Below, piece after piece: positions 1-64,000 of a stretch of DNA of 64,000 nucleotides (positions are counted from its first letter, which is position 1; every line of letters begins with the position of its first letter). Source of the DNA: Hasllibacter sp. MH4015 (GTDB taxonomy: Bacteria > Pseudomonadota > Alphaproteobacteria > Rhodobacterales > Rhodobacteraceae); assembly GCF_020177575.1 (NCBI RefSeq), contig NZ_JAHTBK010000001.1:3240001-3304000 (forward strand). Direction: 5' to 3'. The notes beneath the pieces were generated by a model. That model was not told the origin of the DNA and searched no databases. It was given only the letters and a program-made list of their open reading frames with translations. Both the position numbers and the translations under genes were made by a program.

Positions 1-2
1 GA

Positions 3-32
3 CGCGGGCCGTTGGGAAATCCTTGGCCCGCG
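3..32. terminator. Hairpin downstream of asd
   Basis: Eight-base arms CGCGGGCC (3-10) and GGCCCGCG (25-32) enclose a 14-base loop, 12 bases past the asd stop. The adjoining A/T run (36-42) lies on the wrong side for a classic terminator of the leftward transcript, so the role as a terminator is only possible. Confidence 0.3.
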
Positions 33-44
33 CCGAAAAAAATC

Positions 45-1067
45 TCAGGCCTTCTTCAGGACCCGGTTGCCCAACGTCTCCGCGATCTGCACGGCGTTGA
101 GCGCGGCACCCTTGCGCAGATTGTCGGACACGCACCAGAAGTTGAGGCCGTTCTCAATGGTGACGTCCTGCCGGATGCGGCTGACAAAGGTGGCGAAATC
201 GCCGGCGCATTCGACGGGCGTGGTATAGCCGCCATCCTCGCGCTTATCGACGACCATGATCCCCGGCGCTTCCCGAAGGATGTCGCGGGCCTCCTCCTCG
301 TCGAGGAAATCCTCCGTCTCGATGTTGATCGCTTCGGAATGGCCCACGAAGACCGGCACGCGCACGCAGGTGGCCGTGACCTTGATCGACGGATCGACGA
401 TCTTCTTCGTCTCCGCCACCATCTTCCATTCTTCCTTGGTGTCGCCGCTATCCATGAAAACGTCGATATGCGGGATCACGTTGAAGGCGATCTGCTTGGT
501 GAATTTCGATGGCGCCACTTCCTGACCCGGGACATACATACCCTTGGTCTGGTTCCACAGCTCGTCCATGCCGTCCTTCCCCGCCCCGGAGACGGACTGG
601 TACGTGGACACGACAACCCGCTTGATCTTCGCCCGATCATGCAGCGGCTTCAGCGCCACCACCATCTGCGCGGTGGAACAATTCGGGTTCGCGATGATGT
701 TCTTCTTGGAATAATCGTGCACCGCCTCCGGATTAACCTCCGGGACGACGAGAGGGACATCCGGATCGTAGCGGTAGAGCGAGGAGTTATCTATCACGAT
801 GCACCCCGCCTTGGCCGCGAGAGGCGCGTATTTCTTCGTCGCGTCCGATCCGATGGCGAACAGCGCGATGTCCCAGCCGGTGAAATCGAACGTGTCGAGG
901 TCCTTGGTCTTGAGCGTCTTGTCGCCAAAGCTGCATTCCGTCCCGAGCGAGCGGCGCGATGCAAGCGCCACGATCTCATCGACGGGAAATTGGCGCTCGG
1001 CCAGGATATTCAGCATTTCGCGGCCCACATTGCCGGTGGCGCCCGCGACGACGACTTTATAGCCCAT
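45..1067 (-). CDS. asd: Aspartate-semialdehyde dehydrogenase
   Basis: Reduces aspartyl phosphate to aspartate semialdehyde with NADPH, the branch point to lysine/diaminopimelate, threonine and methionine; cytoplasmic. The 340-residue protein opens with the nucleotide-binding motif GATGNVG (9-15). It has the catalytic cysteine in NPNCSTAQ (C130), the QSVSGAGK loop near 158-164 and the catalytic-histidine region VGHSEAIN. Length fits the family. The ATG at 1067 is preceded by AAAGGA; an upstream in-frame ATG would add 50 residues unlike the family. It is alone, transcribed away from the helicase gene. Function is secure from motifs. Confidence 0.96.
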   Translation of the reverse strand: MGYKVVVAGATGNVGREMLNILAERQFPVDEIVALASRRSLGTECSFGDKTLKTKDLDTFDFTGWDIALFAIGSDATKKYAPLAAKAGCIVIDNSSLYRYDPDVPLVVPEVNPEAVHDYSKKNIIANPNCSTAQMVVALKPLHDRAKIKRVVVSTYQSVSGAGKDGMDELWNQTKGMYVPGQEVAPSKFTKQIAFNVIPHIDVFMDSGDTKEEWKMVAETKKIVDPSIKVTATCVRVPVFVGHSEAINIETEDFLDEEEARDILREAPGIMVVDKREDGGYTTPVECAGDFATFVSRIRQDVTIENGLNFWCVSDNLRKGAALNAVQIAETLGNRVLKKA

Positions 1068-1414
1068 GATCTTTATCCTTTGTTGGGATGTGGCGGCACA
1101 TAATGGAACCCCGCGCCCATGGAAAGAGGGGTGGGACCAAGATCGCTGAACGGTGCCATCACCACCCGTGATCCGAGGGCGGCCTTGACTTGCAGCCCCA
1201 CCTACGCCATGTGCCACTCACAGATGCTGCACTGCCGCGTGAGCAGTCGTCCGCAAAAATGGACCCTCGGCATCGACAGATTTCCAAGAACCCCATCACG
1301 CAGGGCTCTGACGATCGGCGGATGAGCCGCCCGGTCGCATCCTAGCCAAACCGCATGGATATGCGGTGAACCCTCGGTTCGTGCCTCATCCGCGCGAACT
1401 CGAAAGGATATGAA
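1068..1414. other. Intergenic region between asd and helicase gene
   Basis: A 347-base divergent region with no convincing gene. It should hold both promoters. The only clear structure is a hairpin, CCGCAT-GGAT-ATGCGG (1351-1366), about 50 bases before the helicase start, in what would be its 5' leader. Helicase mRNAs are often regulated through their leaders, but nothing here proves it. Confidence 0.6.
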
Positions 1415-2707
1415 TTGTTCGATTTCGATATGCTCGGCCTGAAGCCGATCCTGAGCAAGACGCTCAAAACCGCCGGCTTTTCCGAGCCGACCCCGATCCA
1501 GAACCAGGCGATTCCGCTTGCGCTGGACGGGCATGACATCCTTGGCCTTGCGCAGACCGGCACCGGCAAGACGCTGGCCTTCGGTCTGCCGCTGATGGAG
1601 CATCTTCTGGCGCTCCACGGCAAGCCCGAGCCCAAGACGGCCCGTGCCCTGATCCTCGCACCCACCCGCGAATTGGTGAACCAGATCGCCGACAGCCTGC
1701 GGGTATTCACCCAGAACACGCCGATCAAGGTGGCAACGGTTGTGGGCGGCCAAAGCATCGGGCGCCAGATCAGCACCCTGTCGCGCGGCACCGACATTCT
1801 TGTCGCCACGCCCGGCCGCCTGATGGACCTGATGGACCGCCGCGCCATTGACCTGAGCACCGTGAAGCACCTTGTCCTGGACGAGGCGGACCAGATGCTC
1901 GACCTCGGCTTCATCCACGCGCTGCGCAAGATCGCGCCCACGCTTGGCACGCCACGCCAGACGATGCTGTTCTCGGCCACCATGCCGAAACAGATGGAGG
2001 AGCTTTCGCGCGCCTATCTGACCAACCCCAAGCGGGTTCAGGTCTCTCCCCCCGGCAAGGCCGCCGACAAGGTCACGCAAAGCGTGCGCTTCATGTCCAA
2101 GCCCGAAAAGGGCGCCGTGCTGCGGGATATCCTGCGCAAGGACCCCGAGGCGCTGGTGCTGGTTTTCGGGCGCACCAAGCATGGCTGTGAGAAGCTGATG
2201 AAGGGCCTGGTCGCCGATGGCTTCAACGCGGCGTCCATCCACGGTAACAAAAGCCAGGGTCAGCGCGACCGCGCGATCAAGGCGTTCCGGGACGGCACCG
2301 TGAAGATCCTGGTGGCGACCGACGTGGCCGCACGCGGCATCGACATTCCCGGCGTGGCCTACGTCATCAATTACGAGCTTCCCGACACCCCCGACAATTA
2401 CGTCCACCGCATCGGCCGCACCGCCCGCGCCGGGCGCGAGGGGGAGGCGATCGCCCTTGTCTCCGCGGAGGAGGTCGATCTGCTGACCCAGATCGAGAAG
2501 CTGATGAAAATCTCCATCCCCGTGGCCAGCGGCACGCGGCCCGACCCGGTCAAGGTGGAAAAGCCCCAGCGTGGTGGCGGCGGGCGTCGTCGTGGCGGCG
2601 GTGGCGGTGGTGGTGGCGGTCAGCGCAAATCGCAGGGCGCGCCCAAAACCAATGCAGATGGCAAGCCCCGGCGTCCGCGCCGCAATCGCCGTCGCAAGGC
2701 CGCCTAG
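1415..2707 (+). CDS. rhlE: DEAD-box ATP-dependent RNA helicase (RhlE type)
   Basis: Unwinds RNA duplexes with ATP, typically in ribosome assembly, mRNA decay and cold adaptation. The 430-residue protein has the Q motif (GFSEPTPIQNQ, 21-31), Walker A AQTGTGKT (46-53), PTRELVNQ, DEAD (156-159), SAT (187-189), the second RecA-like domain with ATDVAARGID and HRIGRTARAG (331-340). From about 385 it ends in a Gly/Arg/Lys-rich tail that probably binds RNA nonspecifically. The start is TTG at 1415, seven bases after AAAGGA; an ATG at 1410 is out of frame. Its TAG stop overlaps the opposing MFS gene's stop in the tetramer CTAG (2704-2707). RhlE assignment is by overall similarity. Confidence 0.93.
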   Translation: MFDFDMLGLKPILSKTLKTAGFSEPTPIQNQAIPLALDGHDILGLAQTGTGKTLAFGLPLMEHLLALHGKPEPKTARALILAPTRELVNQIADSLRVFTQNTPIKVATVVGGQSIGRQISTLSRGTDILVATPGRLMDLMDRRAIDLSTVKHLVLDEADQMLDLGFIHALRKIAPTLGTPRQTMLFSATMPKQMEELSRAYLTNPKRVQVSPPGKAADKVTQSVRFMSKPEKGAVLRDILRKDPEALVLVFGRTKHGCEKLMKGLVADGFNAASIHGNKSQGQRDRAIKAFRDGTVKILVATDVAARGIDIPGVAYVINYELPDTPDNYVHRIGRTARAGREGEAIALVSAEEVDLLTQIEKLMKISIPVASGTRPDPVKVEKPQRGGGGRRRGGGGGGGGGQRKSQGAPKTNADGKPRRPRRNRRRKAA

Positions 2708-3879
2708 TCCGGCCTCTCCTTCGAGAACATGTAGGCGACGAGCCCCAGAAGGATCGCCGCCGCAAAGATCGCGAACAGCGCCCCGTAGGCGGGCTCAGCC
2801 CCCAGGTTGGTGCTGAGCGTGGCATAGGTCGGCCCGCTGGCGAATTGCATGACGCCTACCCCGCCCATACCGAACAGGTTCATCAGCGACACGCCGCGTC
2901 CCGTCAGATGCGGCGGCAGGAACGTGCGCCCATGGGCCATCAGCAGCGGATAGGACGCGCCGAACAGGCCAATGATGGCAAAAATTCCGATGGCCAGCGG
3001 AAGGCCGGATGGCGGCGCTGCAAAAAGCCAGAGGCACATGGCGGCGACGATCAGGTTCCCGCCAATCGCCGCGCGTTTTCGCGTGCCCACAATCCGGTCG
3101 GCGGACCCGTAAAGGAAACTCCCCGTGACCATCGCCAGCCCCATGACCAGCGTCGCCGTGCCCACTTGTGACAGGGTGGCGCCGAAGAACTCCGTCACAT
3201 AGGGCGTGATCCAAAGGCCGCGAATGCCCGCCATCGGCGCGTAGCAGATGAACATGCCCACAAGGATCGGCCAAAGCGCGCGGATGCGCAGAAGCTCTGC
3301 GAACGACCCTTTCGCCTCCCCCTCCGGCTTTTGCGGGTCGCGCACGAACAAGACGATCCCCAGCGCGATAATGGCCGTGAAGGCGGCCGTGGCCCACAAC
3401 GTCTCTCGCCAGCCATAGGCTTCGACCAAACTGGCGAGCGGTGCGGCGGACAGCAGGTTCCCGAGCGAGCTGACGCCGACGGTCACACCGGCCAACGTGC
3501 CGAAGATCGCCGCGGAAAACGTGCGCGCGAAGATGAAATAGCTCGACATCAGGATCGGCGCGCAACCGATGCCGATCAGCGCCATGGCCAGGATGATCGC
3601 GCCGGGCCCCTGCGCCATGGCGAAAACGACGCTGCCCCCCACCGCTCCGACACTGAACAACACCGACGACGTCCAGCGCGGCCCGATCGTGTCAAGCGCC
3701 CACCCCACCGGCAGTTGCATCACGGCAAAGGCCACGAACCAAAGGCCCGACGCCGTGGCCAGATGGCCCGTGGTGAGCATGAGGTCCGATTGCAGCGCAG
3801 GTGCCAGGACGGCAAGAAACGCGCGGTAGAACTGGCTCAGACAATAGGCCACGATCAGGAAGGCCAAGCCCACGCGCAT
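2704..3879 (-). CDS. MFS transporter
   Basis: Major facilitator superfamily permease of 391 residues with about twelve hydrophobic segments; the first (GLAFLIVAYCLSQFYRAFLAV) starts almost at the N terminus. The GxxxDxxG-like loop after helix 2 is GWALDTIGPRW. The substrate cannot be read from sequence. It ends convergently with the helicase gene and starts 172 bases from the divergent iron-binding protein gene. No partner enzyme is adjacent. Confidence 0.88.
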   Translation of the reverse strand: MRVGLAFLIVAYCLSQFYRAFLAVLAPALQSDLMLTTGHLATASGLWFVAFAVMQLPVGWALDTIGPRWTSSVLFSVGAVGGSVVFAMAQGPGAIILAMALIGIGCAPILMSSYFIFARTFSAAIFGTLAGVTVGVSSLGNLLSAAPLASLVEAYGWRETLWATAAFTAIIALGIVLFVRDPQKPEGEAKGSFAELLRIRALWPILVGMFICYAPMAGIRGLWITPYVTEFFGATLSQVGTATLVMGLAMVTGSFLYGSADRIVGTRKRAAIGGNLIVAAMCLWLFAAPPSGLPLAIGIFAIIGLFGASYPLLMAHGRTFLPPHLTGRGVSLMNLFGMGGVGVMQFASGPTYATLSTNLGAEPAYGALFAIFAAAILLGLVAYMFSKERPD

Positions 3880-4014
3880 CTTACCCCTCCCCCATTTGCT
3901 GACCGGACCTTGGCGGTTTCATCGGGCGGGGTCCAGACATGGCGTGACATCGGGAGTCTGATCGTTTTTGTCGGAAAAGGCTTGACGGCCCACGGAAGAC
4001 GCGCTTCAAAGCAC

Positions 4015-4031
4015 CTGACTGTTTTAGTCAG
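4015..4031. promoter_or_regulatory. Putative iron-responsive operator before fbpA
   Basis: Perfect palindrome CTGACTGTTTTAGTCAG: six-base arms, five-base spacer. It contains TGA-N9-TCA (4016-4030), the form known for RirA-type IRO boxes and resembling the Rhodobacterales iron-rhodo box attributed to IscR. It ends 20 bases before the fbpA ATG (4052), which has the ribosome site GGGAG (4041-4045). A weak promoter, TTGACG (3982-3987) and TTCAAA (4005-4010), would place transcription start inside it, so binding would block initiation. Regulator identity is inferred. Confidence 0.65.
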
Positions 4032-4051
4032 ATACATCCAGGGAGCTGAAA

Positions 4052-5071
4052 ATGACCCGCACGCTGACCGTCCTTCTGGGCACCACGATCTTTGTCTCCA
4101 CCGCCCTCGCGGCCCAGGCGCAGGAACTCAACCTCTATTCCTCGCGCCATTACGAGACCGATGAACGTCTCTATTCCGACTTCACCGACCTGACCGGTAT
4201 CACGATCAACCGGATCGAGGGCAACGCGGACGAGCTGATCGCCCGGATGGAGGCAGAAGGCGCGAATTCCCCCGCCGACGTGTTCCTGACGGTCGATACA
4301 TCCCGCCTGCAGCGCGCCGCCGATCTGGGCCTCCTGCAAGCCGTGGAAAGCGAGGCTCTCGCCGAGCGTATCCCCGAAAACCTGCGCGACGATGACAACC
4401 TGTGGTTCGGCTTCAGCCAACGCGCGCGCATCATCTTCTACGACAGCGCCGATGTCGCGGAGCCGCCGCAGACCTACATGGACCTCGCAGATCCGGCCTA
4501 TGAGGGGATGGTGTGCCACCGCTCCTCCGGCAACGTCTATTCCCAGACCCTGCTGAGCGCGATCATCGAAAACCATGGCGAGGAAGCGGCGCGCGAATGG
4601 GCTGCGGGCATGGTCAACAACTTCGCCCGTGACCCCCAGGGCGGTGATACCGACCAGCTGCGCGGCCTCGTTTCGGGCGAATGCGACATCTCGATCTCCA
4701 ATACCTACTACTTCGCGCGCGCCATCCGCCGTGACGTCGATGGCCTGAACGAAGCCGACCGCGCCAATATCGATTGGGTCTTCCCCGATCAGGGCGGCAA
4801 CGGTGCCCATGTGAACCTGTCGGGCGGCGGTGTCGCGGCCAATGCGCCCAATGCAGAGGCCGCCGTGGCGTTCCTCGAATACCTCGCCTCCGACCAGGCG
4901 CAGCAATATTTCAGCGCCGGCAACGATGAATACCCGGTCGTCGAAGGCGTCCCGGTGGCCGAGTCGGTCATGGCCCTGGGCGAGTGGGAGGCCGATGACG
5001 TCGATCTCGCCGTGGTCGCCAACAACGTGCCGCTTGCACAGCAGATCTTCAACGATGTCGGCTGGGAATAA
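4052..5071 (+). CDS. fbpA: Fe(3+) ABC transporter periplasmic substrate-binding protein
   Basis: Binds ferric iron in the periplasm and delivers it to an FbpB-type permease. The 339-residue protein has a signal peptide (MTRTLTVLLGTTIFVSTALA), with cleavage near residue 23. It then has the family start ELNLYSSRHYETDE and the iron-ligand tyrosine pair in SNTYYFARA (Y219, Y220). It stands alone: the matching permease gene lies at 17662-19338 and no ATPase gene is in the window. The upstream TGA-N9-TCA palindrome fits iron control. A GC hairpin follows the stop. Metal specificity is by family. Confidence 0.93.
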   Translation: MTRTLTVLLGTTIFVSTALAAQAQELNLYSSRHYETDERLYSDFTDLTGITINRIEGNADELIARMEAEGANSPADVFLTVDTSRLQRAADLGLLQAVESEALAERIPENLRDDDNLWFGFSQRARIIFYDSADVAEPPQTYMDLADPAYEGMVCHRSSGNVYSQTLLSAIIENHGEEAAREWAAGMVNNFARDPQGGDTDQLRGLVSGECDISISNTYYFARAIRRDVDGLNEADRANIDWVFPDQGGNGAHVNLSGGGVAANAPNAEAAVAFLEYLASDQAQQYFSAGNDEYPVVEGVPVAESVMALGEWEADDVDLAVVANNVPLAQQIFNDVGWE

Positions 5072-5094
5072 CCCACGCCAAGGCTGACATTACG

Positions 5095-5118
5095 CGGGCG
5101 CCCCTAACCGGGCGCCCG
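5095..5118. terminator. Terminator hairpin between fbpA and MFS gene
   Basis: Nine-base perfect arms CGGGCGCCC (5095-5103) and GGGCGCCCG (5110-5118) with loop CTAACC. Rightward it is followed by TTCTTCGTTTT, a reasonable rho-independent terminator for fbpA. The last codons and TAG stop of the leftward MFS gene lie in the loop and right arm, so one structure may serve both converging genes. Confidence 0.75.
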
Positions 5119-6330
5119 TTCTTCGTTTTGCAGCCGCGCCGTCCACAGCATCACCGGCACCATCCCCGCGCTCACGACAAGGCACCACAACCCCTGCGCC
5201 ACGCCTTGATCCGGATAGGGAATGCCAAGGTCGATGATCCACCCGGTCAACCCCGGCCCGATGGCGGTCGACACGACCATGATCGCGGTCGCAATCGCCC
5301 GCACCGATCCAAGGTGATCCGTTCCGAACAGTGTCGGCATCAGCGTTCCGCCCAGGGTCGCCGCGGTGCCCTGCGTGATGCCCACCAAGGCCAACGCCAC
5401 GGCCCATCCCAAAGGCGTCTCCACCGGCCCAATCAGAAACATGCCAAGCGCCATGGGGACCAATGCGAACGGCAAGAGACGCGCGGGCCCGAACCGATCC
5501 ACCAAGCTGCCGGAGGCGAAACTTACCGCAACGCTGGCGATCGCATAGGTCGCGTAGCTGGGGCCGAGGTCGATCAGGTCCCATCCCTTCACCTCCGCCA
5601 CGTGAACGGCGTGGAAGAATACGACCGTGCCGATGAAGCCGGGGGTCAGGAGGAACGGGATGAACGCATAGAACAACGGGTGAGACAGAACCTCGGACCG
5701 CGTCCAGTGTCGCCCGTGAAGCCCCGGCGCACCCCGCCCCCCATTCGATCCTTTCGGCGCGCGATCCTGGGACAGCAGCACGACCAAGGTGGGGATCAGG
5801 ACGCATAGGATGACAAGCGCCGTCCCGCCCCACGTGGCCCGCCAGCCGATCATCGCGACGCTACCGATCACCAGCAGCGGCAAAAGCACTTCGCCCACCG
5901 GAAAGCCGAGATTGGTGATCGCCATCGCCCGGCCTCGTGTCGCCACGAACCAGCGCGCCATGGCGGTCGCCTTCATGTGGGTCATCATGCCCTGCCCGCA
6001 AAACCGCAGCAGGAACACGGTGAATACCAGCAATCCGACGGATTGGCCCACGGCCATCAGTAAAGCCGCCAATGCAAGTCCCGACACCACGATCACCGCC
6101 AGCCGCGACAGGCGCACAGTGTCGGCCCACCCGCCGAACGCGATCAGAAGCGCCGCGGAGGTGAGGGTCGCCATTGTGTAGATCGCGCCCCATTGTCCGT
6201 CCGACAGGCGGTATTCGGCCCGGATCTCTCCGGCGAAGAGCGAAATGAAATAGGTCTGTCCGAAGGACGACCCGAACGACAGGAGAAGCCCGGTGGCCAG
6301 CCACCTTGCATTGTCGCGCAGGAAGCTCAT
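5104..6330 (-). CDS. MFS transporter
   Basis: A 408-residue permease with about twelve membrane segments, beginning MSFLRDNARWLATGLLLSFG and with the loop GGWADTVRLSR after helix 2. It resembles the monocarboxylate/oxalate-formate antiporter-like MFS group only loosely, and no substrate is assigned. It starts 22 bases after the stop of the HupE-like gene and is likely co-transcribed with it. Its C terminus (EERAPG) is encoded within the terminator hairpin shared with fbpA. Confidence 0.88.
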   Translation of the reverse strand: MSFLRDNARWLATGLLLSFGSSFGQTYFISLFAGEIRAEYRLSDGQWGAIYTMATLTSAALLIAFGGWADTVRLSRLAVIVVSGLALAALLMAVGQSVGLLVFTVFLLRFCGQGMMTHMKATAMARWFVATRGRAMAITNLGFPVGEVLLPLLVIGSVAMIGWRATWGGTALVILCVLIPTLVVLLSQDRAPKGSNGGRGAPGLHGRHWTRSEVLSHPLFYAFIPFLLTPGFIGTVVFFHAVHVAEVKGWDLIDLGPSYATYAIASVAVSFASGSLVDRFGPARLLPFALVPMALGMFLIGPVETPLGWAVALALVGITQGTAATLGGTLMPTLFGTDHLGSVRAIATAIMVVSTAIGPGLTGWIIDLGIPYPDQGVAQGLWCLVVSAGMVPVMLWTARLQNEERAPG

Positions 6331-6352
6331 GCAGGGGCCGGGGCGCGGCGGG

Positions 6353-7018
6353 TCACGGGGCGCGTCGCCGCCGGATCACCCAGATTGCGACCAGCGCAAG
6401 CACCAGGCCCGCCGCAAGCGCCGCGTATTGTCCGACGGCGAAGCCGCCATCGCCTGCCCCACCGGACTGGCGCTGCAATTCCGGCGTCAGTTCGCCCCCG
6501 AACAGAAACCCTTCATAGGCCTCCTCCCCGCCGCCGGTCTGGCGCGGAACGAAAGTGCCGAATTGCGGAGCGAGACCGACCTGAACACCGGCATCCCCGT
6601 CCGGAAGGTCGGCACCGATCGTCAGCATGGAATCCCGTGGCAATTCCTCGTCACCCACCGGCGGGATCTGAACCGACAGGATCTCTGTCGGCGCCCGGGT
6701 ACCACCCGATTGCACGATGAAGCCTTCGCTGATCCGGGGCCATGCCTCCCGCAGGGCCGCCTCCAACGCATCGGGCTCAAGCGCGCGCAGTTGATCGTAG
6801 ATTTGCGCTTCCGGCGCGTCGTCGGTGTTGCCCACCGCGGTCAGGTCGATACCCGCGATCAGCGCCTCCAGCGTGACGCGCATCGACATCGTCATTTGCG
6901 TCTGGCCAACCTCGATATCGGCGATGGTGGGGCGAACCTCGTGCGCGGACGCTGGCAAAACCGTGAAGACAAGTGCCATTGACAGCAGCACCTGCCGCAG
7001 CATGCTGAACCGACCCAT
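6353..7018 (-). CDS. Secreted HupE/UreJ-like N-domain protein with C-terminal anchor
   Basis: A 221-residue protein with a signal peptide (LLSMALVFTVLPASA) and the mature start HEVRPTIADIEV, typical of the extracytoplasmic part of HupE/UreJ-type proteins tied to nickel or other metal handling. The usual multi-helix membrane domain is missing: only one C-terminal helix (LAAGLVLALVAIWVI) followed by RRRR anchors it. The ATG at 7018 has AGAGGG eight bases upstream; a second ATG is at 7003. Its start is only 18 bases from the divergent DUF4198 gene, also secreted. A metal role is inferred from family and neighbour. Confidence 0.7.
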   Translation of the reverse strand: MGRFSMLRQVLLSMALVFTVLPASAHEVRPTIADIEVGQTQMTMSMRVTLEALIAGIDLTAVGNTDDAPEAQIYDQLRALEPDALEAALREAWPRISEGFIVQSGGTRAPTEILSVQIPPVGDEELPRDSMLTIGADLPDGDAGVQVGLAPQFGTFVPRQTGGGEEAYEGFLFGGELTPELQRQSGGAGDGGFAVGQYAALAAGLVLALVAIWVIRRRRAP

Positions 7019-7036
7019 CGGAAGGACCCTCTTGAT

Positions 7037-7843
7037 ATGAAACCCGTCTATCTGGCGCTGACCATTGCGGCATTGGCCGTGGCTGGCAAGGCCGGCGCCC
7101 ATGAATTCTGGATTGATCCCGTTGATTTCACGGTCGCACCCGGTGACACGCTGGCCGCCGATCTTCGCGTAGGGCAGGAATTCTCGGGCGCCGCGATGAG
7201 CTATCTTCCCCGCAACTTCACCACCTTCGATGTGCGCATGGGTGAGGCGATCACGCCGGTGGAGGGGCGCTTCGGCGACATTCCCGCCCTTGCGATGGAC
7301 GGCCTGTCCGATGGCCTTGCCGTCATCGTCCATCAGACGACCGCCAACCAACTGACCTGGTCGGAATGGGAGCGGTTCCTGAATTTCGCCGATCACAAGG
7401 ATCTGGGCGACGTCACCGCCATGCATGCCGACAGGGGCCTCAGCCAGGAGGACGTGACGGAGGATTACATCCGCTACGCCAAATCGTTAGTGGCGATCGG
7501 CGGTGGGGCCGGGGAAGACAGTCGCGTCGGCATGGTCACGGAACTGGTGGCGCTGACCAATCCCTATACCGACGACATCTCCGGTGGGGTGCAGATGGAG
7601 CTCTGGTACGACAACGCGCTGCAACCCGACTACCAGGTGGAGCTGTTCGCCGAGGACGCGGACGGCGAGATCACGATCACGCTGCACCGCACGGACGAAG
7701 ACGGCATCGTGACCCTCCCGGTGGAGCCGGGCGTCACCTACATGGCCGATGCCGTGTTCCTTCAAGCGGTGGAACCTGCGGAGGAAGGGGATGCGATCTG
7801 GATCACCCATTGGGCGAACATGACCTTCGCGGTGCCGGAGTGA
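7037..7843 (+). CDS. DUF4198 family periplasmic protein
   Basis: A 268-residue secreted protein with signal peptide ending near KAGA and the mature start HEFWIDPVDFTVAPGD, characteristic of DUF4198, whose members include periplasmic nickel/cobalt uptake accessories. The conserved HEFW places a histidine at the mature N terminus, a possible metal ligand. The later region (SGGVQMELWYDNALQPDYQV and a following beta-rich part) looks like an Ig-like fold. RBS GGAAGGA (7020-7026) overlaps the opposite gene's leader. Function in metal uptake is inferred. Confidence 0.78.
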   Translation: MKPVYLALTIAALAVAGKAGAHEFWIDPVDFTVAPGDTLAADLRVGQEFSGAAMSYLPRNFTTFDVRMGEAITPVEGRFGDIPALAMDGLSDGLAVIVHQTTANQLTWSEWERFLNFADHKDLGDVTAMHADRGLSQEDVTEDYIRYAKSLVAIGGGAGEDSRVGMVTELVALTNPYTDDISGGVQMELWYDNALQPDYQVELFAEDADGEITITLHRTDEDGIVTLPVEPGVTYMADAVFLQAVEPAEEGDAIWITHWANMTFAVPE

Positions 7844-7901
7844 TCTTGTCGGCGGCAACGGGACGGGCTAATCCCTCCCACGACGTCAAGGAGAGCGCCC
7901 C

Positions 7902-8507
7902 ATGGACAAGTTCACCCAGCTGACCGGCATCGCCGCACCCATGCCACTGATCAATGTCGATACCGACATGATCATCCCAAAGCAGTTCCTGAAGACGATC
8001 AAACGCTCGGGCCTTGGCGTGAACCTCTTTGACGAGATGCGCTACGACGATGACGGCAACGAGATCCCCGATTTCGTGCTCAACAAGCCCGCCTACCGCG
8101 ATGCGCAGATCCTTGTTGCGGGCGACAATTTCGGCTGCGGCTCCTCCCGCGAACATGCGCCATGGGCGCTGCTCGATTTCGGCATCCGCTGCGTGATCGC
8201 GCCGTCATTTGCGGATATTTTCTACAACAATTGCTTCAAGAACGGCATCCTGCCCATCGTCCTGCCGCAAGAGCAGGTGGATATGCTGATGGATGATGCC
8301 GAACGCGGGGCCAATGCCGTCGTCACCGTCGATCTGGAAAGCCAGACGATCACCGGACCAGATGGCGGCACGATCACGTTCGAGGTCGACGCCTTCCGCA
8401 AGCATTGCCTGCTCAACGGCCTGGATGACATCGGTCTGACGCTGGAAAAAGCCCCGGCGATCAAGGCGTTCGAGGCAGAAGCCGCACAGGCCCGCCCCTG
8501 GGTCTGA
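7902..8507 (+). CDS. leuD: 3-isopropylmalate dehydratase small subunit
   Basis: With LeuC it isomerises 2-isopropylmalate to 3-isopropylmalate in leucine synthesis. The 201-residue protein has the family start ([19 protein letters not shown]), [10 protein letters not shown] and the hallmark [17 protein letters not shown] loop. Length is normal. AAGGAG precedes the ATG. Its partner leuC is 11 kb away on the other strand and leuB is 5 kb downstream, so the usual leuCD pairing is broken. Confidence 0.96.
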
Positions 8508-8552
8508 CCGCTTCGTGCGGTGATGCATTTCTGTGACAGGTCAATCCCTTAA

Positions 8553-8575
8553 CCCCGGCGATGCCGCCGCCGGGG
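8553..8575. terminator. Hairpin after leuD
   Basis: Arms CCCCGGCG (8553-8560) and CGCCGGGG (8568-8575) with a seven-base loop, 45 bases after the leuD stop. There is no T run, so it may be a weak terminator or an mRNA 3' stabiliser. The rest of 8508-8748 shows nothing I can name. Confidence 0.4.
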
Positions 8576-8748
8576 GCCCTTGGCCATTGCCAGATTCCGG
8601 CAATTTGGGCAAGAATGTGTCAAAATCGTGCCTGCAATGGGGGCGACCAAACCAATTCACATGAAATTGGACGGTTCCCACCGCAAAGCAGGCCAAAAGG
8701 CAGAATAAGGCTGTCGGCATGAACCGGCGCCACCATTGAGGTAGAGAT

Positions 8749-9609
8749 GTGCTGTTAAGGCTGTTTGGTGCGCTTATGCGTGCGATCGTCATTATGGTTG
8801 TCCTTGCGACACCGGCGATCCTGATCCCCGGAACAACGACCCAGAACGCACAGCTGATCGCCCTGATCGGCCTGATCATGGGGGCGTTCGTGATCGTCGA
8901 ATACGCTGCCCGCTTCCCCGTCCTCATCGAATTTCGCGACGCCCCGCCCTTCAACCGGGTCCGCGTGATCTCTCTGTTTCTGACGCTCTACGTGCTCAGC
9001 ATCATGGTCGGCACCGATGAAGCGTCGGAATCGACGCTTTCCATCGTCGTCAAGACAATCGGCCATTTCGTGGGGCGCGCGCTCGATTTTCCCTACAGCC
9101 CCCTGCGCCTTGTCCTCGAACACCTGCCGGACGAGCTCAACAGCGCCACCGCGGCGCTCATCCAATCCATGGCGGGTCTGTCGGTGCTGGTGACGACCAT
9201 CGCGCTGCTCTTTTTCACCTTCATCATGCGCACCGGTCGCTGGCCCAACCGCGATGCGGCCTTCAACGTCTGGATCAACCTGCCGACCTTCGATCCCACC
9301 ACCGGCGGCGACGTGGTGCGCCGTCTGACCCAGGACGGGCGGGTCAACATTATCTTTGGCTTCTGTAGTCCCTTCGTTATTCCTGTGGTGGCGGTGATGG
9401 GGGCCAACCAGATGGAGGTTCCGGTCCTCGGCTCGCCGCATATTCTGGTCTGGGCCATGACGATATGGATGTTCCTCCCCCTCAGCCTGATCATGCGCGG
9501 GCAGGCGATGCTGCGGATCGCGGCGATGATCCGCGCGCGGCGGGCGCGGCTGGTGGCTGGCGTGGACGAAGATCACGCCCATGGGGCTTTCCCGTCCTCC
9601 GTTCCCTGA
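8749..9609 (+). CDS. Multi-pass membrane protein of unknown function
   Basis: A 286-residue protein with about six hydrophobic helices (for example AIVIMVVLATPAILIPG, LIALIGLIMGAFVIVEYAA, VISLFLTLYVLSIMVG and ILVWAMTIWMFLPLSLIM). I do not recognise a family. The start is GTG at 8749, following GAGGTAGAG; an ATG two bases earlier reads quickly into a stop. The C terminus overlaps the beginning of the endonuclease/phosphatase-family gene, so the two are probably translated together. Transport or envelope roles are possible but unproven. Confidence 0.75.
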   Translation: MLLRLFGALMRAIVIMVVLATPAILIPGTTTQNAQLIALIGLIMGAFVIVEYAARFPVLIEFRDAPPFNRVRVISLFLTLYVLSIMVGTDEASESTLSIVVKTIGHFVGRALDFPYSPLRLVLEHLPDELNSATAALIQSMAGLSVLVTTIALLFFTFIMRTGRWPNRDAAFNVWINLPTFDPTTGGDVVRRLTQDGRVNIIFGFCSPFVIPVVAVMGANQMEVPVLGSPHILVWAMTIWMFLPLSLIMRGQAMLRIAAMIRARRARLVAGVDEDHAHGAFPSSVP

Positions 9610-10619
9610 TCGCAGCCGCCCTTTCGGCCATGCTCAGCGGCCCGGCGGCGGCCGAGACATTCCGCATCGCCAGCTACCACCTTGACCTGACAGGGCGTGG
9701 ACCAGGGACGGTCCTGCGTGACATCCTGCGCGGCGAAGACCCCGTTCCTGCGCTTCTGGAGGTGATCGTCGCCGCCGATGCCGATGTGCTGGTGCTGCAA
9801 GACATCGACTTCGATGCAAACGGCGCGGCGCTGGGGGCCTTGGCCGATGCCCTGTCGGGTCGCGGGGCGGATTACCCTCACCGCCTGACGCTACGCCCCA
9901 ATACCGGCTGGCCCACCGGTGTGGACCTCGACGGCAACGGGCGCAGTGACGAGCCGCGCGATGCCCATGGGTACGGGCGGTTCAACGGACAAGGCGGCAT
10001 GGCGCTCCTGTCCCGATTCCCGCTTGGGGATGTGCGCAATTTCTCGACCTTCCTGTGGCAGGACCTTCCGGACAGCGCCGCACCCGGCGTGACGCCCGAG
10101 GCCGCCCTGCCGATCCTGCGCCTACACAGTGTCGGGGCCTGGGATGTGGAGGTTCTGGGGCCCGACAGCGCGTTCCATCTGCTGATGTCCCATGCCACGC
10201 CCCCCGTCTTCGACGGGCCGGAGGATCGCAACGGGTTACGCAACGCGGACGAGCTGCGGTTCTGGCAGCTCTACCTCGACGGCTGGACGCCGGAGGGGCC
10301 GCCGTTCGATGGTGCGCATTTCGCCGTCACCGGCACCTTCAACGTCGATCCGGAGCGAGGTGAAGGATTGCGGCCCGCCTTGCGCGCGCTTCTCGGTCAT
10401 CCCCTTCTGCTTGACCCGGAGCCTTCCGGCGCGAACGGCCTTGCGACGGTCGACTGGGACGATCCGGTGCCAGGCGATCTGCGCGTAGACTACGTCCTGC
10501 CGTCGCGCACATTCACGCTTCACGGTGCCGGGGTGCTTTGGCCTTCGGATGGTCCACTGGTTGAGCTCGTTTCGGCGGCATCGGCCCATCGGCTTGTTTG
10601 GGTCGACGTCTCGTTCTGA
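9606..10619 (+). CDS. Secreted endonuclease/exonuclease/phosphatase-family protein
   Basis: A predicted secreted metal-dependent hydrolase. After a signal-like stretch (IAAALSAMLSGPAAA) the mature part begins ETFRIASYHLD. It has VLVLQDIDFD (metal-binding Glu replaced by Asp), GGMALLSRFPLG, LMSHATPP and VDYVLPS, the order seen in the EEP fold. The start is uncertain: the hydrophobic leader begins upstream of the first plausible ATG (9630), and the only earlier in-frame ATG (9465) adds a poor 45-residue leader. CTG at 9606 overlaps the upstream TGA and is used here provisionally; a small frameshift near 9590 is another explanation. Substrate unknown. Confidence 0.7.
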   Translation: MIAAALSAMLSGPAAAETFRIASYHLDLTGRGPGTVLRDILRGEDPVPALLEVIVAADADVLVLQDIDFDANGAALGALADALSGRGADYPHRLTLRPNTGWPTGVDLDGNGRSDEPRDAHGYGRFNGQGGMALLSRFPLGDVRNFSTFLWQDLPDSAAPGVTPEAALPILRLHSVGAWDVEVLGPDSAFHLLMSHATPPVFDGPEDRNGLRNADELRFWQLYLDGWTPEGPPFDGAHFAVTGTFNVDPERGEGLRPALRALLGHPLLLDPEPSGANGLATVDWDDPVPGDLRVDYVLPSRTFTLHGAGVLWPSDGPLVELVSAASAHRLVWVDVSF

Positions 10620-11479
10620 ATCAAAGGCGCGCAGGCCTGCCTCAGGGCATCGTCCAAGGGTGTCGCGCGCAGGTCCGGCAGAAGGTTCCGTAATACCTGA
10701 CCGTCGATTCGGTGCGGGCGCTGCCAGAGATAGCGCATTTCCAGCAGGTGCTTCGCCTCGGCCCAGAACGGGCGGGCGATCCGGATCGGGAGCCAGTTCA
10801 TCGGCTTGGCCCGCACCGGTTTCCCCACAACGCGGCCCAGCGCCTCCGCCAGGTCAACACCGGTCATCGTGAAGCCGTCGAAGGTCAGGTCGCTGAAAAC
10901 CGGCAGATCATCGAGGCGCGCCGCAAGTCCGGCCGCCGCGGCGGCGAGATTGGGCAGGAAGGCCCAGGCATGGGGGACGTCGACGGGGCCGGGATAGGTG
11001 ATCTTGCCCGACGCGATCTTCGTGGCGATCACGCGGTCGAACCAATTGCCCGAGGCTTCGGTGTCGATAAAATCGCCCGCGCGTAGGATGATGGTTTTCA
11101 CGCCCGCCTCGCGGTACGCGCGCTCCATCTCGCGGCGGATTTTGCCAAGGGGATGCGTGGCGCGGTGGGGCGTTTCCGGCGACAGGATCGGCGGCAGGTC
11201 GGTGCCGTAGACATAGATGTTGCCGGGGATCATCACCGCCGCGCCGGAGGTCTTGGCGGCCTCGATCACCGATGCCGTGAGGCGCGGCACCTCGGTGGCC
11301 CATTTCGAATAAGGCGGGTTCCAGGCGTTGACGATCAGGTCGGCGCCAATGGCCGCATCGGGCAGGGTGTCCTTACTGCGGTCGAAAGGGCGGACGTGCC
11401 AGCCGTGGCGCTGGAGGGCTTGGGCGACATGGCGGCCGAAGCGGCCATTGGCGCCGAGGATGAGGGCGGTGCGGGGCAT
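10520..11479 (-). CDS. NAD(P)-dependent epimerase/dehydratase-like SDR protein
   Basis: A 319-residue extended/atypical short-chain dehydrogenase. The Rossmann motif is GANGRFGRH near the N terminus (ALILGANGRFG). Later it has VNAWNPPYSKW, a Tyr in NIYVYGTDLPP and RAGDFIDTEASGNWF. The usual YxxxK is not clear, so redox activity is uncertain. The last roughly 33 residues are Ser/Thr/Pro-rich and overlap the opposing gene's 3' end by 100 bases. It diverges from a LysR regulator that may control it. Confidence 0.82.
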   Translation of the reverse strand: MPRTALILGANGRFGRHVAQALQRHGWHVRPFDRSKDTLPDAAIGADLIVNAWNPPYSKWATEVPRLTASVIEAAKTSGAAVMIPGNIYVYGTDLPPILSPETPHRATHPLGKIRREMERAYREAGVKTIILRAGDFIDTEASGNWFDRVIATKIASGKITYPGPVDVPHAWAFLPNLAAAAAGLAARLDDLPVFSDLTFDGFTMTGVDLAEALGRVVGKPVRAKPMNWLPIRIARPFWAEAKHLLEMRYLWQRPHRIDGQVLRNLLPDLRATPLDDALRQACAPLIQNETSTQTSRWADAAETSSTSGPSEGQSTPAP

Positions 11480-11524
11480 GTTGGTTCTCCGTTAGCAAGG
11501 TCTCCGGTATCACGTTGATCATTC

Positions 11525-11534
11525 ATTCATGAAT
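11525..11534. promoter_or_regulatory. ATTCA/TGAAT dyad, candidate LysR operator
   Basis: Perfect palindrome ATTCATGAAT in the 95-base gap between the epimerase gene and the LysR gene. The same half-sites recur at 11563-11576. The pair is a plausible two-site LysR-type operator, though the consensus for this regulator is unknown. Confidence 0.45.
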
Positions 11535-11562
11535 AACAATTGCCAGAATCTTGGGGTCTGCT

Positions 11563-11576
11563 ATTCATCTGTGAAT
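11563..11576. promoter_or_regulatory. Second ATTCA-N4-TGAAT dyad over the LysR start
   Basis: ATTCATCTGTGAAT has the same half-sites as 11525-11534 with a four-base spacer, 38 bases away. It covers the first two bases of the LysR start codon, suggesting autoregulation. No clear ribosome site is present there. Confidence 0.45.
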
Positions 11577-12462
11577 GAGCAACGTGATCGACTGGCCCAT
11601 GCTGCGCGCCATCTTGGCCGTGGCGGAAGAAGGCTCCATGACCGGGGCGGCGAAAGCGCTCGGCACCAGCCAGCCCACCATCAGCCGCCTGATCCGCGCC
11701 GCCGAAGAGGTGGCGGGCGATTACCTTTTCTTCCGCGACGAGAGGGGTTTCACCCCCAGTTCCTTCTGCGACACCCTGATCGCCGAGGCGCGAGAGATCC
11801 GGGAGGCGTTGAGCCGAGCGTCCCTGAAAGTCGCCGGCGAACAGCCCAGCGCCGAGGGGCGCGTGCGGATCACCGCGTCGGTCTTCGTGACGACCCATAT
11901 CCTGCCGCCGATCCTGGCGGATATCCGGGCCGCGCATCCGGCGATCAAGCTGGACGTGGTGGCGACGGATTCAACCGAGAACCTGCTGTTCCACGAGGCC
12001 GACATCGCGCTCCGCATGTATCGGCCCACGCAGCTCGACACGGTGACGGTGCATCTGGGGGATTTGCCGCTGGGGCTCTACGCGAGCCGCTCGTTTGTGG
12101 AGGCGCACGGGATGCCTTCAAGCGTGGATGACCTGCGCGATTTCGGGATGGTCGGGTACGACCGCGATGATCGGATCATCCGCGCGATGCGCGAGATGGG
12201 GATGCTTGTGACGCGCAACTGGTTCACGGTGACGACCGACGATCAGGTGGCCTATTGGGAATTCGTGCGGGCCGGGTGCGGCGTTGGTGTGGGGCAGGGA
12301 GTGGTGGCCGAGCGGTCACCGGACGTGGTGCAGGTGATGCCGGAGTTGGAACTGCCCTCGCTGCCCGTGTGGCTGACGGCGCATCAGCGGTTGAGGCACC
12401 AGCCGAGGGTTGCGGCGGTGTGGGAGATGCTGGCGGAGGAGGTTGGCGGGGTGTGTGGGTGA
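11575..12462 (+). CDS. LysR-family transcriptional regulator
   Basis: A 295-residue regulator with an N-terminal winged helix-turn-helix (MLRAILAVAEEGSMTGAAKA, LGTSQPTISRLI) and a substrate-binding domain starting near residue 90 (GRVRITASVFVTTHILPPIL). The inducer is unknown. It sits head to head with the epimerase gene, the standard LysR arrangement, with paired ATTCA/TGAAT dyads between. The ATG at 11575 lacks an obvious Shine-Dalgarno sequence, so a leaderless or weakly translated mRNA is possible. Confidence 0.93.
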   Translation: MSNVIDWPMLRAILAVAEEGSMTGAAKALGTSQPTISRLIRAAEEVAGDYLFFRDERGFTPSSFCDTLIAEAREIREALSRASLKVAGEQPSAEGRVRITASVFVTTHILPPILADIRAAHPAIKLDVVATDSTENLLFHEADIALRMYRPTQLDTVTVHLGDLPLGLYASRSFVEAHGMPSSVDDLRDFGMVGYDRDDRIIRAMREMGMLVTRNWFTVTTDDQVAYWEFVRAGCGVGVGQGVVAERSPDVVQVMPELELPSLPVWLTAHQRLRHQPRVAAVWEMLAEEVGGVCG

Positions 12463-12515
12463 GGGGAAAGCATACCCGTCGATTTGAAGCCATCCTTTGT
12501 GGCGTGAGTTGCGAT

Positions 12516-13133
12516 CTATTGGACGGGTTCGGCCACCAGGATATCGCGGTGTGAAACCACTTGTCCGTCTTCGATACGCGTCGATGTCACGCCAATAAGG
12601 TTGCCCCGCCACGACAACACTTCTACTTCTGTCCAATTCTGGAAATCGCCGTCACTCAAAGTGAAAATGAAGTCTTCGGAACGATTGTTGACGACATTAA
12701 GAAACCTGCTTGGACAGTATACGGAGTGTGCGGACAGACAGCTCTCAAGGACCTCTGCGGCTCTTGAGGCCAGTTGAACCGTAGCAGGTGTCATTGACTC
12801 CAGTATCTCAGGGCTAGCGACGACACCCCAGACGGCCTGAGCCTCAAAAAAGCTGACTGGGCTTTGCAGCGAATAATGTCTTGCCGACAAACAAAAAGAT
12901 CGGTCGTCCGAAAGGTTCACATAGAAAATACCAGAGGTGTTCAAGTGGCCAGCGGTGCAACAGCCATCAGGCCCGCGCAATTCTGTACCGGACTGCGAAA
13001 CATCCAACACAGGCATTTGTCGGGCGACTTGGCATTGGTCAGATGTTGGGTCCAGAAATTGAGCAGTGGCACCACCCGCAAAGGAAATTATTGGTGCGAC
13101 CACAATTGCGACTGCGCTTGAGAAAGACTTCAT
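12516..13133 (-). CDS. Secreted protein of unknown function, AT-rich
   Basis: A 205-residue orphan with a signal peptide (SSAVAIVVAPIISFAGGATA). Several cysteines (DQCQ, DGCCTAG, SFCLS, ESCLS, VYCPS) suggest disulfides in the periplasm or outside. I recognise no family. The DNA is clearly poorer in G+C than its neighbours: 12661-12720 has 24 G/C in 60 bases. That suggests acquisition by transfer. The ATG at 13133 has only a weak AAGA upstream; TTG at 13145 is an alternative. It converges with the LysR gene. Confidence 0.62.
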   Translation of the reverse strand: MKSFSSAVAIVVAPIISFAGGATAQFLDPTSDQCQVARQMPVLDVSQSGTELRGPDGCCTAGHLNTSGIFYVNLSDDRSFCLSARHYSLQSPVSFFEAQAVWGVVASPEILESMTPATVQLASRAAEVLESCLSAHSVYCPSRFLNVVNNRSEDFIFTLSDGDFQNWTEVEVLSWRGNLIGVTSTRIEDGQVVSHRDILVAEPVQ

Positions 13134-13325
13134 TCTTGAGACCAATCGTTAGCCATGGCGAATTAGTGTTTCGGATGTGCCTCTTACTTCGAAGCCAAAA
13201 CATCGAGGTGTCAGTCAAAAACACCAATTTGCACCATAACCAAGCCTTAGCCGAAAGACAGCATGAACGGCCAAGGTCGACGTTCGAGCAACACACCCAG
13301 CGGGTTAACAGCGGGCTTGCCCGCC

Positions 13326-13462
13326 CCGCCATCGACGGGCCTGTCCGGGGCCCGGCGATTTGGTTGGGCTTGGTGCTCCGCTGGTAGGGAGCGATGGTTT
13401 GGCTGGGATAAAGTGCCAAGCTCCAAGGTTCGGATCGCCAGTCCCAGGCCCGTCGATGGCGG
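13326..13462. repeat. Large imperfect palindrome with 18-base perfect outer arms
   Basis: CCGCCATCGACGGGCCTG at 13326-13343 recurs exactly inverted at 13445-13462. Inside, GGCGAT and CTTGG-type blocks also match in inverted order (from 13354 against 13439 backwards), so two diverged copies of an element of roughly 45 bases face each other. This is like paired REP-type elements. Confidence 0.7.
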
Positions 13463-13527
13463 TGCTCTGTTGCAGGCGGGGCGGCGACACAAGTCCCGCC
13501 CTACGGTCCGTGTTTGCCCTCTCGGGA

Positions 13528-13546
13528 TCTTTTTCTGCGAAAAAGA
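13528..13546. terminator. T-rich/A-rich hairpin upstream of leuB
   Basis: TCTTTTTC (13528-13535), loop TGC, GAAAAAGA (13539-13546): perfect eight-base stem. It resembles an intergenic terminator or repeat end; no leader peptide with leucine codons was seen before it, so leucine attenuation is not supported. Confidence 0.35.
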
Positions 13547-13644
13547 CCCTGCCGGGGCTCGGGCAGGCTTCGCCTACCCTTGCTTGAACTTCCGGCATGT
13601 GCGGGATACCCGGTGCGAAACTCAGCCATAAGGGAGTCCAAAAC

Positions 13645-14745
13645 ATGTCCGACCGCAGCTTGCTTATCCTTCCCGGTGACGGGATTGGCCCCGAGGTGAT
13701 GGCTGAGGTCCGCAAGGTGATCGACTGGTTCGGCTCGGCGCGGGGGATCGGGTTTACGGTGTCGGAGGGGCTCGTTGGGGGGGCCTCCTATGACGTCCAT
13801 GGCACGCCGTTGACCGATGAGACGATGGCGCAGGCGCAGGAGGTGGATGCGGTGTTGCTCGGCGCGGTCGGTGGGCCAGCCTATGACGATCTCGACTTCA
13901 GCGTGAAGCCCGAGCGGGGGTTGTTGCGGTTGCGCAAGGAGATGGACCTTTATGCGAACCTGCGGCCCGCGCAGTGCTTTGACGCGCTGGCGGATTTCTC
14001 GTCTCTAAAGCGCGAGATCGTCTCGGGCCTCGACATCATGATCCTGCGGGAGCTGACCTCGGGCGTGTATTTCGGGGAGCCACGGGGCATCCACAAGGAA
14101 GGCAATGAGCGCGTCGGCATCAACACGCAGCGCTACACGGAGAGCGAGATCGCGCGGGCTGCGCGGTCTGCGTTCGAGCTGGCGCGGCGGCGGAACAACA
14201 AGGTGTGTTCCATGGAGAAGGCCAACGTGATGGAAAGCGGCATCCTGTGGCGGGATGTGGTGAACGAGGTCCACGCGGCGGAGTATGGCGATGTGGAGCT
14301 GAGCCACATGTACGCCGACAACGGCGCGATGCAGTTGGTGCGCGCGCCGAAGCAGTTCGACGTGATCCTGACGGATAACCTGTTCGGGGATATCCTGAGC
14401 GATTGTGCGGCGATGCTGACGGGGTCACTGGGGATGCTGCCGTCCGCGAGTTTGGGCGCGCCGATGGAAAACGGGCGGCCCAAGGCGCTTTATGAGCCGG
14501 TCCATGGCTCGGCCCCGGATATCACGGGCCAGGGCAAGGCGAACCCGATTGCCTGCATCCTGAGCTTCGCGATGGCGTTGCGCTATTCGTTCGATCTGGG
14601 CGATGAGGCGACGCGGCTGGAACGCGCGGTGGAGGCGGTGCTGGCCGATGGGCTGCGCACGGCGGACCTGATGGGGCCGGATGGCGGCAATGCGGTTTCG
14701 ACGACGGAGATGGGGGATGCGATTGTCGCCAAGCTGGCGGCATGA
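13645..14745 (+). CDS. leuB: 3-isopropylmalate dehydrogenase
   Basis: Oxidatively decarboxylates 3-isopropylmalate to 2-oxoisocaproate with NAD+ in leucine synthesis. The 366-residue protein starts [17 protein letters not shown]. It has the [12 protein letters not shown] loop, [14 protein letters not shown] substrate arginines, [10 protein letters not shown], the lysine of [12 protein letters not shown], the metal aspartates in [10 protein letters not shown] and [12 protein letters not shown], and [10 protein letters not shown]. The start at 13645 has AAGGGAG upstream. The GNAT gene overlaps its stop by ATGA. Confidence 0.97.
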
Positions 14746-15206
14746 GTGACATTCGCGTCCGGGCCTTCGCGGAGGGGGACCGGGATGCGTTCCTGTCACT
14801 CTACCGCGATTGCCTGCGCCATTACGGCACCGGACCCGCGCGACCGGACATCGAGGCGGAGATCGTGGCGGACCTTGCGGCCCCGCGTGGCATGTCGGCG
14901 CACCTTGCGTGGCGGGGTGACGAGGCGCTCGGGTTCACCACCTGGGTCAGGGTCTATCCGGCGATGGACGGGGTCGCGATCTACCTCAAGGAGTTGTACG
15001 TCACCGCCGATGCGCGGGGTCTTGGCGCGGGCAGGGCGTTGATGCGCGACCTAGCGACAACCGCGATGGAGATCGGGGCGGTGCGCCTGGAATGGGGCAG
15101 TTTCCAGCCGGACGCGTTGGAATTTTACGACGCCCTGGGCGCGGCGCGGAAGGACAAGGTCCACTATTCCGTCGCCGCAGAGGATTTGCACGGCTTCGCG
15201 CAATAG
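14742..15206 (+). CDS. GNAT family N-acetyltransferase
   Basis: A 154-residue acetyl-CoA dependent acetyltransferase. The pantetheine-binding loop is in the region [20 protein letters not shown] (about 85-104), preceded by [14 protein letters not shown] and followed by the family's C-terminal [17 protein letters not shown]. The substrate is unknown. The start codon overlaps the leuB stop (ATGA), so it is translationally coupled to leuB. Confidence 0.88.
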
Positions 15207-15240
15207 GTAGGCTGCCGCTATTGTTTCAAAGGAGATTGCC

Positions 15241-15600
15241 ATGCTTGCCCGATTGACCCTGTGCCTTGCCCTGCTGGCCACGACCGCCCATGCCGACGGA
15301 TATGCCGTGGGGGACACGATAGAGGACCCGATGCAGATCGCGCGGGAGGCGTTCGAGGGCTTCCCGCCCGATGATGAAGGCCGCCCCGGTGTCGAGGTCA
15401 GCGCCAGCACGGATTTCTTCGGTGCGCTGACGATCCTGGTCGCGCAAACCGGGTTTGCCGATGATTCCGTGGCCGGGCAGCGGGAGCAATACGTGCTGAA
15501 CCGGGTGGACAATATGTGGGAGATCACCTTCCGACGCACCGATTACCTGTGCCGCCGTGGCGCGAATACCGTCACCTGGCAGGGAGATCTTTGCCCCTGA
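15241..15600 (+). CDS. Small secreted protein of unknown function
   Basis: A 119-residue protein with a short signal peptide (LARLTLCLALLATTAHA) and a mature part beginning DGYAVGDTIEDPM. Two cysteines near the end (YLCRRG and DLCP) could form a disulfide. Strong ribosome site AAAGGAG before the ATG. No family recognised. It follows the GNAT gene by 34 bases and may belong to the leuB transcript. Confidence 0.7.
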   Translation: MLARLTLCLALLATTAHADGYAVGDTIEDPMQIAREAFEGFPPDDEGRPGVEVSASTDFFGALTILVAQTGFADDSVAGQREQYVLNRVDNMWEITFRRTDYLCRRGANTVTWQGDLCP

Positions 15601-15662
15601 CCCCTTGCGCGCGTCGGTCGGTCCAGTATCGCTCGACCTGAAACAGATGGAAGGGACGATCC

Positions 15663-16634
15663 GTGACACCCAACCTTCGCGGCGCGCTGCTCGGGCTTCT
15701 GGCCTTCGGGATATTCTCCACCCACGATATCCTCGTGAAGACCCTTGGCGGGACCTATGCGCCGTTCCAGATCGTGTTCTTCTCGGTCATGTTCGGCTTT
15801 CCCATCGTCACCATCTTGCTTTTACGGGACGAGAAGCGGGCGAACCTGCGGCCGCGGCATCCGTGGTGGGTCGCGGCGCGCACGGCGGCGTCGGTGATCG
15901 TGGGGATTTGCGTCTTCTACGCCTTCACGGTCCTGCCGCTGGCGCAGGTATATGCGATCATCTTCGCCTCACCGTTGCTGATTACAATCCTTGCGATCCC
16001 GATGCTGGGAGAGACGGTGGGATGGCGGCGGGGCCTGGCCGTCGTGGTCGGGCTGGTGGGCGTGGTCGTTGTGCTGCAACCCGGGGCCACGGACTTGTCG
16101 CTGGGTCACGGCGCGGCGCTTCTGGCCGCGGTGGCGGGCGCCATTGCCTCGCTGATCGTGCGCAAGATCGGGCGGGAGGAGCGATCCGTCGTGCTGCTGC
16201 TTTATCCGATGGTCGCGAATTTCGTGCTGATGGGGGCGGCGATGCCATTCTATTACCAGCCGATGCCGGGAATGGACCTTGCGGCGCTTGCCGTGATCTC
16301 CGCGCTGGCCCTGATGGGAAGCGCGTGCCTGATCTACGCCTACCGCGCTGCCCCGGCGGTGATGGTCGCGCCCATGCAATACAGCCAGATCCTGTGGGCG
16401 GTCATCTTTGGGGCGCTTCTGTTCGATGAGACATTGGACCTGCCCACGCTTGCGGGATCGGCCATCATCATAGCATCAGGTATCTATATCGTTCTGCGGG
16501 AGGAGCGCGGCGGGCGGTCGACCACCACGCCGGTCCTGCGCACCCGGACGCGGATGGGAACGCCCGGTGGATTGCGCATCGCCCCGTTCCTGTCGAGTGA
16601 GCGGCGCGGACCGCAACCAAGCGCCGACGGCTGA
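15663..16634 (+). CDS. DMT superfamily (EamA) transporter
   Basis: A 323-residue permease with ten hydrophobic helices in two EamA repeats: first from ALLGLLAFGIFSTHD, second from GHGAALLAAVAGAIASLIV. The family exports or imports small metabolites; specificity is unknown. The start is GTG at 15663, with AAGGGACG just upstream. The C terminus after IVLREERGG is basic and hydrophilic. tRNA-Pro follows 47 bases downstream. Confidence 0.88.
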   Translation: MTPNLRGALLGLLAFGIFSTHDILVKTLGGTYAPFQIVFFSVMFGFPIVTILLLRDEKRANLRPRHPWWVAARTAASVIVGICVFYAFTVLPLAQVYAIIFASPLLITILAIPMLGETVGWRRGLAVVVGLVGVVVVLQPGATDLSLGHGAALLAAVAGAIASLIVRKIGREERSVVLLLYPMVANFVLMGAAMPFYYQPMPGMDLAALAVISALALMGSACLIYAYRAAPAVMVAPMQYSQILWAVIFGALLFDETLDLPTLAGSAIIIASGIYIVLREERGGRSTTTPVLRTRTRMGTPGGLRIAPFLSSERRGPQPSADG

Positions 16635-16681
16635 TCCCCCTTGCCAACCGCGTCCGCCCCCGCTATCCCGCGCGGCACGGT

Positions 16682-16758
16682 CGGGCTGTGGCGCAGCCTG
16701 GTAGCGCACCTGCTTCGGGAGCAGGGGGTCGGAGGTTCGAATCCTCTCAGCCCGACCA
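16682..16758 (+). tRNA. tRNA-Pro (CGG anticodon)
   Basis: A 77-base cloverleaf. Acceptor CGGGCTG (16682-16688) pairs with CAGCCCG (16748-16754), then A and an encoded CCA. The anticodon stem CCTGC/GCAGG encloses TTCGGGA, giving CGG, which reads proline CCG. GGTTCGAATCC forms the T arm. Confidence 0.96.
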
Positions 16759-16825
16759 GATTTCTGCGGACTTTGTCGGGCAAAGGGGCCATTCTGAGCC
16801 TCTGACACCGGGAGTTTCACCGCAC

Positions 16826-17620
16826 ATGCATCCCCTGCTGACCGAAAGCACCGTCGCCGCGTTCCAACGCGACGGCGTCACCGTGATCCGCGGCCTGTTC
16901 GCGGACCATGTGGATACCATCCGCGCCGGGATCACCCGCAACATGGCCGAGCCGGGACCACACGCGGCGGAGAACCTGATGCCCGGTGAAGATGGGCGCT
17001 TTTTCGACGATTACGTGAACTGGCAGCGCATCCCGGAATTCGAGGCGGTCATCCGAACCTCCCCCGCGGCAGAGGTCGCGGCCGATTTGATGCAATCGCA
17101 AAATGCGCAGATCTTCCACGATCATGTTCTGGTGAAAGAACCGGGCACGTCCAAGCCGACGCCATGGCATCAGGACGGGCCTTACTATTTCGTGGGCGGA
17201 CGGCAGAATGTGAGCTTCTGGGCACCGGTCGATCCGGTCAGGGAAGCGTCCCTGCGCTGCGTCATCGGCTCTCACCTCTGGGACAAGCCGGTGGTGCCGA
17301 CCCGCTGGCTGAACGAGGACAATTTCTATCCCGATGACGAGGCCTATATGCCCGTGCCGGACCCGGATGCGGAAAGCATGAACATCGCGGAATGGGCGTT
17401 AGAGCCAGGCGATGCGGTCGCCTTCAACTACTGGATTTTGCACGGCGCGCGCGGGAACGAGGCTGCCACGCGCAGGCGGGCCTTCTCCCTGCGCTTCGTG
17501 GGCGACGATGCGCGCTACGTCGAACGCGCCGGCCCGACCTCTCCACCCTTTCCGGGCCATGGGATGCGGGCCGGCGACCGCCTGCGTGAGGACTTGTTCC
17601 CGGTGGTCTTTCGACGCTGA
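16826..17620 (+). CDS. Phytanoyl-CoA dioxygenase (PhyH) family protein
   Basis: An Fe(II)/2-oxoglutarate oxygenase of 264 residues. Metal ligands are visible as H115 and D117 in TPWHQDGPYY and H206 in WILHGARGN. R218 (near RRRAFSLRF) probably binds 2-oxoglutarate. Substrate unknown; family members hydroxylate fatty acyl-CoAs or small metabolites. The ATG at 16826 with GGGAG upstream is preferred over an earlier in-frame start inside the tRNA. It precedes the iron permease gene by 41 bases. Confidence 0.88.
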   Translation: MHPLLTESTVAAFQRDGVTVIRGLFADHVDTIRAGITRNMAEPGPHAAENLMPGEDGRFFDDYVNWQRIPEFEAVIRTSPAAEVAADLMQSQNAQIFHDHVLVKEPGTSKPTPWHQDGPYYFVGGRQNVSFWAPVDPVREASLRCVIGSHLWDKPVVPTRWLNEDNFYPDDEAYMPVPDPDAESMNIAEWALEPGDAVAFNYWILHGARGNEAATRRRAFSLRFVGDDARYVERAGPTSPPFPGHGMRAGDRLREDLFPVVFRR

Positions 17621-17661
17621 CCCTTGCAATCGCGGCCATTCCTGACAAAAACGCATAGGTT

Positions 17662-19338
17662 ATGGCCAGATCGTCCCGCATTCCATCGCCCCTGGGGCTC
17701 GGCACGCTTGCGTGGATCGCGGCGGGCGTGTGCCTGTTGCCGATGCTGGCCGTGGCGATTGCGGCGCTGACCGGGGGGGTGGAGACGTTCTCTCGCCTCG
17801 CGGGGACGGTTTTGCCGCGCTACACCGCGACGACGATTGCCCTTGTCGTGCTTGTCGGGTTTGGGACATCGGTGATCGGCACGGGGGCGGCGTGGCTTGT
17901 GACGGCCACGCGCTTTCCGGGGCGCAGGGTGCTTGAGATCGCGCTTGCCCTGCCCCTGGCCTTCCCGGCTTACGTGCTTGCCTATGCCTATACGGATTTC
18001 CTAGATCACCCGGGATGGGTTCAGACCACCTTGCGCGACCTGACCGGATGGGGGCCGCGCGATTATTGGTTCCCGGAAATCCGGTCCCTTGGCGGGGCGG
18101 CCCTGATGCTGATCCTCGTGCTTTATCCGTATGTCTACCTGCTGAGCCGTGCGGCGTTCCTGCAACAAAGTGCGACAGCCTATATCGCGGCGCGCACCCT
18201 TGGCCACGGACCGTGGAGCGCGTTTTTCCGCGTCTCCCTGCCCATCGCGCGGCCCGCCATCGCCGGTGGCGCGCTTCTGGCGATCATGGAGACGTTGGCG
18301 GATTTCGGAACCGTGTCCTATTTCGGGGTGCAGACCTTTGCCACGGGCATCTACCAGGCTTGGTATTCGTTCTTCGACCGTGGCGGGGCCGCTCAACTGG
18401 CCCTGTGCCTGCTGATCGTGGCGCTTGTGATCGCCGCATTGGAGCGCCGACAGCGCCGTGACCAGCGCCAGCACGGGGCCGGGCGCCGGTTCGAGGCGAT
18501 GCAGAGTGTGCGGCTGACCGGGTGGCGGGCCGTAGGGGCCGCGTCATTTTGCGGTTTGCCGGTGCTGCTTGGCTTCCTGCTGCCCGTGGGGCTGCTCTTG
18601 AGCCTGGGATGGGACAGTTTCGAGAACCTGCTGACCGACCGCTACCTGCGGTTCTTGCGCAATTCCGTGATCCTTGCGTCGATTGCCGCCGTTTTCACGG
18701 TCGCGGCCGCCGTCGTACTTGGCTTCAACGCGCGGCTGCATCCCACGAGGGGTGCGAAGGCGGCGGTGCGGGTGGCGGGGCTGGGATACGCGGTGCCGGG
18801 CGGTGTGATCGCCGTGGGATTGATCGTGCCTTTTGCGGCCTTCGACAATGCGCTGGATGCCTTCATGGAGGCACGGTTCGGGATTGACACCGGGCTGCTG
18901 ATTACCGGGTCGATCTGGTTACTCGTGGCGGCCTATGGCGTGCGGTTCATGGCCGCCGCGCTTAGTGCCTATGATGCGGGTTTGAGTACCATCAACCCCA
19001 ACGTGGACGCGGTGGCACGGACGCTAGGGCGGTCGCCGCGCAGCATGTTGCGGGGGGTGCATTTGCCGATCCTGCGCCCGTCCCTGATGACGGCGCTTCT
19101 GATCGTGTTCGTGGATGTAATGAAGGAGCTTCCCGCCACGCTGATCATGCGCCCGTTCAACTTCGATACATTGGCGGTGCAGGCGCACAGGTTGGCGGCG
19201 GATGAGCGGTTGGGGGAGGCGGCGGTGCCATCGCTGGTCATCGCCGCCGTGGGATTGCTGCCGGTCGTGATCCTGTGTTTCGGATTGGGACGGGAGCGCA
19301 GGGCGCGCCGCTTCGTGCCGGAACCGGCGCAGGTCTAG
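17662..19338 (+). CDS. fbpB: Fe(3+) ABC transporter permease (FbpB type)
   Basis: A 558-residue inner-membrane permease made of two fused halves, each about six helices. Each has an EAA-like cytoplasmic loop for the ATPase: ARTLGHGPWSAFFRVSLPIA near 175-195 and ARTLGRSPRSMLRGVHLPIL near 452-471. This double layout is typical of ferric-iron (FbpB/SfuB) permeases. The likely binding protein (fbpA) is 12.6 kb upstream; no ATPase gene is nearby. No IRO-type palindrome was seen before it, so it may ride on the phyH transcript. Confidence 0.88.
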   Translation: MARSSRIPSPLGLGTLAWIAAGVCLLPMLAVAIAALTGGVETFSRLAGTVLPRYTATTIALVVLVGFGTSVIGTGAAWLVTATRFPGRRVLEIALALPLAFPAYVLAYAYTDFLDHPGWVQTTLRDLTGWGPRDYWFPEIRSLGGAALMLILVLYPYVYLLSRAAFLQQSATAYIAARTLGHGPWSAFFRVSLPIARPAIAGGALLAIMETLADFGTVSYFGVQTFATGIYQAWYSFFDRGGAAQLALCLLIVALVIAALERRQRRDQRQHGAGRRFEAMQSVRLTGWRAVGAASFCGLPVLLGFLLPVGLLLSLGWDSFENLLTDRYLRFLRNSVILASIAAVFTVAAAVVLGFNARLHPTRGAKAAVRVAGLGYAVPGGVIAVGLIVPFAAFDNALDAFMEARFGIDTGLLITGSIWLLVAAYGVRFMAAALSAYDAGLSTINPNVDAVARTLGRSPRSMLRGVHLPILRPSLMTALLIVFVDVMKELPATLIMRPFNFDTLAVQAHRLAADERLGEAAVPSLVIAAVGLLPVVILCFGLGRERRARRFVPEPAQV

Positions 19339-19345
19339 ACGGACG

Positions 19346-19369
19346 CCGGGTGGCGCCCGCCCCACCCGG
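19346..19369. terminator. Hairpin between fbpB and leuC
   Basis: Arms CCGGGTGG (19346-19353) and CCACCCGG (19362-19369) with an eight-base loop. It fills the convergent gap exactly, next to the leuC stop (19370), and could end both transcripts. There is no T run. Confidence 0.5.
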
Positions 19370-20773
19370 TTACATCAGGTCGCGCACATCCGTCAGCTTG
19401 CCCGTCACCGCCGCAGCCGCCGCCATCGCGGGCGACATCAGGTGGGTGCGTCCGCCGCGGCCCTGACGGCCTTCGAAGTTGCGGTTGGACGTGGCCGCGC
19501 AGCGTTCGCCGGGCGAGAGCTGATCGGGGTTCATGGCCAGGCACATGGAACACCCCGCAAGCCGCCATTCGAACCCGGCGTCCTTGAAGATATCGGCCAG
19601 CCCCTCCTCCTCCGCCTGGGCGCGGACGAGGCCGGAGCCGGGGACAACCATGGCACGTTTCACGGCGATCTTTTTGCCCTTCAGGATCTCGGCGGCAGCG
19701 CGGAGGTCTTCGATGCGGCCATTGGTGCAGGAGCCGATGAAAACCGTGTCGATCTCCACATCCTTGAGCGCGGTGCCGGGGGTCAGGCCCATGTAATCGA
19801 GCGAGCGTTGCGCCGCGCCGACCTTGCCACCTTCAAAGCTGTCCGCCGCGGGCACATCCGCCGTGATCGGCAACACATCTTCGGGCGAGGTGCCCCAGGT
19901 GACGACCGGTGCAATGTCTTCGCCGCGGATCGTGACGACTTCGTCCCACTGGGCGTCGTCGTCGGAATAGAGCGTTTTCCACCACGCAAGCGCGGCCTCC
20001 CACTGCGCGCCTTTCGGGGCGTGGGGGCGGCCCATGCAATATTCAAACGTCTTCTCATCCGGCGCGATGATGCCGGCGCGCGCGCCGCCTTCGATGGCCA
20101 TGTTGCAGACGGTCATGCGGCCTTCCATGGACAGATCGCGGATCGCCTCGCCCATGTATTCAATGACGTAACCCGTGCCGCCGGCGGTGCCGGTCTTGCC
20201 GATGACGGAGAGCGTGATGTCCTTGGCCGTGACGCCGGGCGCGAGTTTGCCCGTGATCTCCACCTTCATGTTCTTGGACTTCTTCTGGATCAGCGTCTGG
20301 GTGGCCAGAACATGCTCCACCTCGGACGTGCCGATGCCGTGGGCGAGCGCGCCGAATGCGCCGTGGGTCGCGGTGTGGCTATCGCCGCAGACCACTGTCA
20401 TGCCGGGCAAGGTCCAGCCCTGTTCAGGGCCGACGATGTGGACGATGCCCTGGCGCACATCGGACACGGGATAATAGTGGATGCCGAAATCCTTGGCGTT
20501 CTTGTCGAGGGCCGCGACCTGAATCGCGCTGTCCTCGGTCATGTTTTCCGGGTTTTCGCGGCCCTCGGTCGTCGGCACGTTGTGGTCCGGCACCGCGATG
20601 GTCTTGTCGGGCGCGTGGACCGCGCGGCCCGCCATGCGCAGGCCTTCGAACGCCTGGGGGCTGGTCACTTCGTGGACCAGGTGGCGGTCGATATAAAGCA
20701 GGCAGGTGCCATCCTCGGCCTCGTGGGCCAGATGGGCATCCCAGATCTTGTCGTAGAGTGTCTTGCCGGTCAT
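19370..20773 (-). CDS. leuC: 3-isopropylmalate dehydratase large subunit
   Basis: Carries the [4Fe-4S] cluster of isopropylmalate isomerase and works with LeuD. The 467-residue protein has the cluster cysteines C349 ([11 protein letters not shown]), C408 and C411 ([10 protein letters not shown]), plus the aconitase-family motifs [14 protein letters not shown] (near 128-141) and [10 protein letters not shown] (429-438). Length is typical. It is unlinked to leuD (7902) and on the opposite strand. An Fe-S enzyme next to iron-uptake genes is probably coincidence. Confidence 0.97.
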
Positions 20774-20813
20774 GGGGTCGATCCTTTGTCCGGGTGTGTC
20801 TTGCTGGTCGAAA

Positions 20814-20918
20814 TCAGGCGATCTGCGCGGCCCATAGCCCGCCGAGCCGCGAGGTGCGGACGCCGTGGAACCGCCAGGGCAGGCGGGCGCGATCGCCGAT
20901 GTCGAAAAGGCCGGTCAT
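20814..20918 (-). CDS. Possible 34-residue protein upstream of leuC
   Basis: A short open frame, [17 protein letters not shown] then [17 protein letters not shown], ending 40 bases before the leuC ATG on the same strand. The composition is protein-like and it could be a small co-transcribed protein. It has four scattered leucines, not a run, so it does not look like a leucine attenuator leader. Ribosome site is weak. Needs conservation evidence. Confidence 0.3.
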
Positions 20919-21032
20919 GGAAGGCTCGTTACACCGCCTGCCGGGGCAGTCGCAAGACCGACCCTGCCCCGCGACGGGTTTTGACGCATCCGGTCTGGCG
21001 TGGTTTGGTGGGGTGAGCAGCTTGGAGCGCCC

Positions 21033-22448
21033 ATGGCAGGCCATCTCGACTTTCCCGAACCCCCCGGGAGCACCAGCGGACCGGACCCCGTGCCGGAGAC
21101 GGCGGAATCGGCGGATTTCGTGACCGAGGTCACGACGCTCGGGCTGAGCCTGCTTGAGCGGCTGATGGCGTTCGTCGATACGTTGTGGCGTGCCTCCGTC
21201 CTCTACCAGGTGATCGGCATCGCGGTCCTGTTCCTGCTGGCCCATATCCTGAGGGCGTGGCTGGGCCCGCGCATCCGGGAATGGATGGGGACGCGCGAGG
21301 GATGGCCGAAATGGCGGATGCGGGTCCTTGTGGTGGTCCATCAACGCCTACGTGCGATTTTCTTCGTGCTGCTCGTCTGGACCGTCTACCTTGTGATGCT
21401 GGAAGTCACCTGGCCCTCGCGATCCTATCTGATCGGCATCGCGGCGACGCTTGCGACCGCGTGGCTGTTCGTGGCCTTCGCGACCCGTTTGATACGGTCG
21501 GTCTTCCTGCGCCGGTTGGTGCGGTACGGGGCGTGGGCCTATGTGACGCTCTACATCCTTGGGGTGGTGGAGGATGCCGAGCGCATCCTTGACGCGGCGG
21601 CGTTCGAGTTTGGCGAGTTCAGGCTGTCGCTTCTGCTGATCCTTCAGGGGGTCGTGATCCTTGGGGCGCTGATCTTCCTTGCGCGGTTCCTGACCACGAC
21701 CACGTCCAGCCGCATCCAGTCGAATGAAGACATCTCACCGTCGATGCGGGTGCTGATCGTGAAGGTCGTGCAGATCACCTTCTACGCGATGGCCTTCTTC
21801 ATCGGGGTGCGCGCCATCGGCATCGACCTGACCGGGTTGGCCGTTCTGTCGGGCGCGATTGGTGTGGGCCTTGGTTTCGGCCTGCAAAAGGTCGTGTCGA
21901 ACCTGGTCTCCGGCGTCATCATCCTGCTCGACAAGTCGATCAAGCCCGGTGACGTGATTTCGCTGGGAGAAACGTTCGGCTGGATCAACTCGCTTGGCGC
22001 GCGCTATGTCAGCGTGGTGACACGGGACGGGAAGGAATACCTGATCCCGAACGAGGATCTGATTACCAGCCAGGTGGTCAACTGGTCCCATTCCAACGAA
22101 TTCGTCCGGCTCGATATCTATTTCGGCACCGCCTATGACGACGACCCCCACAAGGTTCGCGCGCTTGCCATCGAGGCCGCGAAGGGCGTGGACCGGGTGT
22201 TGAGCCACCGCGCGCCCGTCTGCCACGTCGTGGGCTTCGGCGATTCCTCGGTCGATTACATCCTGCGGTTCTGGATCAAGGACCCGACCGGCGGCCTGAC
22301 GAACATCCGCGGCAACGTGTTTTTGGCCCTTTGGGACACGTTTCAAGCCAACGACATCTCCATCCCCTTCCCACAACGGGAAGTGCGGATGCTGGATGAT
22401 GCGCAATCCCCGTTCGACGCCAAGCCGATGCCGATGCCGGGGGATTAG
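21033..22448 (+). CDS. MscS-type mechanosensitive ion channel
   Basis: A 471-residue membrane protein that relieves turgor on osmotic downshock, or a relative of such a channel. Several N-terminal helices precede the MscS core: pore helix region AIGVGLGFGLQKVVSNLVSG (near 283-302), then KPGDVISLGETFGWINSLGA and the beta domain RDGKEYLIPNEDLITSQVVN. The ATG at 21033 is seven bases after TTGGAG. It converges with the TPP enzyme gene with a 4-base overlap of stop codons. Confidence 0.92.
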   Translation: MAGHLDFPEPPGSTSGPDPVPETAESADFVTEVTTLGLSLLERLMAFVDTLWRASVLYQVIGIAVLFLLAHILRAWLGPRIREWMGTREGWPKWRMRVLVVVHQRLRAIFFVLLVWTVYLVMLEVTWPSRSYLIGIAATLATAWLFVAFATRLIRSVFLRRLVRYGAWAYVTLYILGVVEDAERILDAAAFEFGEFRLSLLLILQGVVILGALIFLARFLTTTTSSRIQSNEDISPSMRVLIVKVVQITFYAMAFFIGVRAIGIDLTGLAVLSGAIGVGLGFGLQKVVSNLVSGVIILLDKSIKPGDVISLGETFGWINSLGARYVSVVTRDGKEYLIPNEDLITSQVVNWSHSNEFVRLDIYFGTAYDDDPHKVRALAIEAAKGVDRVLSHRAPVCHVVGFGDSSVDYILRFWIKDPTGGLTNIRGNVFLALWDTFQANDISIPFPQREVRMLDDAQSPFDAKPMPMPGD

Positions 22449-24064
22449 AGGCTTTTGGTGGTCGCCAGCATTTTCGGGTCGAGCTTCAATTCGATGATGT
22501 GAAGCCCGCCTTCGGACGCTTGGGCGAAGGCCTGCGCGAATTGATCGTTTGCGGTGATCGTGTGGCCCGTCCCGCCATAGGCGCGGGCAAGTGCGGCATA
22601 GTCGGGATTGAACAGATCGGTGCCGGACACACGGCCCGGATAGGTCTTTTCCTGATGCATTCGGATCGTGCCGTAGCGGCCGTTATTGGCGACAATCACG
22701 ATGATGTCGGCCCCGTGTTGGCGCGCAGTCGACAGCTCCTGAATCGTCATTTGCAGGCAGCCATCCCCGGCAAGGCAGATGACCGGAGCGTTCGGGTTAT
22801 GAAGTTTGGCCGAGATTGCAGCGGGCAGGCCGTAGCCCATGGAACCGGACGTCGGCGCCAGTTGCGTGCCGAATTGGCGGAACCGGTAGTACCGGTGCAG
22901 GAAGGCGGCGTAATTCCCGGCACCGTTCGTGATGATCGTGTCGGGGCGCGCGTTGTCGCGCAGCCATGTGATCACAAACTCCATCTGCACGTCGCCGGGC
23001 GTCGCCTGCGGCTCCTGCCACGCCTCGTATTCCGCGCGCGCGGATTTGGCACCACGATCCTCAGCAGACCCTGAGATGCTGTTTAGAGCCTGCTGAAGTA
23101 CCGCGTTCGGCGTGGCGGCAACCGCGAATGTGGCGGGATAGGTGCGGCTGACGGCTTCGGGTTCCGGGTGGACCTGAAGGATCGTGGGGGCGTCCGCCGG
23201 GTTCAGCACGGTGAAATCGCCTGTCGTGATGTCGTTCAATTCCGCCCCCAGAAGCAAAATGCAATCGGATTGCCCCAGCCGCTGTTGCAGCGCCGGGTTG
23301 GCCCCGACGCCCAGGTCGCCCGCGTAATTCGGGTGGTCGTTGTCGATATAGTCCTGCCGCCGGAACGTGACGGCGATGGGCGCGCCGGTCTTCTCGGCCA
23401 GAGCCTGCGCCGATTGGCGGTCCCGATCGCTCCAGACCGAGCCACCGCAGAGGATCAGGGGACGTTTCGCGAGGCGCAACGCCTCCAACATCGGGGCGAG
23501 ATCGTCGGGGTTGACGCTTGCGGGCGCGCGCGCGCCGGGGCGCGTGGCGGGTGCCTCGGTCTCGGCGGAGAGGATATCCTCGGGCAGCGCAAGCACGACG
23601 GGGCCGGGGCGACCGGACTGGGCGACGGCGAAGGCACGGTCGATATATTCAGCGATGCGATCCGTCCGCTCCACCTCCGCCACCCATTTTACGAGGGGGC
23701 CAAAGAAGGCGCGGTAATCGACCTCCTGAAACACGCCGCGATCGCGATGCTTGAGGGGAATTTGTCCCACGAAACACACCAACGGCGTGGCGTCGTGCAT
23801 GGCGATGTGCAGACCCGCGCTGGCATTCGTGGCCCCCGGCCCGCGGGTGACGAACAAAACGCCCGGCTGCCCGGTCATCTTGCCGTGGGCTTCCGCCATC
23901 ATGGCGGCGCCGCCTTCCTGCCGGCAGACGATATTGGGGATGTCGTGATCGTAGAGCCCGTCCAGCGCGGCCAGGAAACTTTCGCCCGGTACGGAAAACA
24001 CACGCTCCACCCCATGCAGGGCCAATCGGTCGGCGAGAATTTTTCCACCGTGGTGCTTGGTCAT
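22445..24064 (-). CDS. Thiamine pyrophosphate enzyme, acetolactate synthase-like
   Basis: A 539-residue ThDP enzyme with the three-domain layout of the acetohydroxyacid synthase/benzoylformate decarboxylase family. The catalytic Glu is in RQEGGAAMMAEAHG near residue 50, the middle domain starts near 190, and the ThDP/Mg motif GDGCLQMTIQELSTA lies near 430. No regulatory small-subunit (ilvH-like) gene is adjacent, so it is probably not the main AHAS. Oxalyl-CoA or sulfopyruvate-type chemistry is possible but unproven. Confidence 0.85.
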   Translation of the reverse strand: MTKHHGGKILADRLALHGVERVFSVPGESFLAALDGLYDHDIPNIVCRQEGGAAMMAEAHGKMTGQPGVLFVTRGPGATNASAGLHIAMHDATPLVCFVGQIPLKHRDRGVFQEVDYRAFFGPLVKWVAEVERTDRIAEYIDRAFAVAQSGRPGPVVLALPEDILSAETEAPATRPGARAPASVNPDDLAPMLEALRLAKRPLILCGGSVWSDRDRQSAQALAEKTGAPIAVTFRRQDYIDNDHPNYAGDLGVGANPALQQRLGQSDCILLLGAELNDITTGDFTVLNPADAPTILQVHPEPEAVSRTYPATFAVAATPNAVLQQALNSISGSAEDRGAKSARAEYEAWQEPQATPGDVQMEFVITWLRDNARPDTIITNGAGNYAAFLHRYYRFRQFGTQLAPTSGSMGYGLPAAISAKLHNPNAPVICLAGDGCLQMTIQELSTARQHGADIIVIVANNGRYGTIRMHQEKTYPGRVSGTDLFNPDYAALARAYGGTGHTITANDQFAQAFAQASEGGLHIIELKLDPKMLATTKSL

Positions 24065-24118
24065 CGCGCGCTCTCGTCCTAGGTCCGGGTTACTGAGTTG
24101 TGAGACGGAGGCGCTGTG

Positions 24119-24658
24119 ATGTCCAGCGGCAGACTATTCGGGTTGTGCGGATCGCTACGCGCGGCATCCCATAATCGCATGTTGATGCACGACGCGGTGC
24201 GGGCCTTCGACCCCGCGACGTTCGAGGAGGGTGATCTGCGTCTGCCGCTTTACGATGCCGATCTGGAAGAGGCCGAAGGCGTTCCCGCCATCGTGCAGAC
24301 AATCGCGAAGCAGATCGCCGCGGCGGATGCGGTGATCATCGCGGGGCCGGAATACAACAAGGCCATTTCCGGTGTTCTGAAGAATGCGCTGGACTGGATC
24401 AGCCGCGCGGACGGTAATCCATGGCTCCACAAACCGGTCGCGATCATGAGCGCGACGGCGGGGCGATCCGGCGGGGAACGGGCGCAAGCCAGCATGCGAG
24501 AATGCCTGACCGCGTTCCGCCCGCATCTGGTCCTTGGACCCGCCGTTCTGGTCGGGACGAGTTCGGAAGCGTTCGAGAACGGGCACCTCACCAACGAGAT
24601 CAACGTAAAGGCGCTGGACGGATTGATGGCGGAGCTGCGCAGGGCGGCGGGGCTTTAG
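24119..24658 (+). CDS. NADPH-dependent FMN reductase family protein
   Basis: A 179-residue flavodoxin-like reductase. FMN phosphate loop is in LCGSLRAASHNRML near the N terminus; the second FMN loop is GPEYNKAISGVLKNALDWIS (near 80-99), diagnostic of the ChrR/YieF-like NAD(P)H:quinone/FMN reductases. GTG at 24116 immediately precedes the chosen ATG; GGAGG lies upstream. Likely reduces quinones or flavins. It diverges from the TPP enzyme gene and converges with the FAD oxidoreductase gene with a 4-base overlap. Confidence 0.88.
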   Translation: MSSGRLFGLCGSLRAASHNRMLMHDAVRAFDPATFEEGDLRLPLYDADLEEAEGVPAIVQTIAKQIAAADAVIIAGPEYNKAISGVLKNALDWISRADGNPWLHKPVAIMSATAGRSGGERAQASMRECLTAFRPHLVLGPAVLVGTSSEAFENGHLTNEINVKALDGLMAELRRAAGL

Positions 24659-25686
24659 AGGCTCGCCTCCGGTTTGAAATCCGCCGGGATCGTATCGGCC
24701 CCGTCGAGGATGAGGGCGGTCAGCATCTTTGCCATGACGGGTGCCATGGCCAAACCGATCTTGAAACCGCCATTCGCGATAAAGGCCCCTGCCCGCGTCG
24801 GATGCGGACCCACCATTGGCGCACGGCTGCGCGCGCGGGGACGCAGACCAGCCCAACGTTCAATCACGCGGGCGTCTGAAAGGCTCTGACAGGCGGTTCG
24901 AGCCTGTTCGATGAGGGGGTCGAGCAGGGCGTCGGTCTCGGTTGCGTTATCGAATTCCCGCTCCGTCGTGGAGCCGATGGCGACGGTGCCGTCCGCGTGG
25001 GGAACGATGTGGAGACCATCGGTGAAGATCTGTGGCGCGCCGCGCATATCCGCCCGCAAGAGCGCTGCTTGCCCCTTGATCGGTGCGCCGATGGGTTTGC
25101 CAAGGGCATTGGACATCTCTTGCAGATCCGCCGCGCCTGTGGCCCAAATCTCCACCCCGCGCGTGGGGGCATCGGCCACGACGCTGACGCCGCGCGCGGA
25201 GAGCGCCGCGGCCAATGCGGCGCAAGCCTGGCGCGGGTGGATGCGCGCGCTGAGCGTGTCGTGGATCACGAGGCCCGTGGGGCTTTGGACATGGGGCGCG
25301 ACCTCATCCGCCGGAACAACGCGCCAGTGATACTTGCCCTGCCATAAATCCTTGGCCGTCTTGGCACGCTGTCGGGCAAGGTCCACGGCGGCGGCGTCCG
25401 GCAAGGGCTGCACCCGGCCGGTTCTGCCATAGCCGGAGGACAAGCCGCCCACCCGTTCCACCTCTACCCAGAGGGCTTCCGCTTCATCAAGCGCGGCGAA
25501 TTGCATCGCCTTTTTCGGGTTCCAGTTTTCCGGCACATGGGGGGCCAGTGCGCCGACGATCCCGCCCGATGCCCCGGCCCCGACGCCATGGGGATCGACC
25601 ACCTGCACCGACGCGCCGCGTTGCGCGAACATCCAGGCGCAGATCAGCCCGGTGATTCCGGCCCCGCGTATGGTGATTTCGGGCAT
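24655..25686 (-). CDS. FAD-dependent oxidoreductase (DAO family), MnmC C-domain-like
   Basis: A 343-residue flavoprotein. FAD motif GAGITGLICAWMFAQRG at the N terminus, followed by GAGASGGIVGALAPHVP, then a central substrate domain and the C-terminal FAD-contact region NGGFKIGLAMAPVMA. The GASGG...GALAPH segment and the close divergent linkage to an MnmD-type methyltransferase suggest it is the oxidase half of MnmC, removing the carboxymethyl group from cmnm5U34 in tRNA. Glycine-oxidase-like amine oxidation is the alternative. ATG at 25686 is the start consistent with the FAD fold. Confidence 0.82.
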   Translation of the reverse strand: MPEITIRGAGITGLICAWMFAQRGASVQVVDPHGVGAGASGGIVGALAPHVPENWNPKKAMQFAALDEAEALWVEVERVGGLSSGYGRTGRVQPLPDAAAVDLARQRAKTAKDLWQGKYHWRVVPADEVAPHVQSPTGLVIHDTLSARIHPRQACAALAAALSARGVSVVADAPTRGVEIWATGAADLQEMSNALGKPIGAPIKGQAALLRADMRGAPQIFTDGLHIVPHADGTVAIGSTTEREFDNATETDALLDPLIEQARTACQSLSDARVIERWAGLRPRARSRAPMVGPHPTRAGAFIANGGFKIGLAMAPVMAKMLTALILDGADTIPADFKPEASL

Positions 25687-25740
25687 TGCAAACCCCCCTG
25701 GCTTCGCGGATCGTCCGCCGGTCAGGTGATAGGGCGCGGG

Positions 25741-26406
25741 ATGGGGCAGGACCAGCACAAGATCGAATGGCGGGAGGGGGTTCCGATCTCCACCCGCTTC
25801 GACGACCCATTCTATTCGCTGGATGATGGCCTGGCCGAGACGCGGCACGTGTTTCTGGCGGGCAACGATCTGCCCGGGCGGTTCGCGGACGGATTTCACG
25901 TGGCCGAGCTTGGGTTCGGAACCGGGCTGAATTTCCTGGCGACCCTGGCCGCGTTTCGGGACGCGGGCGTGGCAGGCAGGCTGCATTTCACGTCCTTCGA
26001 GGCGTACCCGATGGATATGGCGGATTTGCGCGCGGCGCTTTCACCGTATCCCACCCTCCCCGCGGACGCGCTTTTGGCTGCCGCTGCCGACACGCTTCCG
26101 ACACGGATCGAGGGCGCGGATTTCGTGCTGAACATCATCCTCGGCGATGCGCGGGACACGCTGGCGCGCTGGGATGGGCGCGCCGATGCGTGGTATCTTG
26201 ACGGGTTTTCGCCCGCCAAGAACCCCGAGATGTGGGGCGCGGAGCTGTTGCAGATGGTCCGGAACAAAACCACGCCGGGCGGGACATTCGCGACCTACAC
26301 CGCCGTCGGCGACATCCGCCGCGCGCTGGCATCGGCCGGTTTCACCGTGGAGCGCGTGGCGGGGTACGGGCGCAAACGTCACATGACGCGGGGAAGGGTG
26401 GAATGA
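25741..26406 (+). CDS. mnmD: tRNA U34 methyltransferase MnmD (MnmC N-domain)
   Basis: A 221-residue SAM-dependent methyltransferase that makes mnm5U from nm5U at tRNA wobble position 34. It has the MnmC N-domain signature: start IEWREGVPISTRFDDPFYS, AELGFGTGLNFLA (SAM loop), LHFTSFEAYPM, WYLDGFSPAKNPEMW (active site) and GTFATYTAVGDIRRAL. In E. coli this domain is fused to an FAD oxidase; here that partner is the divergent gene 54 bases away. Its stop overlaps the next start (ATGA). Confidence 0.9.
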   Translation: MGQDQHKIEWREGVPISTRFDDPFYSLDDGLAETRHVFLAGNDLPGRFADGFHVAELGFGTGLNFLATLAAFRDAGVAGRLHFTSFEAYPMDMADLRAALSPYPTLPADALLAAAADTLPTRIEGADFVLNIILGDARDTLARWDGRADAWYLDGFSPAKNPEMWGAELLQMVRNKTTPGGTFATYTAVGDIRRALASAGFTVERVAGYGRKRHMTRGRVE

Positions 26407-27275
26407 GCGACGACCTCGCCCGGCGCGGCATTCTTCTGATGGTCGCCACGATGTTCGTTTTCGCGATGCAGGACGGCATTTCGAGACATCTGGCGAGTGA
26501 ATACAACGTCCTGATGGTGGTCATGATCCGGTACTGGTTCTTCGCGGCGTTCGTCATCACCATCGCAACGCGGCAGGCCGGCGGCATCCGCGACGCCGCG
26601 CGGACCGAGCAGCCCGTATTGCAGATTTTCCGAGGTGCGCTTCTGGCGGCAGAAATCTGCGTGATGGTCGGCGGTTTTGTCCTGTTGGGGCTGGTGGAGG
26701 CCCACGCGATCTTCACCTGTTACCCGTTGCTGGTGGCGGCCCTGTCCGGCCCGATCCTGGGCGAAAAGGTCGGTTGGCGCAGGTGGGTGGCCATCGGGAT
26801 CGGGTTCATCGGGGTTCTGGTGATCCTGCAACCGGGCATCGCCGTCTTTTCCATCGAGGCGCTGGTCCCGCTTTGCGCCGCGTTCATGTTCGCGCTTTAC
26901 AACCTGCTGACCCGATTCGCCGCGCGCAAGGATCGGGCCGCGACCAGCTTTTTCTGGACCGGAACAGTGGGCGCCGTGATGATGACCTGCATCGGGGTCT
27001 GGTTCTGGGAGCCGATGACACCGGGTGACTGGATCTGGATGGGTGCTTTGTGCATCACCGGGGCGACAGGGCATTTCCTGCTGATCAAGACCTATGAGAT
27101 CGCGGAGGCATCCTCCGTCCAGCCGTTCGCGTATTTGCAGCTGGTCTTCGCGTCGGCGCTCGGGCTGCTGGTGTTCGGCGAAACCCTGTCCCTGAATATC
27201 GTGATCGGCGCGGCGATCGTGGTTTCCGCCGGGTTGTTCACGCTTTGGCGGGCGAAGGCGACCGGCCGGGGCTGA
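26403..27275 (+). CDS. DMT superfamily (EamA) transporter
   Basis: A 290-residue permease with ten helices in two EamA repeats (first from ILLMVATMFVFAMQDGISRH, second from ALVPLCAAFMFALYNLLTRF). It resembles the DMT protein at 15663 in layout and motifs (ILQPGIAVF against VLQPGATDL), and may be a paralogue. It is coupled to mnmD by ATGA. Its TGA abuts the crtB stop (TGATCA), marking the edge of the photosynthesis cluster. Substrate unknown. Confidence 0.88.
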   Translation: MSDDLARRGILLMVATMFVFAMQDGISRHLASEYNVLMVVMIRYWFFAAFVITIATRQAGGIRDAARTEQPVLQIFRGALLAAEICVMVGGFVLLGLVEAHAIFTCYPLLVAALSGPILGEKVGWRRWVAIGIGFIGVLVILQPGIAVFSIEALVPLCAAFMFALYNLLTRFAARKDRAATSFFWTGTVGAVMMTCIGVWFWEPMTPGDWIWMGALCITGATGHFLLIKTYEIAEASSVQPFAYLQLVFASALGLLVFGETLSLNIVIGAAIVVSAGLFTLWRAKATGRG

Positions 27276-28289
27276 TCACTCCGCCGCCACCCCGTGGTCG
27301 TTGGATTTCAATTGGCTGAGCGCGCTGAGCACCGGGTCGGACCAGATCGACCGGTTCGGGGTCGGATGTGCGGCGGCGTCCACGAGGAAGGCGGTTTCCG
27401 GAAGCGGGCGGGCGAAGATCACCGGGCTTTCCGGCGTGACGCTGACCCAGGCCGCGCGCAGGATCGAAAGGCCCAGAAGGCCCACCTTGTGCCGCGCGGT
27501 CGTGGTCGCACGGGCGGAAATGCTGTCATGGCCCATACGCGCCAGTTTCTGGCCGATGGCGTCATAGCAATGGCGGGCCGCGAATATGCCGGGGCGCGCG
27601 GATAGGGGAAGCCGCGCGATGCCCGGTTCACTGCGCAAGTATAGACGGTGGGCTTCGGCCAAGAGGCGCTTGGTCATGCGCTGTATCGGGGCGGAGGGTT
27701 CGGGCGACTGGAGAAACGCGTCGATGGACAAGTCCGCCTCGGCGAACCAGTCGGTCGGAAGGTAAAGCCGCCCGGCGCGTGCATCTTCGCCCACATCACG
27801 GGCGATGTTGGTCAACTGCATCGCGACCCCAAGGTCGCAGGCCCGCGCGAGCGCCTGTTCGTCACGCACCCGCATCAACACGCACATCATGGCACCCACG
27901 GCGGAGGCCACACGGGCGGAATAGCCGCGGAGGTCGGACAGGGTGGCGTAGCGACGCTCCATCCCGTCCCAGGCAAGACCCTCCAACAACGCCTCCGGCA
28001 GGGCGCGGGGCATCTCGAAATCCTCAATCAGCGCGGTGAAGGCCCGATCCGCGGGCGCATTGCGGGGGCGTCCCTGATAGGCAAGGTCGAGCCGTTCCGA
28101 CAGGGCGATCACCGCGGCCGGTTTGTCCACACCGAAATCAACCTCATCATCGGCCAGACGACAGAAAGCATAAAGCGCCAAGGCCGGGTCGCGAACCCTG
28201 GCGGGCAACAGGCGGGAGGCCGCGTGGAAGGAATAGGACCCTTCGCGGATCGCGTTGCGGCAATGGTCCAGATCGTCGGGCGCAATCAT
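27276..28289 (-). CDS. crtB: Phytoene synthase
   Basis: Condenses two geranylgeranyl diphosphates to phytoene, the first carotenoid step. The 337-residue protein has the two Asp-rich Mg/diphosphate sites: DDEVDFG in FCRLADDEVD and the NIARDVGEDARAGRLYLP region. It also carries the early SFHAASRLLP motif. It lies six bases after crtI and is the leftmost gene of the cluster; tspO and crtC, often found next, are absent here. Confidence 0.95.
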   Translation of the reverse strand: MIAPDDLDHCRNAIREGSYSFHAASRLLPARVRDPALALYAFCRLADDEVDFGVDKPAAVIALSERLDLAYQGRPRNAPADRAFTALIEDFEMPRALPEALLEGLAWDGMERRYATLSDLRGYSARVASAVGAMMCVLMRVRDEQALARACDLGVAMQLTNIARDVGEDARAGRLYLPTDWFAEADLSIDAFLQSPEPSAPIQRMTKRLLAEAHRLYLRSEPGIARLPLSARPGIFAARHCYDAIGQKLARMGHDSISARATTTARHKVGLLGLSILRAAWVSVTPESPVIFARPLPETAFLVDAAAHPTPNRSIWSDPVLSALSQLKSNDHGVAAE

Positions 28290-28295
28290 CAGCCG

Positions 28296-29858
28296 CTACT
28301 CCGCCGCCAACCGGGTGACGGGGCGGTCCAGGGGACGCGGCGCATCGGGCACCAATTGGTTCAACACCTCCGACGAGGTCACGACAGACGGGATGCCAGC
28401 ACCGGGATGGGTGCCCGCGCCGACAAGGTAGAGGCCCGCGACCTCCTCCGACACGTTATGGGGGCGAAACCAGGCAGATTGGAAAATGCGCGGCTCGAGC
28501 GAGAACCCGGCCCCGTGGGGGGACAGGTAGCGCGATTCGAATGTCTCAGGCGTGAAGATATGCGACGCGCTCAGATCCGCTTCGAATCCCGGGATCAGGT
28601 GTTGGTCGAGAACGCCGGCGAGCCGCTTGCGATAGGTCTCCCCCATCTCCGTCCAATCGACGGCACCGGCGCCATGCAGATTGGGAACGGGGGAGAGGGC
28701 GTAGAACGTATCGTCACCGGTCGGCGCGGCGCTGGGGTCGGTGACGGAGGGGCGGTGGAGGTAGATCGACATGTCGTCGGCCAAGTGACGGCGGATGAAG
28801 ATGTCATCCAGCAGACCCTTGTAACGTGGGCCGTTAAGGATCGTGTGGTGCCCCACATCCGACCATTTGCCGCGCGTTCCCCTGGTTCCGAAATACCAAA
28901 CGAACAGGCCCATCGACCATCGCGACTGGTTCAGGCGCTTGGGCGTCCAGCGGCGCTTGGGATGGCGGGACAGGAGTTTTTCGTAGGTCGTGCCCGGATC
29001 GGCATTTGAGACCACGATGTCGGCGAAGATACGCTCCCCACTCTTGGTGACGACACCTGTGGCGCGCCCCCCGCTTACCGTGATTTCCGCGATCTCTTCT
29101 TCCATGCGGACAGTGCCGCCCTGATCCTCGATCACGCGCACCATCGCGTCGGCCATCGCCTGCACACCGCCCATCGCGTAGTGGACGCCGAATTCCTTCT
29201 CCAGATGACTGACAAGGATATACATGCTGGTCACGCGGGAGGGATCGCCCCCGATGAAGAGCGGATGGAAGGACAGGGCCATGCGCAGGCGTTCATCCTT
29301 CACGCGCGACGCGGCATGGGCATAGACGGAGCGGTCGGCGCGAAGCCGGACGAAGCCCGGAAGCTCCCGCACCAGATCCATCAGCTTGTTCATCGGACGG
29401 CGGCCAAGCCCTTCGAACCCGAACGTGTAACGCTTTTCGCTGTCCTTGAGGAATTTGCGATACCCGGGAAGGTCCTGGGGCGACAGGCGGCGGACCTCCG
29501 CCTCCATCGCTGCATCGTCCTGGTTGACCGAGAAGTGCGAGCCGTCGCGCCAGCGGATCTCGTAATAGGGATCGACCGGGCGCAGATCGACGTCGGCCCG
29601 AAAATCCCGCCCGCATTCCGCCCAGAGCTGCTCGAACACCTGCGGCACCGTCACGATGGTCGGGCCCAGATCAAAGCGATGCCCGTTTTGCGTGATCGAC
29701 GATCCGCGCCCGCCCGGTCGGTCCAGCCGATCCAGTACCGTGACCTGATATCCCTTCGCCCCCAGACGCATCGCCGCAGACAGTCCGCCAAGGCCCGCGC
29801 CGATGACGATGGCCGTCGATGGGCCGGGGGAAGGGTCGTGCGTCGTCATGCTGGGCAT
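28296..29858 (-). CDS. crtI: Phytoene desaturase
   Basis: FAD enzyme that desaturates phytoene to neurosporene or lycopene at the membrane. The 520-residue protein has the FAD motif VIGAGLGGLSAAMRLGAKGY then LDRLDRPGGRGSS. The C-terminal bacterial-type desaturase signature includes GLYLVGAGTHPGAGIPSV. The start could be the ATG at 29858 or 29849. Transcription diverges from crtA across a region with two PpsR-type operators, and it leads into crtB. Confidence 0.95.
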   Translation of the reverse strand: MPSMTTHDPSPGPSTAIVIGAGLGGLSAAMRLGAKGYQVTVLDRLDRPGGRGSSITQNGHRFDLGPTIVTVPQVFEQLWAECGRDFRADVDLRPVDPYYEIRWRDGSHFSVNQDDAAMEAEVRRLSPQDLPGYRKFLKDSEKRYTFGFEGLGRRPMNKLMDLVRELPGFVRLRADRSVYAHAASRVKDERLRMALSFHPLFIGGDPSRVTSMYILVSHLEKEFGVHYAMGGVQAMADAMVRVIEDQGGTVRMEEEIAEITVSGGRATGVVTKSGERIFADIVVSNADPGTTYEKLLSRHPKRRWTPKRLNQSRWSMGLFVWYFGTRGTRGKWSDVGHHTILNGPRYKGLLDDIFIRRHLADDMSIYLHRPSVTDPSAAPTGDDTFYALSPVPNLHGAGAVDWTEMGETYRKRLAGVLDQHLIPGFEADLSASHIFTPETFESRYLSPHGAGFSLEPRIFQSAWFRPHNVSEEVAGLYLVGAGTHPGAGIPSVVTSSEVLNQLVPDAPRPLDRPVTRLAAE

Positions 29859-29862
29859 CCGA

Positions 29863-29880
29863 TGTCTAGTCTTGTTTACA
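29863..29880. promoter_or_regulatory. PpsR/CrtJ operator, crtI side
   Basis: TGTCTAGTCTTGTTTACA is an exact TGT-N12-ACA, the consensus for the photosynthesis repressor PpsR/CrtJ, whose gene is in this window. It ends 5 bases upstream of the crtI ATG region boundary (first site base is 5 bases from 29858), so binding would block crtI expression. Confidence 0.8.
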
Positions 29881-29937
29881 CTATGGCCTGAACGGGATTT
29901 TGCAAAGCGGATTTGGCTTCCAAATCAACAATCAATA

Positions 29938-29955
29938 TGTCAGACTAAGTTGACA
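29938..29955. promoter_or_regulatory. PpsR/CrtJ operator, crtA side
   Basis: TGTCAGACTAAGTTGACA, a second exact TGT-N12-ACA, 75 bases from the first. It ends 16 bases before the preferred crtA start at 29972, and overlaps a TTGACA-like -35 element (29950-29955). Paired sites allow PpsR tetramer looping over the divergent promoters. Confidence 0.82.
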
Positions 29956-29971
29956 CATGGAAAGACCGGCC

Positions 29972-30700
29972 ATGCAATCGACGACCTTGAGCCTTTACCA
30001 TTTCGGCTCTGTCCAAGCGCGCCTTTGGGCGTTCGCGCAGATGGGGTTCGCCCGCATTGGCTTGGCCAGAGTGCGCGATATCGGGATGTGGAAATTGTGC
30101 GGATCCGGCGCGGGCGAGGGGTTTGACCTGACGCCCAATACCTCCGTCTTCGCGATTCTCGCCACCTGGCCGGACCACGATTCGGCACGGCGCGCGATGT
30201 TCGGGACGCCGGTTTTCCGTCGCTACCGCGATCACGCGGATGAGGTGATGACCATCTTCCTCAGCCCTACATCTTCGCGCGGCACATGGGCGGGTGACGC
30301 CCCGTTCGACGATGCGACGGACGCCGTTGAAGGGCCCATCGCGGCGCTGACCCGCGCGACCATCGAGCCGCGGATCGCCGCGCGGTTCTGGGGCCGGGTG
30401 CCGGGGATCTCCAAAGTGATCGGCGAAGACCCCAACGTTCTGTTCAAGATCGGGATCGGAGAGGTGCCTTGGCTGCACCAGATCACCTTCTCGATCTGGC
30501 CCGATGCCGCATCCATGGCGGCCTTCGCGCGCCATGACGGCCCCCACGCGAAAGCGATCCGCGCTGTGCGGACCGAGGGTTGGTTCAAGGAAGAATTATA
30601 CGCCCGCTTCAACGTCGATGCTGTCGAAGGCACGTGGAACGGCATTCAACCCATCGGCGCCCCTGCGCGGGTGGAAGACATGAGGATGGCAGCGGAATGA
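29972..30700 (+). CDS. crtA: Spheroidene monooxygenase
   Basis: Haem-containing, oxygen-dependent oxygenase that converts spheroidene to spheroidenone under air. The 242-residue protein starts QSTTLSLYHFGSV and has the signature GMWKLCGSGAGEGFDLTPN and ISKVIGEDPNVLFKIGIGE with WLHQITFSIW. The ATG at 29972 (ribosome site GGAAAG) matches the family N terminus; the ATG at 29957 sits one base from the PpsR site and is less likely. Its stop overlaps the bchI start (ATGA). Confidence 0.94.
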   Translation: MQSTTLSLYHFGSVQARLWAFAQMGFARIGLARVRDIGMWKLCGSGAGEGFDLTPNTSVFAILATWPDHDSARRAMFGTPVFRRYRDHADEVMTIFLSPTSSRGTWAGDAPFDDATDAVEGPIAALTRATIEPRIAARFWGRVPGISKVIGEDPNVLFKIGIGEVPWLHQITFSIWPDAASMAAFARHDGPHAKAIRAVRTEGWFKEELYARFNVDAVEGTWNGIQPIGAPARVEDMRMAAE

Positions 30701-31716
30701 AGGATATGAGCGTCGCGGGCCCCTTCCCCTTCTCGGCCATCGTCGGCCAGGACGAGATGAAGCAGGCGATGGTCCTGACGGCCGTGGATGCGGGGATCGG
30801 GGGCGTTCTGGTCTTCGGTGATCGCGGCACTGGCAAGTCAACCGCCGTGCGGGGCCTTGCCGCGCTGCTGCCGCAGATCGAGGCGGTCGCGGGCTGCCCG
30901 ATGAATTCAAGAATCGTCTCTGACGTGCCGGATTGGGTCGAATTGAAGGACGATACCATCGTTCAGAAACCCACGCCTGTCATCGACCTGCCCCTTGGGG
31001 CCACAGAAGATCGGGTCGTCGGCGCGCTGGATATCGAGAAGGCCCTGACGCGGGGCGAAAAGGCGTTCGAGCCTGGTCTTCTGGCCCGCGCAAATCGCGG
31101 ATACCTCTATATCGACGAGGCGAATTTGCTGGAGGATCACCTGGTCGACCTCCTCCTCGACGTGGCGCAATCGGGACTGAATGTCGTGGAGCGGGAAGGG
31201 TTGTCCATTCGCCATGCCGCGAAGTTCGTTCTTGTCGGGTCCGGCAACCCGGAAGAGGGGGAGCTTCGGCCCCAACTGCTTGACCGGTTCGGCCTGTCGG
31301 TGGAAGTCGAAAGCCCCCGGGATATCGAGGTGCGGATCGACGTGATCCGCCGCCGCGACGCCTATGATCGGGATCCTGCCGCCTTCTGTGCCGAATGGCG
31401 CGGGGCGGATGCGGATTTGCGTGGAAGGATCGTGGCGGCCCGCGCCCGTCTGAATGATGTCGACGCAAGCGACGATGCGCTGCGCGATTGTGCGTCCCTG
31501 TGCGTGGCGCTGGGGTCCGATGGTCTGCGCGGGGAGCTGACGCTGCTGCGCGCGGCCCGCGCCCTTGCAGCGTTTGACGGCGATACGGACGTGACCCGCG
31601 ACCATCTGCGCCGCGTTGCGCCCAGCGCTTTGCGCCACCGGCTGCGACGCGATCCGTTGGACGATGCAGGCTCCACCATCCGTGTGACGCGCACGGTGGA
31701 AGAGGTGCTGGGGTGA
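30697..31716 (+). CDS. bchI: Magnesium chelatase AAA+ subunit I
   Basis: ATPase subunit that, with BchD, drives Mg insertion into protoporphyrin IX on BchH. The 339-residue protein has Walker A GDRGTGKS (41-48), the sensor-like YIDEANLLEDHLVDLLLDVA (Walker B), and VGSGNPEEGELRPQLLDRFG, all hallmarks of the chelatase I subunit. The start overlaps the crtA stop and its stop overlaps the GTG start of bchD, so the four genes are translationally coupled. Confidence 0.97.
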   Translation: MKDMSVAGPFPFSAIVGQDEMKQAMVLTAVDAGIGGVLVFGDRGTGKSTAVRGLAALLPQIEAVAGCPMNSRIVSDVPDWVELKDDTIVQKPTPVIDLPLGATEDRVVGALDIEKALTRGEKAFEPGLLARANRGYLYIDEANLLEDHLVDLLLDVAQSGLNVVEREGLSIRHAAKFVLVGSGNPEEGELRPQLLDRFGLSVEVESPRDIEVRIDVIRRRDAYDRDPAAFCAEWRGADADLRGRIVAARARLNDVDASDDALRDCASLCVALGSDGLRGELTLLRAARALAAFDGDTDVTRDHLRRVAPSALRHRLRRDPLDDAGSTIRVTRTVEEVLG

Positions 31717-33401
31717 GCGGGGGGGAGGCGCGCTGGCATGGCGTCAACCTTGCCGTCGCGTGCCTTGCGCTGGACCCCGGGGGCCTGGGCGGAATGTGGA
31801 TCAGGGCGCGTGTAGGACCGGTTCGCGATCGCCTTGAAGATGGTCTCAAAACGGCCTTGCAGGGTCTGAAGTTGCGCCGGATCGCGCCCACGATAAGCGA
31901 TGATGCGCTTTACGGTGGTGTTGATCTGGCCGCGACGCTGGAAGCCGGAACGCTCAGGCGCACCGGCGGGGTTCTGGCCGATGCCGATGCGCTGATCCTT
32001 CCGATGGCTGAGCGCACGCCCGTCGGGTTGGCCGGACGGCTGGCCCACGCGATGGATGGCGATGGAATGTGCCTGATTGCCCTCGATGAAGGGGCGGAGC
32101 CGGGGGAGCACGCGCCCGAGGCGCTGACGGACCGCGTCGGGCTGCATATCGACCTAACTGACCATGCCCTGACCGATGCGCCAGCGCTTGCAATCGACCT
32201 TGGCGCGCTGGCGGAGGCGCGCCTGCGTCTGCCCAAAGTGACGGTACCGGACGAGATCCTGGCCGACCTGACGCGGGTGGCCGACCGGCTTGGCATTTCC
32301 TCCTTCCGGGCGCCGCTCTTCGCACTTGCGGCGGCGCGCGCGTCTGCGGCCCTGTCGGGAAGCGAGGAGGTGGAGGAGCCGGATCTTCTGCTGGCCGTCG
32401 AACTGGTCCTGGTGCCACGCGCCACGATCATTCCAGATCTTGAGGCGGACGCGGCGGAAGAAACGCCGCCACCCACCGACACCCTGCCCGAGGATGCCCC
32501 GGACACCGAGCCGCAAAGCGTCGACACGCCACCCGCAGAGATCCTGTTGCAAGCGGCCAAGGCGATGCTGCCCCCCGATTTGCTGGCGCGGCTGAAGGCC
32601 GGGAAAGCGGCCCGTGCGGCCAATGCCAGCGGCGCAGGCGCGGCGAAGGCCGGAAACCGCCGTGGCCGTCCGCTGCCCGCGCGCGCGGGGCGGATGGGCA
32701 ACGGGGCGCGAGTTGATCTTGTGGCGACCTTGCGCGCGGCCGCGCCGTGGCAGCCAATGCGCCGCAGCGCTACGGGAGGAGATCCCGACCGCATTCACAT
32801 CCGCATGTCCGACATCCGCCTGCGCCGGTATCAGGAGACATCGGATCGCGCGATCATCTTCGTGGTGGATGCCTCCGGCTCTTCCGCGATGGCGCGCTTG
32901 GCGGAGGCGAAGGGTGCAGTCGAACTGCTGCTGGCCGAAGCTTATTCCCGCCGGGATCACGTGGCCCTCGTGGCGTTCCGAGGCGACACGTCCGAGGTTC
33001 TGCTGCCGCCCACGCGGTCGCTGGTGCAGACCAAGCGGCGCCTGTCGAGCCTTCCGGGCGGCGGTGGTACGCCGCTTGCGGCAGGATTGCGCGCCGCGAT
33101 CGACTTGGCGGCACTTGTTCGGGGCAAGGGAATGACTCCGTCGGTCGCCCTGCTGACGGACGGACGGGCGAATGTGGACCTGTCCGGCGCGGCCAATCGG
33201 CCCCAGGCGGCGGAGGATGCGACGATGCTTGCGCGGGTCATGCGCCATGACGGCCTGCCTGCCCTTGTCGTCGATACCGGCTTGCGGCCCACGCGCGGTC
33301 TGGACGATCTGGCACGGGAAATGGGCGCGCCTTACGTCCCCCTCCCCCGAGCGGACAGCCGAAGCCTGTCCCGCGCCGTGGACGCGGCGCTTGCCCCTTG
33401 A
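31713..33401 (+). CDS. bchD: Magnesium chelatase subunit D
   Basis: Scaffold subunit that assembles with BchI and couples it to BchH. The 562-residue protein has a degenerate AAA+ N-terminal half lacking Walker A, an acidic/proline-rich linker near 250-270 (EETPPPTDTLPEDAPDTEP), and a C-terminal von Willebrand A domain with the MIDAS motif DASGSSA and LLTDGRANVDLSG. The start is GTG at 31713 overlapping the bchI stop. Its stop overlaps the TTG start of bchO. Confidence 0.95.
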   Translation: MSGGEARWHGVNLAVACLALDPGGLGGMWIRARVGPVRDRLEDGLKTALQGLKLRRIAPTISDDALYGGVDLAATLEAGTLRRTGGVLADADALILPMAERTPVGLAGRLAHAMDGDGMCLIALDEGAEPGEHAPEALTDRVGLHIDLTDHALTDAPALAIDLGALAEARLRLPKVTVPDEILADLTRVADRLGISSFRAPLFALAAARASAALSGSEEVEEPDLLLAVELVLVPRATIIPDLEADAAEETPPPTDTLPEDAPDTEPQSVDTPPAEILLQAAKAMLPPDLLARLKAGKAARAANASGAGAAKAGNRRGRPLPARAGRMGNGARVDLVATLRAAAPWQPMRRSATGGDPDRIHIRMSDIRLRRYQETSDRAIIFVVDASGSSAMARLAEAKGAVELLLAEAYSRRDHVALVAFRGDTSEVLLPPTRSLVQTKRRLSSLPGGGGTPLAAGLRAAIDLAALVRGKGMTPSVALLTDGRANVDLSGAANRPQAAEDATMLARVMRHDGLPALVVDTGLRPTRGLDDLAREMGAPYVPLPRADSRSLSRAVDAALAP

Positions 33402-34261
33402 GTGCCCTGCCCCCGTCCGACTGGCCCAATCGCCAGCACAGTCGCATCGTGGAGGTTTCACCCCATCGCTGGCATGTGCAGCAGATGGGCACCGGCTCGG
33501 ATGCGCTTTTCCTCCATGGGGCCGGAGCATCGGCTCATTCCTTCGATCCGATCAGTTCTGAAATTCAGTCTCTCTACCGCACATTCGTGCCTGATCTGCC
33601 CGGTCATGCCCATACGCGCAGCCCCAAGGGCCGGTCGAAGCTGCCGTTGGTGTCGAGCGATCTGGGGCGCCTTCTGAACAGCGAGAACGTGACGCCGGAC
33701 CTGGTGATCGGCCATTCCGCGGGCGGGGCCATCGCATTGGAAATGGTGCGCCAAGGGCTGATCGCGCCGCGCCACGTCGTCATCATCAATGGTGCGCTTG
33801 AGGATTTCAAAGGGGCGGCGGGCGTCCTGTTTCCAATGATCGCGAAGGTCCTTGCCCTCAACCCGCTGACCGGGTTCTTCCTGTCATCCGGGTCGCAGGC
33901 CGTGTCCCAGGCGCGCAGCGTGATCCGGTCCACGGGCACGGAGCTTCCAGATGACAAGATCGCCCCCTATGCCCGTCTGATCGGACAGAAATCCCATATC
34001 GACGGCACGCTGGCGATGATGTCGCAATGGTCGCTGGCAGAGCTTAACCGGGCGCTTCCGCAAATCGTCACGCCGACCCTGTTCCTGCACGGGGCGAAAG
34101 ACAGTGCCGTGGATGTGAGCGTTGCGCGGCGGGCCGCGGCGGCCATGCCGAGGGCCGAATTGGTGGTTCTGGACGACGTCGGCCACCTTGCCCACGAAGA
34201 AGCGCCCGCTCGGGTGGCCGCGCATATTCTGGATTTCGCCGGACCCGGTTCCGCAAATTGA
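33398..34261 (+). CDS. bchO: Alpha/beta hydrolase BchO
   Basis: Accessory protein of the magnesium chelatase operon; exact role is unclear, though it is conserved beside bchID. The 287-residue alpha/beta hydrolase has the nucleophile elbow GHSAGG, an early HGAGASAHSFDPIS oxyanion loop, and the C-terminal aspartate/histidine region FLHGAKDSAVDVSV and DVGHLAHEEAP. The start is TTG at 33398, overlapping the bchD TGA. A strong hairpin follows. Confidence 0.92.
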   Translation: MSALPPSDWPNRQHSRIVEVSPHRWHVQQMGTGSDALFLHGAGASAHSFDPISSEIQSLYRTFVPDLPGHAHTRSPKGRSKLPLVSSDLGRLLNSENVTPDLVIGHSAGGAIALEMVRQGLIAPRHVVIINGALEDFKGAAGVLFPMIAKVLALNPLTGFFLSSGSQAVSQARSVIRSTGTELPDDKIAPYARLIGQKSHIDGTLAMMSQWSLAELNRALPQIVTPTLFLHGAKDSAVDVSVARRAAAAMPRAELVVLDDVGHLAHEEAPARVAAHILDFAGPGSAN

Positions 34262-34290
34262 AACAGGCGGCCCAAGGGGGACCGCCTGTT
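34262..34290. terminator. Terminator hairpin after bchO
   Basis: Nine-base perfect arms AACAGGCGG (34262-34270) and CCGCCTGTT (34282-34290) start directly after the bchO stop. It lies between the converging bchO and cycA genes and may end both transcripts. T content after it is modest. Confidence 0.6.
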
Positions 34291-34319
34291 CATGTTCGGG
34301 CCGTCGGAAACGGTTCGGA

Positions 34320-34778
34320 TTATTCCGATGCTTCCTCTTCCTCCGGGCCGCCAAGCGACACGATATAGGCGTAAAGGTTCAACGCATCCTCTTCGGAGCG
34401 GACGCGGAAGCTCATCGCGCCGCGCAGGCTGTCGTCGCCCGCCGTTTCGCGAATCCAGCCGGTCGGATCCTGGACGTAGCCAACGAACGCGGCCTCATCC
34501 CATTCCATGCCGTCTTCCATCAGCGCCATGAGGCCGTTGGAATAGCGGAAATCCTCGACCGAGCCGATCACGCGACCGTGGATGCCCCACAGGTTGGGGC
34601 CGGTCCGCGCATTGCGGCCCGCCAGCGTCTCACCTTCTGCATCGACCACGACGTGGCAGGAGATGCACTGGCGGAACGCGCGTTCGCCCGCCTCCGCATC
34701 ACCGGTTGCGTGACCATCGGCGAAAGCCGGGGCCGCAAGGAGCGATGCCGTGGTGGCGAGAATGGAAAATCTCTTCAT
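34320..34778 (-). CDS. cycA: Class I cytochrome c (cytochrome c2 type), acidic and lysine-free
   Basis: A 152-residue periplasmic monohaem cytochrome, probably carrying electrons from the bc1 complex to the reaction-centre side. Signal peptide ends near FAFA-type AFA-D (residue 20). The haem site is CISCH (38-42) and the likely axial methionine is M122 in GAMSFRV. The mature part has no lysine at all and ends PEEEEASE, unlike lysine-rich Rhodobacter cytochrome c2. It has its own PpsR operator, although it follows hemA. GGGAG precedes the ATG at 34778. Confidence 0.88.
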   Translation of the reverse strand: MKRFSILATTASLLAAPAFADGHATGDAEAGERAFRQCISCHVVVDAEGETLAGRNARTGPNLWGIHGRVIGSVEDFRYSNGLMALMEDGMEWDEAAFVGYVQDPTGWIRETAGDDSLRGAMSFRVRSEEDALNLYAYIVSLGGPEEEEASE

Positions 34779-34808
34779 AGGTAGTCTCCCTTGGAAAGTG
34801 CTCATGGT

Positions 34809-34826
34809 TGTATACCTAATATTACA
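34809..34826. promoter_or_regulatory. PpsR/CrtJ operator upstream of cycA
   Basis: TGTATACCTAATATTACA, an exact TGT-N12-ACA and also AT-rich like a -10 region, begins 31 bases upstream of the cycA ATG. It shows that cycA has its own light/oxygen-controlled promoter inside the 86-base gap after hemA. Confidence 0.75.
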
Positions 34827-34864
34827 GCAGGAACGTCCACACCTTTTTGTAACACCACAGGGTG

Positions 34865-36079
34865 TTAGGCGACTGCATGCGCAATCGCGCACTGCTTCCA
34901 CAGGGTTTTGAGCGCCATGACGAGGTATTCGATATCTTCGTCACTGTGCAGCGGCCCCGGCGTAAAGCGCAGGCGTTCGGTGCCCTTGGGCACGGTGGGG
35001 TAATTGATCGGCTGCACGTAGATGCCGAACTGATCCATCAGGATGTCGGACAGCATTTTGCATTTCACCGGGTCCTTCACCATCACCGGGATGATGTGGG
35101 ACGCATTGTGTTCGTGGGGAATACCTTCGGCATCCAGCCGTGCGCGCAGGCGGGCGACCTGACGTTTCTGCATCGCCCGTTCCCACCCGCTTTCCTTGAG
35201 GTGCTTGATGGAGGCCGTCGCAGCCGCCGCCACGGCGGGCGGAAGGGCCGTGGTGAAAATGAACCCGGACGCGAAAGACCGAATGAAATCCACAAGGGCA
35301 GCAGAGCCGGTGATATAGCCGCCGACGCAGCCATAGGCCTTGCCGAGCGTGCCTTCGATCAGGGTGATGCGATCCATCAATCCCTCACGCTCCGCAACAC
35401 CGCCGCCGCGGGGGCCGTACATGCCGACGGCATGGACCTCGTCGATATAACTCATCGCGCCGTGCTTTTCGCAGACGTCGAGGATTTCGGCGATGGGCGC
35501 GATGTCACCATCCATGGAATAGACGCTCTCGAAGGCGACAATGGGCGTCGCGTTCGCGGGCAGGGCTGCGAGCTTGCGGTCCAGATCGGCCACGTCGTTG
35601 TGGTTCCAGATTACCTTGTCGCATTTCGCGTGGCGGATGCCTTCGATCATGGACGCGTGGTTGAGGCTGTCGGACAGGATGACGGCATTGGGCAAGCGAG
35701 AGCCCAGTGTCGACAGAGAGGCCCAGTTCGAGACGTAGCCGGAGGTGAACAGCAACGCCGCTTCCTTGCCGTGGAGGTCGGCGAGTTCCGCCTCCAACAG
35801 CTTGTGATGGTACGCGTTGCCCGAGATGTTGCGCGTGCCTCCCGCGCCGGTGCCGCATTCCTGCGTGGTCTTGACCATCGCGTCGATCACGGTCGGGTTC
35901 TGGCCCATGCCAAGGTAGTCGTTGGAACACCAGACCGTCACCTGGTCCTGGTCCCCGTTGCCGTGGTTCTTGACCCTTGGGAAGGCGCCGCAGGCCCTCT
36001 CCAGCTCAGCGAAAACGCGGTAATTCCCCTCGTCCTTCAGTTGGTCGATCTGGGTTTGAAACAGCTGGTCAAAGTTCAT
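34865..36079 (-). CDS. hemA: 5-aminolevulinate synthase
   Basis: PLP enzyme that condenses glycine and succinyl-CoA to 5-aminolevulinate, the precursor of haem and bacteriochlorophyll. The 404-residue protein has [23 protein letters not shown], the PLP-phosphate/Asp region [16 protein letters not shown], and the Schiff-base lysine in [10 protein letters not shown]. Length matches alphaproteobacterial ALAS. Its ATG shares one base with the puhE stop (TGATG), so tetrapyrrole supply is locked to the photosynthesis operon. Confidence 0.96.
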
Positions 36080-36888
36080 CACGTTTCCTCGCTTAGTCTT
36101 GTCGCTTGGGCAGGCTGGGGCCGTTCGGGCAGCATCCATCGCCATAGTTTCTCATCGGGCAGGGGCAGCACCATGAACCAATGCTCCAGCAGGGCGAGCA
36201 TGGTGAGGGTGCCAAGAAGGGCGAAACCGATCGTGTCGGCGGTCGTGTCGGCCGACCACACACGCTCAAGCCAGCAGGCGGCGGCGAAAGACAGGCCGGT
36301 GATCGACATCGGGAACAGCCAGTTCATCCGCGCGGTGCGGAAATGGCTCGGCAGGTGGTTGAGCGGTTCGGGGATGAATTCCACGTTTACCTTCCGCACG
36401 CCGAGATAAAGGTTCAGCTTGGCGCTGATCCGGGCGGCGAACAGCACGGCGAAGGTCCACATGCCGAACTGGTTTTCCGTCCCCCAGGACAGCACGATCA
36501 TTGCACCCATGACCGCGCCCAGAAGCATCTCGTGATAGGCGACGGTGCCCCAGGCGCGGATGAACCGTTCGCCTTCGGACACGTTCGGAACGGAGTGGGA
36601 AGTGACGGGGCCGGTGATCGTGCCGGTCAGGAACGTCAGCTCGATCCAGCCCCAGACGGCGAGGGCCGCAAGGAACGCGACGTAAACCGCCGCGATGGAC
36701 GTGTCGCCGAGGGTATCAATGAAACCCGCCACGCCAAGCACGACGATGGGCAATGTCATCAGACAGGCCCAAAGCCGTGCATGCGACCCGCCCTGATCGG
36801 CGCGCCGCACGGCAAACAGGATCGCCCCGGTGGAGAACCACCAAACGAAGAGGGCCACGAGGGCCGCGATCCAGGGCGACGTGAGCAT
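36079..36888 (-). CDS. puhE: Putative photosynthetic complex assembly protein PuhE
   Basis: A 269-residue integral membrane protein (about seven helices) of the DUF3623 family, found only in photosynthesis clusters of purple bacteria and needed for full reaction-centre assembly. Conserved features seen: N-terminal [40 protein letters not shown] and [20 protein letters not shown]. Both ends are coupled: TGATG with acsF upstream and with hemA downstream. Biochemical role is unknown. Confidence 0.92.
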
Positions 36889-38006
36889 CAGTAGGCGGGC
36901 TCCAACCGGACGGAGGCGGGGGCCGCGTGTGTCTTAACCGGGATCGTGTAGAGCCCGATGAACGCCGCGGCGGCCCGAACGGACGCGCCGATGCGCTTGA
37001 AGATCTTGCCGTTCTGCTTCGCATCGGCCAGGTCCACATTTGCCCGCTGCATCGCTTCCAAGCCCCGCTGCCAGCGCGGATTGTCGACATCCAGCGTGAT
37101 CGGGAAGATCTGCTTGGTGATCTCGGACGTCTTGGTGAAGACCTCGTGGGCATACCAATCGGGATCGACGCCCAAAGCCGCGTGGAAGGCGGGCCGCTGA
37201 TGGTCGCGGACATACATGGTTGAATAGACCGCGGTTAAGAAGAACTTGATCCAGTAGACATTTAGGCCACTGGTCAGTTTGGGGTCCGTCTTCATCAGAA
37301 GCGCGAAGGCTTCGCCATGGCTGAACTCATCATTGCACCACTCGCGGAACCACTTGAAGATCGGGTGGAACCGATGCTCCGGATTGGCTTCCAAGTGGCG
37401 GAAGATGGTGATGTAGCGGGCATAGCCGATCTTCTCGGACAGATAGGTCGCGTAGTAGATGAACTTCGGGCGGAAGTAGGTATACTTCTTCTTTTGCGTC
37501 AGAAAGCCGAGGTTCACGGCGATCCCTGCTTCGCGCAAAGCGTCGTTGATGAAGCCCGCATGGCGCGCCTCGTCCCGCGCCATGAGCTGAAACAGGGTGA
37601 CGATGTCGTCGTTGTTGCCGCGGCGCTTCATTTCCTTGTAGAGCACGCAGCCGGAGAATTCAGCGGTGCAGGACGACACGAGGAAGTCGATGAACTCGGC
37701 CTTCAGCTTGGGTTCCATATTGTCCCAGTCGACGCTGTCCCAATCTTCATTTTTCTTGAAGTGACCCTTGTTAGGATCGCTTTTCATCTGGCCGATGAGC
37801 TTGTCCCAATCTTCGCGGACGGACGACACGTCAATGGCATCCATCTCGTCGAAATCGGTGGTGTAGAAGCGCGGCGTCAGCAGGGTGTTCTGCATGGCAA
37901 GCGCGGTGGCGCCTTCGCTGTCGACGACGCCTTGATGGTTGTCGGCGGCCAGGGCGGCCTCGACGGTGGTGGCGTCCGCGGAATGGGTGAGGTTCGAGTC
38001 TTTCAT
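36888..38006 (-). CDS. acsF: Aerobic Mg-protoporphyrin IX monomethyl ester cyclase
   Basis: Diiron oxygenase that builds ring E of bacteriochlorophyll with O2. The 372-residue protein has the ferritin-like Glu/His motifs DEARHAGF and NDEFSHGEAFAL plus AEFIDFLVSSCTAEFSGCVL. The first 40 residues are variable. The ATG at 38006 is preferred over an in-frame upstream start that adds an arginine-rich leader. No bchE is in the window, so pigment synthesis appears to need oxygen. It overlaps orf111 by ATGA-type coupling. Confidence 0.96.
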   Translation of the reverse strand: MKDSNLTHSADATTVEAALAADNHQGVVDSEGATALAMQNTLLTPRFYTTDFDEMDAIDVSSVREDWDKLIGQMKSDPNKGHFKKNEDWDSVDWDNMEPKLKAEFIDFLVSSCTAEFSGCVLYKEMKRRGNNDDIVTLFQLMARDEARHAGFINDALREAGIAVNLGFLTQKKKYTYFRPKFIYYATYLSEKIGYARYITIFRHLEANPEHRFHPIFKWFREWCNDEFSHGEAFALLMKTDPKLTSGLNVYWIKFFLTAVYSTMYVRDHQRPAFHAALGVDPDWYAHEVFTKTSEITKQIFPITLDVDNPRWQRGLEAMQRANVDLADAKQNGKIFKRIGASVRAAAAFIGLYTIPVKTHAAPASVRLEPAY

Positions 38007-38338
38007 GCCGTGGCTCCTTCGCCTGTCGCGCGGGGCGTCGCTTGAAGCGTGACGTCCTCGGAGAATGAGAATTCGCAAAGCTCCATGAACTCGAAGTCGC
38101 CGGTCATCCGGGTCCAGAGCTGCTCCAGCTTGGAAGCGCGGGTGATGCGGGCCATGCGCTCTTCACGGACAACCTCCCCGTAAGGGGCCATCACGGGCGG
38201 TCCCTTCACCTGTACCTCGTCGCCGGGATTGATCGTCGCTCCGTTTAGGAATTTCACATGCGCGTGCAGGCTGTCGAAGCAGTGGCTGACTTCAACCTCG
38301 CAGGGCGCCATTTCAAAGTCGCGTGTCAAAAGGCCCAT
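38003..38338 (-). CDS. Conserved photosynthesis-cluster protein of unknown function
   Basis: A 111-residue soluble protein between puhC and acsF. Similar small genes hold this place in other Rhodobacterales clusters (from memory), but no activity is known to me. The sequence is predicted mostly beta early (CEVEVSHCFDSLHAHVKFLN, NPGDEVQVKGPPVMAPYG) then helical (RASKLEQLWTRMTGDFEFME). A stretch like GDEVQVKGPP resembles a small barrel. Its stop overlaps the acsF start and it follows puhC by two bases. A scaffold for the AcsF cyclase is a reasonable guess. Confidence 0.82.
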   Translation of the reverse strand: MGLLTRDFEMAPCEVEVSHCFDSLHAHVKFLNGATINPGDEVQVKGPPVMAPYGEVVREERMARITRASKLEQLWTRMTGDFEFMELCEFSFSEDVTLQATPRATGEGATA

Positions 38339-38340
38339 CT

Positions 38341-38823
38341 CTATTCCTCCAGCAGGCGCGCAAACGCCGCTTCATTGTCCGCGCCGAAGCCCACAAGCTC
38401 CGCCCGGAAATCCGTCAGATCGTCGCGCAGTCCAAGGCGGCCATCGGCGAACCGCACAAGGCGGATCGGGTCGGAGGCCAGCGCACCAACGGCGCCGCGT
38501 TCACGTTCCAGCACCCGGTAGACACCGGCGATGAACCCGCCTTCGTCCTGTTCGAACGTGGCGATGACGCTGCCGTCGAGGTCGAGAACCCGGGCGGAGC
38601 CGTCCATTTCTGCATAGATCTGGATGCTGCGCTCGGTCACGACCGGCACGACATCTTCGGAGGGGGGAACCGCGCTCAGCGGGCGGTCGGTGAGGCTTGC
38701 GTAGGTGACGATCACCAAAACGCACAGACACAGGATGAACATCGCGCGGATCAGAACCGTCGGGATCATCTCCTTGTCGCGTTCAACCAGTTTCTGGTGG
38801 GCGGCAGTGGAATTGAGGGTCAT
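38341..38823 (-). CDS. puhC: Photosynthetic complex assembly protein PuhC
   Basis: A 160-residue protein with one N-terminal helix (IRAMFILCLCVLVIVTYASL, near 25-44) and a periplasmic domain. PuhC aids reaction-centre/LH1 organisation in Rhodobacter. Family features seen include DRPLSAVPPSEDVVPVV and RLVRFADGRLGLRDDLTDF. The ATG at 38823 is chosen because upstream codons overlap puhB coding sequence. It lies between puhB and orf111 in the conserved order. Confidence 0.9.
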   Translation of the reverse strand: MTLNSTAAHQKLVERDKEMIPTVLIRAMFILCLCVLVIVTYASLTDRPLSAVPPSEDVVPVVTERSIQIYAEMDGSARVLDLDGSVIATFEQDEGGFIAGVYRVLERERGAVGALASDPIRLVRFADGRLGLRDDLTDFRAELVGFGADNEAAFARLLEE

Positions 38824-38839
38824 TGGTCGTTCTCCTCCT

Positions 38840-39484
38840 TCATTCCGCGGGTTGTGCGGCCATTTCAGGCACGCGGGTGATTTCGATATGGGGGACGGAA
38901 ACGGCTGTCTGGGCCGCCTCCGACAGGATGCCGGCAACGCGCTTGGCATCGGGGATGCAGCGCAGGGCCGGTTGCGTGTGCTTCATCTTCCAAGGGCGCA
39001 CATGGGGCCATGTCATGATGTAGGAAAACCAGACGCCGCCTTCGGGGTTCATCTCCAGCGCGATCGACCCATGGCCGGATTTGCGCAGGGCAAGGTTGGC
39101 ATTCTGAACCTGCTTGAAGGGCAGGTTCAGGGTCAGCGTCAGGGCGGCCCCGATGCGCATGGCCACGCGCCGGTTCGTGATGGTGTAGACCGTGGCCTTG
39201 GCCTGGATCAGCGCCACCAGAAGAAGAAGGCCGCAGACAATCGCGCCGAGGACAAGGAAGAACGACGCGGCTGTCGCGCTCTGCACCCAAGTCTCCGTCG
39301 CGGCCCCGCCGATGGTTCGCCAGGCGAAGAGAAAGACGAAGTAACCTGCGACCCACCACAGGCTAAGCGCCTCTATCGCCAGCACGAACCAGCTGGGTTG
39401 TCCTTGCCAAAGGATCTCCTCCCCCTCCGGCAAGTTCTGCGGAAGTCCACGGACCGGCTCGGTCTGAAAGTCGTCGTGGGACAT
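38840..39484 (-). CDS. puhB: Photosynthetic complex assembly protein PuhB
   Basis: A 214-residue membrane protein with about three helices and a PH-like domain (bPH2). Signatures include GEEILWQGQPSWFVLAIEAL at the N terminus and YTITNRRVAMRIGAALTLTL in the middle. PuhB acts as a dimeric assembly factor for the reaction centre in Rhodobacter capsulatus. It lies 34 bases after puhA and 16 before puhC. Confidence 0.93.
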   Translation of the reverse strand: MSHDDFQTEPVRGLPQNLPEGEEILWQGQPSWFVLAIEALSLWWVAGYFVFLFAWRTIGGAATETWVQSATAASFFLVLGAIVCGLLLLVALIQAKATVYTITNRRVAMRIGAALTLTLNLPFKQVQNANLALRKSGHGSIALEMNPEGGVWFSYIMTWPHVRPWKMKHTQPALRCIPDAKRVAGILSEAAQTAVSVPHIEITRVPEMAAQPAE

Positions 39485-39518
39485 CGATTCCTCCTCCTGT
39501 TTCGGCCAGCCGCCCCGG

Positions 39519-40301
39519 TCAGAGCAGCGGTTCGGCCCGATCTTCGTCGGCGTAGAGGATCCCGGCGCCGTAGTAGGCAGAGATCTTTTCCTCTTCGAGC
39601 TTGGTGATCTGCGTCGCGGATTTGGTCACGGGCACCCCGGCAAAGTGTCTTCCGTGGATCGCGTTGATCGTGACCCGGCGCCAGATCTGGCAGAACTGGA
39701 TTGGCACAAGCCGCTTGCCGCCGCCGTGATCTGCATCAAGCTCGATCTCCAGGTAGCGGACCAGTTGCTCGGGCGCGTCGATCCACAGGTCGGACACGGT
39801 GCCGACCTCTTCACCGTCGCCGCCCCGCACGGTCAGGCCGAGGGGGTTCTTGCCCGCGCTCACGCGGTAACTCTCGGTGCTGTTCATCGGCACGATCTTG
39901 GCATGGCCGTGGCCATCAAGCTCCGGCTCATCCCGGCGCGGCGTCCATGCGCCCGAACCGACACCGGCTTTCATGGGGTCGCCCACCGGATCGTAGGGAT
40001 AGCCATTCGGCACAGCGGTTTCGGCCATCACCTCGTCCAGATCGGTACGGCGATGCTGATCCTCGTTCTCCACGGACGGAACCACGACCTTGCCCCGCCC
40101 GTGGGGCAGATCGAAGGTCTTGGGATCGGGCACCGGGAACGGGCCCTGGTTCGGGGCGGGAGAGCCATCTTCGTTCTCCAACGGATAGCCTTCGCGCATG
40201 TTCTCCGTCTGGAGGTAGTAGATCAGCAGCGCGAAAAAGATCCAGAACAGCCAGATCGAGAGGCTGGCGAGGTCGAAATTTCCAAAGAATGCGTTTTCCA
40301 T
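39519..40301 (-). CDS. puhA: Photosynthetic reaction centre H subunit
   Basis: A 260-residue single-helix subunit that caps the cytoplasmic side of the L/M core and controls proton delivery to QB. Membrane helix is [20 protein letters not shown] near 11-30. Then come [15 protein letters not shown], the cytoplasmic PRC-barrel region with [19 protein letters not shown], and [16 protein letters not shown] at 40301 gives the typical H subunit length. It lies 13 bases after lhaA in the bchFNBHLM-lhaA-puhABC order. Confidence 0.96.
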
Positions 40302-40314
40302 GGAGTGGGTCCTT

Positions 40315-41745
40315 TCAAGTGGGGAGGTCGGCGAGGCCGAGTTTGTGCCCCCCGTCTTGGGTGGTGGTCGTTCGGGTGCGCACCAGGGGCCCAAGGGCCA
40401 CCAGCGTCGCGAAAATCAGCAAAAGTTCGATGTGATAGACGACGGAATATCCCGTCGCGGGGTTCGACAGCGCCTCTCCCAGCCGGTCTGAAGCGACAAG
40501 GACGTTGACGAAATCCCGGATCGCGCCGCCAAGCGCGATGGAAAGACCGGCCGCAGTGGCCTGCGCGGCACCCCAGGCCCCAAGCGCAAGACCGCGGCCC
40601 GCATTGGCGCTGGTCGGCATAGTCATCGCCGCCGTCAGCGTCGCGACGGAGAAGAGGCCGCCGCCGAAGCCGATGGCACATGCGCCGATGAAGAACAGTT
40701 CGAGCGAATTCCAGGGGTTGGAGAAGATCACAGCGGAAAACGCCGCCAGCCCCGCAAGCAGGCCACGCGCCGCCATGCGGTAGGGGTTGATGCCCTGGCC
40801 GAGCCAGCGCGCGGCCATGGCAAACCCGACAAGAGCGCCACCGGCCCAGGTTGCGGTCAGCAGCGTTGTGGCAGAAACCGAGAGGCCAAGGATCTCACCG
40901 CCATAGGGTTCCAGCAGCACGTCTTGCATGTTGAACGCCATGGTGCCGAGGAACACGACGACCAGCAGACGCCCGGCGGTTCCACCGCTGGCATAGTCGC
41001 GCCACGCATCGCGGAAGGTCGGACCCTCCTCCGCGCGCTGCGCCTTGGTCATGGGCAGCACGCGTTCCTGCTTCCACAGGGCGGTCACGTTCAGGATGAC
41101 GGTCAAAACGGCGGCGCCCTGGATCACCTGGATCAATTCCAGCGGCGTGAATTCGTAGAGCAGCCAGCCGATGACAATCGCGCTGACGCCCATGCCCACA
41201 AGGAACATCACGTAGAGCAACGCCACGACGCGCGGGCGCGTTTCGTCCGTGGCGCGGTCGGCGGCAAGGGCGAGGCCCGCGGTTTGCGTCATATGCATCC
41301 CGATGCCGGTCATCAGGAACGCGATCCCGGCCAGCGCTTCCCCCGCAAACGGAATGTCATGGGCCACCTGCGTGACATCCCCCCCCAGCACGAGGAGGGA
41401 GGCCGGCATGATTGCAAGACCCCCGAATTGCCAGAGCGTCCCGAACCAGAGGTAGGGAATGCGTTTCCACCCGATTGCGGATTTGTAAGTGTCTGATTTG
41501 AAGCCCAGAAGCGCGCGGAACGGGGCGATCAGGACGGGCAGCGCCACCATCATCGCCACCAGGAACGCGGGCACCTGAAGCTCCACGATCATGACGCGGT
41601 TGAGCGTGCCAAGCAGCAGCACAGCCGCCATCCCGACGGAGACCTGGAACAGGCTCAGGCGCAGAAGCTGGCCCAAGGGAAGCCCCTCGGATGCGGCATC
41701 TGCGAAGGGCAGATAGCGAATGGATATGCGCTTGAGCATACTCAT
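40315..41745 (-). CDS. lhaA: Light-harvesting 1 assembly protein LhaA (PucC family)
   Basis: A 476-residue MFS-like membrane protein with about twelve helices. It delivers bacteriochlorophyll or LH1 polypeptides during antenna assembly. Family marks seen: [56 protein letters not shown] and [17 protein letters not shown]. It shares the motif LEP-(Y/F)-(G/A)-G with the orf428-like protein at 53888, a paralogue. Its start overlaps the bchM stop (ATGA). Confidence 0.94.
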
Positions 41746-42434
41746 GCGGTGTATTCCAGGCAGGTCGAGATGTAGAAACCGCGGCTCACCCGCTCGACCT
41801 CGTGGACAGCGCCTGCGGCGCCGGTTCGGGTCGTTTCTTGTGCGATGCGGGCGGGGACGTGCGGGATCATCGTCGGGGACCGGTCCGCGCGCGGGAACAC
41901 CTTGCCCAAGGCGAAGAACGCCATCAGGAACGGGGTGCGCGGGGCCACGGTAAAGACGATGGACCGGCGGGTCCGTCCGGCCAGGCGCGCGATGGCACGG
42001 CCAAGGTCCGGCGCCTCGTAATAGATCATCGAATCCATCGCCAGCACGTGATCGAACTGGCCCAGATCGTCGCTCAGCATATCGCCCGACGCGAAGGTGA
42101 CGCGTGCCGCCAGATGATCGGGTAGCCGCTTGGTGGCGATGTCGATCAGCTGGGGTGAGATGTCGATGGCCACCACATCCGCGCCGCGTTCGGCCAATGC
42201 CTCTGACATCGCGCCGGTGCCGCAACCCGCATCCAGCACACGCCGCCCGTTCAGGTCATTCGGCAAGCGCGACAACATGATGTCGCGCATCCGGTCGCGG
42301 CCTTCGCGCACCGTCTGTCGAATACCGGAAACCGGCGCGTCAGAGGTCAACCGTTCCCACGTGCGTGTCGCGGTGCGGTCGAAATAGGCCTCTACCCGGT
42401 TGCGGGTGGCGTCATATGTGGGCGTGTCCACCAT
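41742..42434 (-). CDS. bchM: Mg-protoporphyrin IX O-methyltransferase
   Basis: Methylates the C13 propionate of Mg-protoporphyrin IX with SAM, just before the AcsF cyclase. The 230-residue class I methyltransferase has the SAM loop VLDAGCGTGAMSEALAERG (near 67-85), then VVAIDISPQLIDIA and FDHVLAMDSMIYYE. Start ATG follows the bchL stop directly with no gap. Confidence 0.96.
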   Translation of the reverse strand: MVDTPTYDATRNRVEAYFDRTATRTWERLTSDAPVSGIRQTVREGRDRMRDIMLSRLPNDLNGRRVLDAGCGTGAMSEALAERGADVVAIDISPQLIDIATKRLPDHLAARVTFASGDMLSDDLGQFDHVLAMDSMIYYEAPDLGRAIARLAGRTRRSIVFTVAPRTPFLMAFFALGKVFPRADRSPTMIPHVPARIAQETTRTGAAGAVHEVERVSRGFYISTCLEYTA

Positions 42435-46916
<4,482 letters not shown>

Positions 46917-46945
<29 letters not shown>

Positions 46946-48473
46946 AAAGAGTGTCGAGGGAGATTTCGTGCAGGCCTTGGTCGGCCGCGAATTTCTCGGT
47001 GTTGCGGCGGGCCTTGCCGCGCACGAAGAACGGGATCTTCTTCAGTTCCATCTCGGCGTCCGCGAGCCAGACCATGACGTCGGAGCCCGTTTCGGGCTGT
47101 GCTTCGCTCACGCGCTCCTCCTCCACCCTGTCGGGTGTCCTCGCAGCGTCCACGGGTTTTGGGGCGTGGCCGCCGTGATGGCTCGGGCCCGCTTCGTCGT
47201 GGAATTCGAAATCCTCCCGGAACATGGCCAGCAGGTGTTCTTCAAGGCCCATGACCAGCGGATGTATCCAAGTGTCGAAGATCACGTTCGCGCCTTCCCA
47301 GCCCATCTGGGGGGAGTAACGCGCCGGGAAATCCTGCACGTGGACGGGGGCGGAGATGACGGCGCAGGGGATGCCGAGCCGCTTGCCGATATGGCGTTCC
47401 ATCTGGGTGCCGAGGATCATCTCGGGCGCGGCATCCTCAATGGCCTTCTCGACTTCAAGATAGTCGTCGGTGATGAGCGCCGGGACGTTGAATTCCTTGG
47501 CCAGCTCCCGGATGGGGCGGGCGAATTCGCGGTTGTAGCAGCCCAGCCCCACAACCTCGAACCCCATTTCATCGCGGGCGATGCGGGCGGCGGCTTTCAC
47601 ATGGGTGGCATCCCCGAAGAGGAACACGCGCTTGCCGGTGAGGTAGGTGCTGTCGACAGACTTGGACCACCAGGGCTGACGGAGGCGAGAGAGGTCCTTG
47701 CGCGGCTCCACCCCGCAAAGGGCGGCCACCTCCGCCACGAAATCGTGGGTGGCACCGACGCCGATGGGAACGGTCTTGGTGTAGGGCTGGTCGAAGGTCC
47801 GCTCCAGATGGCGCGCGGCGCTTTCGGCGTGTTCGGGGTAAAGCACGACATTGGCATGGGCCGCGCCCAGCCGGGTGATATCTTCCGGCGTTGCGTCGAA
47901 GGGGGCCACGACATTGATGCCGATGCCCATCTCAAAAAGCAGGCCCTTGACCTCTTCGATATCATCGCGGTGTCGGAACCCTAGCGCGAGGGGGCCGAGG
48001 ATGTTGACGGTGACGTCCGGCGTGCGATCCATTGGCGCCGCAAGTGCGCGGACGATCTGGTAGAATGTCTCGTCCGAGCCGAAGTTTTCCTTGCGCTGGT
48101 ACGAGGGCAGTTCAAGCGGGATCACCGGCACCGGGATCTGCATCGTTTCGGCCAATCCGCCCGGATCATCCTGGATCAACTCGGCGGTGCAGGACGCGCC
48201 GACGATCATCGCCTGCGGTTGGAACCGGTCATAGGCTTCCTGGCACGTCACCTTGAAGATACCGGCGGTGTCCTCGCCCAGATCGCGCCCTTCGAACGTT
48301 GTGTAGGTCACGGGCGGGCGATGGTCGCGCCGTTCGATCATGGTGAAGAGCAGGTCCGCGTAAGTGTCGCCCTGGGGGGCGTGCAGCACGTAGTGAAGGC
48401 CCTTCATCGCCGTTGCGACGCGCATGGCGCCGACGTGGGGCGGGCCCTCATATGTCCAGACGGTGAGTTTCAT
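46917..48473 (-). CDS. bchB: Light-independent protochlorophyllide reductase subunit B
   Basis: Catalytic-component subunit of dark protochlorophyllide reductase (MoFe-protein-like), which lets pigment be made at night. The 518-residue protein has the family start [20 protein letters not shown], the cluster cysteine in [17 protein letters not shown], and the C-terminal domain [19 protein letters not shown] linker near 400-450 ([20 protein letters not shown]) is hydrophilic. Its stop overlaps the bchH start. Confidence 0.96.
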
Positions 48474-48482
48474 GGCTTGTTT

Positions 48483-48520
48483 CTGGGGCTCTGCCCCAGA
48501 CCCCGGGATATTTCGGGCAC
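48483..48520. repeat. Hairpin-forming intergenic repeat between bchN and bchB
   Basis: CTGGGGC-TCT-GCCCCAG (48483-48499) forms a seven-base stem, followed by ACCCCGGGATATTTCGGGCA. The sequence resembles a family of dispersed repeats I know from Rhodobacteraceae genomes. It fills the 64-base gap inside an otherwise tightly packed operon and could change mRNA stability or translation there. Confidence 0.55.
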
Positions 48521-48537
48521 ATGGAAGACAGGATGCT

Positions 48538-50303
<1,766 letters not shown>

Positions 50304-50357
50304 TGCGTTTACGATTCCTTCAGGCCTGCCTCGAAGGTACGGGTGTAAACCTCAAAG

Positions 50358-50375
50358 TGTCAATCCAAACTTACA
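50358..50375. promoter_or_regulatory. PpsR/CrtJ operator for the bchF operon
   Basis: TGTCAATCCAAACTTACA, exact TGT-N12-ACA. On the leftward strand it contains TTGACA, so binding would cover the -35 element of the bchF promoter 55 bases before the ATG. Confidence 0.82.
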
Positions 50376-50502
50376 CTTTCGGCGCTGTCTGCCAGCCGTG
50401 CCTGACACCCCGGTAATCGACTCGTTTTGCCTTAGATTACTTGGCATTTGCGCTATCAGGTGATAGGTATGGCGCGACGAATGCGGCCGGAAATGGCGTG
50501 GG

Positions 50503-50520
50503 TGTCAATTTCCTTTGACA
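50503..50520. promoter_or_regulatory. PpsR/CrtJ operator facing ppaA
   Basis: TGTCAATTTCCTTTGACA, exact TGT-N12-ACA with near-perfect symmetry (TGTCAA...TTGACA). Its right half is a consensus TTGACA -35 element. It is 145 bases from the bchF site, fitting looping between two bound PpsR tetramers. Confidence 0.82.
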
Positions 50521-50624
50521 TTGACCCCGGGACTCAGCGACACTTTCGGCCACCAAGGCTGGCTCACATATGAGCGCAAACGCACGGTGAGACGTGCCTC
50601 GTGTGCAAGGATAGTGGCACTACG

Positions 50625-51437
50625 ATGGCAGACGGTGACAGCAACAACCTGTACGAATCCGCGGGAACGGTGCGGGGCGATGTGCGCGATCTTGCGCGCC
50701 ACGCGATCCGTATTCTCGTGCGCGGTGACAGTACGCCTGAAAACACCCTGACCCGGCGGATGCACGCCCTGTCCGACCTATACCTCGGGTGGGATCCGCA
50801 ACTTTGGCGTGACGCCATCCACGACTTGCAGCGGGACGGCTTCACCAAGAACGAGATCGTCGACCACATCCTGCCCGAAGTCGCGCGTATCCTCGGGCAG
50901 CGTTGGGCCGACGACACGCTCAGCTTTGCGGACGTATCCATCGGTACGGCGCGGGTCCAGCAATCCGTGCGTCAGATCGCCAAGCGAGAGGTGCGTGCCC
51001 CGGTGACGGGCAAGGCCGCGAAAGTGCCGCGCCTTCTGTTGGTCATTCCGCGCGGGGAAGATCACACGCTTGGAATTTTCGTGGCCGCCGACAAGTTCCG
51101 GCGCTTCGGATACGACGTGGATATCGCCATCGACGATCATCCACGTGACATTGCCGCCATGATGCGTGAAGGCCGCTATTGTATGGTGGGCCTGACAGTT
51201 TCCGGCCGTCGAACCCTTGCATCCGCAAGGGAAGTGGTGGAAATAATTCGATCAACGGCAAAGGTTGCGCCGCCAATTGTTTTGGGCGGAACATTATTGT
51301 CCGAGAATGAAGATTTGAAGGCCGCGACAGGTGTGGACCATCTGGCGCAGGATGCGAAAGATGCGTTATCGGCGTGTGGATTGGACATCGTGGAGGCAGA
51401 CCCTCCACTTCGATCAATGTCTGTGCATGCGAAATGA
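50625..51437 (+). CDS. ppaA: PpaA/AerR cobalamin-binding antirepressor
   Basis: A 270-residue regulator that modulates PpsR in response to light and redox through bound cobalamin. N-terminal helical part (MHALSDLYLGWDPQLWRDAI) is followed by a B12-binding-like SCHIC domain: IPRGEDHTLGIFVAADKFRR with the candidate cobalamin-ligand histidine, then YDVDIAIDDHPRDIAAMM and GLTVSGRRTLASAREVVEII. ATG at 50625 is chosen; a GTG at 50601 is possible. It lies just upstream of ppsR, as in Rhodobacter. Confidence 0.92.
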   Translation: MADGDSNNLYESAGTVRGDVRDLARHAIRILVRGDSTPENTLTRRMHALSDLYLGWDPQLWRDAIHDLQRDGFTKNEIVDHILPEVARILGQRWADDTLSFADVSIGTARVQQSVRQIAKREVRAPVTGKAAKVPRLLLVIPRGEDHTLGIFVAADKFRRFGYDVDIAIDDHPRDIAAMMREGRYCMVGLTVSGRRTLASAREVVEIIRSTAKVAPPIVLGGTLLSENEDLKAATGVDHLAQDAKDALSACGLDIVEADPPLRSMSVHAK

Positions 51438-51470
51438 AGGCGAACGATCTGTGACGGGAAAGAGGTTCTT

Positions 51471-52928
51471 ATGAACACGCGCGGATCAGATTTTTGGGAT
51501 ACCCCCTCGACGCCCCCGATCGGGCCCGAGCAATTCAACGAGATCGTGACCACAGCAGCGGATCTGGCCATCGTGCTTGATACGGAAGGCAAGGTGCATT
51601 CTGTCGTCACCAACCCACTGAACCCCACCCTGGGCCGGCTGGACCATTGGAAGGACCGCGATATCCGCGAATTCCTGACGGTGGAAAGCCAGCCCAAGAT
51701 CGACGCACAGCTGACCGCCTATCGCGGCGGACAGAAGGCCAAGGCCGACGCGATTGAGGTGAACCATTTCGACAATGCGAATTGGGAATTCCCGATCCGC
51801 TACACCCTGCACAAGACGGGCCGCGACGACATCATCCTGATGCTGGGCCGCGACTTGCGCCCGATTGCGGAGCTTCAGCATAGACTGGTCAAGGCGCAGT
51901 TGGCGCTTGAGAAGGATTACGAGAGCCACCGGGACTACGAGACGCGCTATCGCGTTATCATGGAAGCCAGCCGCGATGCGCTGGCCCTTGTTGATGTCGG
52001 GTCCGGTCGGATCGTGGACCTGAACGGATCAGCCGCCCAGATCCTCGGGGCCGAAGCGGAAACGCTTGCCGGATCGGCGTTCACCCAGGAATTCGAGGGG
52101 CGCCGCCGGGGCGAATTCATCGAGGGGCTCGTGCAAGCCGCGGGCGATGATGCCGCGCGCACCATCACCGCGAAAACGCGCCGGTCCTCGGTCGAGGTTC
52201 TGCTGCATCCGATGGTGTTCCGCGCGGCGGGCGACAAGACGCTTCTGTGCCGGATCGAGACGGCGGGAAGCCCGGAATCCGTCGCGGCCGAACTCTCGCA
52301 GGTCCTCTCGGCGCTTTACCGCGACGGGGCGGACGCGATTGTCTTCACCGATGCCCACGGAGTTATTCGGTCCGCGAATGATGCGTTTCTCGGCCTGTGT
52401 GATGCGGGGCAACTCTCTGACGTCAAAGGGAAATCCCTGGGTGACTTCCTCTCCCGCGGCTCCGTCGATCTCAAGGTCTTGATGGACAATGCATCGCGTA
52501 ATCGCAAGATGCGGCTTTATTCCACGCGGCTAGACGGGGCGTATGGTTCGCAATTGTCGGTGGAGATGTCCGCCGTTCACCTGACCGCCGCCGGACAGGC
52601 CGGATATGCCTACGTGATCCGCGACACCAGCCGGATGGAAGTGGTGCGCGAACCGGCGGGCAATCTGCCCGGCGGACCGGCGCCGATGTCCGACGACGCC
52701 ATGCGCAACGTGATGGATCTGGTTGGGTCGGCCCCCCTAAAGGACATCGTGTCCGCCACGACAGATGTGGTGGAAAAGATGTGCATCGAAACGGCGGTGG
52801 AGCTGACGGATAACAACCGTGTCGCCGCCGCGGAGATGCTCGGCCTTTCGCGGCAATCGCTCTACGTGAAACTGCGCAAATACGGGCTTCTGGCCAAGAA
52901 CGATTCCGGTACGCCGCCGAAAGCGTAA
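51471..52928 (+). CDS. ppsR: Photosynthesis gene repressor PpsR (CrtJ)
   Basis: Redox- and light-responsive repressor of bch, crt and puc genes. The 485-residue protein has PAS domains (about 25-130, 155-270 and 285-400) and a C-terminal Fis-type helix-turn-helix (NNRVAAAEMLGLSRQSLYVK, near 445-465). Cysteines lie in the second PAS region (LLCRIE) and just before the DNA-binding domain (KMCIETAVEL), the two places where redox cysteines sit in Rhodobacter PpsR. Its predicted targets are the TGT-N12-ACA sites in this window. Start ATG is 33 bases after ppaA. Confidence 0.95.
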   Translation: MNTRGSDFWDTPSTPPIGPEQFNEIVTTAADLAIVLDTEGKVHSVVTNPLNPTLGRLDHWKDRDIREFLTVESQPKIDAQLTAYRGGQKAKADAIEVNHFDNANWEFPIRYTLHKTGRDDIILMLGRDLRPIAELQHRLVKAQLALEKDYESHRDYETRYRVIMEASRDALALVDVGSGRIVDLNGSAAQILGAEAETLAGSAFTQEFEGRRRGEFIEGLVQAAGDDAARTITAKTRRSSVEVLLHPMVFRAAGDKTLLCRIETAGSPESVAAELSQVLSALYRDGADAIVFTDAHGVIRSANDAFLGLCDAGQLSDVKGKSLGDFLSRGSVDLKVLMDNASRNRKMRLYSTRLDGAYGSQLSVEMSAVHLTAAGQAGYAYVIRDTSRMEVVREPAGNLPGGPAPMSDDAMRNVMDLVGSAPLKDIVSATTDVVEKMCIETAVELTDNNRVAAAEMLGLSRQSLYVKLRKYGLLAKNDSGTPPKA

Positions 52929-52941
52929 ACCTGCCTTTACA
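52924..52941. promoter_or_regulatory. Degenerate PpsR site at the ppsR stop
   Basis: CGTAAACCTGCCTTTACA matches TGT-N12-ACA with one mismatch and has internal symmetry (GTAAA/TTTAC). It overlaps the ppsR stop codon and lies 35 bases from the perfect site before bchG, so it may be a weaker cooperative site. Confidence 0.45.
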
Positions 52942-52958
52942 CTTGCCGACTCGAGGGG

Positions 52959-52976
52959 TGTCAGATTAGTCTGACA
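52959..52976. promoter_or_regulatory. PpsR/CrtJ operator before bchG
   Basis: TGTCAGATTAGTCTGACA, exact TGT-N12-ACA and nearly fully palindromic (TGTCAGA-TTAG-TCTGACA). It ends three bases before the bchG ATG (52980). Confidence 0.82.
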
Positions 52977-52979
52977 CTT

Positions 52980-53891
52980 ATGAGTGTAACGACCGACCTC
53001 AGCACGACAGAACCGACCCGCACATTGCCCGAACCCCGGGCGATCCTGACATTGTTGAAGCCGATCACCTGGTTTCCGCCGATGTGGGCCTATCTGTGCG
53101 GAGCCGTTTCTGCCGGTGTCGCGCCGTCGGGCCACTGGCTGGTGCTGGGGCTGGGTGTTGTTCTGGCCGGTCCCGTCGTCTGCGGGATGAGCCAGGCCGC
53201 GAATGATTGGTGCGACCGCCATGTCGACGCGATCAACGAGCCCGACCGCCCGATCCCGTCGGGGCGCATTCCCGGACGCTGGGGCCTTTGGATCGCGCTC
53301 ATCATGTCGGTCTTCGCCGCTTTCCTTGGTCTGACCCTCGGACCCTGGGGCTTCGGTGCGACGCTGGTGGCGATCGCCGCCGCCTGGGCCTATTCGGCGG
53401 AACCGATCCGGTTGAAGCGGTCCGGGTGGTGGGGCCCGGGACTCGTCGGCATTTCTTACGAGAGCCTTCCGTGGTTTACCGGCGCCGCAGTGCTGGCCGC
53501 GGGCGCGCCGTCCTGGCCCGTTATTATCGTGGCCCTTCTTTACGGCATCGGCGCGCACGGGATCATGACACTCAACGATTTCAAGGCGCTGGAAGGCGAC
53601 CGCCAGATGGGCGTGAACTCCCTTCCCGTCACCCTCGGCCCGGACCGGGCGGCAAAACTTGCCTGTATCGTCATGGCGCTGCCGCAAGGGGTCGTCATTG
53701 GACTGCTCATTTTCTGGGATGGCCCGTGGTTCGCGCTGGCCATTGCCGTGTCCCTGGCCCTGCAACTGGCCGCTATGCGCGTTTTGCTGCGGGATCCCAA
53801 GGGCAAGGCGCCTTGGTACAACGGCACCGGCGTATCGCTCTACGTCCTCGGCATGATGGTCACCGCATTTGCGATCCGGGGGCTGATATGA
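52980..53891 (+). CDS. bchG: Bacteriochlorophyll synthase (geranylgeranyltransferase)
   Basis: Membrane prenyltransferase that esterifies bacteriochlorophyllide a with geranylgeranyl diphosphate. The 303-residue UbiA-family protein has about eight helices and the two Asp-rich motifs: NDWCDRHVDAINEPDRPIP (near 78-96) and NDFKALEGDRQMGVNSLPV (near 197-215). No Shine-Dalgarno sequence is visible before the ATG, which lies three bases from the operator. Its stop overlaps the next start (ATGA). Confidence 0.95.
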   Translation: MSVTTDLSTTEPTRTLPEPRAILTLLKPITWFPPMWAYLCGAVSAGVAPSGHWLVLGLGVVLAGPVVCGMSQAANDWCDRHVDAINEPDRPIPSGRIPGRWGLWIALIMSVFAAFLGLTLGPWGFGATLVAIAAAWAYSAEPIRLKRSGWWGPGLVGISYESLPWFTGAAVLAAGAPSWPVIIVALLYGIGAHGIMTLNDFKALEGDRQMGVNSLPVTLGPDRAAKLACIVMALPQGVVIGLLIFWDGPWFALAIAVSLALQLAAMRVLLRDPKGKAPWYNGTGVSLYVLGMMVTAFAIRGLI

Positions 53892-55138
53892 CGTTGGGAT
53901 GGGGCGGCATCGCACGGCTCTGCCTCGCCAACATGGCCATCGGCGGCTTGGCCGCGCTTCCCGTGAACCTCTTCAACCGCCTGATGACCGTCGATCTGTC
54001 CTGGCCCGCGATCCTGCCGGGCCTTCTGGTCGCGCTTCATTACGGCGTGCAATTGACGCGGCCTTATTGGGGGCACCGGTCCGATGCGAAGGGCGGGCGC
54101 ACGCCGTTCATCGTCGGCGGCACGATCTGCGTCGGGCTGGGCCTGATCCTGACCGCCTATGGCATCGCCTACCTGGCTGGCACCGCTGCCCTGGTCGTCT
54201 GGATCATCGCCTATGCGCTGATAGGGCTTGGCATCGGTGCGGCGGGCACATCGTTCCTCGCTCTTCTGGCCACCGCATCGGACGATCACCGCAAACCGGC
54301 CGCGGCCACTTTCGCATGGCTCACGCTGATCTTCGGGGCCATCGCCGCATCCATCGGCACCGGCTTCGCATTGGAGCCGTATTCGCACGATCGCCTGATG
54401 GCGGTGGTCCCCGTCGTCGCGCTGATCGCGACGCTTCTGTCATTGATCGCCACATGGGGGGTGGAGGCGAGGTTGGGTACCGTCCCCGCACCGGCGGAAC
54501 CGAACCTGCGCCGCGCCCTCGTCGCCACTTGGGCCGATCCCGCCGCGCGCGCCTTCACGGGGTTCGTGTTCCTTTCCATTCTCGCCTTCTACCTTTCCGA
54601 GCTGGTGCTGGAGCCCTTTGCGGGCCACATCCACGGGCTGCCACCCGAAGATTCCACCAAGCTTGGCGGAGCCAAGGACGGCGCCGCCTTGTTGGGGATG
54701 CTCGCCGCCGGGGCGCTGTCGACCTTTCGGATCGGCAGCCTGCGGGTCTGGGCCGTCATCGGCTGCGTCATGTCAGCCGTCGGCCTGATCGGATTGGGTT
54801 CCGGCCTACCGCTTATCCCGTTCACCGTGGTTCTGGGCCTCGGTAACGGGCTGTTCGTCGTGGGGGCTATCGGTTCCATGATGCGCCTGGCCGCCGCCGA
54901 AAAGGGCGCCGCCGGAACGCGCATGGGGGTCTTTGGGGCAGCACAGGCCATCGCAGCGGGCCTCGCCGGGCTGATCGCGACTGGCATCCTCGACCTCGCC
55001 CGCCTGGCTCTACCGATAGAGGCCGCCTACGGCACCGTCTTCGGGCTTGAGGCGATCCTGTTCCTGACCGCCGCCTTGGTTGCGGGAAGACTTCTTCACA
55101 CACCGGCCCAACGGCCGACGCTCCAACCGGGGGAATGA
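53888..55138 (+). CDS. PucC/LhaA-family transporter (BCH synthase ORF428 type)
   Basis: A 416-residue MFS-like protein with about twelve helices, the counterpart of ORF428 found between bchG and bchP in Rhodobacter. Related in sequence to LhaA (NLFNRLMTVDLSWPAILPGL, YWGHRSDAKGGRTPFIVGG, ELVLEPFAGHIHGLPPEDST). Probably handles bacteriochlorophyll or its precursors near BchG and BchP; no direct function is established. Coupled at both ends by ATGA overlaps. Confidence 0.9.
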   Translation: MTLGWGGIARLCLANMAIGGLAALPVNLFNRLMTVDLSWPAILPGLLVALHYGVQLTRPYWGHRSDAKGGRTPFIVGGTICVGLGLILTAYGIAYLAGTAALVVWIIAYALIGLGIGAAGTSFLALLATASDDHRKPAAATFAWLTLIFGAIAASIGTGFALEPYSHDRLMAVVPVVALIATLLSLIATWGVEARLGTVPAPAEPNLRRALVATWADPAARAFTGFVFLSILAFYLSELVLEPFAGHIHGLPPEDSTKLGGAKDGAALLGMLAAGALSTFRIGSLRVWAVIGCVMSAVGLIGLGSGLPLIPFTVVLGLGNGLFVVGAIGSMMRLAAAEKGAAGTRMGVFGAAQAIAAGLAGLIATGILDLARLALPIEAAYGTVFGLEAILFLTAALVAGRLLHTPAQRPTLQPGE

Positions 55139-56322
55139 CCATGAAATACGACGTTGTTGTAGTGGGCGGCGGACCGTCCGGGGCCACAGCGGCCGAGGAT
55201 TTGGCGCGATCCGGTCATTCCGTGGCGTTCATCGACCGGGACGGGCGGATCAAGCCCTGCGGCGGGGCCATTCCCCCGCGCCTGATCGCCGACTTCCACG
55301 TCCCCGACAGCCAGATCGTGGCCAAGATCACCACGGCGCGCATGATCTCCCCCACGAAGCGCCGCGTCGATATCCCGATCGAGAATGGCTTCGTCGGGAT
55401 GGTCGATCGGGAGCATTTCGACGAGTTCCTCCGCGTTCGCGCGACGGAAGCCGGGGCGGATCGGTTCACCGGCACCTATACCAAGATCACCCGTGACGCC
55501 GAGGGCACCCATGTCCATTTCCGTAACAAGCGGACCGGCGAAGACGACAGCGTGACCTGCCAATTGGTCATCGGGGCCGATGGCGCGCGGTCCAACGTGG
55601 CAAAGCACGAGGTTCCGGGCGGCGACAAGATCCCCTACGTGATCGCTTATCACGAGATTGTGGAGGCCCCCGGCCCGCGCGGAGAGTATCACCCCGACCG
55701 CTGTGACGTGATCTATGACGGCGCGATCAGCCCGGATTTCTACGGCTGGGTGTTCCCCCATGGCCACTCCGCCAGCATCGGCATGGGCTCCATGGTCAAG
55801 GATGTGGACCTCAAACAAGCGACGGCGGATCTGCGCGTGGCCTCGGGCCTGGAAGATTGCAAGACGATCCGAAAGGAAGGCGCGCCGATCCCGCTCAAGC
55901 CGCTCGACCGGTGGGACAATGGCCGCGACGTGGTGCTTGCGGGTGATGCGGCGGGCGTCGTGGCGCCCTCCTCGGGCGAAGGCATCTATTACGCGATGGT
56001 GGGGGGCCGGGTGGCCGCAACTGCCGCTGCGGCCAGCTTGCAATCGGGCCGAGTGAAGGATCTGCAACTGGCCCGCAAGCTTTTCATGCGAGAGCACAAG
56101 CAGGTCTTCAAGGTCCTCGGCGCGATGCAGAACGCTTATTACAAATCCGATGAACGCCGCGAACGCTTCGTGACCCTGTGCCACGATGTCGACGTGCAGC
56201 GCCTGACATTCGAGGCCTATATGAACAAGAAGCTGGTCAAGGCCCGCCCGCTTGCCCATATCAAGATCGGCATCAAGAACCTTGCCCACCTGACCGGGAT
56301 CGTATCCGCGAAACGCGCATGA
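55135..56322 (+). CDS. bchP: Geranylgeranyl bacteriochlorophyll reductase
   Basis: Flavoprotein that reduces the geranylgeranyl tail to phytyl. The 395-residue protein has the FAD motif VVVVGGGPSGATAAEDLARSG, the family marker PCGGAIPPRLIADF and GDAAGVVAPSSGEGIYYAMV. It may start at the ATG at 55135, which overlaps the previous stop, or at 55141. Its stop overlaps idi. Confidence 0.95.
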   Translation: MTMKYDVVVVGGGPSGATAAEDLARSGHSVAFIDRDGRIKPCGGAIPPRLIADFHVPDSQIVAKITTARMISPTKRRVDIPIENGFVGMVDREHFDEFLRVRATEAGADRFTGTYTKITRDAEGTHVHFRNKRTGEDDSVTCQLVIGADGARSNVAKHEVPGGDKIPYVIAYHEIVEAPGPRGEYHPDRCDVIYDGAISPDFYGWVFPHGHSASIGMGSMVKDVDLKQATADLRVASGLEDCKTIRKEGAPIPLKPLDRWDNGRDVVLAGDAAGVVAPSSGEGIYYAMVGGRVAATAAAASLQSGRVKDLQLARKLFMREHKQVFKVLGAMQNAYYKSDERRERFVTLCHDVDVQRLTFEAYMNKKLVKARPLAHIKIGIKNLAHLTGIVSAKRA

Positions 56323-56849
56323 GCATTCACATTCCCACATGGATCGACGGCACGCTTCAACCCGTCGAAAAACTGGAGGCCCATCAACGCGGCCTGCGGC
56401 ACAAGGCGATCTCTGTCTTTCTGCTGCGCGACGGGCAAGTCCTTCTGCAACGCCGGGCGCTGGGGAAATACCATACGCCCGGCCTATGGGCGAATACCTG
56501 CTGCACCCATCCCCACTGGGACGAGGACGCAATGCATTGTGCCGTCCGCCGTCTGGAGGAGGAATTGGGGATCGCCGACGCCACCCTCACCTACCGCGAC
56601 ACGGTCGAATACCGCGCCGATGTGGGTGGCGGTTTGATCGAGCATGAGGTTGTAGACATCTTCGTTGGCGATTTGCCAGAAGGCGTGGATCCGATCCCGA
56701 ACCCCGACGAGGTGATGGATACGATCTGGACTCCGCTAGACGGATTGGCGGAGGAGGTTCTGCGCGCCCCGGATGGCTACACGCCATGGCTTCGGATTTA
56801 TCTGCGCGAACACGCGGCGCTGATCTTCGGTCCGGCGTCCGGCACCTGA
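56319..56849 (+). CDS. idi: Isopentenyl-diphosphate delta-isomerase (type I)
   Basis: Interconverts IPP and DMAPP to supply prenyl diphosphates for phytyl tails and carotenoids. The 176-residue Nudix-fold enzyme has the catalytic cysteine in ANTCCTHPHW, the early HKAISVFLLRDGQVLLQRRA and the metal-binding glutamates of VRRLEEELGI and VGGGLIEHEVVDIF. Translationally coupled to bchP; converges with dxs, which starts the same isoprenoid pathway. Confidence 0.94.
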   Translation: MSIHIPTWIDGTLQPVEKLEAHQRGLRHKAISVFLLRDGQVLLQRRALGKYHTPGLWANTCCTHPHWDEDAMHCAVRRLEEELGIADATLTYRDTVEYRADVGGGLIEHEVVDIFVGDLPEGVDPIPNPDEVMDTIWTPLDGLAEEVLRAPDGYTPWLRIYLREHAALIFGPASGT

Positions 56850-56871
56850 TCCGCCCGCGACCGTCGCACTG

Positions 56872-58794
56872 TCAGGCCCGCGATTTTCCCTCGAACGCCC
56901 CCATTGTGACACCCAGCGCGTCCAGCGCCTGCGCCGCGATGTCCTGCGCGGTCAGACCGGCATCGGCATACATGTCGGCGGGGCTCGCCTGGTCAATGAA
57001 ACGGTCGGGCAGGTGCATCGTGCGCACGGCGCAGCGTCCGTCCAGTTGCCCGCTTGCGGCCAGATGGTGGAGGACCATGCCCCCGAAACCCAGCATCGCG
57101 CCTTGCTCTACCGTTATCATCGCGCTGTGCGTGGCCATCAACCGGTCCACCAATGCGGTGTCGAGCGGTTTGGCGAAGCGCGCATCGGCGATGGTCACGG
57201 ACAACCCCCGCGCCTCCAGCTCCGCCGCGGCGTCCTTGGCTTCTTCCAGATGCGCGCCGAAGGACAGGATCGCGACATCGCTGCCCTCCTGAATAATGCG
57301 GCCCTTGCCGATGGGCAGGACATCTCCCGTTTCAGGCAGCGCCACGCCCGTCCCCTCCCCGCGCGGATAGCGGAGCGCGATGGGGCCGGTATCATGGGCA
57401 GCGGCGGTGGCGAGCATATGGACAAGTTCCGCCTCGTCGGCGCAGGCCATGACCGTCATGTTGGGCAGGGCCGCGAGGTATCCGATATCGAACGCACCGG
57501 CATGGGTCGGGCCATCGGCCCCCACCAAGCCCGCGCGGTCGATCATGAAGCGCACGGGCAGGTTTTGCAGGGCCACATCGTGAACCACCTGGTCATAGCC
57601 CCGTTGCAGGAAACTGGAATAGATCGCGCAGAACGGCTTCAGGCCGCCCGCCGCCATGCCCGCGGAAAACGTCACCGCATGTTGCTCGGCGATGCCCACA
57701 TCGAAGACACGCGCGGGCATTGCCTTTTGCATCGTGGCGATGCCGGTGCCGCCGGGCATGGCGGCCGTCACGCCGACGATGCGATTATCCGTCTCTGCCA
57801 TGCGCAACAGGGTCTTGCCGAAAACCCCGGTATAGCTTGGCGCGTTGGGCGCTGATTTCTTCTGGACGCCTGTGGCGACATCGAATTTCGCAACGCCGTG
57901 ATAACAATCGTCCGACAGCTCGGCAGGGCTGTAACCTTTGCCCTTCACCGTGACCGCGTGGATCAGAACCGGGCCGTCACCTCGGGCCTTCGCGGCGCGC
58001 AGGGTGGTCAGCAATTCGCCCATATCGTGCCCGTCGACCGGCCCGATATAGGTGAAGCCCAGATGCTCGAACAACGTGGCCGAGGGCTGATGTCCCGTCA
58101 CCAATTCCCGCGCCCGTTCCGCGCCTTGGCGGATCGGTTCCGGCAGGTGCTGCGCCACACCATCGGCGATGTCTTTGAGCGTCGCCAGCGGTGAATTCTC
58201 CGACAACCCGGTCAGATACCGGCTCATGGCACCCACCGGCGGAGCGATCGACATCTCGTTGTCGTTCAAGATCACGAACAGACGCTTGCCCAACGCGCCG
58301 GCATTGTTCAGCGCCTCATAGGCCATGCCCGCACTGATCGAGCCGTCGCCGATCACCGCGATGCCGTCCCCCGTCGCTTCCCCCAGGCCGCTGGCCATCG
58401 CAAAACCCAGCGCGGCGGAGATGGAGGTGGAGGAGTGTGCCGCGCCGAACGGATCGTATTCGGATTCCGCGCGTTTGGTGAATCCGCTCAAGCCCCCTTT
58501 CTGGCGCAGGGTTCGGATTCGGTCTCGTCGCCCGGTCAGGATCTTGTGGGGGTAGCATTGGTGGCCCACGTCCCAGACCAGCTTGTCATAGGGCGTATTG
58601 AACACTGCGTGGATCGCAACCGACAGTTCCACCACACCAAGCGAAGACCCAAGATGACCGCCGGTCTGCGATACGGCGTCAATAACCTCCGCCCGCAATT
58701 CTTGGGCGCATTGGGCAAGATCCGCGTCGCTCATCCGGCGCAGGTCGGACGGGTATGTCACACGGTCCAGAACGGGTGTTTCGGGGGTATCCAT
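56872..58794 (-). CDS. dxs: 1-deoxy-D-xylulose-5-phosphate synthase
   Basis: TPP enzyme that condenses pyruvate with glyceraldehyde 3-phosphate, the first step of the MEP isoprenoid pathway. The 640-residue protein has [17 protein letters not shown], the TPP/Mg motif [18 protein letters not shown] with NDNEMSI, the pyrimidine domain with [15 protein letters not shown] and the transketolase C-terminal domain. It lies 122 bases downstream of pufC in the same direction, as in Rhodobacter capsulatus. Confidence 0.96.
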
Positions 58795-58916
58795 TGGTCA
58801 TTCTCCGTCACTTTCGCGCCGGATAGAGCCTTCCGGCAGCATATTGCCCAAGCAGGTGTCTGACGTCTGCCGGGTGGGCCGGGCGGCGAGGCGATTGCCC
58901 CGCCACCCGCCTTGGA

Positions 58917-60617
58917 TCATTCGACGGCGGCTTCGATCAACTCAAGGCACGCTTGCGTCATGTCGACACCGGCATCGGCAGCCGCCTGGCAGATCTCCAG
59001 GGTGACTGCGATATCCTCTGCCCCTTCGACAACTTCCGCCATGGCGTCGGGATCTTCGGCCTCGATAGCCTCTTCCATCGCGGATTCAACCTCTTCCTCG
59101 GCGGCGTCTTCCAGCTCGCCCATATCGGTGGTCTCTTCCTCGGCGCCCGTGTCGGCGGCATCGGTATCGGCGGCCTCTTCCTCGGTCGCCGCGGCGTCCG
59201 CATCGGCTGCTGCATCCTCCGTCTCGGCTGCCGCGTCCGCGTCGGTTTCATCCGCATCGACGGCAGTGTCATCCGCCGCCGCTTCCTCGGTTGCTTCAGC
59301 ATCCGCTTCGACCCCGGCATCCGCGTCGGCAGCACCGTCGTCCGCCGCGTCAGCCTCCGCATCGGTGGCATCGTCTTCCGTCGCCGCTTCCTCAGCTTCG
59401 GCACCGTCGTCGGATTCCGGGGCCGCTGCTTCTGGATCGGTATCCTCGGCATCTGCCGTTTCAGGCTCGGGATCAGCGACTGCGACCTGCCATGCCGAGT
59501 AATCGGGCGGGCCGTCGATCACGTTCAGCTCGGGCCAGTTCGCGATCACGTTGAGGCCTTGCAACGGCTGCTGGTAGCCTTGGTGACAGGTGCGGCAGGC
59601 CGCAAGCGGCGCGTCGCCATAGACCGGGCCAAGACGCTCCTCAGGGTACACGTCTTCCAGCGGAAGCAGGTATTCCGTGATCATCTCCTGAACCATCAGG
59701 ATACCAAGCGATGCGGTCCCCCATTGCGGCGTGTTCTGACCGCCATCGTAGAACGCGCGGGAATTGTGGCAGAAGACACAGTTCACCCCCAGCGAGTTCG
59801 AGATGTAATTCATGAAGCCGTAGGTCCGCTCCGTGTGCTGGATCAATGGATCGCCCGGCTGCTGCTGCACCCGGCTGTCAAGGTCGTGGACCGCGATCTG
59901 GTTGTATCCGCCATCCTCCGCCTCGAGCAGGTAGTGCTCCAGGTAATCGGACGGCAGGGAGGTGAAGTTGGACGTCATGGTGGCGCGGTTCTGATTGGCG
60001 CTCCACCCTTCCGCGTTCGCGTTCACCGGGCTGATCCGGTACCAGATATTGTTGGGGACCGGCTGACCGCGGTGACAGGTATAGCAGGTGACGCCAACTT
60101 CATAATTGGCGTTCACATGGGCATCCCAGTTCACGTTGATGTTGCGGGTCATCAGCAACATGTTCCGCGCGACAACCTTGGTATAGGTATCGTCGTCGGC
60201 ATATTCGCCATCCGCCGCATTCGCGTGGCAATAGGCGCAGCCCTCGTCCGGCGCGACCCAGAGGGTCATCGCGTTCATCAGGCGGTTGAAGTTAGCGTCG
60301 GTCAGATCGCCCAGAACCTGCACGTTTTCGTAGATGTCACCGGCAAGTGCCTCTCCCTCCTCGGGGGGAAAGGGCTCATCGGTGTAGAAATCCGCGACGG
60401 TGGGATCACCGGCCGACAGGTCTCCGACGAATTCCTGAACATGCATCCCCGTGCCACGGGGGCCGGTTTGCATCGCCGCGGTGGCAAAGGGTTGCCCCCA
60501 GGCGATGATCATCACCGCGACGAAAATCGCCCCGCCGACGGCCCCGACAGCGATGGCCGGGCCGTAGATGTTCGTGGGATTGTCGGTATTCCATGTGTCG
60601 AACCACTTGGGAAACAT
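58917..60617 (-). CDS. pufC: Reaction-centre tetraheme cytochrome c with long acidic C-terminal tail
   Basis: Four-haem cytochrome bound to the periplasmic face of the reaction centre; re-reduces the special pair. The 566-residue protein has an N-terminal membrane anchor (near 19-40; no lipoprotein cysteine), then CxxCH sites at 127-131, 178-182, 280-284 and 341-345. The normal fold ends about residue 375 (PDYSAWQVAV). From 381 to 566 it continues as an Ala/Asp/Glu/Thr tail: 74 acidic of 186 residues, no Lys or Arg, ending in a short helical part with C543 and C557. Typical PufC lacks this. Gap to pufM is three bases, leaving no room for pufX. Confidence 0.95.
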   Translation of the reverse strand: MFPKWFDTWNTDNPTNIYGPAIAVGAVGGAIFVAVMIIAWGQPFATAAMQTGPRGTGMHVQEFVGDLSAGDPTVADFYTDEPFPPEEGEALAGDIYENVQVLGDLTDANFNRLMNAMTLWVAPDEGCAYCHANAADGEYADDDTYTKVVARNMLLMTRNINVNWDAHVNANYEVGVTCYTCHRGQPVPNNIWYRISPVNANAEGWSANQNRATMTSNFTSLPSDYLEHYLLEAEDGGYNQIAVHDLDSRVQQQPGDPLIQHTERTYGFMNYISNSLGVNCVFCHNSRAFYDGGQNTPQWGTASLGILMVQEMITEYLLPLEDVYPEERLGPVYGDAPLAACRTCHQGYQQPLQGLNVIANWPELNVIDGPPDYSAWQVAVADPEPETADAEDTDPEAAAPESDDGAEAEEAATEDDATDAEADAADDGAADADAGVEADAEATEEAAADDTAVDADETDADAAAETEDAAADADAAATEEEAADTDAADTGAEEETTDMGELEDAAEEEVESAMEEAIEAEDPDAMAEVVEGAEDIAVTLEICQAAADAGVDMTQACLELIEAAVE

Positions 60618-60620
60618 TTC

Positions 60621-61622
60621 TTATTCCTCCCCACGGGTGACGCCACCGAATGTCTCGTACGATCCGTAGGCTTCATAGCCATAGGGTTCGAGGTATTCGG
60701 GTGCGAAGTGATGTTCCTGGGCCCAGATAAACCAGTTATCCACGACCGTGCCGGTCAGAAGGATCCCGATCCCGCCGGTGATGGGGGTCAGGACCGCGAA
60801 CCACCAGGCCCAGCGGTGAATGCCTTCCATCGTGGCGTTGAAGCCCATGGTCCAGCGCCAGAACAAGCCCGCCCGTTCGGACGCGGTGCCGCGGTCGATG
60901 ATCTGCTCCAGCTCCCGGTCGCCGCCGTAGCGGGAGACGGCCAGAATGGTTGCGCCGTGCATGGCGAAGAGCAGGACCGAGCCGTAGAGGAACACGATGC
61001 TCAGGCAGTGGAACGGGTTGTAGTAGAGGTTGCCGTACCGGATCGAGAACGCGGTGGTCCAATCAAGGTGCGGGAAGATGCCGTAGGGCACGGCCTCAGA
61101 CCAGCTGCCCATCAGGACCGGCCGAAATAGGCCCAGCACAAGGAACAGCCAGATCGCGGCCAAAAAGGCCCAGGCGATGTGTTTGCCCATCTGGTGCTCG
61201 ACCGCCAGCATGTAGGTCCTGAGCCACCAGCTCATCACCGAGATCAGCAGGAAGAAGCTGGATATCACGTACCAGCCGCCGTCATTGAGTGGCGGGATCG
61301 ACAGACCATGCTCTGGCCCCGGCGGCTCAAGCGCCAGCCAGAACAATTGCCGGATGAATTCCGGGATCGACCAATCGACCTGGCTGAGCATGTTGAGGCC
61401 CACGATATTGAACCACAACAGCCCTGTTGCAAGGCTGACCAATCCGGCCCAGCCAAGGTAGATCGGGCCAAGCTGTGCATTGCCGAACCAGCCAAGCAGG
61501 GTCGAAAACGACGCCTTCTTGGTCCGCTCGCGTGACAGCGTTCCCTGGTCGTCCATGCCGATCTCGGGCTCACCCTGGACCTGCACTTGCGTGAAGATGT
61601 TCTGATATTCGAGATAGGCCAT
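60621..61622 (-). CDS. pufM: Photosynthetic reaction centre M subunit
   Basis: Core subunit with five transmembrane helices that binds the special pair, QA and the non-haem iron with PufL. The 333-residue protein starts [20 protein letters not shown]. It shows [40 protein letters not shown] (pigment His) and [20 protein letters not shown] (iron ligand region). The extended C terminus ([17 protein letters not shown] onward) is common when a PufC subunit is present. Confidence 0.97.
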
Positions 61623-61625
61623 GGC

Positions 61626-62525
61626 TTATTCCCCTCCCACAAGCACGGGAGCGTTGGCGCCGATGGTAGCCGCACCAGTCGTGTCGTAGACCACGCCCTG
61701 ATCCGGCCAGATCGGCAGATCGAGCCACCAGTTCCACCATTCCGGCCAACCGGACGTCCAGACGGGCCCGGAGATGATGATGCAGACCGCACTCCAGAAT
61801 ACGGCTGCAAGCGCCAGCAGCATGCCGACCCGGTGGATGCCCAGCGTGCCGACCGAATAGCCGATGAAATCCCGGAAGAACGTGTCCTCGTGATCCGGCG
61901 TCTTCATGATCGTCCCCTTCTCGGGGTTCGCCGCGGACAGGATCAGGCCACCGTGCAACGCCAATGCGAAAGTGGTGGTGAAGAACAACGTCACCGCCAG
62001 CATATGCGCCGGGTTGTAGTGGAAGTGCAGGTAGGCATAGCCCACGTTGCTGACCCAATCGAGGTGGCTGAATATGCCGTAGGGAAAGCCGTGGCCCCAT
62101 GCGCCCATCAGAAGCGGGCGGAACACGACCAGCGTGACATAGGCCAGGATCGCGAAGCCAAAGGCGAAGGGCACGTGATACCCCATCCCCAGCTTGCGCG
62201 CGATCTCCACCTCGCGCAGCGCCCAACTGACGAAGGCGCCGATCGCGCAGAATGTGATGATTTGCCAAAGCCCGCCTTCCAGCAACGGGGCGAAGCCAAG
62301 GCCGTAGCTCAAGTCGGGCGGCGCGATGTTGATCAACCACGGGTTGAACGTGCCTTGCATGGCCGCCCCCCAGAAGATCAGGATCGTCCCCAACAAGGCG
62401 AAAAACGCTGTCGTGACGCCGAAGAAGCCGACATAGAACGGCCCCACCCAGAAGTCGAACAGATCACCGCCAACCAGCGTCCCTCCGCGGACGCGATATT
62501 TCTTTTCGAAGCTCAGCAAAGCCAT
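61626..62525 (-). CDS. pufL: Photosynthetic reaction centre L subunit
   Basis: Partner of PufM in the core. The 299-residue protein starts [20 protein letters not shown] and shows [40 protein letters not shown] and [20 protein letters not shown] (His ligands to pigment and iron). It runs about 17 residues past the usual end, with the tail [20 protein letters not shown]. The gap to pufM is three bases, and 150 bases separate it from pufA with a hairpin. Confidence 0.97.
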
Positions 62526-62607
62526 GCGCTCTCTCCGGTGTTTGGCGGCATCGTTCCCAATTCAGGGCCTCGGATCAGCCGTCAGTGCTATCGTTTTTTG
62601 ATTTGCC

Positions 62608-62635
62608 GCGGGCGAGACGGTGAAACCCCGCCCGC
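62608..62635. promoter_or_regulatory. Intercistronic hairpin between pufA and pufL
   Basis: Arms GCGGGCG (62608-62614) and CGCCCGC (62629-62635) with an inner GGT/ACC pair. In the leftward mRNA it lies just after pufA and is followed by A-rich, not U-rich, sequence. In Rhodobacter such a pufA-pufL hairpin protects the pufBA segment from decay, giving more LH1 than reaction centre; the same role is inferred here. Confidence 0.6.
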
Positions 62636-62675
62636 AGCTGTTATCGATGCCGTTATGAGGGCAGAGGTCGGGGGC

Positions 62676-62843
62676 TCACTCGCCGCCGAACCCCATGGTC
62701 ATTGCGGCGTTCTCAAACCAGTTCAGGCCGGACGACAGAACCACCAGGTGGATCATCGCTGCCAGCAGGAAAAGGAAGACGGCCTGCGCCACGAACACGC
62801 GGCGGGGGTCGAAGATGAGCCAGACTTTGTAGAACTTAGCCAT
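62676..62843 (-). CDS. pufA: Light-harvesting 1 alpha polypeptide
   Basis: A 55-residue antenna polypeptide. Start [20 protein letters not shown], single membrane helix with the bacteriochlorophyll-ligand histidine in [11 protein letters not shown] (H32), and the aromatic NWFENA after it. It forms the LH1 ring with PufB around the reaction centre. Ribosome site AAGGATTG-type sequence lies upstream; pufB ends 14 bases before. Confidence 0.96.
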
Positions 62844-62857
62844 GCTTCAATCCTTCC

Positions 62858-63007
62858 TCAGAACCAGGGCGCCCAGATGTACGTGGCGATATGAGCAACG
62901 ATGGCAACGGCCGAAAAAAGCCAGAGCCCGCTCATATACACCGCGTGCAATTCTTGCGCCTGCTCGTCGGTGAGACCTGTGAAAGACAGATCAGTATTAT
63001 CAGCCAT
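62858..63007 (-). CDS. pufB: Light-harvesting 1 beta polypeptide
   Basis: A 49-residue antenna polypeptide: [20 protein letters not shown], then [20 protein letters not shown] with the pigment-binding histidine in [13 protein letters not shown]. The typical LH1 beta length supports the ATG at 63007 with GGAGG upstream, over an 11-residue extension. It pairs with pufA in the puf operon. Confidence 0.96.
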
Positions 63008-63033
63008 ATTTTCCTCCGGAACGTCAGACTGAT

Positions 63034-63050
63034 GCCGCAAACCCTGCGGC
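63034..63050. promoter_or_regulatory. Hairpin in the pufQ-pufB gap
   Basis: GCCGCA-AACCC-TGCGGC, in the 5' leader of pufB within the 211-base pufQ-pufB gap. A second small hairpin, CATCC-TTGC-GGATG, lies near 63095-63110. They may protect the 5' end of processed pufBA mRNA. No gene is seen in the gap. Confidence 0.4.
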
Positions 63051-63218
63051 CGGGCCCCGACAAGGCCTCATTGCCCTGCCGGCATTTCACGCACACATCC
63101 TTGCGGATGCCTTTGTGAAAGCTTGGCCCCGGCTCCGGTCGTCACGCCGAGAAAATGTTGGGTCGGAGCGTTCACCTGGGTCTAGACAGGCTGGATCGAA
63201 CGCGTCCGGCGAGCGGAT

Positions 63219-63440
63219 TCAGGCGGCGAAGATCATCGGTGTGATCATGCCTGCCTGGCTCCAGGCCCGTTTGATCGGGCCCTTGTCGGTCAAGCTGCCT
63301 GACTTGATCGCCGCCAAGGCCCACGTCAGCGTGGCCAGCGGCAAGGTCGCCAGGAAGATGATCCCGAAATAGATCATGAACTCCGTCTTCGGCGGCTTGG
63401 ACCGCTGGTGGACAGGGCTGTTCGAGGTCATGTCACTCAT
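63219..63440 (-). CDS. pufQ: PufQ, bacteriochlorophyll synthesis/assembly factor
   Basis: A 73-residue protein with one helix ([20 protein letters not shown], near 22-41) and a basic flank (QRSKPPKTE). PufQ is needed for normal bacteriochlorophyll levels in Rhodobacter, perhaps as a pigment carrier. Its ATG lies eight bases inside the end of bchZ (ATGAGTGA), so it is coupled to bchZ. A second ATG is at 63431. Confidence 0.9.
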
Positions 63441-64000
63441 TTGATTTCTCCTCCTCCTCGAAATCAAAACCGGCAGGCGCAAGGCGCTTGACGGTGTCTT
63501 CCATCACCCGTTCTGCGCCACCTTCCAGCGCGGCGCGTTCGGCGGCGTCACGCAATGTCTTTGCGGCGGATATGCGGGTGAGAATAGGGTGTTCGGCCAC
63601 GATGCGATCCAGAAGGCGCTGCGCTTCCGGCTCCCACGGGAAATCGCGGCGAAGCGTGGCCGGGGTGGCCGCGGCGCTGTCCAGGTCGGAGGCCAGCGGC
63701 AGAATATGGAAGAGCGCATCGAACAGGCCGTTGCAGACCTCCTGCAACAGATACGTCGCGCCGGCATAGCCCATCATCGGCGTGCCGGTGTGGCGGCGGA
63801 TGGCGGCACCGGGGAAGCTGGCAGGAATAAAGGCCGATTTCGGCCCGTGCCCCGCGGCCATCTCAGCCAGGTACATTTTCTCGTTGATCGACCCCATCAG
63901 CACGAGCGGGCGCTTTTCGCTGACCATCGCGCGGACCTGTTCGTTGTCGGTCTTCTTGCCAGCCACACGGGCGACGGCAAAGGCGCAGGGAAAGCCCAGA
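63433..64000 (-). CDS. bchZ: Chlorophyllide a reductase subunit Z (3' part)
   Basis: C-terminal 188 residues of BchZ, the nitrogenase-like reductase subunit that with BchX and BchY reduces ring B of chlorophyllide. The frame continues past the window edge. Visible: [58 protein letters not shown] and the acidic end [11 protein letters not shown]. Its stop overlaps pufQ, as in the crtF-bchCXYZ-puf superoperon; the rest should lie beyond the window. Confidence 0.93.

What the first reader, a model, noticed from the sequence alone, without database searches (positions are those of the whole stretch)
58917..59477. PufC carries a 186-residue acidic low-complexity tail ending in a small cysteine-containing helical piece
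After the fourth haem site and a normal end (about residue 375), the frame continues to residue 566. By direct count, residues 381-566 have 74 Asp/Glu, no Lys or Arg, and mostly Ala and Thr otherwise. The last roughly 37 residues are less repetitive, predicted helical, and hold two cysteines (C543, C557), like a tiny domain on a flexible polyanionic arm. The known role of PufC is to pass electrons from soluble donors to the special pair. An arm at this site might fish for a donor, bind cations, space neighbouring complexes, or dock to another envelope protein. I know of no described PufC of this form.
Basis: partly seen in the sequence, partly recalled or inferred. Interest (0 to 1): 0.8.

Follow-up and report, generated by a model that had tools for sequence, protein, structure and literature searches.

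The report
Reaction-centre cytochrome with long acidic tail
In one light-using bacterium, the cytochrome that feeds electrons to the photosynthetic reaction centre ends in an unusually long, purely negatively charged floppy tail with a small, probably helical end piece; close relatives have shorter versions or none, so it looks like a variable add-on rather than an essential new part.

Summary
PufC (window 58917-60617, minus) has a normal tetrahaem core, then 186 residues with 74 Asp/Glu, no Lys/Arg, and cysteines 543 and 557. It is not a frameshift: the first part of the tail is homologous to shorter tails in two congeners (0 of 500 shuffles each), and the stop lies just before a hairpin present after pufC in all 8 phototrophic genomes of the genus; the genus is Roseicyclus by named relatives. 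In those 8, tails are 0, 0, 0, 0, 16, 33, 45 and 186 residues, differing even between sister species. The tail has two parts: a linker nearly free of hydrophobic residues (381-498) and a probably helical 'cap' (499-566) without a convincing relative. Acidic tails recur on PufC of other Rhodobacteraceae and on two PDB chains. Both candidate donors, cytochrome c2 and a membrane-anchored c, are themselves acidic, also in tail-less congeners, which weakens 'fishing for a donor'. Best reading: a dispensable, length-variable polyanionic bristle, extended here by a new cap of unknown partner. New variant of a known kind.

The parts
58917..60617 (-). pufC, reaction-centre tetrahaem cytochrome, 566 aa
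   Evidence: NF040706 E 3.5e-125, PF02276 E 1.2e-128, four CxxCH
59478..60617 (-). PufC core, residues 1-380: N-terminal membrane helix (hydropathy maximum at residues 21-39) and haem domain; net charge -31
   Evidence: 85-89% identical to PufC of the 7 congeners that have it, over the matched length
59124..59477 (-). polyanionic linker, residues 381-498: 51 D/E, 43 A, 13 T, no K/R, 2 hydrophobic residues; on the disordered side of the charge-hydropathy line
   Evidence: first part homologous to tails of G009 and G011
58920..59123 (-). cap, residues 499-566: acidic, probably helical, no convincing relative
   Evidence: searches
58947..58991 (-). C543 (58989-58991) to C557 (58947-58949), each 7 residues from Gly550; possible disulfide staple of a helical hairpin
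   Evidence: positions; pairing is inference
58833..58911 (-). two hairpins between pufC stop and dxs; they mark the same gene end in all 8 congeners with pufC
   Evidence: 90 nt after the stop fold better than shuffles, z -2.9 to -4.7 in 8 of 8
60621..62525 (-). pufL (61626-62525) and pufM (60621-61622), upstream
   Evidence: TIGR01157 and TIGR01115 above cut-off
56872..58794 (-). dxs, downstream
   Evidence: TIGR00204 above cut-off
34323..34778 (-). cycA-like gene, closest in the PDB to Rhodobacter sphaeroides cytochrome c2; candidate donor; mature net charge -16, no Lys
   Evidence: NCBIfam NF043008 only below its cut-off (61.2 vs 240 bits)

Best explanation
PufC here carries a periplasmic, intrinsically disordered polyanionic C-terminal bristle. 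An acidic tail of some 35-45 residues was probably present in an ancestor of the phototrophic Roseicyclus species; it was lost or cut in several and enlarged to about 118 residues in this one, where it also gained a 68-residue, probably helical cap. What is kept is the negative charge and the absence of Lys/Arg, not the length or sequence. The arm most likely works as an electrostatic and entropic brush that keeps the exposed face of the reaction-centre cytochrome soluble and clear of the anionic membrane and of neighbours, while electron transfer goes through the unchanged core. The cap, perhaps stapled by a C543-C557 disulfide, most simply shields the end of the arm from C-terminal proteases. 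Shown: anatomy, homology of the first part, presence and absence within the genus, acidic donors in tailed and tail-less species alike. Inferred: ancestral state, disorder, helices, disulfide, brush function, shielding by the cap.
For: Tail lengths in the 8 phototrophic genus members are 0 (four), 16, 33, 45, 186; sisters G009/G010 differ 45 vs 16 and sisters G011/G004 33 vs 0, both pairs with 100/100 support. The tail start is alike in this species, G009 and G011 (0 of 500 shuffles each). No K/R in the 4 genus tails or in those of G143 and G286, whose likeness to this tail does not clearly exceed composition (84 and 23 of 500 shuffles), so acidity looks convergent; in the family-level set 8 of 80 PufC have 20 or more extra residues and 7 of these 8 have no K/R there, four of them congeners. 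Codon choice in the tail is mixed. The core stretch is at net -26 to -31 in all 8. The linker lies far on the disordered side.
Against: No direct measurement of disorder, selection or protein integrity. Only one genome bears the long form, so selection on the extra residues cannot be tested. Of 21 of 107 distinct PufC with 20 or more extra residues, only 10 are at net -5 or lower and 3 are net positive, so PufC tails need not be acidic; one family member (L080) has 3 K/R in its tail. The short tail of G010 is not distinguishable from composition (172 of 500 shuffles). The ancestral-tail reading rests on a tree whose deep genus branches are weak (bootstrap 49-78%). A cap with two cysteines is more than a brush needs.
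Confidence: 0.42

Rival explanations
1. Weakly constrained, essentially functionless elongation: the exposed C-terminus tolerates insertion, and acidic composition is only what export and solubility allow.
For: Length is unstable between sister species and the tail is absent in 4 of 8 phototrophic congeners. Tail-less congeners have cores and donors of similar charge. Internal DNA repeats are faintly above codon shuffles for the whole tail (2 of 200) and the linker (8 of 200), not the cap (83 of 200).
Against: Zero K/R over 186 residues and in the other genus tails; two stretches of the cap with above-chance helical moment.
Confidence: 0.25
2. Docking arm: the cap is a binding module that holds a periplasmic partner (cytochrome bc1, the anchored cytochrome c, peptidoglycan or another envelope protein) near the reaction centre, the linker being a tether.
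For: Two-part anatomy with a hydrophobic-containing, cysteine-bearing end piece. [quoted passage not shown]
Against: The cap was found convincingly in one genome only; no known homologue and no partner can be named.
Confidence: 0.18
3. Donor fishing: the polyanion attracts a soluble donor with a basic face and raises its local concentration at the haems.
For: The D. shibae paper says that the acidic surface of its PufC may facilitate donor binding (PMC12079452, section 2.2 read). The c2-like protein keeps Arg at some positions where R. sphaeroides c2 has Lys (alignment), so a local basic patch may remain.
Against: Mature CycA is net -16 with no Lys here and -12 to -19 in the 11 of 13 genus genomes read; the anchored cytochrome is acidic in the 11 of 13 read (haem part -5 to -9, linker -10 to -13); no HiPIP match in 13 of 13. 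Over the 8 phototrophs neither donor's charge follows tail length (Spearman -0.46, p 0.25 and 0.32, p 0.44); the first would go the wrong way for attraction. A further small secreted cytochrome (L126) is net -10. The donor list may be incomplete: the PF00034 scan of the own genome (6 matches) missed CycA.
Confidence: 0.1
4. Cation buffer: the arm binds Ca2+, Mg2+ or other cations and so tunes stability of the complex.
For: Charge density; the abstract of PMC12079452 states high stability of the D. shibae complex with Mg2+ or Ca2+.
Against: Nothing here tests it; 4 of 8 congeners lack the tail.
Confidence: 0.05

Closest known systems
Acidic C-terminal tails on PDB PufC chains 7vrj_C (405 aa) and 8wdu_C (383 aa) (Allochromatium tepidum and A. 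vinosum: species recalled)
   Same: Ala/Glu/Pro-rich low-complexity acidic extension after the fourth haem site (alignments)
   Different: About 70 and 50 residues by my count, Pro-rich, few Asp, no cysteine seen in the shown part
Short acidic PufC tails in congeners G009, G010, G011 and in other Rhodobacteraceae (G143, G286)
   Same: No K/R, D/E/A-rich, same position; first part homologous in G009 and G011
   Different: About 16-65 residues, no cap, no cysteine
PufC with 207-residue tail in G1120 (L178), same class, other family
   Same: Very long low-complexity C-terminal tail
   Different: Pro/Gly/Ser-rich with 9 K/R, net -23, no cysteine
PufC with C-terminal OmpA-type domain, G996 (L167), same phylum, other class
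   Same: End module on a linker after PufC
   Different: Known domain family, short Ala/Pro linker, not acidic
Acidic N-terminal domain of Paracoccus denitrificans cytochrome c1 (recalled; searches found no paper)
   Same: Long Ala/Glu-rich acidic arm on a membrane cytochrome that exchanges electrons with another c-type cytochrome (recalled)
   Different: Another protein, another end; recalled to be unnecessary for electron transfer to its native partner
Protein-O of Dinoroseobacter shibae RC-LH1
   Same: Reaction-centre-associated protein with flexible loop and small helical end domain (PMC12079452, section 2.3)
   Different: Separate subunit; the paper relates its end domain to the C-termini of NuoE and others; our cap was not compared with it directly (not among the listed PDB matches)

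Membership tests
PufC (NF040706 / PF02276) | Profile match above curated cut-off | tested here: met
   417.6 bits vs 150; 429.3 vs 22.4
PufC (NF040706 / PF02276) | Four CxxCH haem sites | tested here: met
   127, 178, 280, 341
PufC (NF040706 / PF02276) | Next to pufL and pufM | tested here: met
   pufL, pufM upstream, dxs downstream, same strand
PufC (NF040706 / PF02276) | N-terminal membrane anchor | tested here: met
   Kyte-Doolittle maximum 2.58 at residues 21-39; hydropathy only
PufC (NF040706 / PF02276) | Ends shortly after the fourth haem site (usual, not defining) | tested here: not met
   Median 6 residues beyond position 28 after the last haem Cys in 107 distinct PufC, 198 here; 21 of 107 have 20 or more
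Acidic-tailed PufC | Acidic low-complexity C-terminal extension without K/R | tested here: met
Acidic-tailed PufC | Homologous tail | tested here: inconclusive
   Met for G009 and G011 (0 of 500 shuffles); not distinguishable from composition for G010, G143, G286 (172, 84, 23 of 500); PDB chains not tested by shuffling
Known small domains | Profile or PDB match of the cap | tested here: not met
   Pfam best E 0.02 below cut-off, NCBIfam none, PHROGs best E 0.38, PDB 7 matches, all designed proteins by name, best E 0.007
Protein-O-type C-terminal domain | Sequence relation of the cap to that domain | tested here: inconclusive
   Not among the PDB matches; the deposited chain may lack it, and no direct comparison was made

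The most novel reading that the evidence does not exclude
The last 68 residues are a newly arisen, disulfide-stapled helical module on a ~118-residue polyanionic tether, which ties the reaction centre to a specific periplasmic or envelope partner: a new docking device on a photosynthetic reaction centre, born within one genus.
Probability: 0.12. Interest if true: 0.72.

Novelty: new variant of a known kind. Interest (0 to 1): 0.42.

Why it matters
PufC is a textbook electron-transfer subunit. A genus in which its tail runs from nothing to 186 residues, on cores 85-89% alike and with acidic donors throughout, is a natural experiment on what a charged arm does at a reaction centre, and the tails are simple to delete or swap. 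It also warns that PufC C-termini evolve fast and can carry whole domains (the OmpA-type fusion).

Tried and rejected
Frameshift or fused neighbour gene: rejected (in-frame homologous tails; gene end before the conserved hairpin). The pufC-dxs gap is only 107-139 nt in the 8; I did not list ORFs under 80 aa there. Cap from another gene: only the self match in the own genome at E up to 10; in 13 genus genomes 4 have a match at E up to 10, self included, the best other at E 0.027 (G003, 36% over 44 aa), taken as chance and not followed; in 394 family genomes 90 have a match at E up to 1, self included, the best other at E 0.006. Of the 14 other loci fetched there I compared all 14 and saw alignments of 8: scores 11-17 bits in unlike frames, judged chance without a family scan. 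No match among 72,556 plasmid records (low-complexity filter on). A weak DNA match of cap nt 61-89 to the end of the G009 tail (86% over 29 nt, E 3.5e-4) and the G010 tail (E 0.004) may mean that the old tail end sits inside the cap; composition could explain it, so it is not used. Recent tandem duplication: faint only. Tail length against core charge over 81 sequences (80 of the family and L013 of another): Spearman -0.12, p 0.27, no link. Second hairpin: the stem slid by +1 scored as high or higher than the named one (0.286 vs 0.235), since registers differ between species, so its covariation is only suggestive.

Rows left out: PufC fragments of G221 (two pieces) and G175 were not fetched, so 72 of the 74 family genomes with a match were read; G1075 (below cut-off) gave no frame. 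The 107 distinct PufC are closed frames with at least 3 CxxCH from all samples together (genus, family, class, phylum, named contigs), merged by core. CycA charge was printed for 11 of 13 genomes and the anchored cytochrome for 11 of 13 (script motif missed the rest, or no locus).

Literature: of the ten searches, no listed title or shown abstract start concerned a PufC C-terminal tail; searches listed nothing; most listed papers were not opened, PMC8452559 among them. Seen: PMC12079452 (abstract and passages, sections 2.2 and 2.3), PMC10214105, PMC12654162, PMC7889895 (passages). Supplements were not available.

Full report
Observation. The frame 58917-60617 (-) is pufC: NCBIfam PufC and Pfam CytoC_RC match well above cut-off, with four CxxCH sites, pufL and pufM upstream and dxs downstream. 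Residues 381-566 hold 74 D/E, no K/R, and C543 and C557, as reported. The tail has two parts. Residues 381-498 hold 51 D/E, 43 A, 13 T and only 2 of 118 hydrophobic residues and lie far on the disordered side of the charge-hydropathy line. Residues 499-566 hold 20 of 68 hydrophobic residues; as a whole they lie just on the disordered side, 524-566 on the folded side. Of 8 chosen stretches, helical moment stands above shuffles for 552-566 (1.5%) and 499-521 (4%), not for 524-548 (25%). The cap's 7 PDB sequence matches at E up to 10 are designed proteins by name, best E 0.007, which says little more than that it looks helical. No structure could be predicted.

Is it one gene? The genome is in two contigs. 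Named relatives are uncultured Roseicyclus (L081-L084 have the contig lengths of G009, G010, G007 and G005), so the genus is taken as Roseicyclus; a fifth contig of that label (L088) is only 66% identical in PufC, so such labels are loose. Of 13 genus genomes, 8 have PufC. Their tails beyond ...DYSAW and a few residues are 0 (G007, G005, G001, G004), about 16 (G010), 33 (G011), 45 (G009) and 186 residues. The first part of our tail aligns with those of G011 and G009 with scores never reached in 500 shuffles; those of G010, G143 and G286 are reached by 172, 84 and 23 of 500. The stop codon is followed within ten bases by a hairpin in all 8; the 90 nt after the stop fold better than shuffles in 8 of 8 (z -2.9 to -4.7, at most 1 of 200 shuffles as good), and dxs begins 107-139 nt on. 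So the tail grew inside the gene, before an unchanged gene end; a frameshift or fused gene is excluded.

Evolution. On a tree of pufM-pufC DNA with the tail left out, G009+G010 and G011+G004 are sister pairs with full support; tail lengths within them are 45/16 and 33/0. The deeper order is weakly supported. Since alike tail starts occur in G000, G011 and G009, an ancestral tail of some 35-45 residues with later losses and one big gain is the simplest story (inference). Codon use is mixed and DNA repeats faint (2, 8 and 83 of 200 codon shuffles reach the score of the whole tail, linker and cap), so the gain is not very fresh.

How unusual? I read PufC from 72 of 74 matching family genomes (394 searched), 18 of 18 matching class genomes (385 searched) and 19 of 20 matching genomes of a phylum sample (398 searched). 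Of 107 distinct PufC, 21 have 20 or more residues beyond the usual end; 10 of these are net -5 or lower and 3 net positive. Ours is second in length (L178 has 207), by far the most acidic, and the only one of 107 with cysteine in the tail. PDB chains 7vrj_C and 8wdu_C carry Ala/Glu/Pro acidic tails. So acidic PufC tails are a recurrent kind; this is an extreme variant with a new end piece.

Cap. No convincing relative turned up in the own genome, 13 genus or 394 family genomes, plasmids, Pfam, NCBIfam or PHROGs; the weak matches are told under Tried and rejected. C543 and C557 each sit seven residues from Gly550, so two antiparallel helices could be stapled by a disulfide in the periplasm (inference).

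Function. Candidate donors: the window's CycA (34323-34778) is closest in the PDB to Rhodobacter sphaeroides cytochrome c2 (E 4.5e-36; that label of 1cxa/1cxc is recalled). It has no lysine and net -16; in the 11 genus genomes read, -12 to -19. The membrane-anchored cytochrome is acidic too in the 11 read. No HiPIP matches in 13 of 13. Over the 8 phototrophs neither donor's charge follows tail length; the tendency for CycA (Spearman -0.46, p 0.25) is towards more negative with longer tails. The list of donors may be incomplete, since the PF00034 scan missed CycA. Some Arg replace the Lys of the R. sphaeroides protein, so a local basic patch may remain, and the D. shibae authors suggest that PufC acidity may help donor binding (PMC12079452, section 2.2). 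On balance donor fishing is possible but not favoured. PufC is called an optional subunit in a review (PMC12654162, passages). Charge kept while length and sequence drift fits a brush; presence in only some sister species argues against an essential role. The cap is the part that could hide something new. Precedents show that reaction-centre proteins can carry end modules: an OmpA-type domain on PufC of G996 and protein-O.

Verdict. Real, unusual, new variant of a known kind; mechanism uncertain.

Noticed in passing
window 58833-58911 (minus); L001-L008, also L043, L058, L088, L177: Between pufC and dxs all 8 phototrophic congeners have hairpins (90 nt, z -2.9 to -4.7); a TCAGAC motif is invariant in the 8 and sits in a loop whose stem varies in most of them. 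By eye, L043, L058, L088 and L177 have terminator-like stems with the same motif. Three Rfam matches, all far below their gathering scores. Possibly a 3'UTR element of the puf operon.
   Followed up: partly
L167 (G996): PufC with a C-terminal OmpA-type domain (PF00691 E 2.7e-12) after an Ala/Pro linker: a reaction-centre cytochrome that may bind peptidoglycan.
   Followed up: partly
L178 (G1120): PufC with a 207-residue Pro/Gly/Ser/Glu-rich tail, net -23.
   Followed up: no
window 34323-34778 (minus): Cytochrome c2-like protein without a single lysine, mature net charge -16; net -12 to -19 in the 11 of 13 genus genomes read.
   Followed up: partly
L043, L055, L057, L058, L060, L062, L064, L066-L068, L070-L075, L077, L079, L088, L177: These 20 PufC frames show only three CxxCH sites in the scan, like the tri-haem PufC described for Dinoroseobacter shibae.
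   Followed up: no
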